Assembly (NCBI RefSeq): GCF_003258315.1
Contig: NZ_CP030032.1
Location: 1,092,001-1,156,000 of the forward strand
Reading direction: 5' to 3'
Source: Bradymonas sediminis
GTDB taxonomy: Bacteria > Myxococcota_A > Bradymonadia > Bradymonadales > Bradymonadaceae
DNA length: 64,000 nucleotides
The position numbers and the translations under genes were made by a program. The stretch's first letter is position 1; each line of letters starts with the position of its first letter. This document shows, piece after piece, positions 1 to 64,000 of the stretch. A model generated the notes under the pieces. It searched no databases. It was not told the DNA's origin and was given only the letters and a program-made list of their open reading frames with translations.

Positions 1-254
1 CCGAGCTGGCGGTCCAGGTCGTGGTCGATGGCGCGGGCGTCGCTGCGGGCGGTGTCATTGATCTCCTTTTGGTTGAGCCATTGCAGGTTGACTTCGCTGG
101 CGACCGCGGTCTGGGCCAGCGCGTCGGCGTGCAGGCGGGAGAGCCGCGCGTCGCCCAGCGCGGCCACACCCGCGGCCATCTTGTCGAGCACGTGGCGCTT
201 GCTGCCGGTATCCATCACGCGCAAATCGAGCATCTTGGTGATATCGCTAAACAT
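1..254 (-). CDS. Hypothetical protein, 3' end outside the window
   Basis: An open frame runs leftward from an ATG at 254 to the window edge, giving 84 residues that begin MFSDITKMLDLRVMD. A strong Shine-Dalgarno-like GAGGAAGG lies about 7 bases upstream of the ATG, which fixes the start. The visible part is soluble and mostly helical, with no signal peptide, membrane segment or motif I recognise. It is transcribed in the same direction as the GTPase/restriction genes, but the 400-base repeat-bearing gap at 255-673 makes co-transcription uncertain. The function is unknown. Confidence 0.7.
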   Translation of the reverse strand, partial: MFSDITKMLDLRVMDTGSKRHVLDKMAAGVAALGDARLSRLHADALAQTAVASEVNLQWLNQKEINDTARSDARAIDHDLDRQL

Positions 255-472
255 ACGAGTTGCCTTCCTCGTCCGGGTCGGCCCGGACTTGAATTGTTGA
301 CTCCGGCATTCAAGGGCCGGAATTTAGCGCAGCTCGACGTGCATATGATGCGTCGAGTGCGCGGCTTCGCAGGCGTAGATACGGCTAACACCCCTTCTGG
401 TTTTTCAGTGCTGGGGGGAGTGTAGCATTTGGGTGGGTGGGGGGCGAGGGGGCGGTTTGCGGTCTTGTTTCG

Positions 473-655
473 CTTGGCCGTCAGTCTGATTCACCAGCCG
501 GGCGAGCCGGCTGGGGTCTGCGTGCAAGGCGCGGCTTTGCTTGGCCGTCAGTCTGATTCACCAGCCGGGCGAGCCGGCTGGGGTCTGTGGCGGGGCGCGG
601 TTTTGCTTGGCGGTCAGTCTGATTCACCAGCCGGGCGAGCCGGCTGGGGTCTACT
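473..655. repeat. Three tandem copies of a 66-67 bp hairpin repeat
   Basis: Three units start at about 473, 540 and 606. Each carries CTTGGCSGTCAGTCTGATTC followed by a GC-rich hairpin whose arms are CCAGCCGG and CCGGCTGG around a GCGAG loop, then GGTCT. The hairpin and its flanks are identical in the three units, while the spacer between units varies. Two more degenerate copies lie at 39955-40056, so this is a dispersed family. The array fills most of the 419-base gap at 255-673. Nothing else was recognised in that gap except the ribosome binding site of the leftmost gene. Confidence 0.85.
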
Positions 656-673
656 GTGGGGTGCGGTTTTGCC

Positions 674-2413
674 TCAACCCGCCGCAGAAATCTCCCGAAT
701 AAGCCCGCGGGTGCGGCTCAGAAGATCTTCAACGTTGGCGACCAGCGCATTCTCTGACTTTCGACCGCCGCGAAGCTCCTCGATTTGCTGGTCGATCTTC
801 TGGATTTCGGCGAGCACTGTTTGGGTGACGAAGGTGCCGGTTTGGGCGTCGAAGTGCATCTCGAGTTCATCGGCGGCGTCGTTAAATCCGCTGCGCACAC
901 CCTGGCGAAGTTGCTTGAGTTCGGTCTCTTGTTTGGCGGCCTGGAAGTCGGCGAAGGCCTGCGCGCCCATGCTCACCAGCGGGCCCGCGACCGTCAGGAC
1001 CTTGCCGGCGGTGCCGAGGCGTTTGCTCCACTGCACCAGCTCCATGGGCTTAAATTTATAGCCGAGCTTCTCGCCGACAAACTTCACGGTGTCCTGGAGC
1101 TGGTTGCCCGAGGCGTCGCCCGGTTTGAGAGGTTTGGGCGCGCCCTTGGCGTTGGCCGGTGTTTGTGCGACCAGCCAGTTGCCGAAGGAGCCGAGCTGGT
1201 CGCCCGCGTTTGTGATGCGATTGAGCAGGGCGGGGTCGATGGTGTCGAGGCCGACGTTCTGGTCGAGCTCGCTCACCGCGCGCGCGATGACCGCCTTGCT
1301 GAAGTTGCTATTGGCCAGTTGAGCCAGGTCGCCTTCGAGTGACTCGAGCGCTTCGCCGAGCGTCTGCTGCAGGTCGGCGGCCAGCTTATCGCTGCGTGTT
1401 TCGACCGATGCCTCCGCGCTCGACAGCTTCTCTTTGACCTCCTTTGCGTCGCCGCTCATGGTCAATTGGCTGGCCATTTGGGTGCCGGTCTGGCGGATGT
1501 CGGAGGCCGCCTCGCGCACCTGCGCGCGCGCCTGCTGTTCGATTCGCAGCTTGCCGTCGACCAGGCGTTTTCGCCGCTGCAAGAGCATCTCTTCGAGGCC
1601 CGAGACGGTCGGGTCGTCGGTGCTCAAGGCGGCGCGTGTCTTCAGCAGGGCGTGCTGAAGTTGGTGCAAGGCCGAGGTATATTGACCGGCCAATTTTCGT
1701 TGGCTGATAAACGCGTCAAGCTGGGCGTGAAAGCCCTCGAAATTGCTGTCTTCCCAGTCGAAGCTGGCGAGCTCCTCGTCGGCCTCGGCCTGGGCCGATA
1801 TGGCGAGTTCGGCGGCGACAAAGGCGACCGGAATATCGTCCGTCGAGTAGGGCGCGAGCACCTCGTTGAGCTCGCCCAGGACAACCTCGCGCGCCTCGGG
1901 GACGTTGCCAAGCGCGTGGCGGTCCATTTTATTGACCACCAACATCATCTTATGGGCCTTTTCTTGCTCGATGGCGAGCTTGCGGAAATTCTGGGCGATA
2001 TGCTCGTCCATGAGCTCGTTGGAGATGACATATAAGATCAGGTCTGCCGCGGCGATTTCCTTGTAGCTCAGCGCGTCGTGGTCGGGGCGAATGGAGGTCT
2101 CAATGCCGGGGGTGTCGACCAGCTCGATGCCCTCCCAGGCGTAGGTTTGGGGTTTGTCGGTCGTGATCGCCGCGCCTACCGCGATGGCGTCGATGCCGGT
2201 TAAGGCCTTGAGCAGGGTCGACTTTCCGGCGCTATATTGACCGGCGACGACCACCTTTGGCACCCCCGACTCTCCCACTGTTTTTGGAAATAACTCGCCG
2301 AATCCCGCGACCTTGTCTGATGGCTCGGAGGCGAGGATTTCGTGGGCCTCGCCGAGCAGACGGTTCGCCTTTCGGCTTAGCTCGATAATCTCTAGCGATG
2401 CGTGGTGCTTCAT
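674..2413 (-). CDS. Dynamin-like GTPase, second of a pair
   Basis: This 579-residue protein has a complete GTPase core: P-loop GQYSAGKS at residues 58-65, DTPG at 100-103 and the guanine-specificity motif NKMD at 161-164. A long helical region follows, with a Gly/Ala-rich hydrophobic stretch near residues 465-490. That layout (GTPase head, helical stalk, possible membrane paddle) is typical of bacterial dynamin-like proteins, which oligomerise and remodel membranes, often as unequal pairs such as LeoB/LeoC. It lies 50 bases downstream of a second GTPase gene and is the last gene of the hsdR operon. A role in anti-phage membrane disruption or protection is inferred from context and from the Eleos (Leo-type) defence systems. 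It is not demonstrated here. Confidence 0.85.
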   Translation of the reverse strand: MKHHASLEIIELSRKANRLLGEAHEILASEPSDKVAGFGELFPKTVGESGVPKVVVAGQYSAGKSTLLKALTGIDAIAVGAAITTDKPQTYAWEGIELVDTPGIETSIRPDHDALSYKEIAAADLILYVISNELMDEHIAQNFRKLAIEQEKAHKMMLVVNKMDRHALGNVPEAREVVLGELNEVLAPYSTDDIPVAFVAAELAISAQAEADEELASFDWEDSNFEGFHAQLDAFISQRKLAGQYTSALHQLQHALLKTRAALSTDDPTVSGLEEMLLQRRKRLVDGKLRIEQQARAQVREAASDIRQTGTQMASQLTMSGDAKEVKEKLSSAEASVETRSDKLAADLQQTLGEALESLEGDLAQLANSNFSKAVIARAVSELDQNVGLDTIDPALLNRITNAGDQLGSFGNWLVAQTPANAKGAPKPLKPGDASGNQLQDTVKFVGEKLGYKFKPMELVQWSKRLGTAGKVLTVAGPLVSMGAQAFADFQAAKQETELKQLRQGVRSGFNDAADELEMHFDAQTGTFVTQTVLAEIQKIDQQIEELRGGRKSENALVANVEDLLSRTRGLIREISAAG

Positions 2414-2463
2414 GGTGTCTCTAACCTTCTAAAAAGTCGGGTGCTTGGAGGCGATGGGGCAGT

Positions 2464-4563
2464 TTAACCTTGCCGATAAACGATCTGCAAACCCGTGAGT
2501 TGCTGGGCGAGGTTGAGGCGCGTGTCGGTTTGCGGCGAGGGCGCCGGGCAGGTGACCTCGGCGCGGCGCGCGTCTTCGTCGATGGTGACACGCTCGCAAT
2601 CCGCGCCCAGGACTTGCTTGATGAGTGAGCTCCGCTCGCCCGTATCGATCACGATGCGAAGCGGCGTGTCGAGCATGCGCTCCAGGTCGAATTGGGCCTC
2701 GAGCACGGCTTGATTGTCTTCGCCGATAACCAACGCGCTCTCCAGGCCCGGAACCCGCGCGAAGCTATCTTTGGAGAGCTCGTGCATCGCGGGGCCATCG
2801 AGCTCCTTGAAGGCGCAGGCGAGGAGCTGGTGATTCACGAGTTTAACCTCGTGGAGCAGCGTAATCGCGAGCTCTCGCTGCGCCTTCGACAGCCGCTCGA
2901 GGGTCGACGCGATGACCCTGAGGCTGCTCAAATATGGAACGACGAAGTCCGCCTCGATATTCTTTTCATACCAATTGTCGAGGGCGGCGAGGGCGTCGTT
3001 CTCAAGCGCGTCGAGGTGATTTGAGAGCTGTTCGGTCAGCTCTTCGCGATGTTTTTTGAGCTTCTCCTCGCGGGTCTTCGTGAAGAGCTTGAAGAGAATC
3101 TCGCTGCCACCGACGGCGAGCGCGAAGCCCGTGCCAACGAGCATCGGCGCGGCGGCGACCGCGAATACCGACACCAGCGCCACACCCAGGGACACCCCGA
3201 TAATCGCCCAACTGGCGATGCGCCGCGTGTCGATGATGCTGGCAGCGTCCAGGTCCAGGCTCTCGAACTCGCGCGACAGAATCTCAATCTCGCGCTCCAA
3301 TTCCTTGCCAAATTCCTCCATCTGGCGCTTGGTCTCGCTCGCGACCTCCTTTTGGGCGACTTCCACCGCCGCCTCAAGGTTCACCTGCTTGAGCAGCTTC
3401 TTCCATTCCTTGTCGATCTTCTTGTCTTCCAAAAACTCTTCGACGAAGCCCGGGACCTGGGTGCGCAGCTCATCCACGCGGCGGCCGACGGCGTCGGCGA
3501 GTTTGGCGTCGGATGAGGTTTTATTCTTGGCGCGCCAACGCTGCATTTGCGCGAGTTTGTCGCTAAAAAGCTCGGCCACCCGGGCGTTGTCGCGCGAGAA
3601 ACTAAAGAGCATCTGGGTCATCTCGAGCAGCGGCACCACCGCCGCGTCGCCGAGCGTGCGCGTGCGAATCATCGGCCCGCGCTCAACGACCTCTCGGAGC
3701 AGTCGACGCTCGAACTCAGCGAAGCGACTCAGCTCCCGAAGCTCCTCTGCGTGCGCCTCATGGTCCGGCGAATTCGCCAGGAATCGCGCGCGCAGATGAA
3801 TCGGGAAAAACTCGACGTCGACCCCCGGCACATGCTCGCCAAGCATCGCGTGAAATTGCGCGACGATGCTCTCGATGCGCTCATCGGCGAAGACCTTGTC
3901 GTGGCGCATCTTAAAGCGCTTAAAGTCGCGCTCCCGCTCCAGCGCCATCTTGACATTGCATAGGCCGATGACGGGTTTTCCGAGCGCGATGACCCGCGCA
4001 AGGTGCTCTGCCTCGACCGGCTGCGGGGCGTCGTCGGTGATCAAAAATAGAATCACATCCGCGCGCCTGGCCGCCTCGTAGGCGACCTCCTCGTCGACCT
4101 CCCCGCCAAACGCGGCGATGCCCGGGACGTCGGTGATCTCAAGGTTTTTCCACTGATAGGTGCGGATATCGCGCGTCGTGCGCTGAGCCCCCTTGCCGAT
4201 GGAGCCGCCGTCCCCCTGGGTCAGAATCTCCATCAAGGTGGACTTGCCGGTCATCGTGCGCCCAAAGAGCGTCACCGAGAAGCGCTCAAGCTGCTCATGA
4301 AAGGTCTCAAAGGTCGCCACCTGCGCCCGAAAATCCGTCTCAAGCTTGTCGCCCACCGCATTGAGTTGCTCCTCGAGGGCCTCAATCGCCTCGGACGCCT
4401 CGGCGTCCATCTCCTCGAGTTCGGCGATGATGGTGCTCAGGTCGTTGCGCGTCGCTTCGATCGCCGACTCGCAGCTGCTCAGGCTCGCGCGCCCGGCCAG
4501 GTAGGCTTGTTTGGCGGCGCGGTGAGAGGCGGCGAGGGCTTGTTCGAGGGAGGTGTGGGTCAT
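2464..4563 (-). CDS. Dynamin-like GTPase, first of a pair, membrane-associated
   Basis: This 699-residue protein opens with a coiled-coil-like helical segment (about residues 10-95). The GTPase core follows: P-loop GRTMTGKS at 101-108 and DVPG at 145-148. The guanine-specificity motif is degenerate, with NVKM near 203-206 instead of NKxD. Two adjacent hydrophobic segments near residues 450-495 look like a membrane hairpin, flanked by charged helices. Together with the next gene it forms a head-to-tail dynamin pair, as in LeoB/LeoC and other bacterial two-component dynamins. It starts 56 bases after hsdR ends on the same strand, which suggests co-transcription. The degenerate specificity motif could mean altered nucleotide preference or a regulatory partner role. 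Confidence 0.85.
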   Translation of the reverse strand: MTHTSLEQALAASHRAAKQAYLAGRASLSSCESAIEATRNDLSTIIAELEEMDAEASEAIEALEEQLNAVGDKLETDFRAQVATFETFHEQLERFSVTLFGRTMTGKSTLMEILTQGDGGSIGKGAQRTTRDIRTYQWKNLEITDVPGIAAFGGEVDEEVAYEAARRADVILFLITDDAPQPVEAEHLARVIALGKPVIGLCNVKMALERERDFKRFKMRHDKVFADERIESIVAQFHAMLGEHVPGVDVEFFPIHLRARFLANSPDHEAHAEELRELSRFAEFERRLLREVVERGPMIRTRTLGDAAVVPLLEMTQMLFSFSRDNARVAELFSDKLAQMQRWRAKNKTSSDAKLADAVGRRVDELRTQVPGFVEEFLEDKKIDKEWKKLLKQVNLEAAVEVAQKEVASETKRQMEEFGKELEREIEILSREFESLDLDAASIIDTRRIASWAIIGVSLGVALVSVFAVAAAPMLVGTGFALAVGGSEILFKLFTKTREEKLKKHREELTEQLSNHLDALENDALAALDNWYEKNIEADFVVPYLSSLRVIASTLERLSKAQRELAITLLHEVKLVNHQLLACAFKELDGPAMHELSKDSFARVPGLESALVIGEDNQAVLEAQFDLERMLDTPLRIVIDTGERSSLIKQVLGADCERVTIDEDARRAEVTCPAPSPQTDTRLNLAQQLTGLQIVYRQG

Positions 4564-4619
4564 TTTTGAATCCGTTGGTTGAGCGGGGGCGCATGGCGGC
4601 GCGTGAGCGCTAAATATGA

Positions 4620-7600
4620 TTAACCCAATACTGCCACCAACTCCGCCAGAATCCGAAACTCCTCGGCCGTGTCTTGCTCAATCTCGATGGGCTCGAAGCG
4701 CGCATCGGTGGAATCTGGTTCCAGCCAGATCCGCGTGTGACGCAAGGTGCCGTCGGCGTGGGGTTGTTTTTCGCTGCGATACAGCTTGATCGTATAGCCC
4801 GCGCCGGCCGCATCGTCGTAGAGATCGCGATGCTGAGCGAGGACGACTTTGCCGTTTCGTGTGCCGCCCGGGTGCGCGCGGAACAAACAATACGCCCCGT
4901 TGGGAATCCGCCGATTCATCGACTCGCCGATGACCTGGGCGACGAAGAAGCCCGGCATCGCCTTGAGATAATCGGGTAGCGTCGCCCATTGGGCCTCGTC
5001 GCTGAAGAGATACCGATTCGAGAACTCCGCGACCGTCTGGGCCTCGCTGAACGCGCCGGCGGCGGCCTTCAAGTTGAGCAGGGGGACGCAATTCTCGTAG
5101 GGGCGCGCGTCGGCCGGGTCGAGGATGTCGAAGGGGTAGGGCGCGGGCTCGGCCGGGGGAGATTCCGCGGCCTGCGTGACCCAATCATCGCCGAAATACT
5201 CGGCCTGTTTGACGATCGTATCCATCGCCATTTTCTGCATATCCGGCGGGTAGCCGTAGCGCTTTAAAAAGCGTTTAACGAGCGTGCGAAGCTTTGCGCG
5301 CGCCGACTCCTTGCGCGTCCAATCCACCGACACGGTGCGGCGCACGATATCGGTCAATTGGCTGGCCATCTCGCGCAGGGTGTCGTCGCCCAGCACCTCG
5401 ACGGCGCTGTCATTCTCGATAAGCGCCGAATAAAACGCGATCTCCTCCGGGCTCATATCGAGCGTTTGTTCGCGCTCGACGACCTCGCGCATTTGGCGCG
5501 CGATGCCCAATAATTCTTCGATGACCTGCACGGTCTCGATCGAGCGATTCTGATAGCGCTGCACCGCGTTTTGGAGCATCTCCGAGAATTTTCGAGACTG
5601 CACCAGGTTGGATTTGGCGCGCCCCTTAATCTCTTCGTTGAGCAGCTTTCGGAGCATATCGATCGCCAGATTTTTCTGTTTCATTCCAGCGACTTCGCTC
5701 AAAAAGTCGGTGGAGAGGATCGAGATGTCCGAGCGCTCCAACCCGGCCATCGAGAGCACGTCGACGACCTCATCCGAGGCGATGGCGGCCGAGACCAATT
5801 GTTTGACCGCGTGGTCGACCTTTTGCTGGCGAATCGCGGTGTCCGGGTCGGTTTTGGCGAGCACGCCGCGGATGTGTTGGAAGAGGGCGACCTCGTCGTG
5901 GAGGCGCTCGGCTTCCTCGTGGGCGCCGGCCAGCGAATAGGCCTTCGATAAGCCGCTAACGGCGCGCATAAATCGCTGGCGCCCGTCCTCCAGATCGCGC
6001 ACGAAATTCGCCCCGTCGAGCACAAGCTGGGCGAGCCGGTTGGTGCCGGCGTCGGCGGCGCTGCGGTCGAACCAGGCCGAATAATCGAAGCCGTGCAGCA
6101 TCCCCCGGCAGATATCGACCTGCTCGAGCATCACGTCGACGGCGTCCTGCACGTCGAGCTGCGGCTTCCCCTTGCCGCCGGACTCGGTATAGGTCTTGAT
6201 CGCTTTTTTCAGGCTTTTGGTGATGCCGATATAGTCGACGACCAGGCCGCCGGGCTTGTCGTGGAATACGCGGTTTACCCGGGCGACGGCCTGCATCAGG
6301 TTGTGCCCGCGCAGCGGCTTGTCGATATAAATCGTGTGAGCGCAGGGCGCGTCGAAGCCCGTGAGCCACATATTGCAGACCAGCACCATCTTGAGCGGGT
6401 CGGCCGGGTCCTTGAAGCGCTGGGCCAGAAGGTCGCGGCCGGATTTTGAGCGAATATGGTCTTGGAAATTCTTCGGGTCGCTCGAGGAGCCGGTCATCAC
6501 GACCTTAATCTGGCCCTGTTCATCGCGCTCCGAATGCCACTCGGGGCGAAGCCGCGTGATCGCCTCGTAGAGCTTCACGCAGGCCTCGCGGCTGATGCAG
6601 ACCACCATCGCCTTGCCTTCGAGCGCCTCGAGGCGTTTGTCGAAATGGGCGAGCATATCGCCGGCGATCTGATCGATGCGTTTGGGGTGGGCGACGAGCT
6701 TCTCGAGCGTGCTGTATTTCGACTTCAGCTCTTCCTGAAACGCCTCGTCGCTATCGGCGGTTAGCTTGTCGAATTCGCGGTCGATTTCGTCGCGGATAGC
6801 CTCATCGATCTTGAGCTTTACCAGCCGGTTTTCGTAATAGATCGGCACGGTCGCGCCGTCCTCGATGGCCTGCTCGATATCGTAGATGCTGATATAGTCG
6901 CCAAAAACCGTGCGCGTGCTGCGGTCCTCCAGGTCGATGGGCGTGCCAGTGAACCCGATAAACGAGGCGTTGGGCACCGCGTCGCGCATATGGCGGGCGA
7001 AGCCCTCAACAAATCCGTATTGGCTGCGGTGGGCCTCGTCGGCGATGACGACGACGTTCTTTCGCGCGGTCAAAAGCGGGTGGCGCGCGTGTTTCTCCTC
7101 GGGGAAGAATTTTTGAATCGTCGTGAAGATGACCCCGCCCGAGGCGCGTTTTAAGAGCTCTTTGATGTGGTCGCGACTCTCGGCCTGGACCGGCTTCTGG
7201 CGCAGCAATTCGTTGGATTGGGCGAAGGTTGTAAAGAGCTGGTCGTCCAGGTCGTTTCGGTCGGTGATGATAATAAGCGTCGGGTTCTCCATCGCCGGGT
7301 GCTGGATGACGCGCCCGGCATAAAAGGTCATCGTGAAGCTTTTGCCCGACCCCTGGGTATGCCAGACCACGCCGGCCTTGCGGTCCCCATTCTGGCGCGT
7401 CGCGCTGACCGTCGCCTCGACCGCCGTGCGGGCCGCGTGGAATTGATGATAGGCCGCCAGAATCTTGGCCGCGCCCTTTTTGGTGTCCTGAAAGACCACG
7501 AAATGCTGGAGCAGATCCAAGAATCGACTCTTCTCAAATACGCCCTGAATCAGCGGCCCGAGCTGGAGCACGTCGAGCCCGATCTCGTCGCTCCCGTCGG

Positions 7601-8258
7601 TCGTGCGCCAGGGCATAAAGCGCTCAATCGGCGCCGTCAGCGAGCCGATGCGCGCCCATTGATGGTCCGAGATGACGTTCACCTCGTTATAGGCGAAGAG
7701 CGCGGGGATCGCGTCCTTATAATTCTCAAGTTGTTGATATGCCTTGAGAATCGTCGCGCTATCGCCGCCTTGTTTTTTGAGCTCGAATACGCCCAACGGC
7801 AGCCCGTTGACGAACACAATGATATCGGGTCGACGGGTCTTTTGCCCCTCGGTCACCGAGAATTGGTTGACCACCGTCCAGTCATTTTGCTCCGCCTGGC
7901 CGAAATCAATCAGCCGCACCTGCTCGCCCGACAACACCCCATCCGCGCGGCGAACCTCGACCGCCACGCCGTCGGTCAACATGCGGTGAAAGCGGCGGTT
8001 ATTCTCGATCAGCGACGGCGACTCGGGATAAAGCACGCGGCGAATCGCCTCCTCGCGCGCCTCGGCCGGCACGCCGGGGTTCAGCCGACGCACCGCGTCC
8101 TCAAGCCGCCCGCGCAACACCACTTCCGTATAATCCGCGCGCTCCGCGCCGGGTTCGCCAGGCGCGATATCGCCGCCATGAATCACCTGCCAGCCTAGCT
8201 GGCGAAACTCTTCTAGCGCCGTGTTCTCCACGGCATCCTCGGACATATCTACGGACAT
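4620..8258 (-). CDS. hsdR: Type I restriction endonuclease subunit HsdR with C-terminal S24 peptidase domain
   Basis: HsdR is the ATP-dependent translocase and nuclease of type I restriction enzymes. Of 1212 residues, the first part holds the nuclease site (RPDIIVF...VFELKK, D145, E159, K161). The helicase has Walker A TQGSGKS at 301-307, DEAH at 407-410 and FTGTP further on. HsdR is usually about 1000-1050 residues. The extra C-terminal part (about 1055-1212) reads as a LexA/CI-type S24 peptidase: a candidate Ala1067-Gly1068 cleavage site, Ser1113 in GESM and Lys1158 in TIKLY. The ATG at 8258 is chosen because TGGGAG lies about 7 bases upstream; an in-frame TTG at 8282 is less likely. The hsdM-hsdS genes lie 4 kb upstream, with other genes between. 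Confidence 0.93.
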   Translation of the reverse strand: MSVDMSEDAVENTALEEFRQLGWQVIHGGDIAPGEPGAERADYTEVVLRGRLEDAVRRLNPGVPAEAREEAIRRVLYPESPSLIENNRRFHRMLTDGVAVEVRRADGVLSGEQVRLIDFGQAEQNDWTVVNQFSVTEGQKTRRPDIIVFVNGLPLGVFELKKQGGDSATILKAYQQLENYKDAIPALFAYNEVNVISDHQWARIGSLTAPIERFMPWRTTDGSDEIGLDVLQLGPLIQGVFEKSRFLDLLQHFVVFQDTKKGAAKILAAYHQFHAARTAVEATVSATRQNGDRKAGVVWHTQGSGKSFTMTFYAGRVIQHPAMENPTLIIITDRNDLDDQLFTTFAQSNELLRQKPVQAESRDHIKELLKRASGGVIFTTIQKFFPEEKHARHPLLTARKNVVVIADEAHRSQYGFVEGFARHMRDAVPNASFIGFTGTPIDLEDRSTRTVFGDYISIYDIEQAIEDGATVPIYYENRLVKLKIDEAIRDEIDREFDKLTADSDEAFQEELKSKYSTLEKLVAHPKRIDQIAGDMLAHFDKRLEALEGKAMVVCISREACVKLYEAITRLRPEWHSERDEQGQIKVVMTGSSSDPKNFQDHIRSKSGRDLLAQRFKDPADPLKMVLVCNMWLTGFDAPCAHTIYIDKPLRGHNLMQAVARVNRVFHDKPGGLVVDYIGITKSLKKAIKTYTESGGKGKPQLDVQDAVDVMLEQVDICRGMLHGFDYSAWFDRSAADAGTNRLAQLVLDGANFVRDLEDGRQRFMRAVSGLSKAYSLAGAHEEAERLHDEVALFQHIRGVLAKTDPDTAIRQQKVDHAVKQLVSAAIASDEVVDVLSMAGLERSDISILSTDFLSEVAGMKQKNLAIDMLRKLLNEEIKGRAKSNLVQSRKFSEMLQNAVQRYQNRSIETVQVIEELLGIARQMREVVEREQTLDMSPEEIAFYSALIENDSAVEVLGDDTLREMASQLTDIVRRTVSVDWTRKESARAKLRTLVKRFLKRYGYPPDMQKMAMDTIVKQAEYFGDDWVTQAAESPPAEPAPYPFDILDPADARPYENCVPLLNLKAAAGAFSEAQTVAEFSNRYLFSDEAQWATLPDYLKAMPGFFVAQVIGESMNRRIPNGAYCLFRAHPGGTRNGKVVLAQHRDLYDDAAGAGYTIKLYRSEKQPHADGTLRHTRIWLEPDSTDARFEPIEIEQDTAEEFRILAELVAVLG

Positions 8259-8376
8259 CGACGACTCCCAACTAATACGCAATATGAGTTGTGGGGAGTA
8301 TCTCGCTGGGATGTGATGAATGCAAGGGGAGAGTGGGGTGGGGTTGATCGTATGGGGGGATTTTACGATCGCGTTG

Positions 8377-8466
8377 CGCGTCCGCGGGCTCCCTACGCTT
8401 CGCTCCGGTCACCGCGCGGCTACAAGGCCCATGCTGCGCATGGTGGTGGGGCGTTGGATCGCCGCG
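8377..8466. repeat. Dispersed repeat, copy 1 (left of the 285-aa gene)
   Basis: About 90 bases beginning CGTCCGCGGGCTCCCTACGC and containing CACCGCGCGGCTACAAGGCC, then a small CCATGC/GCATGG hairpin. A near-identical copy in the same orientation lies at 9660-9750, so the two copies bracket the plus-strand gene at 8611-9468. The rest of the 8259-8610 gap shows no gene. Confidence 0.85.
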
Positions 8467-8610
8467 TCGCAACACCCCAACCACTCGATTGCGCATATCA
8501 ACCCCCTGCGCTAATCTGCCCGCACTTCATAAAAAAACGCGGTCGTCGTACGGCGATTGTATGGTGGTCATGCGTGACACCGGGGCTGCGTAACCTCATC
8601 GGAGGCGAAT

Positions 8611-9468
8611 ATGCGTTTTGTGCCGCAGAACGAGTTTTTCAATTCTTATAAATTGCCGGTGTCGCGGGTTCAGTGGGCCGCGCGTGGTGCGCAGCAGGGG
8701 GCGGCGACGGTCGGAGCGCCGCCGGCGTTGGTCCAGGCGATCGACGAGCTGGGGAAATTCTGCGCCGAATACGCGGTCAGCCGCAGCGCCTGGCGCGCGG
8801 CGAACAGCGCCAAGGCCAGCCCCGAGCTGATGGCGAGCGATTATGCCGTGGACCGCAGCTTCTCGAATTTCGCAGCGCGCGTGAAAATGGAGGCCGACGA
8901 TTTCGCCGCCGACACCCCGCGCGGCAAGGCCGCCCGCGCCATGCTCGCCGGGCCGCTCAACGTCGAGGTCTTCTCGGTCACCAACGCCACCCGCGAGGAG
9001 GAAGAGTCGATGCTCGCCGTCATCGTCGGGGAAATCGAGGCCGACTATCTCAGCCAGGTAAGCACCTGCGGGCTCGACGCGCATTTCGACAAGCTCAAGG
9101 CCGACTACGACGCCTTTGTCACCGAGATGCACCGAAACCCCAACGCCGCCCCCGCCCCGACCACCGCCCAACTCCAGGCGCAGGCCGAGCATATCCGCTC
9201 GAAGATGATCGAGGTCATCCACCGCGCCAACGGCGCCTGGCCGACCCCGTCGGAGCAAGACGGCCTCAACCGCGCGCATGTGCTCGGCCCCTTCGCCATC
9301 CAAAACGATCGCGCCGCGGCGTATTATAAACGCAATCGTGGCACGACGCTGTCCGAGGTCGACCCGGAGACCGGCGAGGAAGTCCTCGAGGACGGCGCTG
9401 ACCCAGCCACGCCCACGCCCCCGGTCGAGCCCGTCGACGCCGACGCGGGCGTCGTAGAACCGGTCTAG
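8611..9468 (+). CDS. Hypothetical 285-aa protein inside the restriction locus
   Basis: This is an Ala-rich, largely helical soluble protein with no signal peptide or membrane segment. Its acidic, Pro-rich tail (from about residue 250) looks disordered. The ATG at 8611 follows GGAGG at a spacing of six bases, a strong start. I see no catalytic motif. It is the only plus-strand gene between hsdM and the GTPases. It is bracketed by direct repeats (8377-8466 and 9660-9750) and followed by a very strong terminator hairpin, so it looks like an independently expressed cassette inserted into the island. It may resemble uncharacterised DUF-type families, but I cannot name one with confidence. Confidence 0.8.
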   Translation: MRFVPQNEFFNSYKLPVSRVQWAARGAQQGAATVGAPPALVQAIDELGKFCAEYAVSRSAWRAANSAKASPELMASDYAVDRSFSNFAARVKMEADDFAADTPRGKAARAMLAGPLNVEVFSVTNATREEEESMLAVIVGEIEADYLSQVSTCGLDAHFDKLKADYDAFVTEMHRNPNAAPAPTTAQLQAQAEHIRSKMIEVIHRANGAWPTPSEQDGLNRAHVLGPFAIQNDRAAAYYKRNRGTTLSEVDPETGEEVLEDGADPATPTPPVEPVDADAGVVEPV

Positions 9469-9542
9469 GCTGAACGACCTTTCAGGGGGTCCCCCCCAGA
9501 CCTGGGTTCTGGAACCCTTGTCGGAGGGGGTACCCGACCCGC

Positions 9543-9606
9543 AAAGAGTTCTAGAACCCTTATCACGCCGCTCGAGTCGAGCCGCGAGGGTTCTAGAACT
9601 CTTTTT
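9543..9606. terminator. Strong rho-independent terminator after the 285-aa gene
   Basis: An 18-bp perfect inverted repeat: AAAGAGTTCTAGAACCCT at 9543-9560 pairs with its complement at 9587-9604. The loop has its own dyad, GCTCGA-G-TCGAGC. A run of T follows on the plus strand, and the A-rich left arm gives a T-rich tail on the minus strand, so it may act in both directions. A related half-site, GGTTCTGGAACCCTTGTC, lies just upstream near 9503. Confidence 0.85.
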
Positions 9607-9659
9607 GTTGCGTGCGACCCCATTTCGAGGGGTTTGACCGGGTTCCGCGTTTCGGGTTG

Positions 9660-9750
9660 CCCGTCCGCGGGCTCCCTACGCTACGCTTCGGTCACCGCGC
9701 GGCTACAAGGCCCATGCTTCGCATGGTGGGGCGGCGCTCGATCGCCGCAT
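9660..9750. repeat. Dispersed repeat, copy 2 (right of the 285-aa gene)
   Basis: This is the direct-repeat partner of 8377-8466, with the same core and the same CCATGC-loop-GCATGG hairpin (the loop base composition differs). It is followed at about 9783-9830 by CGAAGCGAAGCGTAGTCC and TAGCCGGGGGTGA, words also found in the long repeats at 60.9-62.4 kb. Apart from this repeat and the terminator, I see nothing in the 9469-9973 gap. Confidence 0.85.
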
Positions 9751-9973
9751 TTCACCCATAACGTAGCGAGACCCCACCCACGGACGAAGCGAAGCGTAGT
9801 CCGGCCTTGTAGCCGGGGGTGAGTTCCCCCAAAGCCTAAAGATTACGGATGGTTAGAGGTTTGCGAAAAGCCCGAACGCACCGCGATGCAAGGAGCCCTC
9901 GGGGTTCGGGTTGGCGGCGCGATTCAAACAACGACGCCACGCGCACCCAAAGCTCCCCGATCGGCCCACCCCA

Positions 9974-10381
9974 TCAAACCAACAACGTCAACAAAACCGG
10001 CGCCACCTTGCGCAACACCGGCCACACATCCTCGATAAACCACGCCAACGCATCCCCATCCGCCGCCAGACGAACCCGCCGCGCCGACAATACCACCTTC
10101 AGATTGCCCAGCTCGCTATAATCTGTGATCTCCGCGTCGGATAATTCACCTATCGAGCGTCCGGCGAGTAGCTGCTCCTGTGCCCGGTCCAGGCGGTTGA
10201 TGGCCTCGTCCAACGCCGACTCGCCGAATGTATCGAGCGCCGATTCAACCCGCGACCGCGTCTCCGCGCCCACGCCCCGTAGGGATTCGAGCAGCGAATC
10301 CTTTTCCTCCTCTAGATCAACCGCCCCGTAGAGCTCCTCGCCCAATCGAATCATCCGTTTCAGCGTATCGTCCGCGTTCAT
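9974..10381 (-). CDS. Hypothetical 135-aa helical protein
   Basis: This is a small acidic protein with heptad-like leucine spacing over most of its length and a hydrophobic C-terminal end (KVAPVLLTLLV) that could touch or insert in a membrane. No family was recognised. Its start lies 9 bases after the preceding small lipoprotein gene ends on the same strand, and the SIR2 gene is just upstream of that, so the three probably share a transcript. A role as partner or immunity factor for the SIR2 protein is possible but is inference only. Confidence 0.65.
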   Translation of the reverse strand: MNADDTLKRMIRLGEELYGAVDLEEEKDSLLESLRGVGAETRSRVESALDTFGESALDEAINRLDRAQEQLLAGRSIGELSDAEITDYSELGNLKVVLSARRVRLAADGDALAWFIEDVWPVLRKVAPVLLTLLV

Positions 10382-10390
10382 CGTGTGTCC

Positions 10391-10648
10391 TTATTCTTCG
10401 ATTTGGGCCAGGTCGTTTGCTGCTACCTTCATCGCCTGGGCCTTTCGCAATGCTTCGTCGCAGAGGGCCTGGTTGCCAGCTTTGCAGCGTTTGATGAGGG
10501 CCTCGAGGGTTTTGGCTTCTTGTTGCATGACCTCGCCGTGTTGGCGGGTGGTGGTTTTGAGGGTGGGGCAGCAGGCGGGTAGCAATATGACGCCTAATAA
10601 GCATCCGATTCGCCGCAAGGTATCGATATGTTGAGATGATTTTATCAT
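10391..10648 (-). CDS. Small predicted lipoprotein (85 aa)
   Basis: Starting at the ATG at 10648, the protein has a basic n-region, a hydrophobic core and a lipobox LPAC, so the mature part would begin at Cys and be lipid-anchored. The remaining about 60 residues are helical and charged, with two further Cys in a KRCKAGNQALCDEA segment. A longer frame reaches back to 10801, but it overlaps the SIR2 gene and would bury the signal peptide, so the internal ATG is preferred. The SIR2 gene ends 28 bases upstream. A lipoprotein within a type I restriction operon is unusual. Its role is unknown. Confidence 0.65.
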   Translation of the reverse strand: MIKSSQHIDTLRRIGCLLGVILLPACCPTLKTTTRQHGEVMQQEAKTLEALIKRCKAGNQALCDEALRKAQAMKVAANDLAQIEE

Positions 10649-10676
10649 AGTGGAATCGAGATGAATATTGCTGTGA

Positions 10677-12266
10677 CTACTCTGCAGCCGCGCTTGTGTT
10701 GCTTTCGTTAAGTAGGTTTTTTGCGGCATTAAGCCAATCAAGATCTCCAGACTTACGATCTCCATTGATCGGAAGAACGTGGACATTTGAATCGTCCTCA
10801 AGACGAATTCGCCTGCAATAATCTACTTTGGCCTGTTGTAGGCTGCTTGGATTAGTAGAATGCGTGTAGTGAAAAATAACTAGCTTCTTATTGTGTTCAT
10901 TAACAAGCGATCTAATCATGCCATTAATATGCCCATCATCCCCATTAAATCTGTATCCAACCGTTACAATTGCGTCAGATTCTAGATAGCTATCAAATAA
11001 GTTGACATACCTTCGCGACATACTGATCGATGTCAGTGGCTTTATTCCACTCTGGGTTAGCATGAATGGAACTAAAATGTGTGGGTCTTTAGATAGCTCT
11101 TCAAGGCTGTCGTACGACTTTACAAGGTTTAAGTAAGGATCATAAAAATCGTTTAAACTTCCATTAAGATGCTGTAGTATTACATCGTTTTTGTCAGTGT
11201 CGCTCTCGTTTAGAATACGAGTGATCAAACTGTTGTAGTTTGAAGTCCCAATGGCCTTAATATTAATGCCATACAACCCCGCTTCTTGGAGATCATGGTA
11301 ATATCCAGTTTTGCTTTCTAAGCCTTCTTTGTTAAGTTTTTCAATGAAGTTGTTGATGTATCTTCTTACCGTAAATAGGAAGATTGAAATTCTAGTGAAT
11401 TTGGCCCAATCATCTTTAGGGTTGTAAAGATACCTAAAATAGCTATCAATGAGTGACTGATAATCAAGCGAAGTTATAAGCAGTTCTTCAAGTAGATGTC
11501 TTGCAAACTCAGATAGTACATCGCTTGATGTTGACTTATCATCAAGAGAACTCGTAGGCGTGGCTAATATTAGTTCTAACGCGAATGCTCCGACTTGCGT
11601 CATGTCAAGTGTGAAAACCCCGCTGATATCATCAAATATAGGTAGGTTTTGTGGTACCTTTGTAAAAATCTGTTGATTTAATTCGTTAATGTGGTTTTTT
11701 CCGTGGGCGCCAATGAAAAGTTGGATAAATGCGGTTAAGTATTGCCGAAGTTTTTGGTTTGATCGGTCACACGCAAGGAACTTTAGTAATGCTGAGAAGT
11801 ATTTGGTTCCAAAAAGCTTGGTGTTGGTATTGAGTGTAGTGTTTACTTGCACGAGTTGAGAGTAAAGAGTTGCGCCTGGTTTTTCTTTTGTTTTCTCTTG
11901 AAAGCTTGCATCAAACCTATCTCGATCTACTGGCCCATTTTTTAAGCAAGTCTCTGCATGAGAGTCAAAGTTTTCGAAAAAGTCAATAATTAGTGAGCGC
12001 TTACTCTCTAGGGTTGATTCTATAATAGAGCTAAACTGTGCTTTACCAAAAGCATGTATCCGTTTATCTGCATATTGTGGAGGGAGCCAGTTGCATGCAT
12101 ATGGGGAACCTTGATTAATCCCGTCGAGTAATTTCTTAAACTCACCTTTATCTTGTGATGTATCTTGCTTGAAAATATCTAGGGCAAAACGACCACCGAG
12201 TGGGAGGCCGTAAGAGGCATCTGCTCCAGCACCAAAAAAGAAGCCTATATTTAGATTGTTTGTCAT
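10677..12266 (-). CDS. SIR2-domain protein, probable NAD-degrading defence effector
   Basis: This 529-residue protein has the hallmarks of the SIR2-like fold used by many anti-phage effectors. A nucleotide-binding GAGAD...GLPLG segment starts at residue 12. A HLNGSLND segment near 365 corresponds to the family's HG motif, and VTVGYRFNGDDGHINGMI near 440 matches the family's closing strand motif. The middle is long and helical, with no second catalytic domain seen. Such proteins (Thoeris ThsA, DSR, SIR2-HerA and others) hydrolyse NAD on infection. The gene is strikingly AT-rich compared with its neighbours, which points to recent acquisition. It begins 60 bases after hsdS on the same strand. 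Whether the restriction enzyme or a separate trigger activates it is unknown. Confidence 0.85.
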   Translation of the reverse strand: MTNNLNIGFFFGAGADASYGLPLGGRFALDIFKQDTSQDKGEFKKLLDGINQGSPYACNWLPPQYADKRIHAFGKAQFSSIIESTLESKRSLIIDFFENFDSHAETCLKNGPVDRDRFDASFQEKTKEKPGATLYSQLVQVNTTLNTNTKLFGTKYFSALLKFLACDRSNQKLRQYLTAFIQLFIGAHGKNHINELNQQIFTKVPQNLPIFDDISGVFTLDMTQVGAFALELILATPTSSLDDKSTSSDVLSEFARHLLEELLITSLDYQSLIDSYFRYLYNPKDDWAKFTRISIFLFTVRRYINNFIEKLNKEGLESKTGYYHDLQEAGLYGINIKAIGTSNYNSLITRILNESDTDKNDVILQHLNGSLNDFYDPYLNLVKSYDSLEELSKDPHILVPFMLTQSGIKPLTSISMSRRYVNLFDSYLESDAIVTVGYRFNGDDGHINGMIRSLVNEHNKKLVIFHYTHSTNPSSLQQAKVDYCRRIRLEDDSNVHVLPINGDRKSGDLDWLNAAKNLLNESNTSAAAE

Positions 12267-12326
12267 GTTTATCCTAAGGTAAGGGTTTAATTTGCCGAGT
12301 TTATTAAGTGATTTCGAAAAATGAAG

Positions 12327-13572
12327 TTACGAGTCTATCCTCCCCCTCCCTCCCAGCAACTCCGGCAACAACACATCACGCACCTCCCCCAACGTCCGAC
12401 TCTCATGGATATTCGCAACAATCCGGTCAAACATCGGTTGCACAACACGCCCAAAAGCCTCAACAATCTCAGCAGGTGCCACAGTGATTGAATATTTCGT
12501 CATATCCCCCCACTTAACCCGAGGCATTCGCGTGCCACCCGAGACGTTGGTGCAATAGTCGATAAATATCTGATCACTTAGTTGGCAAACCAAATAGCCA
12601 TGCCAATGCGCATTTTTGGGAGTGACTATCTGAATGTCGGTCGATGAAATGCCATCGATCGGAGCAATGCCGACTTTGCGGAAATAGGGTCGAAGGCGAC
12701 CGAAGAGTATCTGGCCTTTTTTGAAATGGTATTTGCGGCTTGTTACTTCGGCTGACGCTCCCCAAGCATCCAGCGCGATGGACGCTTCGGGCATATCGCC
12801 GAGGCCGATATAGGGTGTGTCTGGTGGGAGTGTGGTCGGATCGACGCCATCGGATATTTTCTTCATGACATCGCCGAGCTTTCCTATTTCCCACCCCTCC
12901 GGAATATCCCCCAACCGCTCCGGAAACAACGCCGCCGTCCCCGCATCAACTCCCACCGGCGCCTTGCCGCGTTGCTTGGCGCGCACCGGGTCGAAGTCGA
13001 CGAACCAGGACTTGAACAGCGCCCGGGCCATCGCCTCGAGCGTGCGGTTCATCCTGCGGTTGAGGTCGATTTTGTCGTCGAGGGTGCCGAGGATGTTGGC
13101 AATACGCTTTTGATCTTGAATCGGGGGAATTCTGAACTCAAAATTGGGGATATCAGCACAGCGTAAACTATTGAAAACAGCACCGACATTTAAATATTTT
13201 GAAACTTGTCCCCACCAATTCGGACCTTGAGTTAGCCAACGAAGAAAGGGAGGAAAGATATGTGTGCCATCAGCCCGCAGGATGACAAGGTTTTGTCCCA
13301 GCGCGAACTTGTTATTGGTAGAGACCCATGCCGTTACTCCAGGGTTGCATCTACGCGAGAGAACTACATCAAAGTGTTGCGGATGAACCTTTTCAGTCCA
13401 CTCAACGAAATGTTCTTGAGTGATCTGACGAGGGTTCGCGGAGAAATCAATACGCCCATTTTTCATCTGAGGTATTGCAATATAAGGATATCCTGTTTCG
13501 GCCTCCGGTGGAGTTTTGTGGATACAGTCAAAAAGTTCGACTCCGGCTTCTTGGAGAGATAAAGTCTTCCAC

Positions 13573-13583
<11 letters not shown>
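12327..13583 (-). CDS. hsdS: Type I restriction-modification specificity subunit HsdS
   Basis: HsdS recognises the bipartite DNA target and holds HsdM and HsdR together. The 418 residues show two target-recognition domains. The first (about 1-150) ends in [23 protein letters not shown], the classic conserved spacer helix. The second ends with [37 protein letters not shown]. The ATG at 13583 overlaps the end of hsdM by 11 bases, a typical translational coupling. A longer frame to 13640 is rejected because it lies wholly inside hsdM. The stretch coding the first recognition domain (13.1-13.5 kb) is visibly AT-richer than the rest, as expected for exchangeable target-recognition domains. Confidence 0.93.
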
Positions 13584-15345
<1,762 letters not shown>

Positions 15346-15548
15346 ACGAAATCACTGCTTGAAGTTGTGGCTGCCCGCCAGATTGCGAGGGATCTTGATT
15401 GAGTAGGAGGTTAGGGCGTGAAGGGGTAGGGAAGCAAGTGCAATTATGGGGTTTTATGATCGTATGGCGACCCGTTGCGAGCGAGGCGTCCGCACGATTG
15501 CTTTGTGATATCTTTTCCGTTCAAGAAACTATTGGCCAACGCGGTGCT

Positions 15549-15600
15549 CCCCACTGTCGCTTCGCGATATCTCCCCCGAAGCGGAGAAATGCTATGGGTT
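15549..15600. repeat. Dispersed intergenic repeat, copy 1
   Basis: This segment contains CCCACTGTCGCTTCGCGATA, then a TCTCC-loop-GGAGA hairpin and AAATGCTATGGGTT. A second copy with scattered substitutions lies at 31371-31424, and the hairpin arms are kept in both. It sits in the gap upstream of hsdM (15346-15652), where no gene was recognised. The hsdM promoter should lie near 15350-15480, but no clear -35/-10 pair can be assigned. Confidence 0.75.
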
Positions 15601-15652
15601 CTTTGTGGCGACTCGGGTTTACGGGGTATTGGATTTTTGAATCCATTGGTTG

Positions 15653-15829
15653 ACCGTGGGCATTGATCTTGAAGTCGCTCTGGATCTCGACGTAGGCGTC
15701 GGGGCTGCCGCCGCGTGAGAGGGGGACGGCGTTGTTGATGAGGACGTCGAGGGTCTGGGATTTAAGGACTTTTTTGAACGTGGTGACGCTGTCCGGGTCG
15801 GTGATATCGAGTTGGAGGATCGCGAAAGT
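15653..15829 (-). pseudogene. Relic of an SDR oxidoreductase gene
   Basis: One minus-strand frame reads 59 residues including LDITDPDSV, TLDVLINNA and LSRGGSPDAY. These align without gaps to LDITDPDSV, NVDVLINNA and LSRGGSPNDF in the intact SDR gene at 20465-21154. The Rossmann-fold start with the nucleotide-binding loop and the catalytic Tyr-Lys part are both missing. Upstream the frame continues into unrelated residues (DFYSRNEVFGIVEKYLFIT), and downstream it runs into the dispersed repeat region. It is therefore an internal fragment, not a gene. Confidence 0.8.
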
Positions 15830-15990
15830 GATGAATAAATACTTCTCGACGATGCCAAAGACTTCGTTTCTGGAGTAGAAATCAACGACTCCTCAAGTTG
15901 GCGATGAGCACTTGGTTCGGTTATCTTTTGGGCTCCATAGCGCGCGCGGGTTGGCGCGATTACTCACGAGAGCGATAGAGCGAGAGGCTA

Positions 15991-16953
15991 ATGATGAAGC
16001 ATCCGAATAGATATGCTGCGCGCCTTCGATTCCTCATCGTCATGGGATTTCTCGGCGTATTTGTGTCGGGTTGCGGGGGCTCGATGGGCACCCTTGAGAA
16101 CGAGCGGGCAGACTCGATCGAGGCCTTCGACGAAGATTTGGACGTGTTTTATAAAGGGGCCGACGATCCTGGCATTTGGCGCGTGGCGCTGGGGGACGGG
16201 TCCAAAGAGAAGCTTTTTGATAAAAAATATTCGCTGATCGATGTGTCGCTGGCGCGCGATATTTGGGTGTTCAACGACTCTGATCTCAACTTCTATATGC
16301 AGCGCCCCGGCGACCGAAATCCCGAGAAGTTTAAGGCGTTTGAGGGGTTATTAGGACAGGCGGCGATTGCGCCGGATGCGTCTCGGGTTGCGCTGACGCG
16401 CATTCGCCATCTCGACGGTCCCACCAACGAGATGGGCGACAGCCGAATCTATTTTGTCGACCTGAATGACCTGAAGATCACGAAGATCGAGACACCGATA
16501 CGCTCGTGGATGACGCAACTTTCCTGGAGCCGAGACGGGCGCTCGCTGATTGTCGGTACCTTCGACCAAGAGCTGTGGCGGGTCGACCCGAGCAGCGGCG
16601 CGTCGACTGAGGTCGCAGACCCGCAAGAGCTCGTCGGGCAATACCATCCCAAGGCCGGCGGCTCTGCGCAGACGACGTGCCCCGGCGAGGGGGGCGCGAC
16701 CCTGGTGCAGAGTGAGTGGGGGGCGGACGAGGGCATCGCCCTTGAGCTTGCCGACGGGACAAGCTCGCCGCTTGTGACCATCTCGGGGCGTGAGCGCGGG
16801 TTCCACGATTATCAGGCCACGGTGTCGACTTTCTTCTTTACGCCATCCTGCAAAAACGTCGTCTTCGCCTATGATACCCGCGTCTGGATCGTTAGCGTTG
16901 AGACCCTGCTTGCGTATGAGATCACGGCGGGTCGCTATCCGTTTCTGTTGTGA
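15991..16953 (+). CDS. Lipoprotein with WD/TolB-like beta-propeller
   Basis: This 320-residue protein has a signal peptide ending in the lipobox VSGC (around residue 28), so it should be lipid-anchored in the envelope. The mature part contains repeated blade-like stretches (DDPGIWRVALGDGSKEKLF, SWSRDGRSLIVGTFDQELWRVDPSSG), as in TolB-type beta-propellers, which usually mediate protein contacts. No catalytic motif is seen. GAGAGG lies just before two possible start codons, 15991 and 15994. It is convergent with the NADAR gene downstream. The function is unknown. Confidence 0.8.
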   Translation: MMKHPNRYAARLRFLIVMGFLGVFVSGCGGSMGTLENERADSIEAFDEDLDVFYKGADDPGIWRVALGDGSKEKLFDKKYSLIDVSLARDIWVFNDSDLNFYMQRPGDRNPEKFKAFEGLLGQAAIAPDASRVALTRIRHLDGPTNEMGDSRIYFVDLNDLKITKIETPIRSWMTQLSWSRDGRSLIVGTFDQELWRVDPSSGASTEVADPQELVGQYHPKAGGSAQTTCPGEGGATLVQSEWGADEGIALELADGTSSPLVTISGRERGFHDYQATVSTFFFTPSCKNVVFAYDTRVWIVSVETLLAYEITAGRYPFLL

Positions 16954-16995
16954 AAGCCCATATATTGCCAATGGGGTAGCTCCTTTCGGTTCAAT

Positions 16996-17637
16996 TCATC
17001 TATCATAAAACCCGTGCCATTCTTTGGGGGGCGTAAATATCTGTTGATAGCGCGAGCGTCCGGCGGGTGAGAGACCGTAGAAATAGGCGTCCCACTCCTC
17101 CATATAGGCTTCGCCGTAGCCCATCCGCCAGCCTATTGAGGCGCGGTGGAGCTCGGGATATTTCTCCCAAGGCGGCGGCAGCGGCCGGTTCAACGAGTCA
17201 AACTCGCCTGACTCGCCGAGGCGGTCGCGTTCCTGCATCCATAGCTTTCCGAGCATATTTTTTTTGCCGCCCCAGAAGTCGCCGGTCTTGGCATGTTGCT
17301 TCAGGCGAGCGGGGGCGGTGATGAGGAGGACGGCCCGGACGTCGGCGTTTTGCCGGGCCTTGGCGCTGAGCGCTTTTCGCATCACTCCGACCTTTATCTT
17401 GTGCCAGTCAGGGCGTTGATCGCGGCGGTGCTGGTGGGCGATACGTCTGGCCTCGTCGGGCGTCTCGGCGCGAATGATGGCGTAGCGAAGTTTTGCATCC
17501 TTGAACTTCGCTGTCTGGAAATAATGCTCGGCTGTCTGCCAACTCATGCCGTCGATATAGACTTGGTGGCGCGAGGCGTTTGATAAGCAGCCGAACGGGT
17601 CTTCAGGGTTTAAGAAGTAGATGCTTTCGACGGGCAT
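16996..17637 (-). CDS. NADAR (YbiA-like) domain protein
   Basis: This 213-residue protein matches the NADAR/YbiA family over its whole length: WQTAEHYFQTAKF near residue 33, EARRIAHQHRRDQRPDWHKIKVGVMRKALSAK and GGKKNMLGKLWMQERDRL. Family members are N-glycosidases that act on ADP-ribose-linked substrates or on toxic riboflavin intermediates. Some reverse ADP-ribosylation of DNA and work as antitoxins or anti-phage factors. No DarT-like toxin is seen next to it. The nearest defence genes are the type I island 1.7 kb away. The extra C-terminal 50 residues (YMEEWDAYFYGL...) are common in longer members. Confidence 0.85.
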   Translation of the reverse strand: MPVESIYFLNPEDPFGCLSNASRHQVYIDGMSWQTAEHYFQTAKFKDAKLRYAIIRAETPDEARRIAHQHRRDQRPDWHKIKVGVMRKALSAKARQNADVRAVLLITAPARLKQHAKTGDFWGGKKNMLGKLWMQERDRLGESGEFDSLNRPLPPPWEKYPELHRASIGWRMGYGEAYMEEWDAYFYGLSPAGRSRYQQIFTPPKEWHGFYDR

Positions 17638-17782
17638 TTCTTATCTCCGGCTCTGGGTTGGCATAGGCGCCCGATAATGGCGCAACGGCGTCGAACGGGC
17701 CAGTCGAATCGTTGCCTGGGGCGCTGTTAGATGATCGCGATACGGTAGCAAATGACAGTCGAGGCTTGAAAGCAACCGCACG

Positions 17783-17857
17783 GTTCGCGAGCAGCTCGGA
17801 GGTGACGCCGCGCTGTGCGACGCGCATCTGGCGGCGGCGATGGGGTTTGAGGGGTGA
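17783..17857 (+). pseudogene. Relic: last 24 codons of a 94-aa protein gene
   Basis: The frame VREQLGGDAALCDAHLAAAMGFEG ending in TGA matches the last 24 residues of the intact gene at 21410-21694 (VREQLGDDTALCDVHLAAAMGFDG), with only four substitutions. Nothing matching the first 70 residues lies upstream, so this is a truncated duplicate. It lies in the 17638-17991 gap, where no intact gene is seen. Confidence 0.8.
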
Positions 17858-17991
17858 GTGGTCGCGGACCCGGCGCCGGTGGCGAAGGCTTGTCGGTGGC
17901 TCAGTCTTCGTAAAGGCGGGGGGAGTACGCTATTGAGGTATTATGGTATGAAGAAATTCTATTTATAAGCCACGTTAACGGAGCCGGTACC

Positions 17992-19131
17992 ATGTCGAAA
18001 TTAAAGACGAGACAGTCAGTGATGTTGGGTGTTCTCATATCGGTTCTCGTGGCCGCGGGATGCGCCGATGACTCCAACTCGAAGACGCGCTCGGACGCCG
18101 GACAGGATGCGCATTCTCTCCAAGATGTGACTTCCGAAGAGGACAGCATTTCTGACGAGGATGCCGCGGAGCGGGACGCGGCCGGGCAGGACGCGGCCGA
18201 CGGCGAGTCGCAAGTCCCGGATACATCGGGCGCGGTCATCGACGGGTGTCAGATATTTCCGGCCGATAATCCCTGGAATCAGGACATCTCCAGCCTCCCG
18301 TTGCACCCGCGCGGCGCTCAGATACTCGCCGAGATGAACCCGACGAAAACACTTCACCCGGACTGGGGAGATTGGTCGACGAATCATTACGGGATTCCGT
18401 GGGTCAGCGGCACCGGGGCGCCTGCTGCGCCGATCACCTGGACGGCATCTTGGGGACCATCGGAGAGTGACCCCAAACCCTGCGCGGGCGGCGATTTTTG
18501 CTATCCGATCCCGCCCGACGCACCCATTGAGGGCGGCCCCGACGCCGACAGCAACGCCGACCGTCATGTGCTCTTTCTGGACACCGCTGGCGCGCCGAAT
18601 AATTGCACGCTCTATGAACTCTATATGGCGCAAAATTACGCCGACGGACATTGGACCGCCGGCAACGGCGCCATCTTTGATCTCGGCAGCAACGCGCTTC
18701 GCCCCGCCGGCTGGACCAGCGCGGACGCCGCCGGCCTGCCCATCCTCCCGGGTCTGGTGCGCGTCGAAGAAGTGCTCGCCGGCGAGATAAAACACGCGAT
18801 GCGGTTCACGGTCAGGCGCAGCGCGAAGGCGTATATTCCGCCGGCGACCCACGCCGCCGGGCGCGACGGAACGGATCTTCCGCCGATGGGTCTTCGCGTG
18901 CGCCTGCGCGCCGATTATCCCGTCGAGAGCGCCACTCCCCACGCTCAGGTCATCCTGCGGGCCATGCAAACCTATGGGTTAATCCTGGCCGACAACGGCA
19001 GCGATTGGTTTATCACAGGCGATAGCGACGACCGCTGGGAGCCGCTGATGGATGACGTTATTGGTGGGTTGCGCCAGGTTCGGGGCAGTGATTTCGAGGT
19101 CGTGGATACCGGGGAGGCGGTCCCGCAATAG
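17992..19131 (+). CDS. Secreted lipoprotein with Asp/Glu-rich linker and conserved extracellular domain
   Basis: The 379 residues begin with a signal peptide and the lipobox VAAGC (near residue 24). A disordered acidic linker follows to about residue 80 (repeated D/E/A/Q), then a globular domain starting IFPADNPWNQDISSLPLHP. That opening and the later YGIPWVSG, DRHVLFLDT, LYELYMAQ and GLILADNGSDWFITGDSDDRW are typical of a conserved, uncharacterised extracellular family found in bacteria and fungi. Two Cys pairs could form disulfides. ACGGAG lies nine bases upstream of the ATG. The enzymatic role is unknown. Confidence 0.8.
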   Translation: MSKLKTRQSVMLGVLISVLVAAGCADDSNSKTRSDAGQDAHSLQDVTSEEDSISDEDAAERDAAGQDAADGESQVPDTSGAVIDGCQIFPADNPWNQDISSLPLHPRGAQILAEMNPTKTLHPDWGDWSTNHYGIPWVSGTGAPAAPITWTASWGPSESDPKPCAGGDFCYPIPPDAPIEGGPDADSNADRHVLFLDTAGAPNNCTLYELYMAQNYADGHWTAGNGAIFDLGSNALRPAGWTSADAAGLPILPGLVRVEEVLAGEIKHAMRFTVRRSAKAYIPPATHAAGRDGTDLPPMGLRVRLRADYPVESATPHAQVILRAMQTYGLILADNGSDWFITGDSDDRWEPLMDDVIGGLRQVRGSDFEVVDTGEAVPQ

Positions 19132-19168
19132 GTTTGTTTGGGGGGAACGTGATTGACGACACCGACCC

Positions 19169-19195
19169 CTGTTTTGAAGAAACTTCTTCAAACAG
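19169..19195. promoter_or_regulatory. Dyad-symmetric site between lipoprotein gene and 79-aa gene
   Basis: CTGTTTTGAAGAA and TTCTTCAAACAG form an almost perfect inverted repeat around a short centre, followed by AT-rich DNA. It lacks a T-run, so an operator or a processing hairpin is as likely as a terminator. The rest of the 19132-19426 gap shows no convincing gene. Confidence 0.4.
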
Positions 19196-19426
19196 AAAAT
19201 AATTTATGCGCGTCCGTGAGGTGAGGGCCTTGTGGCGATGTTATCCTGTTGTTTTAACAGGGCTTTTTGGCGAGCTTGAGTCAAGGTCTAGGCGGCTTAT
19301 GGTGAGATATTTGTCCAGGCACGCAACAAATCCGTCTGTTTTGTCGAAAACTATATTGGCGAGTTTTGAGAGGTCGCCGGATCGCTCGAGAGAGCTCAAC
19401 GAAACTGATGATTTATGGAGGTTGTG

Positions 19427-19666
19427 ATGGGTATCAAGATTGGTGAAGAGGAGCAGGGCGCGGGTGGGGATAATGTGCTGGAGTTTATCGCGGGGCAGCC
19501 GGACTATGTGGAGGTTGGGCGCGGTGATTTTTGCGTGGTGACCGTGAATTGGAAGGATGGCTCGGGGGTGGTGCATCGCTTCGAGACGATGGCGGAGGCG
19601 AAGGCGCAGCACGAGCGGAATGTCGCTCGGGATAGGCCGTTGGTGGGGATTGGTCGGCCGAATTGA
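19427..19666 (+). CDS. Small hypothetical protein (79 aa)
   Basis: The ATG at 19427 follows GGAGG by five bases and is preferred over the in-frame ATG at 19415. The protein is soluble and acidic at its start (GIKIGEEEQG), with a compact strand-rich core (DFCVVTVNWKDGSGVVHRFETMAEA) and no signal peptide. It stands alone and is followed by a strong terminator, so it is probably a monocistronic gene. No family was recognised. Confidence 0.65.
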   Translation: MGIKIGEEEQGAGGDNVLEFIAGQPDYVEVGRGDFCVVTVNWKDGSGVVHRFETMAEAKAQHERNVARDRPLVGIGRPN

Positions 19667-19707
19667 GTATCTAGTTCTCCACAAGACATGCTGCATCGCA
19701 CCCAAAA

Positions 19708-19751
19708 GGCTCCACGCGTCGACATCTTTGACGCGCGGAGCCTTCTTTTTT
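19708..19751 (+). terminator. Rho-independent terminator of the 79-aa gene
   Basis: GGCTCC and ACGCGTC pair with GACGCG and GGAGCC around a short loop (19708-19742), followed by TTCTTTTTT. This is a classical GC hairpin plus T-run. Confidence 0.85.
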
Positions 19752-19795
19752 GTTGCGCGGAGCGTTCGGTTCGTCCCGGGCGGGCGGATGGGGCA

Positions 19796-20341
19796 TTATT
19801 GGCGTTGCAAAACCCGCGAGTATTTCAGCGGTCGAGGGAGTTGGTCGCTGCTGATGGTGACCGAGAGGAGCAGGGATTTGCCGCCGTCGCGCAGGGTGTA
19901 GACGTTTTCGCGCGTGCCGTCATCGTTCTTAAATACCTGGACGATGCGCTGGCCGTCGAGCTTCTGAGATAGGCGGACGATGTGTCCGTCGTCATCTTCC
20001 CAATTGATGAACGCGCCGTTTTTTGGCGACGTGGTGTCGGGGTGTCCCTTGCAGTTGAGGGTTATGGTGTCGGCGGCGAAGGCGACGTGCAAGTTGGCGC
20101 ATGGCTCGGTTGACTCGATGAGCGCGGAGCGGGCGAATGAGCGCTTATAGAAGGCCATGTCGTCGACGAGCTCTTCAATAACCTGGGCGATCGCGGCGCG
20201 GTCTTTTTTTAGGTTCCTGGTGCTGACATAGGTGCCGGCGAATTGGGCCTGGACGGTCTGGCCGGCGGGGGGCTGGGCCAGCGCGATGGTCGGGGTCCCC
20301 AGGCAGAATATGACAAACAACAAGAGCGCTCGGGTTTTCAT
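19796..20341 (-). CDS. Secreted hypothetical protein (181 aa)
   Basis: A typical signal peptide (MKTRALLLFVIFCLGTPTIALAQ) precedes a mature region of about 158 residues. It includes FAGTYVSTRN, a helical segment and a strand-rich second half ending SVTISSDQLPRPLKYSRVLQRQ. The strand-rich part reads like a small lipocalin- or beta-barrel-type binding domain, but no family is certain. There are two Cys in the mature part. The gene stands between convergent and parallel neighbours with no obvious operon partner. Confidence 0.7.
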   Translation of the reverse strand: MKTRALLLFVIFCLGTPTIALAQPPAGQTVQAQFAGTYVSTRNLKKDRAAIAQVIEELVDDMAFYKRSFARSALIESTEPCANLHVAFAADTITLNCKGHPDTTSPKNGAFINWEDDDGHIVRLSQKLDGQRIVQVFKNDDGTRENVYTLRDGGKSLLLSVTISSDQLPRPLKYSRVLQRQ

Positions 20342-20464
20342 GGTGGCCTCATTATCTTTGCTGGCGTGACCACTGGCTGATCCGTGGTCGACGCAGTGGT
20401 GCAGTGTGGTGGTTGCAAAGATTGAATGTAGGCACGGTCTGGATGCTGCCGAGCGCTCAGGTGT

Positions 20465-21154
20465 TTACCAGGGGATGCGGTTTCCGTTCCATTCGATGAA
20501 TTGGCCGCTGTCGTTCATGTCGGCTTTGTCGATGCGTTCGATCAGGTTTGAGATGCTGGTCTCGGGGGTGATGAGGCCGTTGGGGCCGCCCATATCGGTT
20601 TGGACCCAGCCGGGGTGGACGACGAACGCGATGAAGCCCTCGGGGCGCAGGTCGATGGCCAGCGAGCGGGTGGCGATGTTGAGGGCGGCTTTGGACATGC
20701 GGTAGGCGTAGGATCCGCCGCCGCTATTGTCGCCGATCGAGCCCATCTTTGAGCTGATATTGACGATCTTTTTGCCCTTGCCGCGGCGCAGCGCGGGCAT
20801 GGCAGCCTCGATGACCCGCAGCGTGCCGATGGCGTTGATGGCGAAGTCTCCCTGAATCTCGTCGAAGTCGAAGTCGTTGGGTGAGCCGCCGCGCGAGAGG
20901 CGCCCGGCGTTATTGATCAGCACGTCGACGTTGTCGTTCTCGAGGGACTTCGCCAGCGCGGCGACGCTGTCGGGGTCGGTGATGTCGAGGGCGTGAACCG
21001 CCTCGAGGTGCTCGGAGGAGTCGGCGAGTTGGGTGAGTTCGTCGGCTTTGTCGGGGTTTCGGCAGGCGGCGATGACCTGGTCGCCGCGCGCGATGAGCTG
21101 GCGAGTGAATTCGAGGCCGAGGCCGCGATTTGCTCCGGTGATGAGGTATTTCAT
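20465..21154 (-). CDS. Short-chain dehydrogenase/reductase (SDR)
   Basis: This 229-residue classical SDR has the NAD(P)-binding GANRGLGLE at residues 7-15, DITDPDSV, the structural NNAG, a Ser near ISSKMGS and the catalytic pair Tyr-x-x-x-Lys as YRMSKAALN. The substrate cannot be told from sequence; the closest described relatives act on small carbonyl compounds. The gene is monocistronic and diverges from the 94-aa gene at 21410. A decayed internal fragment of a paralogue lies at 15653-15829. Confidence 0.9.
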   Translation of the reverse strand: MKYLITGANRGLGLEFTRQLIARGDQVIAACRNPDKADELTQLADSSEHLEAVHALDITDPDSVAALAKSLENDNVDVLINNAGRLSRGGSPNDFDFDEIQGDFAINAIGTLRVIEAAMPALRRGKGKKIVNISSKMGSIGDNSGGGSYAYRMSKAALNIATRSLAIDLRPEGFIAFVVHPGWVQTDMGGPNGLITPETSISNLIERIDKADMNDSGQFIEWNGNRIPW

Positions 21155-21409
21155 GATTTCCTTTTTGATGTTCTAGGGGAGATTAATAGCGCAGGCGCGC
21201 TCCGGGCGGTGAATTGTGCGTATGTTGTTGTGTCGGGGTTTATATGTATGGATTGCGTCGAGTTAATTCAAGGCGCTCGTAGCTCGTCGCAATGGATGGG
21301 CAATTGGCGAGTGATCATTTTCGAAATGCATCCCGGTGACGAAGGGTTTAAGGTAGCGTCGCAGGTGACGCCGTGTTGGCAGGTGTGATGAGCTAAGGAG
21401 GTATCGAGC

Positions 21410-21694
21410 ATGTCGAAATCAAAGGGCGAAAAGCCCGTTAGCAAGCGTCAGAAGAAGAAGATCGTTGAGGCGGGGTTAAGGGAGCTGAAGAATAAGCCCG
21501 GCTGGGATATTGAGGCGTTTCGAAGTCGCTCGCCGCAGGAGGCGTTGCGGGATTTCGAGCAGGATTTTCGGGGCAACCGGGTCTTCGCGAAGTCGGAGCA
21601 GTGCGGGGATTGCTTGGAGGTGCGGGAGCAACTTGGGGATGACACCGCGCTTTGCGACGTGCATTTGGCGGCGGCGATGGGTTTTGATGGGTGA
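21410..21694 (+). CDS. Hypothetical 94-aa protein with basic N-terminus and Cys motif
   Basis: A near-perfect ribosome binding site, AAGGAGGT, lies seven bases before the ATG. The first 25 residues are strongly basic (SKSKGEKPVSKRQKKK). The rest has a helix-rich section and a CGDC...LCDVH cluster of Cys/His that could bind a metal. There is no signal peptide. It was evidently duplicated once, since a relic of its last 24 codons remains at 17783-17857. The function is unknown; nucleic acid or metal binding is only a suggestion from composition. Confidence 0.7.
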   Translation: MSKSKGEKPVSKRQKKKIVEAGLRELKNKPGWDIEAFRSRSPQEALRDFEQDFRGNRVFAKSEQCGDCLEVREQLGDDTALCDVHLAAAMGFDG

Positions 21695-21698
21695 GTGT

Positions 21699-24005
21699 TT
21701 AGAAGTAGAGGCTCAGCGTGAGGCGCGCGTTTAGGGGCGGGCCGGCGGTGGTTGTGAGGACGGGGATTTCGCTGGCCGGGGCGCCGGGTTGCCAGTGGCT
21801 GGCGTAGTGGTATTCGCCCTCGCGCAGGCGTTGATTGAGCAGGTTTTCGACCTCGAGATCCAGGCGCAGCCAATCCCAGTGATAGCCGACGGTGAGGTCG
21901 GTCATGAGCAGTGTTGCGCCGGTGGCGCCGTGGGGGAGCGTGCGCGGGGCGACGGCCAGGGCGCGCAGTCCGGCGCGAAAGCCGCTGGGGTGTGTTGCGA
22001 TGGCGCGCGCGCCGGCGGTGAGCCAGGGGGCGAGCGGGACGGGGTTGCCGGACTCGGTAAAGCGTGCGTCGACGTAGGTGATATCGGCGCGCAGGCTCAG
22101 CCAGGAGAGCGGGTCGGAGTAGAGGACGAGTTCGGCGCCGAGGCGGCGGGTGCCGTTGAGCTCGAGGTTGACGCCGGAGACGTGGTCGAAGATGGACTCG
22201 CGCTCGATGAAGGTCGCGAAGCCGGCGAGGCTCAGGCCGAACCAGTCTTTGGGGTTCCAGCGGGTGCCGAGTTCAAAGGCGTCGGAGACGGTGTTGGCGG
22301 GGTCACCTCCATCGTAGATCTCGTCGCCGATGCCGGATTGGGCGGGCTTAAATGTGGAGAAGGCGCGGGCTTCGGGCGAGCGCAAGCCGCGACCGTAGGC
22401 GGCGAAGAGTTGCCAGAATTCGCGTGCCTGCCAGCGTGCTGTGAGGCGCGGGGAGACTGCCAGGAGTTGGTCGTCGGATTGGGGCGTGTCGGCGAGGTGG
22501 TCGCGCAGGTCGAAATGAACGAGGTCGAGGCGCGCGCCGGTGTTGAGTTGAAGCGCGTGGTGGGGTTGCCATTGGAGGCCGGCGAGGGCGTGGGCGTTGA
22601 GCTGGACACCTTCGAGGTCACGGCGGCGAGCGACGGTTTCGAGGGAGTCGTCGACGTTGTCTTCGTGCTGGGCGAAGAGGTCGGCGCGCGCGCCGACGCC
22701 GGTCGCGATGGCAAGTTGGTCGAGGAGTTGGGCGCGGTGGTTGGCGAGGAGGCCGAAGGAGTAGGTGTCCTGGAATTGGGCGCGGCGGTCGCTGTTGACG
22801 GGGTCGATGAGGTAGCCAGTGAAGTTCTCGAGGAGTTCGAGGCGGCGATAGGCGGCGTAGGTGTTTATCGAGAGCGCGTCGCGTTGATAATTAAGGGCCA
22901 AGAGGGCGCGGGCGCTGCTGCCTTCGCCGAGGGGGTCGTAGGTATCATAGAAGCCGACGCGGCCGGCGTTGACGTCATCGTTTCGCAGCGCGCCGGGCAG
23001 GTCGAAGTTGGCGTAGCCGCCCAGGGCGATCAGGTCGAGGTAGTGCGAGTCAGTGGAGCCTGGGAGGCGGGTCTTTGCGTTCACGGTGGCGCGGTCGATG
23101 GAGCGGTTTTGTCCGAAGCTATCGTCGTGGGTCGCCTCGACGCCGACGAATTGTTCGCCGCGACCATCTATCGGTGAATAGCCGGCAAAGACGCGGTGTC
23201 TATTGGTGCTCCCAATCGAGTATGTCGCTCGCCAGCCCCGGTCCTGGGTTGGGACGCCGAGTTGATAGTCGGCTGAGCCGGCCATGGCGAAGAGGCCCTG
23301 GTTGAGGGTGAATGGTCCTTTGGTGACGCTGACGTTTCGGATGACTTCGGGGATGATGATGCCGAGGTCGAGGTAGCCCTGGGCGTGGATGTTAGACCAT
23401 TCGTTGAGGGGGATCCCGTCGAGGGTGATCTCGAGGTCGGCGCCGTGGATGGCGTCGAAGCCGCGCATGAAGAATTGGTGGCCTTTGCCTTCGCTGCCGT
23501 GTTGAACCAGCGTGAGGCCGGGGACCTGGCGCAGGAGCTCTTCGGCGTTTCGGTGGGGGGAGGCGGCGATCTCGCGCGCGCTGATCTGGGTGGATGAGGC
23601 GGTTTGGGGCGCGGGGGCGGCGGTGGTCGTGGTGACCGCGACGACGTCAGCGCCGGCCCACGTGAGCTCGATGAGGAGGGGGGCTTGGCGCTCATCCCCG
23701 GCGATGGTGACTTGAATCGGGTGGTAGTCCGGGGCGGTGACGCTCAGGGTGAGCGGGCCGTCGGGGAGGGCGTCGAGGTAGAAGTGTCCCGAGTCATCGG
23801 TGGAGGTCGCGAGGCCGCGGCCATCCACGCGCACCTCGGCGCCTGGGACGCCGTAGTCGTCTAGCTCGGCCTCGACGACGCGCCCTGAGATCGCGGCGGT
23901 GGTTTGTGCGTAGGCGAGGAGTGGCGTGGTTAACCATAGGCAGACGACGGCGGCAAAGCTAAGCTTTGCCGCCGTCGTTGCTTGCGCTGTGAGCGGACTA
24001 ATCAC
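21699..24005 (-). CDS. TonB-dependent outer-membrane receptor
   Basis: This 768-residue protein has a signal peptide, then a carboxypeptidase-regulatory-like domain (about 38-110, ISGRVVEAELDDYGVPGAEVRVDGRG). A plug follows (about 140-250: RNAEELLRQVPGLTLVQHG, FMRGFDAIHGADLEITLDGIPLNE), then a 22-strand-type barrel ending in the usual aromatic LTLSLYF. TonB receptors import metal chelates, vitamins or glycans using energy from TonB-ExbBD. It is the last gene of a three-gene minus-strand run behind two His-containing lipoproteins (gaps of 14 and 4 bases), so metal uptake is the most plausible role. The substrate is not proven. Confidence 0.9.
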   Translation of the reverse strand: MISPLTAQATTAAKLSFAAVVCLWLTTPLLAYAQTTAAISGRVVEAELDDYGVPGAEVRVDGRGLATSTDDSGHFYLDALPDGPLTLSVTAPDYHPIQVTIAGDERQAPLLIELTWAGADVVAVTTTTAAPAPQTASSTQISAREIAASPHRNAEELLRQVPGLTLVQHGSEGKGHQFFMRGFDAIHGADLEITLDGIPLNEWSNIHAQGYLDLGIIIPEVIRNVSVTKGPFTLNQGLFAMAGSADYQLGVPTQDRGWRATYSIGSTNRHRVFAGYSPIDGRGEQFVGVEATHDDSFGQNRSIDRATVNAKTRLPGSTDSHYLDLIALGGYANFDLPGALRNDDVNAGRVGFYDTYDPLGEGSSARALLALNYQRDALSINTYAAYRRLELLENFTGYLIDPVNSDRRAQFQDTYSFGLLANHRAQLLDQLAIATGVGARADLFAQHEDNVDDSLETVARRRDLEGVQLNAHALAGLQWQPHHALQLNTGARLDLVHFDLRDHLADTPQSDDQLLAVSPRLTARWQAREFWQLFAAYGRGLRSPEARAFSTFKPAQSGIGDEIYDGGDPANTVSDAFELGTRWNPKDWFGLSLAGFATFIERESIFDHVSGVNLELNGTRRLGAELVLYSDPLSWLSLRADITYVDARFTESGNPVPLAPWLTAGARAIATHPSGFRAGLRALAVAPRTLPHGATGATLLMTDLTVGYHWDWLRLDLEVENLLNQRLREGEYHYASHWQPGAPASEIPVLTTTAGPPLNARLTLSLYF

Positions 24006-24019
24006 TGGGGCTCGTCGTA

Positions 24020-24769
24020 TTAATTTGGCGAGGTGTGGGCGTGGCAGTGGCCTTCGCCGTCGACGTGGCCGACCGATTGGCTCTGGGCGCTGAGGAAGGC
24101 CCAGAGGTTATCGATGCCGCCCTGGCTGCCGGGGTCGTAGCTGCCGAGGTCTGCGGCTTCGAGTTCGGCCTGGGTGATATTGCCGTCATCATCCGCGTCG
24201 GCGTCGGCGAGGGCTTGGAAGACGAGGCGCGGGGTCTCGGAGACGAGGCTGTCGGCGAAGAGATGGTCGGCGTGGACGGTGATCTCGAAGGTGGCGTTGG
24301 CGTCGTCTTCGACGGTCGTGGAGGTCTCGCAGTCGGCGTAATGGGTGGTCTCTTCGAATTTGAAGTCGAAGGCTTTGGTGACGTCGCCCTTGGTGGCGGT
24401 GCCGGCTAATTTGATGCGGGTGATGGCGTAGCTTGGCTTGTCATGGGTGCCGACGGGGACGCTGGCGGTTGCGAGTGTGTGGCCGCTTCCGCTGGTCTGA
24501 CCGACGATGTCGATGGGATCCGGGGTGGGGATGGCGACGCCGCCGACGTTGACCTGGTCGATGCTGACGACGAAGTGGTCGAAGCTGACGGCCCAGCCGT
24601 CGTCCATCTGGTCGGCGGGGATGCCGTCTTCGATAAACTCTTCGCCGTAGACCTTCACGGTGAGGGTTCCCTCTTCGACGTTGGTATTGTCGTCGTCGTC
24701 GCCGCAGGCGGTGATGGCGGCGAGGCTCAGGGAGAGGGCGAGGAAGATAAGGAGTGTTTTGGTGTTCAT
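24020..24769 (-). CDS. Lipoprotein with EF-hand and His-rich tail, TonB-receptor partner
   Basis: Starting at the ATG at 24769, the protein has a signal peptide with lipobox ITAC followed by Asp-rich CGDDDDN. The 250-residue protein includes VSFDHFVVSIDQVNVGG near residue 60, an EF-hand-like calcium loop DADADDDGNITQ near 205 and a C-terminal end rich in His (GHVDGEGHCHAHTSPN). The tail is well suited to bind Zn, Cu or Ni. The gene ends 14 bases before the TonB receptor begins, which fits a surface metal- or ligand-binding partner. A longer start at 24793 is possible but would overlap the upstream gene. Confidence 0.8.
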   Translation of the reverse strand: MNTKTLLIFLALSLSLAAITACGDDDDNTNVEEGTLTVKVYGEEFIEDGIPADQMDDGWAVSFDHFVVSIDQVNVGGVAIPTPDPIDIVGQTSGSGHTLATASVPVGTHDKPSYAITRIKLAGTATKGDVTKAFDFKFEETTHYADCETSTTVEDDANATFEITVHADHLFADSLVSETPRLVFQALADADADDDGNITQAELEAADLGSYDPGSQGGIDNLWAFLSAQSQSVGHVDGEGHCHAHTSPN

Positions 24770-24773
24770 GGGA

Positions 24774-25613
24774 CTACTCTTGGTAATAGACAATATAGTG
24801 TTCAGCTAATTGAAAGGTGCGGCGAAATAAATTGTATGCGTCGGCGGAGTCGTCCAGGCTCTGTGGGCCAAGGTTGGCGAGTCCGTCGGGATTGGTCTGT
24901 AGTCTGTCGAAGTCGATTCCGTCAAAGATAGTGTCAAGTTCGACGGGATCTTCGGTGAGCAGCTGTATGGCCAGGCTGCCGGTGGCGTGTTCGTCGATAT
25001 GCGCCTGGAAGCCGGTCGACGTGCCGTCGGCGCGCGTGAGGGGGGCGCCGATGAGGTCGCGGTTGTCGTGGGAGTCCAGGACGATAGTGAATGAGGTGGA
25101 GGTGCCGTTGCGAGTTGCGGTACCCGAGATGATCGCGGTGTGGCCGGCCAGGGGATCGTCGGGGTCGAGGTGCTCTTCGGAGGCGCGGGCGAAGGTGAAG
25201 TTTGCGCCTCGGTAGGTGCCTGCGAGGAGGGTGGCGAGGCCGAGTTGTTGGCCGTCGTCTTCGAAGAAGTCGACGACGAATTCGCCGGGGAGTTCTCCGG
25301 TGACCTCACCGCCGCCGAAGTGGCCGGGGTGTGCGTGGGCGGTGGGGAGCAATGCGCGCGAGAGCGTCTGCCAGACCGAGTGGGCGTGGGTCTCGTTGGT
25401 GTGAAGTTCACCAGCGATGGTGAAGGCGAGGTTCTTGAAGGCCATGCGGGCATCGGTGACCTCGATTTGGTAGCCGAGGTCGGTGGTGACGGCCTTGAGT
25501 CCGCCGGCGTCGACGACAACGGGAAGTTCGACGCGGGGGGCCTCGGTGGGCTCATTGCATGCGGCGAGGAGAATGAGCAGGGCGGTGAGGATGATTGTTG
25601 TGCGTGTGTTCAT
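24774..25613 (-). CDS. Lipoprotein, first gene of the TonB-receptor operon
   Basis: This 279-residue protein has the lipobox LLAAC (Cys at about residue 19). The mature part has a His-bearing stretch (HTNETHAHSVW, then PTAHAHPGHFGGGEV), LAGTYRGANFTFARA, a histidine-containing HDNRDLIG and a helical C-terminus. The overall course resembles the next lipoprotein (a domain of an inner strand core plus His clusters), though the two are not close. It ends just 4 bases before the next lipoprotein's start, so the three genes form one transcript with the TonB receptor. Metal capture at the cell surface is the best inference. Confidence 0.8.
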   Translation of the reverse strand: MNTRTTIILTALLILLAACNEPTEAPRVELPVVVDAGGLKAVTTDLGYQIEVTDARMAFKNLAFTIAGELHTNETHAHSVWQTLSRALLPTAHAHPGHFGGGEVTGELPGEFVVDFFEDDGQQLGLATLLAGTYRGANFTFARASEEHLDPDDPLAGHTAIISGTATRNGTSTSFTIVLDSHDNRDLIGAPLTRADGTSTGFQAHIDEHATGSLAIQLLTEDPVELDTIFDGIDFDRLQTNPDGLANLGPQSLDDSADAYNLFRRTFQLAEHYIVYYQE

Positions 25614-25845
25614 GGGGCGGCGGTGGTGTTGCGGTGGAGTGGCTGAAGTGGCGGCTTGAGCGTCGAGGTCGCCGATGGCCGAGCATCATAGTCATTGGGG
25701 TTTGGAGTGCAATGGGGCAGATTGTCGCAGCCGTGGCTGCTGGTGCTCTAAATTGAGCGTGCCTATGAGTTGACAGCGACGTGGCAGGACGCGGCTCATA
25801 AGCATTGAGGAGCGAATGAAGCTGGGCGCATGATGTCTGCTACAC

Positions 25846-25878
25846 AAAGGCCCCGTCGACTGAGTCGACGGGGCCTTT
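25846..25878. terminator. Bidirectional terminator
   Basis: A 15-bp perfect stem, AAAGGCCCCGTCGAC, pairs with its complement around a TGA loop. The A and T tracts at both ends make it work in both directions. It lies 25 bases past the end of the GNAT gene. The rest of the 25614-25902 gap shows no gene. Confidence 0.88.
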
Positions 25879-25902
25879 ATTGTGGGTGATGAAGGCAGGG
25901 GG

Positions 25903-26379
25903 TTATCTCAAATTGAAGCGCATTAGGATGGCGCTGTCGTCGTAGCCTTCGGCGGGGCGCAGGGCCTCAAATCCCATCTTCGTCCAGAAGGTGTCGGCGC
26001 CCTGGACGGCGACCAGGGTGACCTGGGCGTAGCCGGCGGCGTCGGCGGCGTCGAGGAGGGTGTTGAGCAGTGAGCGGCCGATGCCGCGGCCGCCATAATT
26101 TGGGTCGACGGCCATATCGTGCAGGTGGATGGCGTCGGCGTTTGGCGGGAGGGTTTTGATAATATGGTTGAGGCCGGGGCTCTGGTCTGCGGGCCAGGGG
26201 TGGGCGAAGAGGTAGCCGAGGCAATCGGGTTGCTCGCGGGCGGCGAAGGCAAAGTCCGGGGCGAGCTGGAGTCGACTGTTTAGGGCGTCGATGGACTCAA
26301 TGAGTTCGGGGCCGTAGGCGAGTCGTTGGATGCGGTCGACCTGGGGAAGATCGGCGGGAGTGATGTTGGAGATGAGCAT
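25903..26379 (-). CDS. GNAT-family N-acetyltransferase
   Basis: This 158-residue protein has the GNAT fold: the acetyl-CoA-binding motif A reads LHDMAVDPNYGGRGIGRSLLNTLLDAA (about residues 90-115), preceded by a strand and followed by YAQVTLVAVQGADTFWTKMGFEAL, the usual C-terminal strand-helix. These enzymes transfer acetyl from acetyl-CoA to an amine. The substrate is unknown. It stands alone, with a terminator just after it. Confidence 0.88.
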   Translation of the reverse strand: MLISNITPADLPQVDRIQRLAYGPELIESIDALNSRLQLAPDFAFAAREQPDCLGYLFAHPWPADQSPGLNHIIKTLPPNADAIHLHDMAVDPNYGGRGIGRSLLNTLLDAADAAGYAQVTLVAVQGADTFWTKMGFEALRPAEGYDDSAILMRFNLR

Positions 26380-26535
26380 TTTTTTTACACTGTTTTCGGG
26401 ATGTAGGGCGCGGTTGGAGTGCGGCCGTCAAGATGGGGATGAACTGCGATAAATGAGGTCACGCTGGCGATCTGCGGGCGTGTCTTGGAGTCAACGGCGG
26501 TTGCCCGGGTTTTGTTCCTGGTGGTGAATTAATAG

Positions 26536-26560
26536 AGCCCGCGCGTGGGACGCGCGGGCT
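26536..26560. terminator. Possible terminator after the 296-aa lipoprotein
   Basis: AGCCCGCGCG at 26536-26545 pairs with CGCGCGGGCT at 26551-26560 around a five-base loop. The T-run on the minus strand is weak (CTATTAATT), so termination there is probable rather than certain. Confidence 0.6.
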
Positions 26561-26594
26561 GTTTGCTCATGTCGGTAGGAATGTCGACGCGGGC

Positions 26595-27485
26595 TTATGC
26601 CGGTGGCGCCGGATCGGAAGATGGCGTGTGGTCGTCCAAGAATGTTGGGTCGTAGACCTCTAGGAGTTGGCTGAGGCCTTGGGCGAAGTCTTCGGCGGTG
26701 CCGTCGATTCCGCGGCGAATCCAGAAGCCTACTGCGGATTTGACGACATTGCCGTCGAAGTTGCCGTCGAAGCCGCGGTCATAGAAGTACTCAATGGGGG
26801 CGTCGCGGTTGTCGATGAATTCGGGGTTCATGAAGACGAAGTATTTTTCATAATAATAGTCTGGCATGCCCGCGCCCTTGAGGTGCTCGTTAACCTCGGC
26901 TTGTTGGGCCTTCCAATAGTCGGGGTTCGCCTTTAGCTTTTGATAGGTGGCCCAATAGGTGCGGGCGAGGGGCTGAAGTCCGTTGAGATAGGTGTTGTGG
27001 GTGGCCTGCTTGAATGCCTCGTTTTGGGCGGCGGGGATGGCCCAGTTGGCGATGCCGCGAACGAAGTCGGGGTCGTAGTGGCCGAAGCTGGTCTTGGAGT
27101 CGTGGGAAAGTTGGCCGTTCTGGTGCGGGCCTTTTAGGAAGATGGGTTTTCCCCAGATGGTTTCGACCTGGTCGAAGGTGGCGAATTCCATCAGATGGCA
27201 ATAGGTCGAGAGCATGCCGCCGCCCGGAAAATAGTCAAACGGTCGTTCACAATTATCCTGAGAGTCCATGAGGTCGACCCACGCGCGGGTTGCCAGCTTG
27301 GCGAGGATGGCGTTGTTGTTTTGGGCTGCGCTTTGCTCGGTGGTCAACGCTTGGGTGGCTTCGGCCGGGGAGTCGGGCGTCGAGGTGCAGCTCGCCAGCA
27401 AGAGCGTCGCGGCGGCGGATGCGGTGATTGCCAGGCGGGTAAGGCTGGGCGTTGAGAGCGTCAATAGGGGGCGTTTGGGGATCAT
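26595..27485 (-). CDS. Lipoprotein, uncharacterised (296 aa)
   Basis: The signal peptide (n-region up to about residue 18) ends in the lipobox LLASC. A Thr/Ser/Pro/Ala-rich linker follows. The mature domain is helical and aromatic, with CERPFDYFPGGGMLSTYCHL (a possible Cys pair), FGHYDPDFVRGIANWAIP, YYYEKYFVFMNPEFIDNRDAPIEYFYDRG and a closing GFWIRRGIDGTAEDFAQGL. No catalytic motif is recognised. It is transcribed away from the Cys-rich lipoprotein gene at 27812. The 27486-27811 gap holds no recognisable gene; it should contain the two divergent promoters. Confidence 0.75.
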   Translation of the reverse strand: MIPKRPLLTLSTPSLTRLAITASAAATLLLASCTSTPDSPAEATQALTTEQSAAQNNNAILAKLATRAWVDLMDSQDNCERPFDYFPGGGMLSTYCHLMEFATFDQVETIWGKPIFLKGPHQNGQLSHDSKTSFGHYDPDFVRGIANWAIPAAQNEAFKQATHNTYLNGLQPLARTYWATYQKLKANPDYWKAQQAEVNEHLKGAGMPDYYYEKYFVFMNPEFIDNRDAPIEYFYDRGFDGNFDGNVVKSAVGFWIRRGIDGTAEDFAQGLSQLLEVYDPTFLDDHTPSSDPAPPA

Positions 27486-27811
27486 TGAAGGGCCTTGGTG
27501 GTGAGAAATTAAATTAATAAAATCGTGTCGAATCGTGGCCGAGAGGCGGCTTCGTCAGCGGGCGAACTGCGTCATGGGCTCCTATAAAAGAGATAATATG
27601 CCGGGCGACGATCTTTTGTCACCTGCTAGTTCTGGCAGAGGGAGCATGTCGGCGTGGGTGCTCGCAGAGCTTGATGGTGGCGTTGTATCTGGGAGACAGG
27701 GTGTCGGTTCGCCGCAGTCATTAAGGTGGCGAACTCGACAAAAGTTGGCTATTCATGTGGTTCTTATCTATGCGTGAATAACTAAGTTCTTATCTGAAGC
27801 GGTTAAAGTAT

Positions 27812-28600
27812 ATGTCGAATTCAAAACAGGCTCTGTTGGCAAAAATTATCGGTATTTTGTGCATCGCCTTCGGCCTGGCGATGGGGTCGGGGTGCAGCGA
27901 CTCGGGCGCGGACTCTGGAGTCGGCGACGCGCAGTCGGATGTGTCGCCGGTGGGTGATGCGGAGGCGGATTCGAGCCCGCAGGCGACCTGTGAGGATGGT
28001 GTTAAAAATGGCAGCGAGACGGGCGTGGATTGCGGGGGCGGGGAGTGCCCCGCGTGCTCCCAGGGGCTGGGCTGCGCGGTCGCTCAGGATTGCGAGAGCG
28101 GTGTGTGCGAAGAGGGTGTGTGCGCGCCGGTTTCGTGCGAGGTGAGCGGGTGCTCGCGCGCAGGTGAGACGTGTTATCATGGGGCGTGCGTGCGCGCGTG
28201 CGCGACCGCTGGGGACTGCGGCGAGACCGCGGTCTTTGCGTGTACCGACGGCGCGTGTGTGGATTCGTGCGAGGCGGTGAGCTGCGGGGAAGATGAGTTT
28301 TGTTTTGGCGGGGAGTGCCAGCCCCGTTGTGTGAGCAATAATGAGTGCCTTCAATTGAAGGGATATCTTTCGTGCGTCGAGGGCAAATGCCAGGCCCCCT
28401 GCGAGGGCGTTGTTTGCGAGGCGGGATCGCAGTGCTACCGAGGCGAATGCTACCCGGCATGCGATCCGAACGCCTGGGAAGAAGAGTGTGAAGGTTCGAC
28501 GCGCTGCATCCAGGAGAAGATCTGTGTGCCGACCGACTGCAGCCTGGTCAACTGCGGCATGAACGAGTCCTGCTATGATGGGCGCTGCATCGGAGGGTGA
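27812..28600 (+). CDS. Cys-rich repeat lipoprotein
   Basis: The signal peptide ends in the lipobox GSGC, followed by a linker rich in Asp/Ser/Ala. The remaining about 190 residues contain more than 30 Cys in repeats of the form CxxGVCxxxxCxPxxC and [21 protein letters not shown], as in EGF-like and Myxococcales-type Cys-rich repeat proteins. These are disulfide-rich surface domains thought to work in contact or adhesion. No enzyme domain is present. Confidence 0.8.
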
Positions 28601-28640
28601 TGCATGAGGGTCGCGCGGGTGGGTCGCCCGCGCGCAGGTG

Positions 28641-30326
<1,686 letters not shown>

Positions 30327-30474
30327 ATTGGTGCCGTTTGTATGTACTGAAGTCGCCTAGAGTGTTCCTCGGGGCGCGCTCTCGAGCGCCAAAGGTGTGG
30401 CGCTCGGCAGTTGATATTGTTGGTTCTTAAGTTTGCTTGCGGTGGTGGTGCAGGCGATCTCTGAGCTCGTTGGC

Positions 30475-31233
30475 TTAGAGCGGCGCGGCGCGCCAGGCCA
30501 CCCAGGCCTGGATGGAGTTTGGGCCCCACGGTTCCATGCATACATCGCCATCATAGCGCCAGGCGGCGATATTCATCACCGTAGCAGTCCCGTCGCTCAG
30601 AGTTATCGTGCTGCGCTCGCCGCCGTCGATGGACACGGTGTCCTCGCTTTTGAAGACGAGTTCGTGGGCGGCGCGGGTTCCACAAGAGTCATCTTCGGTG
30701 GCGCCGGTGGCGTTCCCCATGGAGACGGTGAAGTCGAGGGTGTTGTTATTGGTCAATTGCGTGCCGAGACCGTCGTCCATCGCGAGGAAGAGGCCGTTTT
30801 CGGCGCGCGCCGAGAACGCGTAATAGAGGTCGGCGTAGGGCCGGCGACTCATGACGAGGTGGATCGGTTGGCCGGTTTCGAACCCGACTTCGGGGGTGAC
30901 GTCGGCGCCGTGGTGGTCTTGGGTTGCGTATCCGACGCTCCACGGTTCACCCTCGACGTCGATCTGCAGTACACGCTTGGCTGTTTCTCGGCAATAGAGG
31001 TCGACCTGGGTGTCCTCGATGGGTTTGTCGAAAACGACTGTTCCCTGAAGGCCTTTGATAAACTGGTCGCCCATGGGGTCGGCGAGTGTTTCGCTCGGTC
31101 CGGCGAAGCACACGACGACTTGGCCGGCGGGGATTTCATCGGGGTCGGCGCAGGCGCTCAGAGGAATGGCGGCGGCCAAGAGTAATGTGAGGGCGAGCGA
31201 GGGTCGGTTGAGCGTGTCTTGAAGGCGTCGCAT
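30475..31233 (-). CDS. Lipoprotein, paralogue A of a two-member family
   Basis: This 252-residue protein has the lipobox LSAC. The mature domain reads EIPAGQVVVCF, TVVFDKPIEDTQVDLYCRETAKRVLQI, SVGYATQDHHGADVTP, a mid part with AFSARAENGLFL and a C-terminal PWGPNSIQAWVAWR. The same course is found in the lipoprotein at 39112-39867, so the two are paralogues. Two to four conserved Cys suggest disulfides. It is probably a surface or periplasmic strand-rich domain with unknown partner. Confidence 0.8.
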   Translation of the reverse strand: MRRLQDTLNRPSLALTLLLAAAIPLSACADPDEIPAGQVVVCFAGPSETLADPMGDQFIKGLQGTVVFDKPIEDTQVDLYCRETAKRVLQIDVEGEPWSVGYATQDHHGADVTPEVGFETGQPIHLVMSRRPYADLYYAFSARAENGLFLAMDDGLGTQLTNNNTLDFTVSMGNATGATEDDSCGTRAAHELVFKSEDTVSIDGGERSTITLSDGTATVMNIAAWRYDGDVCMEPWGPNSIQAWVAWRAAPL

Positions 31234-31370
31234 TAGGTATCCCGTCCAATCATTTAGTAAAGTATTATTAGGTGATGGGATGGTGAGTTTATGGAATCAG
31301 CGATCGCGATTCAAACGGTTTTTGGTGTGCGTTGGTGCGTTGGTGCGGTGGTGTTGCGGGTTGGCGGGGC

Positions 31371-31424
31371 CCGCCACTGTCACTGCGCGACATCTCCCCC
31401 GAGGAGGAGAAATGCCGTGGGTTT
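31371..31424. repeat. Dispersed intergenic repeat, copy 2
   Basis: Pair to 15549-15600, with the same GCGCGACATCTCCCCC core and the TCTCC/GGAGA hairpin. It lies just beyond the 3' end of the lipoprotein gene at 31458-32408 and covers part of the 31234-31457 gap. Confidence 0.75.
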
Positions 31425-31457
31425 GGCGGGGCGCGTCGGGTTTGCGTGGGTGTCGTA

Positions 31458-32408
31458 TCACTTCTCTTCGAGTATTTTTGCGCCCTCGGGCGGGGCAAAA
31501 AACGTGTCCAAGGTGTCGGGGCGGAACTCGACGTCGGTGAGGGTGGTGTTGGTGGCGAGGTCGCCGCGCTCGGATTTTTCGACATCCCAGGGATAGGTGG
31601 AGTAGCGCTCGGCGAGGGTGATGCCGTCGACGGTTTGCTTGCCTTCGTAGACCATGAGCTTCTCGGGGGAGTGGTCGCCTTCGGGGAAGAATCCGGGGTA
31701 GCTGACGATATAGCGAAGGCCGCCCAGGTGGCCGGTTTCGGCGTCGAGGTAGACGATATAATAATCGTCGGGGGAGTCGCCGACGTTGTCGCCGAAGGTG
31801 GCTCGGATGACGTCGTGGGGGCGTCCGTGCAACTCGGCGGTGCCCTGGGTTTCGAGGTTTACGCCCGGGTCAGCCAGCACGAAGGGCATGGCCATGAAAT
31901 AATAGGGGGTGAGTGCCCAGAAGCGGGCGTCGGTTTTGGGGTCGGCGTCGGCCGGAGAGACCCATGCGACTTTGCCGTCCCAGCCGAACTCTACATCTTT
32001 GTCATCGGGGAGTTGGTGGCGGGCGCGGGCCGACCAGGTGTCGATGGTCTGGAAGGTGTCGCGGGCGGGTTTGTCGCCGACGGGTTGGTAGTTGAATCGG
32101 AAGTAGACGGGGCCGTTGGCGTACCAGGTTTGCAGGCCGCCGTGAGCCTCAATCGAGCGCCAGAGCAGCTTGCCGGCTGGGGATTTTTCGAGGCGCTTCT
32201 GGGCTTCCTGAGTGCGTTCGGTGACCCATTCGGCCCGTGGTGTCGCGGTTTTTGGGGCCGGCGCTGATTTTGTTTGGGCGGAGTCAGGGGCTGCGACCGG
32301 CGCGTTTTCGGGCGCGTTTTCGGTGGGCGCGGAGTCTTTACAGCCGGCGCTGAGGAGGAGGGCGAGCAGGCAAAAACCAATCGTAAATAGGCGCAAGAGT
32401 TGGCTCAT
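31458..32408 (-). CDS. Lipoprotein with LolA-like domain (DUF6503-type)
   Basis: This 316-residue protein has a signal peptide ending in SAGC, then a Pro/Ala-rich linker to about residue 65. The domain starts LLWRSIEAHGGLQTWYANGPVYFRFNYQPVGDK and continues with WDGKVAWVSP, a long middle and TLTDVEFRPDTLDTFFAPP. This course (AHGGLQxW start, strand-rich body, DxxFxxP end) fits a LolA/LppX-type fold, and I would place it near DUF6503. Such proteins bind lipids or help lipoprotein traffic. It starts about 300 bases from the divergent DUF3943 gene. Confidence 0.75.
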   Translation of the reverse strand: MSQLLRLFTIGFCLLALLLSAGCKDSAPTENAPENAPVAAPDSAQTKSAPAPKTATPRAEWVTERTQEAQKRLEKSPAGKLLWRSIEAHGGLQTWYANGPVYFRFNYQPVGDKPARDTFQTIDTWSARARHQLPDDKDVEFGWDGKVAWVSPADADPKTDARFWALTPYYFMAMPFVLADPGVNLETQGTAELHGRPHDVIRATFGDNVGDSPDDYYIVYLDAETGHLGGLRYIVSYPGFFPEGDHSPEKLMVYEGKQTVDGITLAERYSTYPWDVEKSERGDLATNTTLTDVEFRPDTLDTFFAPPEGAKILEEK

Positions 32409-32668
32409 TTGAGAGGATTGGGTTGACCAGCGAGGCGATACGAATCAGCCAGAAAACGTGGCTGCCAATGTTCGATGCAAATGACCTTTCGATAATGGAT
32501 CCAAAGTCCGAAAAATTCCAAGGTCCTAGCCGAGGGGTGAGTCGTGTGCAGTTTTGTGGCACGGGTTGTCCGTTTTTCATGCGCGCCGCGGGGCACGCGA
32601 GCGAAATCAGCGTGAAGTTTTTGGGGTGCTGCGAGTTCTGCGCAGACGCAGTTTCTTGGTTATTGTGA

Positions 32669-32684
32669 TCTCTTTTTAGAGATA
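32669..32684. promoter_or_regulatory. Small dyad in the divergent intergenic region
   Basis: TCTCTTTTTAGAGA with AT-rich flanks forms a short dyad about 35 bases before the DUF3943 start. The rest of the 32409-32710 gap shows no gene; it should contain the promoters for both genes. Confidence 0.35.
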
Positions 32685-32713
32685 AAATATTCAGAAAAAA
32701 GAGCGGCTCTTTG

Positions 32714-34156
32714 GTGAGTGAACGGCGACATTCTGCGCGATTTTGGGGGCCGGCGAGGTGCAAGGCGCTTTGTGGGATTTTGTGGCTGTTGCTGCTGCTT
32801 TGGGCGCCAGCCTCGGCGTGGGGCCAGGCGGCGGTGGCGCCTTTGGAGCCGGCGGAGACCTTGGACCTCTCTCAACCGCTGGCGATGGAGAAGCCCGAAG
32901 GGTGGGATTATCTCAAGCCCGTCGGCAATCTGCTCGCCCTCAATCTGATCTATTGGGCGGGGTCACGCTATGTTCTAAATAATGATTATTCCTATATCGG
33001 TCCCCAGAGCATCATCAATAATTTCGAGCAGGGTTTTGTTTGGGATTCCGATGAGTTTGGGGTCAACCAGTTCGGGCATCCCTATCAGGGGGCGGGCTAT
33101 CAGACGGGGGCGCGGGCGGTCGGTTTTGGGTTCTGGGGGGCGATTCCATATACGGTGTTGGGGAGTCTGCAGTGGGAATTTTTCATGGAGAATACGCCGC
33201 CTTCCTATAACGACCTGGTGACGACGTCGGTGGGCGGGGTGGTGCTCGGGGAAGTTCTATTTCGGCTGTCGTCGGCGTTTCTAGACCCGTCGAGTCGCGG
33301 GTTCGAGCGGGTCGCGCGCGAAGGCGGTTCACTGGTGATTAGCCCTATTTATGGAATCGCGCGACTTGTGTCGGGCGACGCGGCGCGCCTGGGTGAGATG
33401 GAGGGGACGCAGCCAGTATCCATAAAGTTCGGGGTCGGCTTTAATGATTTTAATTCCTCTGATCTCAGCGGTGGTGTTCTCAATCTTGGCCTGGATGTCG
33501 GCATCATCTACGGGGATTTTGTCGATGATGGGCGCCCGTTTGCGCCCTTCGATTGGTTCGCGATGCGCGGCGGTGTCAATTATCGGCCGTCGGATTTTCA
33601 GGCAGCGGACTTCGATCTCAGCGGGTTGCTCGCGCGCTGGGGGTTTGGGTGTGGCAGCGGCAACGACTGCGTCTGGGGGCCGGCGATGCACTACGACTAT
33701 CATCAAACCCCAGCGTTTGAAGTCGGGACTTCGTCGGCGGGCATCTTGGCCCTGGGGCGATTCGACCTGGGGGTGGGCGGGCTGAAGCTCTACGCCGGGC
33801 TCGACCTCGAGGTGATCGCGCTGGGCGGCTTTGATTCGCCCTATGTCGAGTCGGCGACCGGGCGCGCCTATAACCTCGGGTCTGGCGGATTCGGGCGGGC
33901 GGCGTTGGTGCTTGATCGGCCCGGATGGTTTCAATTGCGCGGGTATAGTTCGCGCTATTATGTCCGCACCGTGAAGGGCGTGACGAGTCACGATTGGGCT
34001 GGGATTACCGGGGCGAAGCTCGAGGTTCCGATACATTGGGGGCTAGGGGTTTCGGTTGGTCTTGTCCTCTACGATCGGCTCGGCGTTTCCGAGGATTATC
34101 CGAGGGTTGAGAGCTGGAATGTCGCCCAGGAGTTGCGCCTCTATTGGAAACTATAG
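32714..34156 (+). CDS. DUF3943 outer-membrane-type protein, copy 1
   Basis: About 480 residues with a signal peptide (IWLLLLLWAPASAWG) and the DUF3943 hallmarks: WDYLKPVGNLLALNLIYWAGSRY, FGVNQFGHPYQGAGYQTGARAVGFGFW, GSLQWEFFMENTPPSYNDLVTTSVGGVVLGEVLFRLS. The long C-terminal part alternates strands and Gly turns and ends in an aromatic LRLYWKL, like a beta-barrel. The start is GTG at 32714 or TTG at 32711; no ATG is available. A second copy is at 35280-36779. Outer-membrane location is inferred; the function is unknown. Confidence 0.8.
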   Translation: MSERRHSARFWGPARCKALCGILWLLLLLWAPASAWGQAAVAPLEPAETLDLSQPLAMEKPEGWDYLKPVGNLLALNLIYWAGSRYVLNNDYSYIGPQSIINNFEQGFVWDSDEFGVNQFGHPYQGAGYQTGARAVGFGFWGAIPYTVLGSLQWEFFMENTPPSYNDLVTTSVGGVVLGEVLFRLSSAFLDPSSRGFERVAREGGSLVISPIYGIARLVSGDAARLGEMEGTQPVSIKFGVGFNDFNSSDLSGGVLNLGLDVGIIYGDFVDDGRPFAPFDWFAMRGGVNYRPSDFQAADFDLSGLLARWGFGCGSGNDCVWGPAMHYDYHQTPAFEVGTSSAGILALGRFDLGVGGLKLYAGLDLEVIALGGFDSPYVESATGRAYNLGSGGFGRAALVLDRPGWFQLRGYSSRYYVRTVKGVTSHDWAGITGAKLEVPIHWGLGVSVGLVLYDRLGVSEDYPRVESWNVAQELRLYWKL

Positions 34157-34229
34157 GGGATTCGCGCTTCGCAGTTTTGCCGGAACCAACGCGGTCTCCG
34201 AAGTCCTCAGCGCATCATTCATCCGAGGT

Positions 34230-35069
34230 TTATGCGCCTAAGATGGCGTCGATTTTCGCCAGGGCATCCGCGGCGCCCAGGTCGACCGAGATGGTGGCGC
34301 CGGGGCCGTGCGCCTCGCGCGGGTTGATGCGGATCAGCGGGGCGTCGAAGGCGCGGGCGAGTCGCTCGGATTGCCAGCGCACGGTGGGGACGGCGGTGCC
34401 TGCGCCGCATTCGATGATCGCCAGTTTGGGGGCGGCGTTCGCCCCGGCCAGTCCCGTGAGCCAACTTCTCAAGCGCTCCTCCTGCGCGTCGCTTCGCTCG
34501 CCGACAAATCCAGCATCACCGAACATTAATATATTGGGGCGAGCCAGCGCGCCGCAGCCTGGGCAGCGCGGCATCGGTGCTTCGGCGCGAAAGGTCGTCG
34601 GATCGAAGTTGAGCGCTTCGCTGCCCGCTGACCATATATGAAAGTCACAGGGGCCGGTGCATTGAAGATGGTGTATCGATCCGTGGCATTCCACGACTCT
34701 ATCCTCGGCAAAACCCGCCGCCTGAAATTGCCCATCTACGTTGGAGGTGAAGACGAAATGGCCGCCGGGTTTGGCGCGCCCCCATTTTCGCAGCAGCGCG
34801 AAGCCTGCGTGGGGCGTGGTGTCGCGATAGAGGTGGAGGCGGTGGCCATAGAATCCCCAGGCTAATTCGGGGTCGCGCGAAAACCAGGTCGGATTGGCCA
34901 TATCAACGAAGTTCAGCCCGAGCTTTTGAAAGGCTGGATAGGCGCGCCAAAAACCCTTGTCGCCGCGAAAATCTGGCAGGCCCGAGTCGACGCCCATGCC
35001 CGCGCCGGCGGAAATAAAGAGCGCGTCGGCGGCGGCGATGGCTTCGGCAGCACGTTGGATTTGGGTCAT
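34230..35069 (-). CDS. Sirtuin-type NAD-dependent deacetylase
   Basis: The 279 residues from the ATG at 35069 show the sirtuin core: GAGMGVDSGLPDFRGDKGFW near residue 21, TSNVDGQF in place of TQNID, the catalytic HG in VVECHGSIHH and a four-Cys zinc site (CTGPC and CPGC). Sirtuins use NAD to remove acyl groups from lysines. This domain is unlike the SIR2 defence protein at 10.7 kb, which lacks the zinc site. The ATG at 35069 has ACCGGAG eight bases before it and is preferred to 35090. It stands between the two DUF3943 genes, convergent with the first. Confidence 0.9.
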   Translation of the reverse strand: MTQIQRAAEAIAAADALFISAGAGMGVDSGLPDFRGDKGFWRAYPAFQKLGLNFVDMANPTWFSRDPELAWGFYGHRLHLYRDTTPHAGFALLRKWGRAKPGGHFVFTSNVDGQFQAAGFAEDRVVECHGSIHHLQCTGPCDFHIWSAGSEALNFDPTTFRAEAPMPRCPGCGALARPNILMFGDAGFVGERSDAQEERLRSWLTGLAGANAAPKLAIIECGAGTAVPTVRWQSERLARAFDAPLIRINPREAHGPGATISVDLGAADALAKIDAILGA

Positions 35070-35279
35070 GTCTCGGTCTCCGGTTTTCATATTTTCGAGG
35101 GTTAAATCGAATAAGTCTTGCGCACTCGACCCGCTATGTCGTGAAGATAATTATCTATTTTTAATAGTGGGCTTGGATATTTACGGGGAGTCGTCTAAAT
35201 ATTCCGCGACGCATCCCGCCCGGAATTTTCATTTCCGTGTCGTTTCAACCCAAGCCTCATCTTCAACGCTATACCATAT

Positions 35280-36779
35280 ATGACTGATTTATCGACGGAT
35301 CATGCGCGGCATCGCGAATTAGCAAGAGGTGTCTTCCCCACGAGCGCGCGACGCCTTCGACAGGCGCTGGTTCTCCTTTTGATGCTCGCCTTCGCGGCGC
35401 CCTCGACGCTTTTGGCCCAGGAGTCGGTGAAGCCGATTGAGGCGGTCGAGCCCGCGGAGCAGGCGCCGCTGACGCTCAAGGACCCCCTGGAGTTTGAGGA
35501 CCCCGAAGGCTGGGATTATATCAAACCGGTGGGCTGGATTCTTTTTACAAATGGGATGTTCTGGGGTGTGGCGCGGGTGTTTCTCGATAAGCCGTATTCC
35601 TATATTGGGCCGTCGAGCATCGCCCGAAATTTCCGCCAGGGGTGGGAGTGGGACGCTGACGCGTTCCCGACCAATCAATTTGGGCATCCCTACCAGGGCG
35701 GGCTTTATCACGCGGGTGCGCGCGCCACTGGCTTTAACTTTTGGGAGAGTATTCCGTATACGATTCTCGGCAGTCTTCAGTGGGAGATGTTCATGGAGAC
35801 CGAGCTGCCCTCCGTGAACGACCTGATTACGACCAGCGTGGGCGGCGTGATCGTCGGCGAGGCCTTGTTTCGCCTGGCCGCGTTGCTGATCGATGAATCC
35901 AGCGAGGATTCTGAGCGTGTGATTCGTGAAGCCGGGACGTTGGCGATTAGCCCGATCTTCGGGTTTAACCGCCTGCTGACTGGTGACGCGACGCGCTCCG
36001 GGTTGCCGCCGGTTCGGCGTCCGGCGGCGCTTCGGCTTTCGCTGGGCTTTGATAGGTTTCGCCCGGTTGATGCCAAAGAAGGTGTTCGAAATATCGGGTC
36101 GAGCTTGCGCGTGGTCTATGGCGAGTTCGAGGATGATGGTCGGCCGTTTCGCCCCTTCGATTGGTTTATGTTGGGCGGGGCGATGCATTATCGGCATCCT
36201 AAATTGGAAGCGGCCTCGCTCGAGGTCATCGGCCTGCTGGCGCGAACGGGCTTTGGGTGCGGCGAGGGGAATGACTGTGTCGTGGGCCCCTCAATGCGCT
36301 TTGATTATGAGCGAACGCCGGTCTTTATGGTGGGGACCTCTACGGTCGGTGGGACGGCGATCGGCCGCTTTGACCTGGGGTTCTGGTCGCTTCAACTCTA
36401 TGCGCAGCTTGATCTTCAGGTGATCGCGCTTGGCGGCTTCGACTCGCCGTATGCCGAGGTGGTGGAGCGGGATTATAATCTAGGCGCCGGCGGCTTTAGT
36501 CGCGGCACGGTGATGCTCACCAAGCCCGACCTATTTCAGCTTCGCCTCTTCGCGAACCGCTATTATGTGCGCACGATTCACGGCGCCAAGGGCAACGAAT
36601 TCGCGGGTCTTTTCCGGACTGAGTTGGAGTTCCCGATTTATTCGGGCTTCGGGCTGGCGGTCGGCAACGTGATTTATGACCGTATTGGCATGCCTCAGGA
36701 TTACCCCAAGGTTCAGACGAGCCATATCTCCCAGCAGCTTCAGATATTTTGGCGCTCCGGGTTTGGTGCGTTGCTATAA
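35280..36779 (+). CDS. DUF3943 outer-membrane-type protein, copy 2
   Basis: This 499-residue paralogue of the protein at 32714-34156 has the same block order: WDYIKPVGWILFTNGMFWGVARVF, FPTNQFGHPYQGGLYHAGARATGFNFW, GSLQWEMFMETELPSVNDLITTSVGGVIVGEALFRLA, then the strand-rich part. The signal peptide lies near residues 25-48 (LVLLLMLAFAAPSTLLAQ), preceded by a long basic n-region, so a later start is possible. FUSC begins 56 bases later on the same strand, so they may be co-transcribed. Confidence 0.8.
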   Translation: MTDLSTDHARHRELARGVFPTSARRLRQALVLLLMLAFAAPSTLLAQESVKPIEAVEPAEQAPLTLKDPLEFEDPEGWDYIKPVGWILFTNGMFWGVARVFLDKPYSYIGPSSIARNFRQGWEWDADAFPTNQFGHPYQGGLYHAGARATGFNFWESIPYTILGSLQWEMFMETELPSVNDLITTSVGGVIVGEALFRLAALLIDESSEDSERVIREAGTLAISPIFGFNRLLTGDATRSGLPPVRRPAALRLSLGFDRFRPVDAKEGVRNIGSSLRVVYGEFEDDGRPFRPFDWFMLGGAMHYRHPKLEAASLEVIGLLARTGFGCGEGNDCVVGPSMRFDYERTPVFMVGTSTVGGTAIGRFDLGFWSLQLYAQLDLQVIALGGFDSPYAEVVERDYNLGAGGFSRGTVMLTKPDLFQLRLFANRYYVRTIHGAKGNEFAGLFRTELEFPIYSGFGLAVGNVIYDRIGMPQDYPKVQTSHISQQLQIFWRSGFGALL

Positions 36780-36835
36780 GTGGGGCGTCGCGACAGGATG
36801 AGTTAGGCGCATTCGTTCACTTTATTGGATAGAGC

Positions 36836-39091
36836 ATGTTGGGGAGATATCGCCTCGGATTCGAATATTGGCGGGATAGCTTCCGGGCGTCGGACCCGGG
36901 GCTGGACCGCCTTCGCATCGGCGCGCGCGCGGCGGTAACCGTCGGCTTATCGTTGACGCTGCTCTTCATCCTGGCGCCGTGGCTCGGCCAGGAGTTAGCG
37001 ACCGGTCTTCCCGGCGTGGTCATCGCGATGTTCGGGGTCATCCTGGTCAACGATGACACGATTCGAGCCCAGAAGATTACCTTATTGCTGCTGGCGATTC
37101 CGGCGCTGGGCGTCTTCGTGCTGGGGACGCTGCTGGCGAGCGACCCGCTGCTCAATGGTGTGGGCTTTATTGGGGTGATCTTGGCGTCGGTCATCTCGCG
37201 GCGCTACGGCGCGCGCGGGTTGGCGCTGGGGATGGTGGGGGTTCTTAGCTATATCTTTGCGCTGTTTTTGAACGTCGGCGTCGCGGATTTCCCCTGGATA
37301 TTCGCCGCCACCGTCTTGTCGCTCGCCTGCGCCTACGCGGTCAGGTTTTGGCTATTTCGCGAGGGGAAGTGGCGCTTTGTCTGGGCGCGCCGGGCGATGT
37401 TAAGTCGCACCAATATGCTGCTTCGTTTGCTTGAATATGCGGCGAGTGGGGACGGCAATCCGGCCGAGAAATGGAAGCGGGCAAGGCCTCTTATTATCGA
37501 GAATCTGGAGCGACTCAACGCCGCCGCGCTGCGCGTGGAGGATGCCTGGCTCGTCTATAATGAGCACGCGTCCAAGCTCAGCCGGGTGAAGTCGAATAGC
37601 GCGCTCGATTACGGCCCGCATGAGGTGCCGCTGCCGCGCTGGATCTTTGCCGTGGAGATGGTCGCCGAGCGGGTGACGGTGAACCTGCGGCGCATCCTGA
37701 CGATGGACGAGGATGACCCGGAGGTTCGTCGCGAGATCGTGGCCGCGCTGCGGGAGGCGCGCCCGGTGATTGACGCCGCGCGTGGGCGCGACCGAAAACC
37801 GACCACGCCGCGGCTGGAGGCGCTGATTAAATTCTCGCAGGTCAGTCGGCATGAGCCGCTACGGCGGTTTGCGGTTGCCCTGGACGATGTCGCGAAGATC
37901 GTCTTTTGGGACGCCTATGAGGTTGAGCTTAGTCTGGAAGACGCGCGCGTTTTAGACCCGTTTTCGCCCATGAGCCCGGCGCCAGAAGTGAGCATCGCCC
38001 CGGATGAGGCCAGCGGTGAGGGGCCGGAGGCGGAACGAAAACGCGAGATACGCGCCAATACCCGCGAGGCCGTTCAGGCCGTGCTGGCCGGGACGCTGGC
38101 TATCTTGGCCGGGCATTTGGTGTCGCCGACCCGGTGGTATTGGGCGGTGATTGCGTCGTTTGTGATCTTTATTCGCACCGGCTCGCGCGGCCATATCATG
38201 ATCAAAGGCGCGCAGCGGGTGCTTGGGACGCTCATCGGAGTGGCGGTTGGGCTGGGGTTGGTGATGTTGGTCGAGGGGCATATGCTCCTGGAATTATCGC
38301 TGATCTTTGTGGCGATTTTTGTGGGTTATTACCTGGCGCAGGTCTCCTATACCTGGATGATCAGCGCGGTGACGGTGCAGATCGGTGTGCTCTACGCGCT
38401 GATGGGCAGGCCGGTGCGCGACGTCTTGATGGTGCGGTTTCAGGAGACGCTTCTGGGGGTGATTATCGGCGTGGTGGTCGCGGTGTTGGTGCTGCCGACG
38501 CGCACTCGCCCGAAGATTCATAACCGCATGGCGCTGTTGCTGGAGGAGTGCGCGGGCTATTTTGAGGCGAGCGCGGTCTATATGCGAAAGAAGAGCGCGG
38601 ATATTTTTATAAAACAGCGCTCGCGAAAGTTGACCCGAAGCCTGCAGCAGTTGCGCGAGGCGGCGCGCCCGATGCGCGGGCGGCTGGTCCTGGTGAAGGC
38701 GGTGAGCGTGAATTACGAGCTGATGCTGCTCGGCGTGCTGGTCTACCAGGCGCGCAACCTGGCCGCGTCGGCGGAGCCGTCGAATCCCGACTTGAGTGAC
38801 GGATTGCGCGAGTCCATCGCTGAGCGCGCCGAGCGGCTCGGGCGTCTTTGCCGGGGGCTCGCGCGCGCGCTGCGGTTTCCGGACGAAAGGGCAGCCGCGG
38901 GGCCGGAGAATCAGCCGCGCTATGACGCCGACGGCGACGAGGTTCGACTCAGCGAGCCCTTCGATTTGCCCGATGAGCCCGGCGAGCGATTGCCGCCGAG
39001 CACGGTGGCGATCAACGCGCTTCGGGCGGCCGAAAAGATCGCCCGGGAGTTTGGCCGGGCGCTGGATTCGGATGAGAGTATTCGTAAATAA
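36836..39091 (+). CDS. FUSC-family membrane transporter (aromatic acid exporter-like)
   Basis: This 751-residue protein has two clusters of hydrophobic helices, about 25-170 and 395-540, separated and followed by cytoplasmic helical regions, the layout of FUSC/YccS/AaeB proteins. The second cluster begins RANTREAVQAVLAGTLAILAGHLVSPTRWYWAVIASFVIF, the FUSC signature, and has an RxLGTLIGVAVG stretch. FUSC proteins export aromatic acids or related compounds. The partner membrane-fusion and outer-membrane genes often seen with AaeB are not here, though a DUF3943 gene precedes it by 56 bases. Confidence 0.85.
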   Translation: MLGRYRLGFEYWRDSFRASDPGLDRLRIGARAAVTVGLSLTLLFILAPWLGQELATGLPGVVIAMFGVILVNDDTIRAQKITLLLLAIPALGVFVLGTLLASDPLLNGVGFIGVILASVISRRYGARGLALGMVGVLSYIFALFLNVGVADFPWIFAATVLSLACAYAVRFWLFREGKWRFVWARRAMLSRTNMLLRLLEYAASGDGNPAEKWKRARPLIIENLERLNAAALRVEDAWLVYNEHASKLSRVKSNSALDYGPHEVPLPRWIFAVEMVAERVTVNLRRILTMDEDDPEVRREIVAALREARPVIDAARGRDRKPTTPRLEALIKFSQVSRHEPLRRFAVALDDVAKIVFWDAYEVELSLEDARVLDPFSPMSPAPEVSIAPDEASGEGPEAERKREIRANTREAVQAVLAGTLAILAGHLVSPTRWYWAVIASFVIFIRTGSRGHIMIKGAQRVLGTLIGVAVGLGLVMLVEGHMLLELSLIFVAIFVGYYLAQVSYTWMISAVTVQIGVLYALMGRPVRDVLMVRFQETLLGVIIGVVVAVLVLPTRTRPKIHNRMALLLEECAGYFEASAVYMRKKSADIFIKQRSRKLTRSLQQLREAARPMRGRLVLVKAVSVNYELMLLGVLVYQARNLAASAEPSNPDLSDGLRESIAERAERLGRLCRGLARALRFPDERAAAGPENQPRYDADGDEVRLSEPFDLPDEPGERLPPSTVAINALRAAEKIAREFGRALDSDESIRK

Positions 39092-39111
39092 TCGGTGGCG
39101 TGTCTCGCGGC

Positions 39112-39867
39112 TTAGAGCGCGCTGGTGCGCCAGGCCATCCAGGCGTTGGGCCCCCAGACGTCGGTGCATTGGACGTTGTCGAAAGTCCAGGACGCCACGT
39201 TCATGACCTGGGCTGGGCCTGCGTCGAGCTCGATGCTCGCCTGGGCGCCGCTGGTGAGCGTGGCGCTGCTCTGCGCGTCGAAGACGAGGGTGTGCCCGAC
39301 GCGTTTTCCGCATTCGTCGAGATCACTTCCGCCTCCCTTTTCACCCACGGCGACCGAGAGGCCTTCGATTGCCTCGGGCTCTAGCGCCTCGACGCGCCCG
39401 TCGTTCAGCGTCAGCAATACGCCGTCTTCGCTGCGCGCTGAGAATGTGTGGTAGCTGCCCCAGCTCGACTGTTGCTTCACGGTCAGCGTGATATTTTGGC
39501 CCGGGGCGAAGTCGACCACCGGGGTGATGTCGGCGCCGTCCTCATCTTTGGCCTGGTAGCCGATGCTCCAGGTTTGATCGTTGGTCTTCACCTGCAACAC
39601 GCGGGAGCTACTCGCGCGGCAATAGCTGTCGAATTCCTCTTTGCTGGTATCGGCGATGGCTTTGTCGAAGACGACCTCGGCGCTAACGGTTTCGACGAAA
39701 TCTTCGAGGGGCGGGCCGGCGTCGCTTGAGGGGAAGTCGAAGCAAATGGAGATTGAGCCGGCCGAGAGTTCGCTGGGGGCCGAGTCGCCGCAGGCGCTCA
39801 CGGTCGTGGCGCCAAGGGATATGGCCAGGGCGAGCAGAAATTGGTGCGGTCTTGGGGGCAGGTTCAT
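39112..39867 (-). CDS. Lipoprotein, paralogue B of a two-member family
   Basis: This 251-residue protein has the lipobox VSAC. It follows the lipoprotein at 30475-31233 block by block: AGSISICFDFP, EVVFDKAIADTSKEEFDSYCRASSSRVLQV, SIGYQAKDEDGADITP, TFSARSEDGVLL and WGPNAWMAWRTSAL. The shared end WGPNxxxAWxAWR is a mark of the pair. The surface role is unknown. It is convergent with FUSC, 20 bases away. Confidence 0.8.
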   Translation of the reverse strand: MNLPPRPHQFLLALAISLGATTVSACGDSAPSELSAGSISICFDFPSSDAGPPLEDFVETVSAEVVFDKAIADTSKEEFDSYCRASSSRVLQVKTNDQTWSIGYQAKDEDGADITPVVDFAPGQNITLTVKQQSSWGSYHTFSARSEDGVLLTLNDGRVEALEPEAIEGLSVAVGEKGGGSDLDECGKRVGHTLVFDAQSSATLTSGAQASIELDAGPAQVMNVASWTFDNVQCTDVWGPNAWMAWRTSAL

Positions 39868-39954
39868 GGTGGCTCCTGGGGTGGTCTGTTTGTGAATCGT
39901 CTGGGGCGTTTCGGTGGGATTGTAAATGGATGGCGGGCGTGAATCAAAACTATC

Positions 39955-40056
39955 TGGCGGTCAGTCTGTTCACCAGCCAGGCGAGCTGGGTGGGGTCTTT
40001 GCGCGGTCAGTCTGGCGGTCAGTCTGATTCACCAGCCCGGCGAGCTGGCTGGGGTC
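39955..40056. repeat. Two degenerate copies of the 66-bp hairpin repeat
   Basis: Copies at 39955-39998 and 40013-40056 share GGCGGTCAGTCTG(ATT)CACCAGCC and the GCGAGCTGG...TGGGGTCT end with the array at 473-655. The stem arms have drifted with mismatches. The repeats occupy part of the gap between the lipoprotein and mnmG; no gene is seen in it. Confidence 0.85.
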
Positions 40057-40240
40057 TTGTGGCGTGATGGGGCAGGCTGTCGGGGGTGGGTTATAGGTCG
40101 GCGATTTTTATGACATTTCCCACGCGCGCGCTCTTGACGTATAGAATGGTGGCGCTACAAATATCGCCGCGTTCCTGCGACTCGGCGGCCGTTTTGTGGC
40201 CCTTCGATTCGCTCACACCTGCAAGACCACGAAATATCCT

Positions 40241-42139
40241 ATGTTGACGCATCCGAAGAAATACGACGCTATCGTTATTGGTGGGGGCCATGCTGGCTCT
40301 GAGGCGGCGAGCGCGATGGCGCGAATGGGCCTGAACACGCTGCTCTTGACGATGAATATCGACACCATCGGGCATATGAGCTGCAACCCGGCGATTGGCG
40401 GGGTCGCCAAGGGGCATCTGGCTAAAGAGGTAGACGCGCTGGGCGGTGTGATGGGCAAAATCGCGGACGCCTCAGCGATCCAATATATGCGTCTGAACAC
40501 CAGCAAGGGGCCGGCGGTGCGCTCGAGTCGGGCGCAATGCGATATGCGTATCTATCGTCAGCAGATGCAGATCGAGCTGATGAATACGCCGAACCTCGAT
40601 ATTAAGCAGGGGCGCGTCGAGGATATTAAGCTCGTAGAAGAGGGCGGAGAGTTGCGGGTCAAGGGCGTCGTGTCCAGCCTGAATATTCTCTATGAATGCG
40701 AGCGCGTGGTCATCACGACCGGGACGTTTTTGCGCGGGCTTTGCCACGTCGGGACCGATAATTTTGCGGCCGGCCGCGCGGGTGATTCGGTGTCAGTGGG
40801 GCTTGCCGAGACGCTGCAAAGCCTGAAGTTGGATATGGGGCGCCTGAAGACCGGGACCACGCCGCGCCTAGACGGTCGCACCATCGACTGGTCGGGGCTC
40901 ACCGAGCAGCCGACCGACGCGCACCCGCGCAAATTCTCGTTTTATCACGAGACCGAGATGCTGCCGCAGGTCTCCTGCTTTATCACCTTCACCAACCAGA
41001 AGACCCACGATGTGATCCGCGCCAATACCGACCGCTCGCCCATGTTTACCGGGGCGATCGAGGGGATTGGGGCGCGCTATTGCCCGAGCATCGAGGATAA
41101 GGTGGTGCGCTTTGCGGACAAAGATTCGCACCAGATCTTTTTGGAGCCCCAGGGGCTCGACACCCACGAGATCTACCCCAACGGCATCTCGACGAGCCTG
41201 CCGCTGGACGTGCAAATGCAGATCTTGAAGACGATCCCGGGGCTGGAGAATGCCGAGATTATGCGGCCGGGCTACGCGGTTGAATACGATTGCGTGAACC
41301 CGATTCAGCTCGACCCGACCCTGGAATTGCGCGGGGTGAAGGGGCTGTTTTTGGCCGGCCAGATCAACGGCACCTCGGGTTACGAAGAGGCCGCGGCGCA
41401 GGGTCTTATGGCTGGCATCAACGCCGCCTTGCAGCACCGCGGCGAGCCGGAGTTGGTGCTCGGTCGAGACGAGGCGTATATTGGCGTTTTGATCGATGAC
41501 CTGGTGACCAAGGGCGTCGATGAGCCGTATCGCATGTTCACCAGCCGCGCGGAGTTCCGCCTATTGCTTCGCGAAGATAACGCGGATTGGCGACTCTCCG
41601 AATACGGCCATCGCCTCGGGCTTTTGAGCGACGCGCATTACGCGAAGTTCACCGAGAAAAAACGCATCATCGAGGAGACCCGAAAGGCGCTGGCGAGCGC
41701 GACGATCGGCGGCACGCCTGAGAATGACGCGTTCCTCAAAGAGAAGGGCGTTGGCTCGGCCGGAAACGGCGTGAGCTTTGAAGATCTGCTCAAGCGCACC
41801 GATAACTCGTTGCAAGACCTGCTGCCGGTCGCCGCGCGCTTTGCTCCGGGCTTAAAGCTCGACGAGCTCAGCCCTGAGGTCGCCGAGGCGATCGAGATTC
41901 AGGTGCAATACCAAGGCTATATCGGCCGGCAGATGAAGCAGGTCGAGAAGCACCGCGAGATGGAGAGCGCGGTCATCCCGCGCGAGATTGATTTTAGCCA
42001 GGTCGGCGGGTTGTCGAACGAGGTTATCTCGCGCTGGTCGAAGACGCGCCCCACCACGGTCGGTCAGGCGGCGCGCGTGCTGGGCTCGACGCCCGCGGCG
42101 ATTTCGGCGCTGCTGATTCACCTGAAGATGAGCGCCTGA
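40241..42139 (+). CDS. mnmG: tRNA uridine 5-carboxymethylaminomethyl modification enzyme MnmG (GidA)
   Basis: MnmG with MnmE places the cmnm5 group on the wobble uridine of several tRNAs, using FAD, NADH and a folate. The 632 residues from the ATG at 40241 match it end to end: FAD loop [10 protein letters not shown] near residue 12, [46 protein letters not shown], the [17 protein letters not shown] block and the C-terminal [34 protein letters not shown] at 40196 would add 15 unrelated residues and is rejected. rsmG, often its partner, is not next to it. Confidence 0.95.
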
Positions 42140-42196
42140 TACAGCTCGTTTGATGGCTGGTTCGTCACCTGGTTGGCGCCAGTCATCGGCCGGAAA

Positions 42197-42255
42197 TAAA
42201 AACCCCGCAGGGCGCGGTCTCATTCTCGAATGAGTCGCGCCCTGCGGGGTTTTTG
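42197..42255. terminator. Bidirectional terminator after mnmG
   Basis: AAAACCCCGCAGGGCGCG pairs with its complement CGCGCCCTGCGGGGTTTT, with a second inner stem CTCATTC/GAATGAG. The outer tracts are A-rich at the left and T-rich at the right, so it serves mnmG and the convergent lipoprotein gene at 42306. Confidence 0.92.
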
Positions 42256-42305
42256 GTGCTTCGGAGTTGTTCAGGGCGTGTGCTTAGACACGCCCTGAGG
42301 TTGGC

Positions 42306-45300
42306 TTAGCAGCCCTCCGTCGGTGCGATGCCGAAGTCATCGGCGTTGTTCGTCGGGTGCGCGGTATAATAGTCCGCCACGTCGAAGGGGGTGTCGCCGA
42401 AGTAGGGGGTGAAGTTACAACGACGGTAGGTCGTGTCCTTCCAGATGCTCGAGCCGGGACGCTCTGTGCTCTGACCAAACGCGTCGGTGATGGAGTCGTC
42501 GGCGCGCTCAAATGCGCCCGAGGCGTTGTCATCCTGGTAGATGATGTAGCGATCGTCGCCGTTATGCGCGATGACATTGTCGTCGAGCAGGTCGCAGGAC
42601 TCGGAGAACGACGCGCTGTCGTGGCAGGCGGTGAAGACATCGCCCGGAGCCAGTGTCTGCGCGGGGAGCATCGTCTCGTAGGTGCAGGTCGTGTTGGCGT
42701 TGTTGAGCTGGCAGATGCCGATATTGGACAGGTCCAAATCGGAGGTGCCGCAGTTGAACAGCTCCAGTCCTTTGTTAAACCCGGTGCCCTCGACATACTC
42801 GCTAATGATCAGGCAAGCGACGTCCGGGGCCGTGGTGATGGTGATATCGGCTGTCATGCCCGCGCCGCCGCCAATCGAGGCGGTGACGCTTGCGGCGCCT
42901 TCGCTGCTTCCAGCGACAACCTGGAAGTCGACGCTGAACTCACCGGCCGGGACCGTCACGCTCGCCGGCGCGCTGATGTCGCCGGTGGTCGCGATCTCCA
43001 CGACCTGTCCGCTGCTTCCCGCCGGAGCGTTTAGCGAGACGGTCAGCGTGGCGTTTCCGTCGACGCCGATACCCAGGGTATCGGGCGTCAGGGACGCGAC
43101 GGTGCGCACGGTGGCGTCGTCATAGAGCGTCACGGTGCTGCTCATCGAGGTGGCGTCGAGCGTCGCGGTGACATCGGTGATATCTCCCGCAGCGCCAGCG
43201 GCGCTGAGGTCGATGGTCCCGGTGGACTGACCGGCCGGGATCGTGATGCTCGCCGGGCCGGTGACGCTTCCGTTGGAGTAGGTCACGGAGACGACCGTGT
43301 CGTCAGCACCCGCGTGGCTCAGCTCAACCGTCAGGGCCAGAGGGATGGTGTTGGTGGCGTCGAGGAACGCGGTGCTGGGGCTCAGGTCGAGCAGCTCCGG
43401 CAGACCTTTGACGAGGTCACTCTCGTCGCGGACCAGGATCTTGTTCGAGCCGAAGGAGTGCTGCAGCGGTCCGATGACGGCGCTAAAAGCATCGCCGACG
43501 ACCGGTTCGGGAACCGGCGCGTAGAAGACGTCGTCCACGCGGATGCCGCCGGTCAGCTCAAACTCACCGTATTGGTCGACGGCGCTGGTGACCGTGACGT
43601 TATTGACGCGTACCAGCACGCCCAAATAGGTCTCGGACTCGGCGCCGCCAAAGGCGATGTCGGCCGAGTCAACCACGACCGGCGCCGGCAGGGCGTTGCC
43701 GCTCGACTTAATGGTGATGGTCGTGGGCGAGACGAGCTGCAAGGAGTCGCCGAAGCTTCCGACGGTGGCCTCAATGTCGATGATGTCGCCGCGGGCCGCG
43801 ATCGGTGCGGTCGTCGGGGCGTTCGGCATATAGACGTAGACACCACTCTTCGGCACGCCATTTGCGTCGAACGCGGCGCCCGAGGTGTGCTGGATCATCA
43901 TCGCGCGTGAGCCATCGGTGGCGGTGACGATCATGTCTTCGAGCAGGACCGTCGCGCCTTCGGCCTGGGTTCCGTCCCAGATCTCATAGGTGCTCGACAG
44001 GCAAGCGCTGAAGCCAGGGTTTGAGTAGTCGGGGCAGGGGTCGCACACGTCGCCGATGCCGTCATTATCGCTGTCGGCCTGGTCGGGGTTCGCCACGCCG
44101 GGGCAGTTATCGGCGTCGTTCGGGACGCCGTCGCCGTCGCGGTCGTTCGGGTCGAAGGCCACGCACTCGTCGCCAGCGTTGAGCGGGCAGGGGTCGCAAG
44201 CGTCGCCGATGCCGTCGCCGTCGAAGTCAGGCTGGCCTGCGCCGTCGAGCGGACGCGAGGGGTTGAAGACGTCGGGGCAGTTATCCTCGGCGTCCGGGAT
44301 GCCGTCGCCGTCGGAGTCCAGGTCGGTGCTCATGCCGCTGTATTCGCCGGGGCGTGCGGGCACGCAGCTCGGCTCGTTGGCGGGCTCGTCGCAGTAGAAC
44401 GGTCCGTAGCTCGACGCGCCGGTGATGTCGGCCCAGCCATAGCCACTGCCGCCGTCGGCGGTGTCGGATTTGAAGCATGCCACGCGCTCGCCGGCGCACA
44501 GGGTGACGTCGTCGCAGCTGGTGAGCTCGGAGGCCGGGACCAGCGCCTGCATCATATTGGGCTCACCGATGAGCGCGGTGCCGCCGCGCATGACCAGGAG
44601 CACGTCGTCGGCGCCGGCGTTAATCACGGCGCGGTAGTCGTCGCTTTCGCTGGCATTATAGATCGCGATGTCGGCGATATAACCTTCGGCGAGTTTACCG
44701 AGTTGGTCACCTACGCCCAGCGCGATCGCGCCGTTTTCGGTGCCCATCTTCCAGATTTGGTAATCCGTGAAGTGGTGGTTGTAGTGGTTCTGGTTGAGGT
44801 AGTCGACGCATTGAAGCTCGCGGGTCATATTGGCCGAGCCGCTCAAGATCCAGTCGGTGCCCAGCGCGATGGTCACGCCGAGTTGGTCGTAGGTCAGCAC
44901 GTCGGCGGTGTTGCCGTACAGGTCGATATTGGTGCGCGGCGACCAGACCAAGTTGGTCTGGTTCGCGGCGACCTCGGCGATATCCGCGGCGGTCAAACCG
45001 ATGCCGTGGATCATCGAGGTGTTGGTCTCAATCAGGTCGCGCCCGCCGCCCTCATTCGAGGAGAGGCACCCGAATTCGTTGCGCGCTTCGGCGTCGATGC
45101 CCTCTGAGATATGCGGCAGATAGATATCGTTATTAAGCACCGAGAGCGGGTCGATTTCGCTATAGCCGCAGCCATCGGAGCGCATCGTGCCGTTGGAGTC
45201 ATCCAGCGGGAAGGTCTCGTATTTGACCCGGACGTTGACGCCCTCGGTGGTCGCTGCGTAATCGAGGTTTCGCACCAGGCCGACTTTGCCGCCCGAGCTG

Positions 45301-46037
45301 GCCATGCTGGTGACGCCGCTCAACAGGTGACGAAGCTCACCGAAGAGCACCGGCGCGTCGTTATAGCTGCTATTTCCCTGGTTGATCTTGGAGTGTCCGC
45401 GCTTGCCTTTTCGCCAGTCATGGCGGTGGTCGTAGCGCTCTTCGCCGTGGCTGCGCGGGGTGTCCGCGCCCCAGCCGAGATGCTCATGAGCGTTGACCAG
45501 GCCCGGGCTGATGACCGCATCTGCACACTCAACGACGGTCGCTGCAGCGGCGTCGGCGTCATCACCGCAATCGCAGCCGACGCACGCAAGCGTGGCGTTC
45601 TCGCTGCTGCGGTCAATGAGGACCTGACCGTTTTCGTAGATGGTATTGCCCGCCAGGACCGTGCCCTGCATCAGCACGAAATCCGAGGTTCCCGCGGTGG
45701 CCCGACACGTCTCTCCCGAGGGAGGCGGCGTAGTCGGGTTCGCGCAGGTGACGCGATTGCCCTCGGGCGGGTCGATGACGTCGGGGTCACCGCCGTCGGG
45801 GTCGCCGCCATCGGGGTCACCCCCATCGAGATCGCCGCCATCGGGGTCACCCGCGTCAGGGTCTCCCCCATCGGGAAGCGAGCCGTCCGGGGTGTCGGTG
45901 ACATCGGTGCCGCCGTCGATGCCGGTATCTGGCTCGTTATTGTTTTTGTCGGAGGTGGAATCGTCCCCGCACGCTGCTGCTGAAAGTAGCAACAACGCGA
46001 GGACAGGGAGGAGGCGTCTGCGTAGCATCGTACTCAT
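42306..46037 (-). CDS. Secreted amidohydrolase lipoprotein, copy 1 of a tandem triplet
   Basis: A 1243-residue multi-domain lipoprotein: lipobox SAAAC (Cys23), then a DGGDP-type Asp/Gly linker (52-88). An amidohydrolase domain (about 95-560) has the metal-binding HxH in NAHEHLGW (184, 186), a later MIHGIG and the Asp of LGTDW. Three thrombospondin type 3 calcium-binding repeats follow ([15 protein letters not shown] and others). Next are an OB-fold-like domain ([21 protein letters not shown]), calx-beta-like strand domains and a closing lamin-tail-like domain ([22 protein letters not shown]). It is likely a surface hydrolase or deaminase with unknown substrate. The start at 46037 (MSTMLRRR) matches the upstream bases of the other copies. 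Confidence 0.85.
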   Translation of the reverse strand: MSTMLRRRLLPVLALLLLSAAACGDDSTSDKNNNEPDTGIDGGTDVTDTPDGSLPDGGDPDAGDPDGGDLDGGDPDGGDPDGGDPDVIDPPEGNRVTCANPTTPPPSGETCRATAGTSDFVLMQGTVLAGNTIYENGQVLIDRSSENATLACVGCDCGDDADAAAATVVECADAVISPGLVNAHEHLGWGADTPRSHGEERYDHRHDWRKGKRGHSKINQGNSSYNDAPVLFGELRHLLSGVTSMASSGGKVGLVRNLDYAATTEGVNVRVKYETFPLDDSNGTMRSDGCGYSEIDPLSVLNNDIYLPHISEGIDAEARNEFGCLSSNEGGGRDLIETNTSMIHGIGLTAADIAEVAANQTNLVWSPRTNIDLYGNTADVLTYDQLGVTIALGTDWILSGSANMTRELQCVDYLNQNHYNHHFTDYQIWKMGTENGAIALGVGDQLGKLAEGYIADIAIYNASESDDYRAVINAGADDVLLVMRGGTALIGEPNMMQALVPASELTSCDDVTLCAGERVACFKSDTADGGSGYGWADITGASSYGPFYCDEPANEPSCVPARPGEYSGMSTDLDSDGDGIPDAEDNCPDVFNPSRPLDGAGQPDFDGDGIGDACDPCPLNAGDECVAFDPNDRDGDGVPNDADNCPGVANPDQADSDNDGIGDVCDPCPDYSNPGFSACLSSTYEIWDGTQAEGATVLLEDMIVTATDGSRAMMIQHTSGAAFDANGVPKSGVYVYMPNAPTTAPIAARGDIIDIEATVGSFGDSLQLVSPTTITIKSSGNALPAPVVVDSADIAFGGAESETYLGVLVRVNNVTVTSAVDQYGEFELTGGIRVDDVFYAPVPEPVVGDAFSAVIGPLQHSFGSNKILVRDESDLVKGLPELLDLSPSTAFLDATNTIPLALTVELSHAGADDTVVSVTYSNGSVTGPASITIPAGQSTGTIDLSAAGAAGDITDVTATLDATSMSSTVTLYDDATVRTVASLTPDTLGIGVDGNATLTVSLNAPAGSSGQVVEIATTGDISAPASVTVPAGEFSVDFQVVAGSSEGAASVTASIGGGAGMTADITITTAPDVACLIISEYVEGTGFNKGLELFNCGTSDLDLSNIGICQLNNANTTCTYETMLPAQTLAPGDVFTACHDSASFSESCDLLDDNVIAHNGDDRYIIYQDDNASGAFERADDSITDAFGQSTERPGSSIWKDTTYRRCNFTPYFGDTPFDVADYYTAHPTNNADDFGIAPTEGC

Positions 46038-46336
46038 CGTCAGTCCGTGGCTTATGCGATTAATAAAATCGGTCGAGCTGTGATTTGTGACCGAGCGTGG
46101 CAATAAAACACTCATTGATTCTGTGAGAGGTTGTTTTCATCCCCGGTAGATTACCCGAGTTTGAATTTGATTTCATCCCGCTGTGATTTGGGACGACTAC
46201 CCTCCGAAGTTGTCTGAGCATTATTGATGGCGAGGCCGCCACCAAGAGTGGCTCTACATGAGTAATCCAAAGGTCGCAACTGGCCAAGAATTGGCGGCGA
46301 GTTTTGTGCGAAGCCGGCGGGCAGATGGGGTGGACT

Positions 46337-46391
46337 AAAAAAATCCCCGCGGCGCGTGAACCCTCGGATGAGGATGGCGGCGCCGCGGGGG
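46337..46391 (-). terminator. Terminator after amidohydrolase lipoprotein copy 2
   Basis: CCCCGCGGCGC pairs with GCGCCGCGGGG around a 25-base loop. On the minus strand it is followed by seven T. It lies 50 bases after the stop of the gene at 46440, which it serves. The remainder of the 46038-46439 gap holds no gene. Confidence 0.9.
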
Positions 46392-46439
46392 GATGATGCG
46401 GGAGCTCTCGGGCGGGGGCGTCCCGCTCGGGAGGGTCGT

Positions 46440-49400
46440 TTAGCAGCCCGGCTCGGGGGCGACACCGAAGTCGGAGATATCGTCGATCGGGTGCGTGCTA
46501 AAGTAGTCTGACACCTCGAAGAGGGTCTGGCCAAAATACGGCGTGAAGTTGCAGCGTCGATAGGTCACGTTTTCCCAGAGCAGGGTGCCGGGGCGCCATT
46601 CGGTCTCGCCGAAGGCATCGGTGACCGTGTCGTCGCCGCGCTCGAAGCTGCCCGAGGCGTTGTCGTCTTTGAAGACCAGGAAGCGGTCGTCGCCGTTGTG
46701 GCGAGTGATGCTTCCTTCCTCCAGATCGCAACTCATCGGCAAGGTGCCGCGGGAGTTGCAGATGGTGAAGACCTCATTGGGAGCCAGGGTGTGGGACGGC
46801 AGCATCGTTTGATACCCCTCGCAGTCGGTCTCGGCGTTGTTGATCTGGCAGACGCCGAAGTCCGACAGCTGCAGGGCGGTGCTGCCGCAGTTGAAGATCT
46901 CAATGCCCTTATTATAGCTGCTTCCCTCGACGTATTCGCTGATGATCAGGCAGGGGATGGGCGGGCCTGTGCTGACGTTGACGTTGGCGGTGCGGGTGCT
47001 TGAGGTGCCGAGTTTCGCGGTCACGCTGGCAGCGCCGCCGGTATTGCCCGCGCTGACGCGGATATTGGCCGACAGGCTTCCCGCCGGGATCATCACGGTC
47101 GCCGGCGTGCTGACGTCACCGGTCGAGGTGATGATGAGCAGTTGGCCGCCGCTTCGGGCGGGGAGATTAAGCGTGGCCGTCAAATCAGCGCTCCGGTTGG
47201 TCTCGATGCTCAGCGGGTTCGGCGTCAATGACACAAGCGAGCGCGCCGAGGAGTCGTCATAAATCGTGACCGTTGAGCTGAAGGAATCACCGTCGTAGCT
47301 GGCGGTGATGGTGGTCGTATCGCCCGCGCTACCGTTGGCGCTCAAGGTGATATCTGCGCTGGCCTCGCCGGCGGGAATCGTGACGCTCGAGGGGCCGCTG
47401 ACCTTATTATTCGAATAGCTCAGGGCGACCGTCGTGGCCGAGGAGCCGCCGTGGGTCAGAGTTACCGTCAATTGGGCGGTGCCGCTCGCGTCGAGGAAGG
47501 CCGAGCCCGGGCTCAAATCGCTGAGCGCCGGGTTGCCCTGGACCAGGTCATTGGCGTCGCGCACCAAAATCTTATTGCTGCCAAAGGAATGCTGCAGCGG
47601 TCCGATAACAGCCGAATAGCCCTCGCCAACGCTCGGCGCCGGGTCGGCCAGGTAGAAGACGTCGTCGACGCGCAATCCGCCGGTGAGCTCGAACTCGCCG
47701 TAGGTGTCCATGGCGGAGGTGACCGTGACGTTATCCACGCGCACCAGCACGCCCAAATAGGTGTCGGCGTCGGCACCGCCGGTGGCGATATCAGCCGGGT
47801 TCAAGCGCACCGGGTTGGGCAGCGGGTTGTCGCTTGAGTTGATGGTCAGCACCTCCGGGTTCGTCAGTTGAAGCGAGTCGCCAAAGGAGCTGATGGTGGC
47901 CTCGATATCGATGAGGTCCCCGCGCGCAGCGATCGGCACGTCGGCGTTGGGCATATAGACATAGACGCCGCTTTGGGCCACGCCGTTGGCGTCAAACGCC
48001 GCCCCAGAGGTGTGCTGGAGCATCATCGCCTGAGCGTCGTCGCTGGCGGTGACGATCATATTTTCGAGGCGGATCTTGGCGCCCTCGATCTGCGTGCCAT
48101 CCCAGATCTCATAGGTGCTCGAGAGGCAGGCGCTATAGCCAGGGTTTGCGTAGTCGGGGCAGGGGTCGCAGGCGTCGCCGATGCCGTCGTTATCGCGGTC
48201 GGCCTGGTCGGGGTTGGCCACGCTCGGGCAATTGTCACTGTCGTTCGGGATGCCGTCACCGTCGCGGTCGTCGGCGTCGAAATTCTCGCAATTATCGCCC
48301 TCATTAAGCGGGCAGGGGTCGCAGGCGTCGCCGATGCCGTCGTTGTCGTAATCAGCCTGAACGCCGCCGTCCAGGGGGCGCGGCGGGTTGAAGACGTGGG
48401 GGCAATTATCCTCGGCGTCCGGGATGCCGTCGCCGTCGGAGTCAAGGTCGGTGCTCATCCCGCTGAACTCACCCGGGCGCGCTGGCACACAGCTCGGCTC
48501 GTTCTCCGGCTCGCCGCAGAAGAACGGCCCATAGGTGCCGCTGTTGATGATGTCGGTCCAATTATAGGTCTCCTCATTGTAGAGGGTGTCCGACTTAAAG
48601 CAGCTCAGACGCGACGCGTCGCAGATGCTGATGCCGCTGCAATCGTCGACCTCATCGGCCGGCACCAGCGCGTGGATCAAGTTCGGCTCGCCGATCAGCG
48701 CCTTGCCGCCGCGCATGACCAGCAGCACATCTTCGACGCCGGCGTTGATCACCGCGCGATAATAGTCGCTGTCGGCGGCATTATAGACGGCCAGGTCGGC
48801 GATATAGCCCTCGGCGATGGTGCCGACTTTGTCGCCGACGCCCAGCGCGACCGCGCCGTTTGCGGTGGCCATGCGCCAGATCTGATAGTCGCTAAAATAG
48901 TGGTTATAGTGATTCTGGTTGAGATAATCCACGCATTGCAACTCGCGCAGCATATTGATCGAGCCGCTCAAAACCCAGTCGGTTCCTAGGGCGATATTCA
49001 CGCCGAGTCGGTCATAGGTGGTGATGTCGGCGGTGTGTCCGTACAGGTCGATATTGGTGCGCGGCGACCAGACCAATTTGGTGTCGCCCGCGGCGACCTC
49101 GGCGATGTCGGCGGCGTTCAGGCCGACGCCGTGAATCATCGAGGTGTTGGCCTCGACCAGGTCGCGGCCGCCGTTGGTGCTCGAGGAGAGGCAGCTAAAT
49201 TCGTTGCGCGCCTCCGGGCCGATTCCCTCCGACACATGCGGCAAGAAGATGTCGTTGGCGAGCACCGATTCGGCCGTGATACCGCCATAGGCGCAGCCCT
49301 CGGTGATATAGGTGCCGTCGGAGTCGCCCAGCGGGAAGGTGTCGTATTTTACGGTGACGTCGAGCCCCTCGGTATAGCGGGACTGGTCGAGGTTTCTCAC

Positions 49401-50108
49401 CAATCCAGCCGCCCCGCCGGAGCCCGCCATGCTCGTCACGCCGCCGAGCAGGTGGCGAAGCTCGCCGTAGAGCACGGCACTTTTGCTGTTATTACTCGCG
49501 CCGCTCTTGATATTGGTGTGCCCGCGCTTTCCGAGTCGCCAGTCATGGCGGTGGTCGAAGCGCTCCTCGCCGTGAGGGACCGGCGATTTTGCCGCCCAGC
49601 CCAGATGCTCGTGGGCGTTGATCAGGCCGGGGCTGATGACCGCTTCGGCGCACTCGATCGTCGTCGCCTGGGCCGCGTCGGCTTCATCGCCGCAATCACA
49701 GCCCACGCAGGTCATCGTCGCGTGGGCGCTGCTGCGGTCGATGAGGATCTGGCCGTTCTCGTAGACCGTGTCGCCGGCCAGGATATTGCCCTGCATCAAC
49801 ACGAAGTTGGAGGTGCCGTCGGTGGTGCGGCACGAGCGCCCCTGCGGGGGCGGCGTGGTCGGATTCTCACAGGTGACGAGGTTCTCGTAGCTGGGCTTCG
49901 GGTCGTCCGGGCCGCCGGTGTCCGGGGATTGACCATCGCCGGCATCCGGGTCGCCTGCATCCGAATCCCCGCCGGTGTCGCCGGCGTCTGCGCGGTCGTT
50001 ATTCTCGGAGGGGTTATCCTTATCGGTCGAATCCTCCCCGCAAGCTGCAGCAGAAAATAGGAGCAGCGCGAGGATGGGGAGAAGACGTTTTCGTAGCATC
50101 GTACTCAT
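46440..50108 (-). CDS. Secreted amidohydrolase lipoprotein, copy 2 of a tandem triplet
   Basis: This 1222-residue protein is built exactly like copy 1: lipobox SAAAC, Asp/Gly linker (shorter and without the regular DGGDP repeats), amidohydrolase domain with [14 protein letters not shown] and LGTDW, three thrombospondin type 3 repeats, OB-fold-like part, strand domains and a lamin-tail-like end ([22 protein letters not shown]). The start at 50108 (MSTMLRKR) keeps the bases GCTGACG before the ATG, as in copy 1. Secretion and surface anchoring are inferred from the lipobox. The substrate is not known; relatives hydrolyse C-N bonds of cyclic or chlorinated compounds. Confidence 0.85.
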
Positions 50109-50305
50109 CGTCAGCCTGTGTCTCATGCGTATTATGAAGTCGGTTTAAGCGCGGCTTCAAACCGATAAGCTCAATAAAGAAATAATTTATTTGTGGGAGG
50201 TGCTCTGAATCCCAAACAGTATAGCTGAGATTTAAAACGATTTCACCTCGCCCGGAGCAGGGTCAACGTCCTCTGGGCATTGGCGCAAGGGGTGGGGCTG
50301 AATCC

Positions 50306-52312
50306 TTAGCAAATATCGTCCGCGCTCAGCGGGCAGGGGTCGCAGGCGTCGCCGACGCCGTCGCCGTCGGAGTCGGCCTGGGCCTGGCCGTCGAGGGGGC
50401 GGATGGGGTTGAAGACGGTGGGGCAATTATCGTCGGCGTCGGCGATGCCGTCGCCATCGGCGTCCAGCGGCGAGCTCATTCCGCTATACTCGCCGGTGCG
50501 TGCCGGCACGCAGCTTGGCTCACCAGCCGGGGTGGCGCAGAAGAAAGGCCCATAACTCGACAGCCCGGCGATGTCGGCCCAATGGTAGCTGAAGCTACCG
50601 GTTCCGATATCTGATTTGAGGCAGGCCAGGCGCGCGTCGCTGCAGAGCGTGACGCTATCGCAATTGCTCAGCTCATCGGCCGGGGTCAACGCCTGCATCA
50701 AATTGGGCTCGCCAACCAGGGCTTTGCCGCCGCGCATCACGAGCAGGAGGTCGTCGGCTTCGGCGTCAATCACCGCGCGGTAGCCCGCGTTTTGGCCGGC
50801 GTTATAGACAGCGATATCGGCGATATAACCCTCGGCGATTTTACCGAGCTTATCGCCCACGCCCAAGGCAATCGCGCCGTTTTCGCTCGCCATCTTCCAG
50901 ATATCATAGTCGCTAAAATAGTGGTCGTAGTGATTCTGGTTGAGATAATCCACGCATTGCAATTCGCGCGACATATTCGCCGATCCGGTGACCACCCAAT
51001 TGCTCCCGATAGCGATATTGACGCCAAAACGGTCGTAGGTGGTGACTTCGGCGGTGTGGCCGTAGAGGTCGATATCGCTGCGCGCTGACCAGACCAATTT
51101 GCTGCCTCGCTGGGCGAATTGCGCGATATCCTGGGCGTTGAGTCCGACGCCGTGCACCAACGCGGTGTTGGCCGCCATGAGGTCCTGGCCGCCGTTGGCG
51201 CTGCTGGATAGGCAGCGGTATTCATTGCGTGCTTCGGCGTCGATGCCCTCGGCGACGTGCGCCAAAAAGATATCGTTCGTGAGCACGGACGGGTCCTTGA
51301 TGCTTGGATAGTCACAATCGGCGCTGCGCAGGTCTCCGCCAGCGTCTCCCAGCGGGAAGGTGTCGTATCTGACGCTGACGTCGATGCCCTCGGTATTCTG
51401 CGCGCGGTCTAGGTTTCGTACCAGACCGGGCGCGCCGGCCGAGCCGGCGACGCTGGTCACGCCGCTTAAAAGATGGCGAAGCTCCCCATTGAGAATGCCG
51501 ATGGTCCGCCCATCGCTTGGGCCAAGTTGCAGGTTATCATGTCCGCGTGTGCCGGTGCGCCAGTCATTGCGGTGGTCGTAGCGCTCGTCGCCGTGGGCGG
51601 CGGGTGTGTTGGTGCTCCAGGCGAGGTGCTCGTGCGCGTTGATGAGTCCCGGGCTGATGACCGCCTCGCCACATTCGATAAGGGTCGCGGCGGCGGCGTC
51701 GGCTTCATCGGCGCAATCACAGCCCATGCAGGCGATGGTCGCGTTGACCGCGCTTCGGTCGATGAGGATTTGCCCGTTCTCATAGACCTTATCGCCGGCG
51801 AGTAGGTCGCCCTGCATTAAGACGAAATTGTTGGTGCCCGCGACGCTTCGGCAGGATTCGCCCGGCGACGGCGCGGCGGTCGCGTTATCGCAGACGATGA
51901 CATTCTCTTGGCCGGGATCGACGGTGTCTGTATCAGCGCCATCGGCATCACCCGCATCGCTCGGTCCGGCGTCTGGGTTGGTCGCGTCCTCGTCGCCGGT
52001 ATCCGCGTCGAGGGAGTCTGCATCGCTGACGTCGAGCTCTTCGCTGTCCCCGGCGTCGAAGTCCGTATCCGCATCATCGGCGTCGGCTTCCTCGGTATCT
52101 TGAGCGTCGGCATCGGGCTGCTCGGTATCCGATTGGTCGGCGTCAGATGCGTCCAAATCGCGCCCATCTAACTCCTCTGCGATATCTCCAGCGTCTGACC
52201 CGGTGTCTCGGCCGGCATCTTGGGTCGACGCGGTGTCGCCACCGCAGGCCGCGGCGCTCATTAAGAATGCAGTGAGGATAAAGAGAAGACGGCCGGGGCG
52301 GTTGCTTTGCAT
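50306..52312 (-). CDS. Secreted amidohydrolase lipoprotein, short copy 3 of a tandem triplet
   Basis: This 668-residue protein has the lipobox SAAAC and a long acidic linker (Asp, Glu, Ala, Ser to about residue 150). Its amidohydrolase domain has NAHEHLAW, LVHGVG and the position of LGTDW read as IGSNW. The Asp of that motif is therefore Asn, which would weaken or abolish metal-dependent catalysis. It keeps one or two thrombospondin type 3 repeats and stops after PLSADDIC, with none of the OB-fold, strand or lamin-tail parts of copies 1 and 2. The start at 52312 lies in the context GCTGATAATG, like the other two. Confidence 0.85.
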   Translation of the reverse strand: MQSNRPGRLLFILTAFLMSAAACGGDTASTQDAGRDTGSDAGDIAEELDGRDLDASDADQSDTEQPDADAQDTEEADADDADTDFDAGDSEELDVSDADSLDADTGDEDATNPDAGPSDAGDADGADTDTVDPGQENVIVCDNATAAPSPGESCRSVAGTNNFVLMQGDLLAGDKVYENGQILIDRSAVNATIACMGCDCADEADAAAATLIECGEAVISPGLINAHEHLAWSTNTPAAHGDERYDHRNDWRTGTRGHDNLQLGPSDGRTIGILNGELRHLLSGVTSVAGSAGAPGLVRNLDRAQNTEGIDVSVRYDTFPLGDAGGDLRSADCDYPSIKDPSVLTNDIFLAHVAEGIDAEARNEYRCLSSSANGGQDLMAANTALVHGVGLNAQDIAQFAQRGSKLVWSARSDIDLYGHTAEVTTYDRFGVNIAIGSNWVVTGSANMSRELQCVDYLNQNHYDHYFSDYDIWKMASENGAIALGVGDKLGKIAEGYIADIAVYNAGQNAGYRAVIDAEADDLLLVMRGGKALVGEPNLMQALTPADELSNCDSVTLCSDARLACLKSDIGTGSFSYHWADIAGLSSYGPFFCATPAGEPSCVPARTGEYSGMSSPLDADGDGIADADDNCPTVFNPIRPLDGQAQADSDGDGVGDACDPCPLSADDIC

Positions 52313-52453
52313 TATCAGCCTATGGGCTCTGCGGTGGGTCAATATTCGGCAGCTAAAATAGCAAGGGCGCGGGAGGTGACTATAGCATTTCTATTTCGCC
52401 GCGCGCAAAAGAGATGGGGGCGCGGGCGCCACTTTCTATAGCCTCCTAGGCAT

Positions 52454-53197
52454 TCATCCTCGAACGATATCGTCGAGGTGCAGGATGCCGCTGAGCTCGG
52501 GGTTGAGCGCGCAGTCGATGAGCAGCGCGGCCAGCTCGGCGCCGGTGCGTGGCTGGTAGCGCTCGCTCAGGCTCTTGGCGCCCAGCGCGCCCAGCGCGGC
52601 GAAGAGGGGCTTGGAGGCGACGGAGCCGATGCGCTCCAGGGGGCGCGACTCGCCGCGGTCGGGGCCCGAGATAAAGGACGCGCGCACGGAGGCCCAGGAG
52701 ACCGACGCCGCCTGGAGTTCGGCTTCGATGCGCGCGCGCACCTTCAGGTAGGGGTTCGTGGTGCCCTGTTTGACCCCGATGGCCGACAGGTAAATAACCC
52801 GGCCCGGCTGGGCGGTCGCCTTATTGGCCTCAAGCACCATATGCGTCAGCCCATAATCGACGGCCTCATAGGTGTCGGCCACCGCCGAATCCGTCCCCTG
52901 GCGACCGCGCGCTTTCGTGGTGCCGAGGAGCAGAAAAATATGAGTGGGCTCGAGGCGCGCGAGCTCGGCGCGGATCGCCTCTTCTTCCCAGGCGGCGGTC
53001 GAAAGTTCGACATTCTCCCAGGCTTTGACGCGCTCCTGCCAGTCCGGCAGCGCCGAGGAGTCCGGGCGAATATGGGCCCAGACCTTGGTCGCGGGGCGTT
53101 CGGCCAACTGCGCGACGACCGCGCGGCCGGTATAGCCTGTTGCGCCGATCACGAGGATGCGCGGGGTGCTGGATTTTTCGCTGGCGTTCGTCGTCAT
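52454..53197 (-). CDS. NAD(P)-binding atypical SDR (NmrA-like)
   Basis: This 247-residue protein has the Rossmann loop GATGYTG at residues 18-24 and continues with strands and helices (THIFLLLGTTKARGRQG, VIYLSAIGVKQGTTNPYLKVRARIEAELQAASVSWASVRASFISGP). It is of the atypical SDR type (NmrA, complex I assembly-like, UbiA-type regulators), where the substrate is often a nucleotide or none. It is separate from its neighbours by 81 and 111 bases. The enzyme role is unknown. Confidence 0.85.
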   Translation of the reverse strand: MTTNASEKSSTPRILVIGATGYTGRAVVAQLAERPATKVWAHIRPDSSALPDWQERVKAWENVELSTAAWEEEAIRAELARLEPTHIFLLLGTTKARGRQGTDSAVADTYEAVDYGLTHMVLEANKATAQPGRVIYLSAIGVKQGTTNPYLKVRARIEAELQAASVSWASVRASFISGPDRGESRPLERIGSVASKPLFAALGALGAKSLSERYQPRTGAELAALLIDCALNPELSGILHLDDIVRG

Positions 53198-53278
53198 TGC
53201 AACTCCGGGGAGGGGCTGGTGCTCGTTCGATTATAGGGGCGTATGGAGCGCGGGCGATGAGCATCGCCAGAGAGGCGC

Positions 53279-54934
53279 TTAAAAAAGTTTAATAATTCCA
53301 GCCGCTTGTAGGGCGGCGAGGGCCAAGATGGCCAGGATCAGCAGCGCCCCGGCGATCAGAGCGGTGCGGGAGTTCCTCTGCTGAGGCATGGCGCCAAAGG
53401 AGTCGAACTCATCCTGCGGCGCCTCCCAGGTCCAGTCTGCGTCCACGTCTGCTTCCGACGCGCTCGCCGCGTTAAATTCGCCCGAAAACGTCTGGCGTTT
53501 GGCGCGTTTTGAGGGCGGCGGTCCCTGGGGAACCTGCGCTGTCGGTTCGCTCGCCTGCGGCGGGCGAAGCTCCGGTCTGGCCGCCGAGGGCGGCGGCGTA
53601 TCAGCCTTTTTCTGGGTGAGGAGGATGACCTCGTTTGGCTCCGGGTCGAGCGCGGTGATGATGGACGAGGAGACCGGCGTGGACACGAAGCCGGGCGGCG
53701 GGGCATCCGTAAACGCGTCATCAAGGCCCGAGATTCGGTTGGAGCGCGAGCTTGCCTCGGCCTCTTGAACCCGGGCGCGCTGCGGGAATTCCGGCAAGGA
53801 ATCAAAGGGAATCGCCGAGTCGTCCGTCACTCTGCGCGCGCTCGTCTGGGCCGCGTCTGCGCCGATCTCCAGCGCGCGCAACATGCTCTCGGTCGTGCGT
53901 TTCTCGCGCACGCCGTGGCTTCCGACGGCGGAAGTTCGGAAGTCTGGCGAGCTCGCGATGCCTCTTTTGGGGGCCGCGTTCTCCAGGCCTTCGCTATGCG
54001 AGTCGAGGCCCAAAAATTCAGTGGTGGGCGGGTCTTCCTCGTCGAAGGCGGGGCTGAGCATCTCGGCCGCGCTGGGGCTGAGCGCCTCGAGGAAGGCCTG
54101 GGCCGACGGGTAGCGGTCGGCCTTTTCTTTCGACAGCGCCTTGAGCAAGACAGCCTCAAAGCGCGAGTCGCGCAGCGGCGCCTTCGCAAATTTCGGCACC
54201 GCCGTAAATAGATGCGCGCGCATCACTTTGGCCGCGCTCTCGTCATAAAACGGGGGCTTGCCGCAGGCTGTTTCGTATAAAATAACGGCCAGCGCATAGA
54301 GGTCGCTCAGCGGGTCAACCTCGTCGCCAGCCGCTTGCTCCGGGGACATATAGGTCGGGGTTCCGACGGTGCTCCCGCTGAGCGTGAGCTTTCGCCCGGG
54401 CTGGGCGCCGGCGGCCTCGGGCATCGCGAGCTTCGCGATCCCGAAGTCGAGAACCTTTACGAAGTCGTGATCCTCGCCCATACGCGTTAGGAAGATATTC
54501 TCGGGCTTTAAGTCGCGGTGGATGATCTGCTGGCTATGCGCCTCGTGCAGACTCTGAAGGGCCTGGCGCCCGATATGAAGGATGCGCTCCATCTCAACCG
54601 TGCGCTGCCTGGCGAGCACATCGGCGAGGTCTTCGCCCTCGAGCAATTCCATGACAATGAAGAGCAGGTTTTCGTGACTGCCATAATCATGCACGGTGAT
54701 GGTATTGGGGTGGCGCAGCCGACTGGCCAGGCGCGCCTCGCGTTTGAAGCGCTCGACGACATCCGAGACCGCCATGAATTTAGGCGGCAAGATTTTAAGC
54801 GCGACATCCCGATCCATATTGAGCTGGCGGGCACGATAAACCATGCCGAAGCCGCCTCGACCGACTTCCTCAATAAGCTGGTAGCGCTCCGCGAGCACCA
54901 TTCCCGGCTGTAATTTTGTATCGGTTGCGCTCAT
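53279..54934 (-). CDS. Eukaryotic-like Ser/Thr protein kinase, membrane-anchored
   Basis: The 551 residues begin with a full Hanks-type kinase domain (18-290): GRGGFG at 25-30, Lys47 in VALKIL, HRDLKPEN at 139-146, DFG at 163-165, GTPTYMSPEQ. A long disordered Pro/Ser/Ala-rich region follows, and one membrane segment (about 524-546) ends at the C-terminus, so the kinase faces the cytoplasm. No extracellular sensor part is present beyond that segment. Its start is 127 bases from the divergent DNA methylase gene. No substrate protein can be named from sequence. The AT-rich 54935-55061 region must hold both promoters. Confidence 0.93.
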   Translation of the reverse strand: MSATDTKLQPGMVLAERYQLIEEVGRGGFGMVYRARQLNMDRDVALKILPPKFMAVSDVVERFKREARLASRLRHPNTITVHDYGSHENLLFIVMELLEGEDLADVLARQRTVEMERILHIGRQALQSLHEAHSQQIIHRDLKPENIFLTRMGEDHDFVKVLDFGIAKLAMPEAAGAQPGRKLTLSGSTVGTPTYMSPEQAAGDEVDPLSDLYALAVILYETACGKPPFYDESAAKVMRAHLFTAVPKFAKAPLRDSRFEAVLLKALSKEKADRYPSAQAFLEALSPSAAEMLSPAFDEEDPPTTEFLGLDSHSEGLENAAPKRGIASSPDFRTSAVGSHGVREKRTTESMLRALEIGADAAQTSARRVTDDSAIPFDSLPEFPQRARVQEAEASSRSNRISGLDDAFTDAPPPGFVSTPVSSSIITALDPEPNEVILLTQKKADTPPPSAARPELRPPQASEPTAQVPQGPPPSKRAKRQTFSGEFNAASASEADVDADWTWEAPQDEFDSFGAMPQQRNSRTALIAGALLILAILALAALQAAGIIKLF

Positions 54935-55061
54935 GGAATTATTGATGCGCTTAAAAATTGAGTGAGATTACGATAGCAACGGCATTTTACACCACGAATT
55001 GAGATTCAATAGTACGCAATTTTGAATATCTTACAAATCTAATAGTGGCTTTTAGGAAAAA

Positions 55062-56996
55062 ATGAACCTCAACGCGGCTCAATACTTGGCGAAGTTGGCT
55101 CATCGGCGCCTATTTGAAAAGAATACACCCTTTTGCCCGATTCGGGTAAGGGCCTATTTGAGCGCGATACTCGTGGACTTGCGCGACGGCGAACCCGACG
55201 CGCTTGACGGGTGGTTAGGCGTGCTTGAGGGCGCGGTTGCGGAGGGCGCTGAATATAGCGCAGAGCCCGGCGCGGTGGAGTCGATCGTCACTCGGCTCGA
55301 CACACAGACCCGGCGCGACGGCGGCATTTACCCCACGCCACGCCCCCTCGCCGATGCGATGGCCGGCCAGATTGAGGGGCGGGACGGCGAGGTTGTGCTC
55401 GATTTGTCGGCAGGCGCGGGGACGCTGCTGGCGAGCGCGATTCGGCGCGCGCCGGGGCTGCGGGCGGTCGGGGTCGAGCTGAACCCGACGATGGCGCTGG
55501 CCGCCGCGATCAACCTGGCGGCGACGCGTCTGGAGGTAGGCGGCGCGATCCCGCAAGATTTACCCGATCGCATTTATATCGGCGACGGCCTGCGGGCCGA
55601 CGCGCCCTGGTGTGAGTGGGAGGGCAGGGCGGCGGCGGTGCTGGGCAACCCGCCTTATCTTCGCGAGAAAGGGCATCGCGAATTTTTCGACGACCTCAAG
55701 GCACGGCATCCTCATTTGCAGGCGTATTTTTGCGCGCGTATGGACCTTCAATATCTGTTCTTTCACCGCTCCGCGTCGTTTTTGCGCCCCGGCGGGAAGT
55801 TGGTCTTTGTGACCTCGGCCTATTGGCTGAGTGCGACGCACGCCCGGGTGTTGCGCCGTGATTTGAGCGAGCGGCTGGCGCCGGAGTTTTTGTTGCGGGT
55901 CGAGACCGGCGGCATATTTGCCGACGCGCCGGGGCAACATACGCTGCTCAGCATTTTTCGGCGCGCCGAAGCTGCGCCCGCCGCGCCTCGCCGGCTGCGG
56001 GCCGTCTCGCTGGCGAAGGCGCCCGCGGATTGGGACGTGCTGGTCGGCGCCATTTTGTCGAGTGAAATCGAGCGCGAGAACGCGGGCGCTCCGCGCGTTT
56101 TTGAGCACGCCGCCGATGAACTGGGCGCCGATCTCTGGTCCGTCTTTTCTGACGATCAGACGATGCAATGGGGTCAGGCGCTTAAAGACAATCTGCCGCC
56201 GCTGCGCGATTTTTTGAGCGACCGACAGGGGTTTGTGAGCGGCGCGGATCGCTTCACCGCGCGCCATCGAAAATTCTACGCCGCAGACGCCGAGATTCCG
56301 GCCAAGGGCGCGCCGATATTTCTATTCGAGAGCCCCGAGGAGGTCCCGCCAGAGCTGGCAAAAATCGCGGCCTCGGGCTCCACCGTGCTCCGCCCGCTTT
56401 TGCGCGCCCGCCACCTCACGCCCAACGCCATCTATTATACCCCCCCGTCCGAGGAGCTCGCCCTTTATATAGACGGCCCGCTGAGCGTCGAAAATGAAGC
56501 GCTCTTGGCCGAGCATCTTCAGCCTTTTCGCCCGGTTTTGGAGCGCCGCCGCGAAGTCCAATCCGGCACCATGCCCTGGTACCGCCTCCACTGGCCACGC
56601 TCGCGCGCCGAACAGGTCGCCCCCAAACTCGTGGTCCCGCGCCGCGCCCCCAAACCCTGCTTTGCCCTCGACCTCGCCGGGCAAATGATCTCGAGCGATT
56701 GCACCTATTTGGTCGGCCAACCGGGCGATACCTTGGAAGATCTGATCCGACTGATGGTTTTGCTCAATAGCGCATATTGCGAGCGTTATTTGCGTAATTT
56801 TGGCAAATCGAAGGGCAAGCAACTCGAGTTCTATTCGGAGCCGTTGCGCGGGCTGCCGCTGCCGGTTATGCGTGATGAGAAGGGGCGGCTGCGATGGTTT
56901 GATAACCTCGGAGTTGGCGATACTGAGAATGATGTATGGCGGGCGGAGCGGCGTCGGTGGGAGGCGGTCTTTTGGAACTTGGGTGGCGTGCTATAA
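55062..56996 (+). CDS. Eco57I/TaqI-like N6-adenine DNA methylase
   Basis: This 644-residue protein has the N-terminal helical part, motif X GGIYPTPRPLADAM (88-100), AdoMet motif I DLSAGAGTLL (114-123), catalytic NPPYLREK (196-203) and LRPGGKLVFVTSAYWL. It ends in a TaqI-like specificity domain, closing with RNFGKSKGKQLEFYSEPLRGLPLPV. It lacks the PD-(D/E)xK part of type IIG enzymes, and no partner nuclease follows, so it looks like an orphan or solitary methylase. It is smaller than BREX PglX. The ATG at 55062 has AGGA five bases upstream. An IS66 element lies 24 bases after its stop codon. Confidence 0.88.
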   Translation: MNLNAAQYLAKLAHRRLFEKNTPFCPIRVRAYLSAILVDLRDGEPDALDGWLGVLEGAVAEGAEYSAEPGAVESIVTRLDTQTRRDGGIYPTPRPLADAMAGQIEGRDGEVVLDLSAGAGTLLASAIRRAPGLRAVGVELNPTMALAAAINLAATRLEVGGAIPQDLPDRIYIGDGLRADAPWCEWEGRAAAVLGNPPYLREKGHREFFDDLKARHPHLQAYFCARMDLQYLFFHRSASFLRPGGKLVFVTSAYWLSATHARVLRRDLSERLAPEFLLRVETGGIFADAPGQHTLLSIFRRAEAAPAAPRRLRAVSLAKAPADWDVLVGAILSSEIERENAGAPRVFEHAADELGADLWSVFSDDQTMQWGQALKDNLPPLRDFLSDRQGFVSGADRFTARHRKFYAADAEIPAKGAPIFLFESPEEVPPELAKIAASGSTVLRPLLRARHLTPNAIYYTPPSEELALYIDGPLSVENEALLAEHLQPFRPVLERRREVQSGTMPWYRLHWPRSRAEQVAPKLVVPRRAPKPCFALDLAGQMISSDCTYLVGQPGDTLEDLIRLMVLLNSAYCERYLRNFGKSKGKQLEFYSEPLRGLPLPVMRDEKGRLRWFDNLGVGDTENDVWRAERRRWEAVFWNLGGVL

Positions 56997-57020
56997 TGAT
57001 TTTAAAAAATAAATACAAAA

Positions 57021-58602
57021 GTAAGCGTTCAGCGGGTCGACCTAAAAGTCAGCCATTTACGCGATCAAGAGCGGTGCTGGTGCCTCATTTCTCAGCGCCT
57101 CAACCGCTTGGGTGATATAATCGAGGGCGCTGATCGACTGGCGCTTGCAAGTCTCTGCGATGGTCCACAGCCGCTCCATCATCCGCAATCCGGCGTTGGA
57201 TTGCGAGCCCCAGGAGATCTTTCGCTGGACCACTGGCCCGCGAAGCGCGCGCTCCGAGGCGTTGTTGGTCATCTCAACGCCGGGGTGTTCCAGAAAAACC
57301 CAGGCCATCTTTAGATGCTTATCTTTTAGAAGCCAGCGAACTACCGCCGGCGCGGCTTTCCCGTGGGCCGCCGCCTTTTTGAGCAAGGCTTCCCACTTTG
57401 GGCGCACCTTTTGGCGGACCCATATGACGCATTTTTCGTGCGGGATTTCATCGGCGTTCGTGCGCGCCCATTTACCCTGAAGTTCGCGGCTCATGACCTC
57501 CAATTTCTTGCCAATCTGGCCGACTTCGCCGTCGAGTTCCGACATTTTTACAAACTCGCGTAGCAGGTGCGCATGACAAATTTGATGACGTTCGGCCGCC
57601 AAATATGAGTACGCGCCGTAGCGATCGGTAACGAAGATACGCGCGCCGGGGGCGCCGATAATCTCCTGGGCGACCGCTTTAGTACGACCCGACCGGATCC
57701 GATAGACGGCAGCCTGTGCGCTCTGAATGACCCAGATCCAATGCGGAAGTCGGCCTTTTCGCCAGCCGGTTTCATCGACCCCGACCTGCTCGGCCCGCTG
57801 AATCGCCGTGCACGCCTGATCGAATCCGGGCTTTAGCGCGGCGCTTGCCTCCTCAAGATGGCGCTGCACGCACCCGAGCGAGCTGGGCGCGCCGAGCACC
57901 TCGCCGACAAACCAGTCGAGTTGCCGGCGCGTGTCCGTCGTAAGCGTTCCAAGTGTGGCCAGCAGCCCAACCAGGCGCGGCCCCCAACCGCTTTTTTCGA
58001 CCGCTTCGGGCAGCTTTGCGCGCGTTCGATGCCCGCACCCCGGGCACTCACAGGCCATGCGCTGGTGTTCGGTGCATTCGATAAGCTTCGGCGGAACCTC
58101 AAAAACTTGATGGCGCACCGGCTCGCCGCGTGCATCTTCAGCCGCTAGCTCGAGCCCACATTCTGAGCAATTTGTGGGAAAATACTGCTTTTGATGGTCC
58201 ACCTTCTCCGGCGGCCAAAGCTCACGGTGGTGGCCCGGATGCCCCTTTTGAGCGCCCTGGGCGCGTTTTCCGTTTTCTTTTTTTTTACGCTGGGCACGCT
58301 GCTTCGGCCCATCGCTGGACGGCGGCTTCGAGGAGTTCTGCGAATTCAAACCGAGTTGGCGCTCCAATTGGTCAATGCGCTTTAACGCTTGTTCGAGTTG
58401 CGCGGCGAGTTTGGCGCAATAAAGTTCCCGTTCCTTCAGGCATCCACGAAGACGGGCGTTCTCGGCTTCGAGCTCGGCGATGCGTAAATCACGTTTGTCG
58501 GGTAGTATCTCCATCACATTAAGTGTCGGAACCGGAGGCGCTCAGGCAACCCGAAAAGTGTCTGTCAGCCCCATTTTAGGTAGACCCGCTGAATGCTTAC
58601 AT
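57021..58602. mobile_element. IS66-family insertion sequence, both ends visible
   Basis: Terminal inverted repeats GTAAGCRTTCAGCGGGTC (57021 inward) and its complement (ending at 58602) bound 1582 bases holding one transposase gene. The flanking 8 bases, ATACAAAA on the left and ATGCAAAA on the right, look like the 8-bp target duplication of IS66 elements with one base changed. No TnpA/TnpB accessory genes are present, as in the single-gene ISBst12-type branch. Confidence 0.9.
57057..58514 (-). CDS. IS66-family transposase
   Basis: This 485-residue protein has an N-terminal coiled coil, a KPPSSDG region, a CSECG...CPGCG zinc finger (about 117-165) and the DDE core: VGVDETGW, FVTDRYGAYS and TNNASERALR. 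It matches the IS66 TnpC type in full and has no visible frameshift, so it may be active. An adjacent in-frame GTG just before the ATG at 58514 is less likely as the start. Confidence 0.92.
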   Translation of the reverse strand: MEILPDKRDLRIAELEAENARLRGCLKERELYCAKLAAQLEQALKRIDQLERQLGLNSQNSSKPPSSDGPKQRAQRKKKENGKRAQGAQKGHPGHHRELWPPEKVDHQKQYFPTNCSECGLELAAEDARGEPVRHQVFEVPPKLIECTEHQRMACECPGCGHRTRAKLPEAVEKSGWGPRLVGLLATLGTLTTDTRRQLDWFVGEVLGAPSSLGCVQRHLEEASAALKPGFDQACTAIQRAEQVGVDETGWRKGRLPHWIWVIQSAQAAVYRIRSGRTKAVAQEIIGAPGARIFVTDRYGAYSYLAAERHQICHAHLLREFVKMSELDGEVGQIGKKLEVMSRELQGKWARTNADEIPHEKCVIWVRQKVRPKWEALLKKAAAHGKAAPAVVRWLLKDKHLKMAWVFLEHPGVEMTNNASERALRGPVVQRKISWGSQSNAGLRMMERLWTIAETCKRQSISALDYITQAVEALRNEAPAPLLIA

Positions 58603-58759
58603 GCAAAAAAACGTGTTTATTTGAATTGTTTTAATGTGAAGAGGGTGCGCGTGTGTTTTTGTTAGTTGGGTACGGTTTCATATAATTCAAAGCACCAATT
58701 AGTTTATTCAGGATCGGTTTGACAAGCGTCTAATCAAAAGGGTGTGAATCTCATATTGA

Positions 58760-59014
58760 TCACGCCGCCTGAGCTGCTGGCTCAACGCACCGCTTAAAGC
58801 TCGGCATCATCACCTGCATCGCGTCCTCCCATCTGGCGTCCGTCGCCAAGCTTCGCAGCGTCAAAATGGACTGTCCTCCACGGGGCTTCCAGCGCTGCCC
58901 GTTTCGCTTCATTCCCGTCTGCACCAGTTGTTTACAGCAGGCCTCGACGTGTCCGCTGCCGATGGGATGGCCTTTGGCGCGCGCCTCGGCATAGTTCATT
59001 TGGGCCTTGTGGCA
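58760..59014 (-). pseudogene. C-terminal remnant of an ISKra4-like transposase
   Basis: The frame holds CHKAQMNYAEARAKGHPIGSGHVEACCKQLVQTGMKRNGQRW and SILTLRSLATDARWEDA, the end of ISKra4-type transposases (GLPIGSGPVEAACK and ALTLRAL blocks). Its N-terminal part is missing. The frame breaks exactly at the left end of the IS3 element. The first residues read there (MSVKPGS) come from the IS end and are not part of the gene. Confidence 0.8.
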
Positions 59015-59049
59015 TGACCCGGGTTTCACGGACACTGAAATGGCAGCAT

Positions 59050-59928
59050 TTACGCCGCCTCGTCGTTCGTCAACATGAATCTCTCAAACTGCATCGGTGA
59101 GACATAGTCGTTGAAGGAATGAAGACGGTGCGCGTTATACCACATTAAGTACCGCAGAATGGCGTGCCGAGCTGCGTCACGGGTGGCGAATTCTTCACGA
59201 TAGATGAGTTCAGTTTTAAGGGTTGAGAAAAAACTCTCACTGGGCGCATCGTCCCAGCAATTGCCCTTGCGACTCATGCTGACGGTGGCCTGGGCGTGCT
59301 TTAATGCCCCCTGATAGTCGTCAGCGGCGTATGGCGAGCCGCGGTCTGTGTGGTGAATAAAACCGGCCTCAGGCCGGCGGTGATTTAGGGCCATGTCAAG
59401 CGCGCCTAGGGCTAGCTTTTTGTCGATATATCGGCTCATGGCCCAGCCAACAACGCGCCGCGAATATAGGTCGATGAGCACCGCTAAATACAGCCAACCC
59501 TCGGCCGTTGGGACGTATGTAATGTCTCCGACCCAAGCCTGGTTGGGGGCGGCCGCCGTAAACTCGCGGTTAAGTTTGTTCAGGGCGACATCATAAATAT
59601 GACGCGAATCGGTGGTTCTACAGAACGCGCGTCGCTTGCGCGCAAAAAGACCGTTTTCACGCATCAGTCGTGCGATGCGATGCTTTCCAACGTGATGCCC
59701 GCGGGCCAAAAGAACGCGCAAAACACGACGAAAGCCGTAGCGTTTATGGTTTGCCTCGAAGATCTCGTCGATCTGAACCAACAGTGCTGCATTCTCTCGG
59801 GCACGCTTGGACAGCGGCCGTTTTTGCCAGTCGTAAAACCCGCTGCGGCTGACCCGCATCACGCGGCACAGCGTGCGCACGGGATGATTTGCCTTCTCCT
59901 CGTTGATGAACCGGTAGCGCTGGGTCAC
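59050..59928 (-). CDS. IS3-family transposase OrfB (DDE integrase domain)
   Basis: This 292-residue protein begins at GTG (59928), overlapping the end of orfA by four bases (GTGA). It has a HTH_21-like segment (YGFRRVLRVLLARGHHVGKHRIARLM) and the rve core with Asp in VGDITYVPT, Asp in HHTDRGSPYAA and Glu in SRKGNCWDDAPSESFFSTLKTE. It is probably made as an OrfAB fusion through frameshifting at 59958-59964. No truncation is seen. Confidence 0.92.
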   Translation of the reverse strand: MTQRYRFINEEKANHPVRTLCRVMRVSRSGFYDWQKRPLSKRARENAALLVQIDEIFEANHKRYGFRRVLRVLLARGHHVGKHRIARLMRENGLFARKRRAFCRTTDSRHIYDVALNKLNREFTAAAPNQAWVGDITYVPTAEGWLYLAVLIDLYSRRVVGWAMSRYIDKKLALGALDMALNHRRPEAGFIHHTDRGSPYAADDYQGALKHAQATVSMSRKGNCWDDAPSESFFSTLKTELIYREEFATRDAARHAILRYLMWYNAHRLHSFNDYVSPMQFERFMLTNDEAA

Positions 59929-60227
59929 CGGGACTCCTTGGCGAAGAAGGCTGCCGCCTTTTTTAGGATTTCACGCTCCTCTTTTAGAATGCGAACCTCA
60001 CGGCGCAGCCGGCGCAACTCCTCGCGCTCGTCATCGCTTACGGTGTCTGTTGGGCGTTCACCGGCATGCTCTGCGCGGTGTTTGGCGACCCAGTTGTACA
60101 GCGTGTTCGGGTGAACTCCGAGATCACGGGCGACCCGGGCCGTTGGCACCGACTCACTCATCGCCAGGCGAACAGCATCGGCTTTAAACTCTTCGGTGAA
60201 GCGAGGGCGTTTGGGTTTTTCGTTCAT
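59925..60227 (-). CDS. IS3-family transposase OrfA (helix-turn-helix)
   Basis: This 100-residue protein has an HTH_8-type opening (RPRFTEEFKADAVRLAMSESVPTARVARDLGVHPNTLYNWVAKH) and a leucine-zipper-like helix (ELRRLRREVRILKEEREILKKAAAFFAKES). It binds the IS ends and directs OrfB. The last codons contain the slippery A-AAA-AAG. Confidence 0.92.
   Translation of the reverse strand: MNEKPKRPRFTEEFKADAVRLAMSESVPTARVARDLGVHPNTLYNWVAKHRAEHAGERPTDTVSDDEREELRRLRREVRILKEEREILKKAAAFFAKESR
59958..59964 (-). other. Programmed -1 frameshift site of the IS3 element
   Basis: On the minus strand, CTA AAA AAG in the orfA frame forms the canonical A-AAA-AAG heptamer. The -1 frame stays open from there into orfB through the GTGA overlap. 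Confidence 0.75.
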
Positions 60228-60292
60228 TTGGAACCTCCTAATGACAGGATATCATTTTTTGATGTGAGAAGGTGTCCGAAAATTCCGGGTCA

Positions 60293-60856
60293 GGCCACGG
60301 AGAGTTGGGCAATGGCAGCTCGGACAATCAAGACAGCCTGGTTGGTGTTGCGCAACCCAGTTTATTCTCCACGCTCGCCTCAACCGCGAATTACGGAAGG
60401 GGGGCCGTGATCTGCGGGAGTGACGCAAGCCAACAGGTTTGGTGTTGGGGGAGCACCATGCATCCTTCGCATGGAGAGTTCGGGCGACCATTTGGACCAG
60501 ATGATGGCCAATCAACATCTCTACCTCTGCGAACCGATTGGGATCTTCGTTTAACGGATATCACCGCTCTTTCTGGCGGTTTTTGTGGCGTGACCGACGA
60601 GCGAGAGATTCGATGTTGGGGCGACAATTCGGCCTGTGGCCTTGGCCAACAGGCGCCCGGGCGAGGGGTCGGAGATTATCGTTATATGCCCCAGCCGCCG
60701 ATCGCCGAGATTCCCGCTAATTGGGAGCATCTTTCGGGTCAATGCGTTTTGAGCGAAGATGGGGATATCTGGTGCTGGGGTCTGCGCGCGACGAATGAGG
60801 ACCCTGTTTGGCCGATACGATGCGAGCCGACGGCCCAGCGGATGCTTACGTTTTAG
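60293..60856 (+). pseudogene. 5'-truncated RCC1-repeat protein gene
   Basis: The frame reads GHGELGNGSSDNQDSLVGV, QQVWCWGSTMHPSHGEFGRP, REIRCWGDNSACGLGQQAPG and GDIWCWGLRATNEDP, which are RCC1-type repeats (CWGxNxxGQLGxG). The frame starts inside the right end of the IS3 element, so the original start, signal peptide and first repeats are lost. The last 180 codons are intact to a natural stop. Confidence 0.8.
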
Positions 60857-60861
60857 GCTCC

Positions 60862-61228
60862 CGGGGGATTTGTCGGTTGGTGTGTCGGCGATATAGGCGT
60901 TTGGGTGCTCCGCCCGCGGGCTCCTAGCAATGCGGCGGTTTCGGGCGTATCGGCGAGGCGTTGCAGTTCGGCGGACGTTCTATTCTCGGGGACTCACCCC
61001 CGGCTAAAAAGGTGTGGCTCCGCTACGCTTCGCCACACGGCGCTTCGCTTATTAACGGCGTCGCGCATCGCAGGTCGTCAATGAGCGCAGGCGAAGCCGA
61101 AGCGTCGTCCCGCCTAGCGGGACCTGCATAGCCGGGGGAGACGCCCAAATAGAGCGCAAGCCCTCGCCTGGCAATGACTTCCGAGAACCCCAAGACCAAC
61201 GCGAACCGATGAGCCCCCGGAAGGCGTC
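60862..61228. repeat. 367-bp direct repeat, copy A
   Basis: Copy A and copy B (61815-62181) have the same length and are almost identical. Each contains a GTGTGGC/GCCACAC hairpin and a GTCCCGC-NNN-GCGGGAC hairpin. The latter has the same stem but a different 3-base loop in each copy (CTA here). Copy A touches the 3' side of the IS200-like transposase gene. No real gene lies in it. Confidence 0.92.
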
Positions 61229-61233
61229 TAATA

Positions 61234-61644
61234 TCAACCTCGGCAATGACGCTCCCAGATCTCACGCGTTTGATGGTTTGAATGGTGTCGTTTTTGATTT
61301 TCGACATAGGCGATGATGCCGCCCATGTCGTTGGGGTTCAGGCTAAAGGCGCCGAATTCATCTTGCCACCTGAATCCATAGAGGTTCTTGAAGTGAGCGC
61401 GGACCGCGCATGAAGAACGTGACTTCAGATCGCGCACGAAGTCCTCGACGCAAATATTGGGGGGCAGCGCACAGATCACGTGGACATGGTCTTCGACGCC
61501 GCCTAGGCGGATGATTTGCCCCGTCAATGACCGGCCAATCTTGACCATCACCGGATAGAGGAAGGCTTCAACCTCGGGGCGAATCCAGCGCACGCGTTTT
61601 TTCGTCGCAAAAACAATATGGTACCGCAATCGAGTGAACGACAT
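61234..61644 (-). CDS. IS200-type transposase TnpA (Y1/HUH)
   Basis: This 136-residue protein has the single-strand transposase HUH motif as HVH at 53-55 in EDHVHVICALPP, the catalytic Tyr113 in IAYVENQKRHH and the WQDEFGAFSLNP block (93-104). It matches IS200 TnpA along its length. No tnpB is present. It lies between 367-bp direct repeats, so its mobilisation may involve them. The usual subterminal hairpins of IS200 could not be assigned with certainty. Confidence 0.92.
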   Translation of the reverse strand: MSFTRLRYHIVFATKKRVRWIRPEVEAFLYPVMVKIGRSLTGQIIRLGGVEDHVHVICALPPNICVEDFVRDLKSRSSCAVRAHFKNLYGFRWQDEFGAFSLNPNDMGGIIAYVENQKRHHSNHQTREIWERHCRG

Positions 61645-61814
61645 CGGTCTTCTCCTTGAGTTGTATGTACGACTTTTGGAGGCGACAATTTAGGCGCGTG
61701 GTTGGTCGAGGCAATGATAAAATTATTTGGCGTTTTTTCGAGGCGTTCGGGTGTTGCGATGGCCCCGGGGAGGGGCGTGTCGGCGATATAGGCGTTTGGG
61801 TGTTGCGATGGCCG

Positions 61815-62181
61815 CGGGGGATTTGTCGGTTGGTGTGTCGGCGATATAGGCGTTTGGGTGCTCCGCCCGGGGGCTCCTAGCAATGCGGCGGTTTCGGGCG
61901 TATCGGCGAGGCGTTGCAGTTCGGCGGACGTTCTATTCTCGGGGACTCACCCCCGGCTAAAAAGGTGTGGCTCCGCTACGCTTCGCCACACGGCGCTTCG
62001 CTTATTAACGGCGTCGCGCATCGCAGGTCGTCAATGAGCGCAGGCGAAGCCGAAGCGTCGTCCCGCGCAGCGGGACCTGCATAGCCGGGGGTGATGCCCA
62101 AATAGAGCGCAAACCATAGCCTGGCGCTCGCTTCCGAGAACGCCAAGACCAACGCAATCCGATGAGCCCCCGGAAGGCGTC
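61815..62181. repeat. 367-bp direct repeat, copy B
   Basis: Identical in length and order to copy A (60862-61228), with a GCA loop in the GTCCCGC-NNN-GCGGGAC hairpin. Before it, at 61750-61815, lies a local tandem duplication of GGCGATATAGGCGTTTGGGT. After it comes a degenerate run of the 33-bp unit. Confidence 0.92.
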
Positions 62182-62290
62182 GCAAATCATCCAACGCCGA
62201 CATTACGCATCGTCGCAAATCATCCAATCCCACCGTTACGCATCGTCGCGCATCATCCAGCCCCACCGTTAAGCATCGTCACAAGCCATC
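62182..62290. repeat. Degenerate run of the 33-bp tandem unit
   Basis: About three diverged copies of the unit (GTCGCRNATCATCCA-ACGCATC type) follow copy B directly. They have more substitutions than the array at 62474-62690. Confidence 0.75.
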
Positions 62291-62292
62291 CA

Positions 62293-62477
62293 TTATTAAC
62301 AGCGTCGAGTCGCGCATCGCAGGTCGTCAATGAGCGTAGGCGAAGCCGAAGCGTCGTCCCGCGTAGCGGGACCTGCATAGCCGGGGGTGACGCCCAAATA
62401 GAGCGCAAACCCCCGCCTGGCTATGGCTTCCGAGAACGCCAAGACCAACGCAAACCGATGAGCCCCCGGAAGGCGTC
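62293..62477. repeat. Partial copy C of the 367-bp repeat (3' half)
   Basis: It starts in TTATTAAC, holds the GTCCCGC-NNN-GCGGGAC hairpin (GTA loop) and ends at GGAAGGCGTC, matching the second half of copies A and B. It is followed directly by the 33-bp array. Confidence 0.9.
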
Positions 62478-62690
62478 GCGCATCATCCAACGCCGACATT
62501 ACGCATCGTCGCGCATCATCCAACCCCGACATTACGCATCGTCGCGCATCATCCAACGCCGACATTACGCATCGTCGCGCATCATCCAACGCCGACATTA
62601 CGCATCATCGCGCATCATCCAACGCCGACATTACGCATCGTCGCGCATCATCCAACGCCGACATTACGCATCGTCGCGCATCATCCAACA
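62474..62690. repeat. 33-bp tandem repeat array, six full units
   Basis: Six units of CGTCGCGCATCATCCAACGC plus CGACATTACGCAT lie head to tail, with single-base differences in units 2 and 5, and a partial seventh ends at 62690. There are no spacers, so this is a minisatellite and not a CRISPR. Because 33 is a multiple of three, long open frames appear by chance on both strands. The 62691-62963 stretch holds no gene beyond the region before tolQ. Confidence 0.95.
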
Positions 62691-62963
62691 TTAACGACCA
62701 ACGCGAACCGAAGAGCCCTCGGAAAGCGCCAGACCGAATACTCTCTCCCACCAGCGTATTAAATTCCTTCCCAACCCCATTGCGCAATCACACCACACGC
62801 AGAAAACTCATCGACACAACATTTCGCGTTGTGGCTTCGCTGTACGCCCGAGATTTGCTAGAACCATGGGACCGTCGAGACGACCGATCCGATTCGGCTT
62901 AAAGCGCGACGTTTTTTAACCAACGACTTTCATTAAAGAAACGACCAGAAGAGGATAGCACGC

Positions 62964-63713
62964 ATGTGGGACGCAATATGGGTTCAACTTGTCACCGCGC
63001 AGGCGGACGCGACCGCGCACAAGGGCATCTTTGACATCTTGATGGACACCAATAGTTGGGTGGTCATCGCGGTGTTGGTATTGTTGGCGGTCCTCAGCCT
63101 GATGTCCTGGTATATCATCGGCTATAAGTGGTTTTATCTGCGCAGCGTTCATAAGGAGTCGTTGAAATTTCTGGAGGTCTTCTGGGAATCCAAGCGCCTG
63201 GACAATATTTTTCAGTCGGCCGAGCAATTCCCGAAGGCGCCGGTGAGCCAGGTCTTTAAGGCCGGGTATATCGAGCTGTCGAAGCTCAAAAAACGCGACC
63301 AGAGCGACGGGTCGGCCAAGTCCGGCGACCCGATGCGCGTGCAGCTCAGCGGCATCGAGAACGTCGACCGCTCGCTGCGCCGCGCGACCTCCACCGAGAT
63401 GACCCAGCTCGAGGCGATGGTGCCGTTTTTGGCCACCGTCGGCTCCACCGCTCCCTTTATCGGGCTCTTTGGGACGGTTTGGGGAATTATGGAGGCCTTC
63501 GTCAATATTAACTCCGCGGGCGCGGCCGGGCTGGACGTGGTCGCCGGGCCTATCGCCGAGGCGCTGATCGTCACGGCTGCGGGCCTTTTTGCCGCGATTC
63601 CCTCGGTTGTCTTTTATAATATTTTCGTCAATCGCATCCGCGTGCTGGGTGCCGAGATGGAGAATTTCTCCAGCGACTTTCTCAATATCGTGAAGCGTCA
63701 TTTCTTCGATTGA
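62964..63713 (+). CDS. tolQ: TolQ/ExbB-type proton channel
   Basis: This 249-residue protein has three membrane segments: about 28-55, 135-165 (ATVGSTAPFIGLFGTVWGIMEAF, the MotA/TolQ/ExbB signature) and 178-205. TolQ-TolR uses the proton gradient to energise the Tol-Pal envelope machine or a TonB-type system. GAGGA lies about nine bases before the ATG. It is followed at 48 bases by a TolR/ExbD gene, the usual order. I chose TolQ over ExbB because no tonB or receptor gene follows in the window; this is a weak point. Confidence 0.88.
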   Translation: MWDAIWVQLVTAQADATAHKGIFDILMDTNSWVVIAVLVLLAVLSLMSWYIIGYKWFYLRSVHKESLKFLEVFWESKRLDNIFQSAEQFPKAPVSQVFKAGYIELSKLKKRDQSDGSAKSGDPMRVQLSGIENVDRSLRRATSTEMTQLEAMVPFLATVGSTAPFIGLFGTVWGIMEAFVNINSAGAAGLDVVAGPIAEALIVTAAGLFAAIPSVVFYNIFVNRIRVLGAEMENFSSDFLNIVKRHFFD

Positions 63714-63761
63714 AGACGTTTGGCTCGATTGGACCTAAGTTGACTGCAGGAGAGATAAATC

Positions 63762-64000
63762 ATGGCAATGAGTGGCAATCGCGGACCGGGCGGCATGCTC
63801 GCCGAGATCAACGTGACCCCCATGGTCGACGTGATGTTGGTGTTGCTGATCATCTTTATGGTGACCGCGCCGATGATCGATAAGACCGAAGAAGACAAGC
63901 GCAAGGTAGACCTCGAGCTGCCGGTGACGCGGGATAACCCGAACCAGATCAACCCCGAGGATAGCGATAAGATGATCCTGGAGATCTCGCGCGACCTGAA
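63762..64000 (+). CDS. tolR: TolR/ExbD-type partner, cut by the window end
   Basis: The first 79 residues are visible: a short cytoplasmic start, then [22 protein letters not shown], the membrane segment with the proton-carrying Asp, then the start of the periplasmic part ([15 protein letters not shown]). The ATG follows GCAGGAGAG at about six bases. It is co-transcribed with the TolQ gene. Confidence 0.9.

What the first reader, a model, noticed from the sequence alone, without database searches (positions are those of the whole stretch)
21699..25613. TonB receptor with two His-bearing lipoproteins in one operon
Two lipoproteins, one with a GEGHCHAH tail and an EF-hand and one with AHAHPGHFG, precede the receptor by 4 and 14 bases. 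The set looks like a metal uptake system in which lipoproteins catch the metal at the surface; I do not know a named system of this kind.
Basis: partly seen in the sequence, partly recalled or inferred. Interest (0 to 1): 0.5.

Follow-up and report, generated by a model that had tools for sequence, protein, structure and literature searches.

The report
Predicted nickel importer with twin lipoproteins
This three-gene bacterial operon looks like an uncharacterised outer-membrane metal importer, most likely for nickel, made of a TonB receptor and two related lipoproteins; in several relatives it is headed by the nickel sensor gene nikR.

Summary
In detail: a minus-strand operon encodes lipoprotein P1 (AHAHPGHFG), P2 (EF-hand loop, GEGHC tail) and a TonB receptor, P3. 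The module is conserved across Myxococcota: all three genes together in 28 of 37 named loci. Metal uptake is supported, and nickel is indicated rather than zinc or copper. In 7 of the 37 loci nikR lies directly upstream. In 6 of 8 nikR-adjacent genomes searched, the published delta-proteobacterial NikR box GTGTTAC-N14-GTAACAC occurs exactly once, just before that nikR. HX4DH nickel/cobalt-type permeases lie by the module in three genomes. The window receptor sits in a clade where half the members are nikR-linked. P1 and P2 are homologous and both have copper-binding MbnP as best solved-structure match (clear for P1, tied for P2). The receptor plug keeps three histidines. Against: the window genome lacks NikR, the box, NiFe hydrogenase, urease and a NicO permease over cut-off, so its own metal and regulator are inferred from relatives. 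Some nikR-less relatives carry a His-rich leader ORF ending in R(A/G)PP, resembling the copper-responsive leader CruR. New variant of a known kind; no experiment yet.

The parts
24774..25613 (-). P1: 279-aa lipoprotein, MbnP-like fold predicted, first gene of the operon
   Evidence: families A1/A4; model pLDDT 89.3; best solved-structure match MbnP 7l6g, Z 10.3 over 187 residues, rmsd 3.9, next row 5.8
25314..25340 (-). P1 AHAHPGHFG loop (A92-G100)
   Evidence: AHPxH core invariant in 15 of 15; low-confidence, probably mobile loop in the model (94-99, pLDDT below 50)
24020..24769 (-). P2: 249-aa lipoprotein, MbnP-like fold predicted, EF-hand-type loop and GEGHC tail
   Evidence: families A2/A5; model pLDDT 92.4; top row MbnP 7l6g, Z 8.3 over 163 residues, rmsd 3.7, tied with 4jde at 7.6 over 123; homologous to P1 (hhalign 98.3%, E 2.1e-14)
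24164..24199 (-). EF-hand-type loop in P2 (D191-E202)
   Evidence: sequence; PF13202 matches 20 of 31 P2 members, best E 2.7e-4, not the window's own
24035..24058 (-). P2 GEGHCHAH tail; GEGHC conserved, final HAH not
21699..24005 (-). P3: TonB-dependent receptor, GTG start
   Evidence: tree position
23385..23501 (-). P3 plug segment with H169 (47 of 48 rows), H187 (47 of 48), H207 (48 of 48): candidate metal path
23694..23891 (-). P3 N-terminal CarboxypepD_reg-like domain, missing from some homologues
25614..25902 (-). Intergenic region upstream of the operon: no NikR box; holds an inverted repeat with 12-base arms at 25846-25878, perhaps the end of the upstream GNAT gene's transcript
   Evidence: the repeat was not listed by the terminator scan

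Best explanation
The operon encodes an outer-membrane importer of a scarce divalent metal, most probably nickel (cobalt not excluded). Two homologous lipoproteins of MbnP-like fold, P1 and P2, bind the metal or a metal chelate through conserved His/Asp/Glu/Cys (P1 AHPxH loop; P2 HxDH and GH..GEGHC) and hand it to P3, a TonB-dependent receptor whose plug carries three near-invariant His. TonB energy pulls it into the periplasm and an inner-membrane permease takes it further; in some relatives a HX4DH Ni/Co-type permease lies by the module. In several relatives the operon is headed by nikR and a NikR box, so ample nickel would shut it off. Shown here: the genes, conservation, synteny, NikR genes and boxes, tree position, predicted folds. 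Inferred: metal binding, transfer order, energy coupling, and that the window's copy, which has no nikR, keeps nickel as substrate.
For: (1) nikR directly upstream of the module in 7 of 37 named loci (L101, L105, L106, L123, L127, L128, L129); 8 of 8 adjacent NikR proteins tested (these and L179) exceed the cut-offs of two NCBIfam NikR equivalogs, NF003381 and NF002815, though not that of TIGR02793. (2) Of 377 Myxococcota genomes 64 have NikR_C, and in 12 of these it lies within about 2.1 kb of a P1 or P2 hit, G336 being fragmentary. (3) The exact NikR box occurs once per genome in 6 of 8 nikR-adjacent genomes searched, each time just upstream of this nikR; G007 has it with 1 mismatch, G125 with 2. 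The consensus is published for delta-proteobacteria (PMC545781, passages). (4) HX4DH permeases: after P3 in G021 (L026/L100, start overlapping the P3 stop by one base) and in L168, about 2.2 kb upstream of P3 in L179. (5) Window P3 is nearest by path to Plesiocystis pacifica P3 (nikR-linked) and lies in a clade of 12 rows (SH-aLRT 99), 6 nikR-linked (quick tree). (6) Folds, P1-P2 homology and conserved ligand-type residues.
Against: The window genome has no NikR_C, no NikR box (0 matches up to 3 mismatches in the window; genome-wide one 2-mismatch match against 6 for the reversed control), no NiFe hydrogenase, no urease, no Sod_Ni (control silent), no NicO. At up to 2 mismatches the reversed control matched as often as the box or more in 9 of 9 genomes (44 against 8 in G007), so only exact or near-exact boxes count. 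30 of 37 named loci have no adjacent nikR, 52 of 64 NikR genomes do not have it by a P1 or P2 hit (many assemblies are fragmented), and the label is scattered on the tree (7 changes, as low in 182 of 500 shuffles). L179 and L187 have nikR but no such box. The permeases score under the curated NicO cut-off, and L179's best Pfam match is DsbD_2. The P3 of highest identity to the window's, L100 (67%), has no adjacent nikR. The best fold match is a copper protein.
Confidence: 0.62

Rival explanations
1. Same machine, but the physiological metal is cobalt (for cobalamin enzymes), or both nickel and cobalt.
For: No nickel enzyme was found in the window genome. Of the 12 nikR-adjacent genomes 10 show no urease, and in hydrogenase only G346 has more than weak partial hits. 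HX4DH permeases may carry either metal (recalled).
Against: NikR, a nickel-responsive equivalog by NCBIfam, heads the operon in relatives. No Rfam family at gathering score in the window, so no cobalamin riboswitch there.
Confidence: 0.15
2. A copper importer: P1 and P2 work like MbnP in methanobactin operons.
For: MbnP is the top solved-structure match of both models. CruR-like leader ORFs in 16 of 72 loci resemble the copper-responsive DUF2946 leader (PMC9426467, passages). An MbnH-family enzyme over cut-off lies 2.9 kb from one P1-P2 pair.
Against: No MbnP model match for the window P1 or P2; no MbnH inside the operon; none of the 16 leaders has CXXC, the copper sensor of CruR; NikR linkage.
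Confidence: 0.09
3. A zinc importer, as the first reader's Zur test implies.
For: His-rich leader and neighbour proteins; a weak ZrgA match (18.8 bits, cut-off 27.4) of a protein beside one locus; weak ZIP matches of two leaders under cut-off.
Against: NikR linkage. Two delta-proteobacterial Zur consensus sequences give no match by the operon; one chance-level match lies at 59776.
Confidence: 0.07
4. Uptake of an organic compound, with the lipoproteins as substrate-binding partners as in SusCD-type pairs.
For: P3 has an N-terminal CarboxypepD_reg domain and matches SusC models weakly; its best sequence match among solved chains is YncD/PqqU.
Against: No SusD-type Pfam match for P1 or P2; NikR control in relatives; ligand-type residues conserved.
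Confidence: 0.05

Closest known systems
NikR-repressed nickel TonB receptors of Helicobacter (FrpB4, FecA3, NikH)
   Same: TonB receptor under NikR, for nickel across the outer membrane (PMC3856676, passages; list of nickel TonB receptors in PMC11247825, passages).
   Different: No paired lipoproteins appear in the passages read. P3 was not compared with those receptors directly; its hits are YncD/PqqU and general TonB models.
MbnP/MbnH pair with MbnT (methanobactin operons)
   Same: Both lipoproteins have MbnP as best fold match; MbnP/MbnH genes often neighbour a TonB receptor (PMC3621798, passages).
   Different: No MbnP sequence-model match, no MbnH in the operon, two paralogues instead of one, lipoboxes, EF-hand loop in P2, nikR linkage in relatives.
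Delta-proteobacterial NikR regulons (nikMNQO and others; Rodionov et al. 2004)
   Same: Same NikR box consensus (PMC545781, passages).
   Different: There the sites precede ABC-type nickel transporter genes, a hydrogenase operon and one unnamed cluster; here they precede an outer-membrane module.
CruR (DUF2946)-TonB receptor operon of Bordetella
   Same: Small leader ORF with R(A/G)PP tail just upstream of a TonB-receptor operon, in some relatives.
   Different: His-rich and without CXXC; none found by the window's operon; DUF2946 matches under cut-off in 2 of 7 leaders scanned, none in 5.

Membership tests
NikR-regulated nickel TonB receptor | TonB receptor plug and barrel | tested here: met
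   Pfam Plug and TonB_dep_Rec_b-barrel over cut-off
NikR-regulated nickel TonB receptor | NikR gene and NikR box at the operon, in relatives | tested here: met
   nikR in 7 of 37 named loci; exact box in 6 of 8 nikR-adjacent genomes searched
NikR-regulated nickel TonB receptor | NikR control of the window's own copy | tested here: not met
   No NikR_C in the genome and no box
NikR-regulated nickel TonB receptor | Nickel transport | not testable with these tools
   needs an uptake assay
MbnP | MbnP-type fold | tested here: inconclusive
   Top match for both: P1 Z 10.3, clear of the next row (5.8); P2 Z 8.3, tied with 4jde (7.6). Best Foldseek E 3.5e-3 and 1.2e-3, TM about 0.3-0.4
MbnP | Match to the MbnP sequence model (TIGR04052, named in PMC3621798) | tested here: not met
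   No such hit for the window P1 or P2 among NCBIfam models up to E 1; other members were not scanned against NCBIfam; no Pfam family fits the two families
MbnP | MbnH di-haem partner in the operon | tested here: not met
   None inside the operon by CXXCH scan; one MbnH over cut-off 2.9 kb away in L171
SusC/SusD | SusD-type lipoprotein | tested here: not met
   No SusD model for P1 or P2
NiCoT/NicO permease (ORF by P3 in relatives) | Curated NicO score and HX4DH signature | tested here: inconclusive
   HX4DH present in 3 genomes; NicO 18.7-24.4 bits against cut-off 27.7
CruR/DUF2946 leader (relatives only) | C-terminal RAPP-type motif, ORF close upstream of a TonB operon | tested here: met
   16 of 72 loci, against 6 similar ORFs elsewhere in 902,900 bp
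CruR/DUF2946 leader (relatives only) | CXXC metal-sensing motif | tested here: not met
   0 of 16

The most novel reading that the evidence does not exclude
Myxococcota share an undescribed outer-membrane nickel-import complex: a TonB receptor served by a diverged pair of MbnP-fold lipoproteins. Its regulation is interchangeable between lineages: either NikR with its box, or a His-rich, CXXC-less CruR-like arrest leader that senses Ni, Co or Zn during its own translation. In several genomes this module has the only exact NikR box although no NiFe hydrogenase or urease is found, which would imply an unrecognised use of nickel.
Probability: 0.35. Interest if true: 0.78.

Novelty: new variant of a known kind. 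Interest (0 to 1): 0.6.

Why it matters
How nickel crosses the outer membrane is known for few receptors, best in Helicobacter. If right, this gives a widespread, lipoprotein-assisted route in a soil and marine phylum, extends the MbnP fold from copper to nickel, and proposes a substrate for two families without a Pfam name. NikR control in genomes where no NiFe hydrogenase or urease was found makes a concrete question testable: what do these bacteria use nickel for?

Tried and rejected
NikR in the window genome: absent. Delta-type NikR box in the window: none up to 3 mismatches; enterobacterial type with N14: one chance-level match at 35278, far from the operon. Fur and two delta-proteobacterial Zur consensus sequences (from PMC545781): nothing by the operon. 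Rfam on the window: nothing at gathering score. Nickel enzymes of the window genome: none of three families, the Sod_Ni control being silent. NicO in the order: 0 of 26 over cut-off; its one weak hit led to the permease by P3 in G021. Sigma-70 promoter scan: nothing. The HX4DH scan flagged 5 distinct ORFs; two (L030, L109/L197) were dismissed by eye as not membrane permeases. In the neighbour clustering the NikR cluster held 3 loci; larger clusters (5 loci) came from closely related MAGs, and a protein-kinase cluster had 4; the further nikR loci were found by tblastn. MbnH as a general partner: rejected, one locus. Exclusion between nikR and His-rich leaders (0 of 11 against 16 of 61) is not significant (Fisher p 0.11). 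Search of solved chains by profile: P1 none; P2 only weak EF-hand proteins. Pfam on 38 P1 members: one member matched an unrelated family.

Rows dropped: truncated P2 of L116 from A5; near-duplicate L030 and three P3 fragments from A3; P3 rows under 350 aa from the tree and under 550 aa. In one search near-duplicate loci were removed by hand, loci whose upstream DNA is cut by a contig end were counted as 'neither', and 4 of the 16 leaders (L116, L122, L178, L202) overlap the 5' open frame of the module gene.
Full report
Observation. On the minus strand P1 (25613-24774), P2 (24769-24020) and P3 (24005-21699) follow each other with gaps of 4 and 14 bases. P1 and P2 have lipoboxes; P1 has AHAHPGHFG, P2 a canonical EF-hand loop and GEGHCHAH. 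P3 has plug, barrel and an N-terminal CarboxypepD_reg domain. The window's P1 and P2 match no Pfam or NCBIfam family over cut-off. A GNAT gene lies upstream, with an inverted repeat at 25846-25878 between it and P1 (not listed by the terminator scan); a plus-strand ORF ends 4 bases beyond the P3 stop.

Conservation. In the order P2 is found in 9 of 26 genomes and P1 in 15 of 26; in 377 genomes of the phylum P2 in 116 and P1 in 84. A scan of named genomes by the P1 pattern AHP[GN]HxxGGE gave 37 loci: P1+P2+P3 in 28, P3+P1 in 6, P1+P2 at a contig end in 3; 23 of the 28 are co-directional, 5 have P3 divergent. P1 keeps AHP.H in 15 of 15 proteins of the unselected set. P2 keeps H166, D168, H169, H235 and E239 in 31 of 31. 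In a further set from more distant families, which repeats 5 of the named loci, I count HPGH in 26 of 33 P1 and HxDH in 35 of 38 P2. In 48 receptors the plug keeps H169 (47), H187 (47) and H207 (48).

Which metal. NikR lies directly upstream in 7 of 37 named loci, before P1 in six and before P2 in L127. 8 of 8 adjacent NikR tested exceed two NCBIfam NikR equivalog cut-offs but not that of TIGR02793; the HxH...C pattern of the nickel site (recalled) is visible in them. In the phylum NikR_C occurs in 64 of 377 genomes and lies by P1 or P2 in 12 of them (G007, G010, G011, G012, G089, G104, G125, G203, G225, G336, G346, G363), 10 genera by the tables' codes. Upstream of nikR sits a perfect palindrome GTGTTAC-N14-GTAACAC in L101, L106, L123, L128, L129 and L030, a symmetric variant in L127 and a one-mismatch form in L105. 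It equals the delta-proteobacterial NikR consensus GTGTTAC-[N13/14]-GTAACAC of Rodionov et al. 2004 (PMC545781, passages). In 8 nikR-adjacent genomes the exact box occurs once in each of 6 (G010 and G011 share a genus), always here. With 2 mismatches allowed the reversed control matches as often or more, so weaker matches mean nothing. L179 and L187 have nikR but no such box within 2 mismatches.

A membrane protein with the HX4DH signature of Ni/Co permeases (signature recalled) starts on the last base of the P3 stop in G021, follows P3 in L168 and lies about 2.2 kb upstream of P3 in L179. Nickel-permease models match all three, under cut-off; L179 matches DsbD_2 better, and L026 a BacA model almost as well.

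The window's place. In a quick P3 tree the window nests in a clade of 12 rows (SH-aLRT 99), 6 nikR-linked; nearest by path is Plesiocystis pacifica, nikR-linked, while highest identity (67%) is to L100, without nikR but with the permease. nikR adjacency needs 7 changes, no fewer than many shuffles (182 of 500), so it comes and goes. The window genome has no NikR, box, NiFe hydrogenase, urease or NicO. This weakens the nickel claim for the window. But nikR-adjacent relatives G007, G010, G011, G012, G104, G125 and G203 also show no hydrogenase or urease hit (some assemblies incomplete), and G089, G225 and G363 only weak partial hydrogenase-model hits that I read as complex-I-like; G336 and G346 have urease. 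A 2009 survey noted organisms with nickel transporters and no known nickel enzyme, perhaps using glyoxalase I (PMC2667541, passages).

Structure. AlphaFold2 models of P2 (pLDDT 92.4) and P1 (89.3) are good. Best Foldseek E-values are only 3.5e-3 (P1) and 1.2e-3 (P2). Profile comparison makes P1 and P2 homologous (98.3%, E 2.1e-14), which supports the same fold for P2. In methanobactin operons MbnP, with di-haem MbnH, often neighbours a TonB receptor (PMC3621798, passages).

Mechanism. Metal or metal chelate is caught by the lipoproteins, passed to the receptor plug and pulled in by TonB; NikR shuts the operon when nickel is ample in relatives that have it. Only genes, linkage, sites and predicted folds are shown; binding, handover and transport are inferred.

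A second regulator. In 16 of 72 loci, none with nikR, an ORF ending in R(A/G)PP with at least 9 His in its last 170 residues sits just upstream of the module; 6 similar ORFs lie elsewhere in 902,900 bp. None of the 16 has CXXC. In Bordetella the DUF2946 leader CruR stalls at a C-terminal RAPP motif; copper, perceived by its CXXC, relieves the stall and lets Rho stop transcription before a TonB-receptor gene (PMC9426467, passages). A His-rich version sensing Ni, Co or Zn is plausible but untested; DUF2946 matches are weak (2 of 7 scanned, under cut-off) and exclusion with nikR is not significant (p 0.11).

Novelty. Literature searches listed no paper on this module; only open-licence PMC papers were searched, and I read listings and passages, not whole texts. 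NikR-controlled nickel TonB receptors are known, and MbnP near TonB receptors is known; twin MbnP-fold lipoproteins with a NikR-linked receptor were not found. I call it a new variant of a known kind.

Noticed in passing
window 30229-30310: (GT)17 and (GTTTT)6.2 simple repeats lie in the first codons of the membrane-protein-like ORF 28641-30326 (minus); slippage could switch this gene on and off.
   Followed up: partly
window 62013-62689: Tandem repeats: a 296-base unit 1.9 times and a 33-base unit 6.5 times at 97% match.
   Followed up: no
L109, L110, L114, L116, L119, L121, L122, L125, L032, L176, L178, L181, L188, L193, L194, L202 (upstream of P1 or P3): His-rich leader ORFs ending in R(A/G)PP without CXXC, resembling the copper-responsive leader CruR/DUF2946: possible new metal-sensing leader family.
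   Followed up: partly
L026:6366-6986 (-), L168:3168-3806 (-), L179:13392-14027 (-): Short HX4DH permease-like proteins below the NicO cut-off by the receptor: perhaps an unmodelled branch of Ni/Co permeases.
   Followed up: partly
L171:5593-6780 (+): MbnH-family di-haem enzyme over cut-off 2.9 kb from a P1-P2 pair.
   Followed up: no
L179:6445-7038 (-): NikR with a long His-rich C-terminal extension.
   Followed up: no
G225:C196:8553-8580 (L240): Second, one-mismatch NikR-type box in the genome of L101 (Plesiocystis), by an ORF that looks like a secreted peptidase by eye; function unknown.
   Followed up: partly
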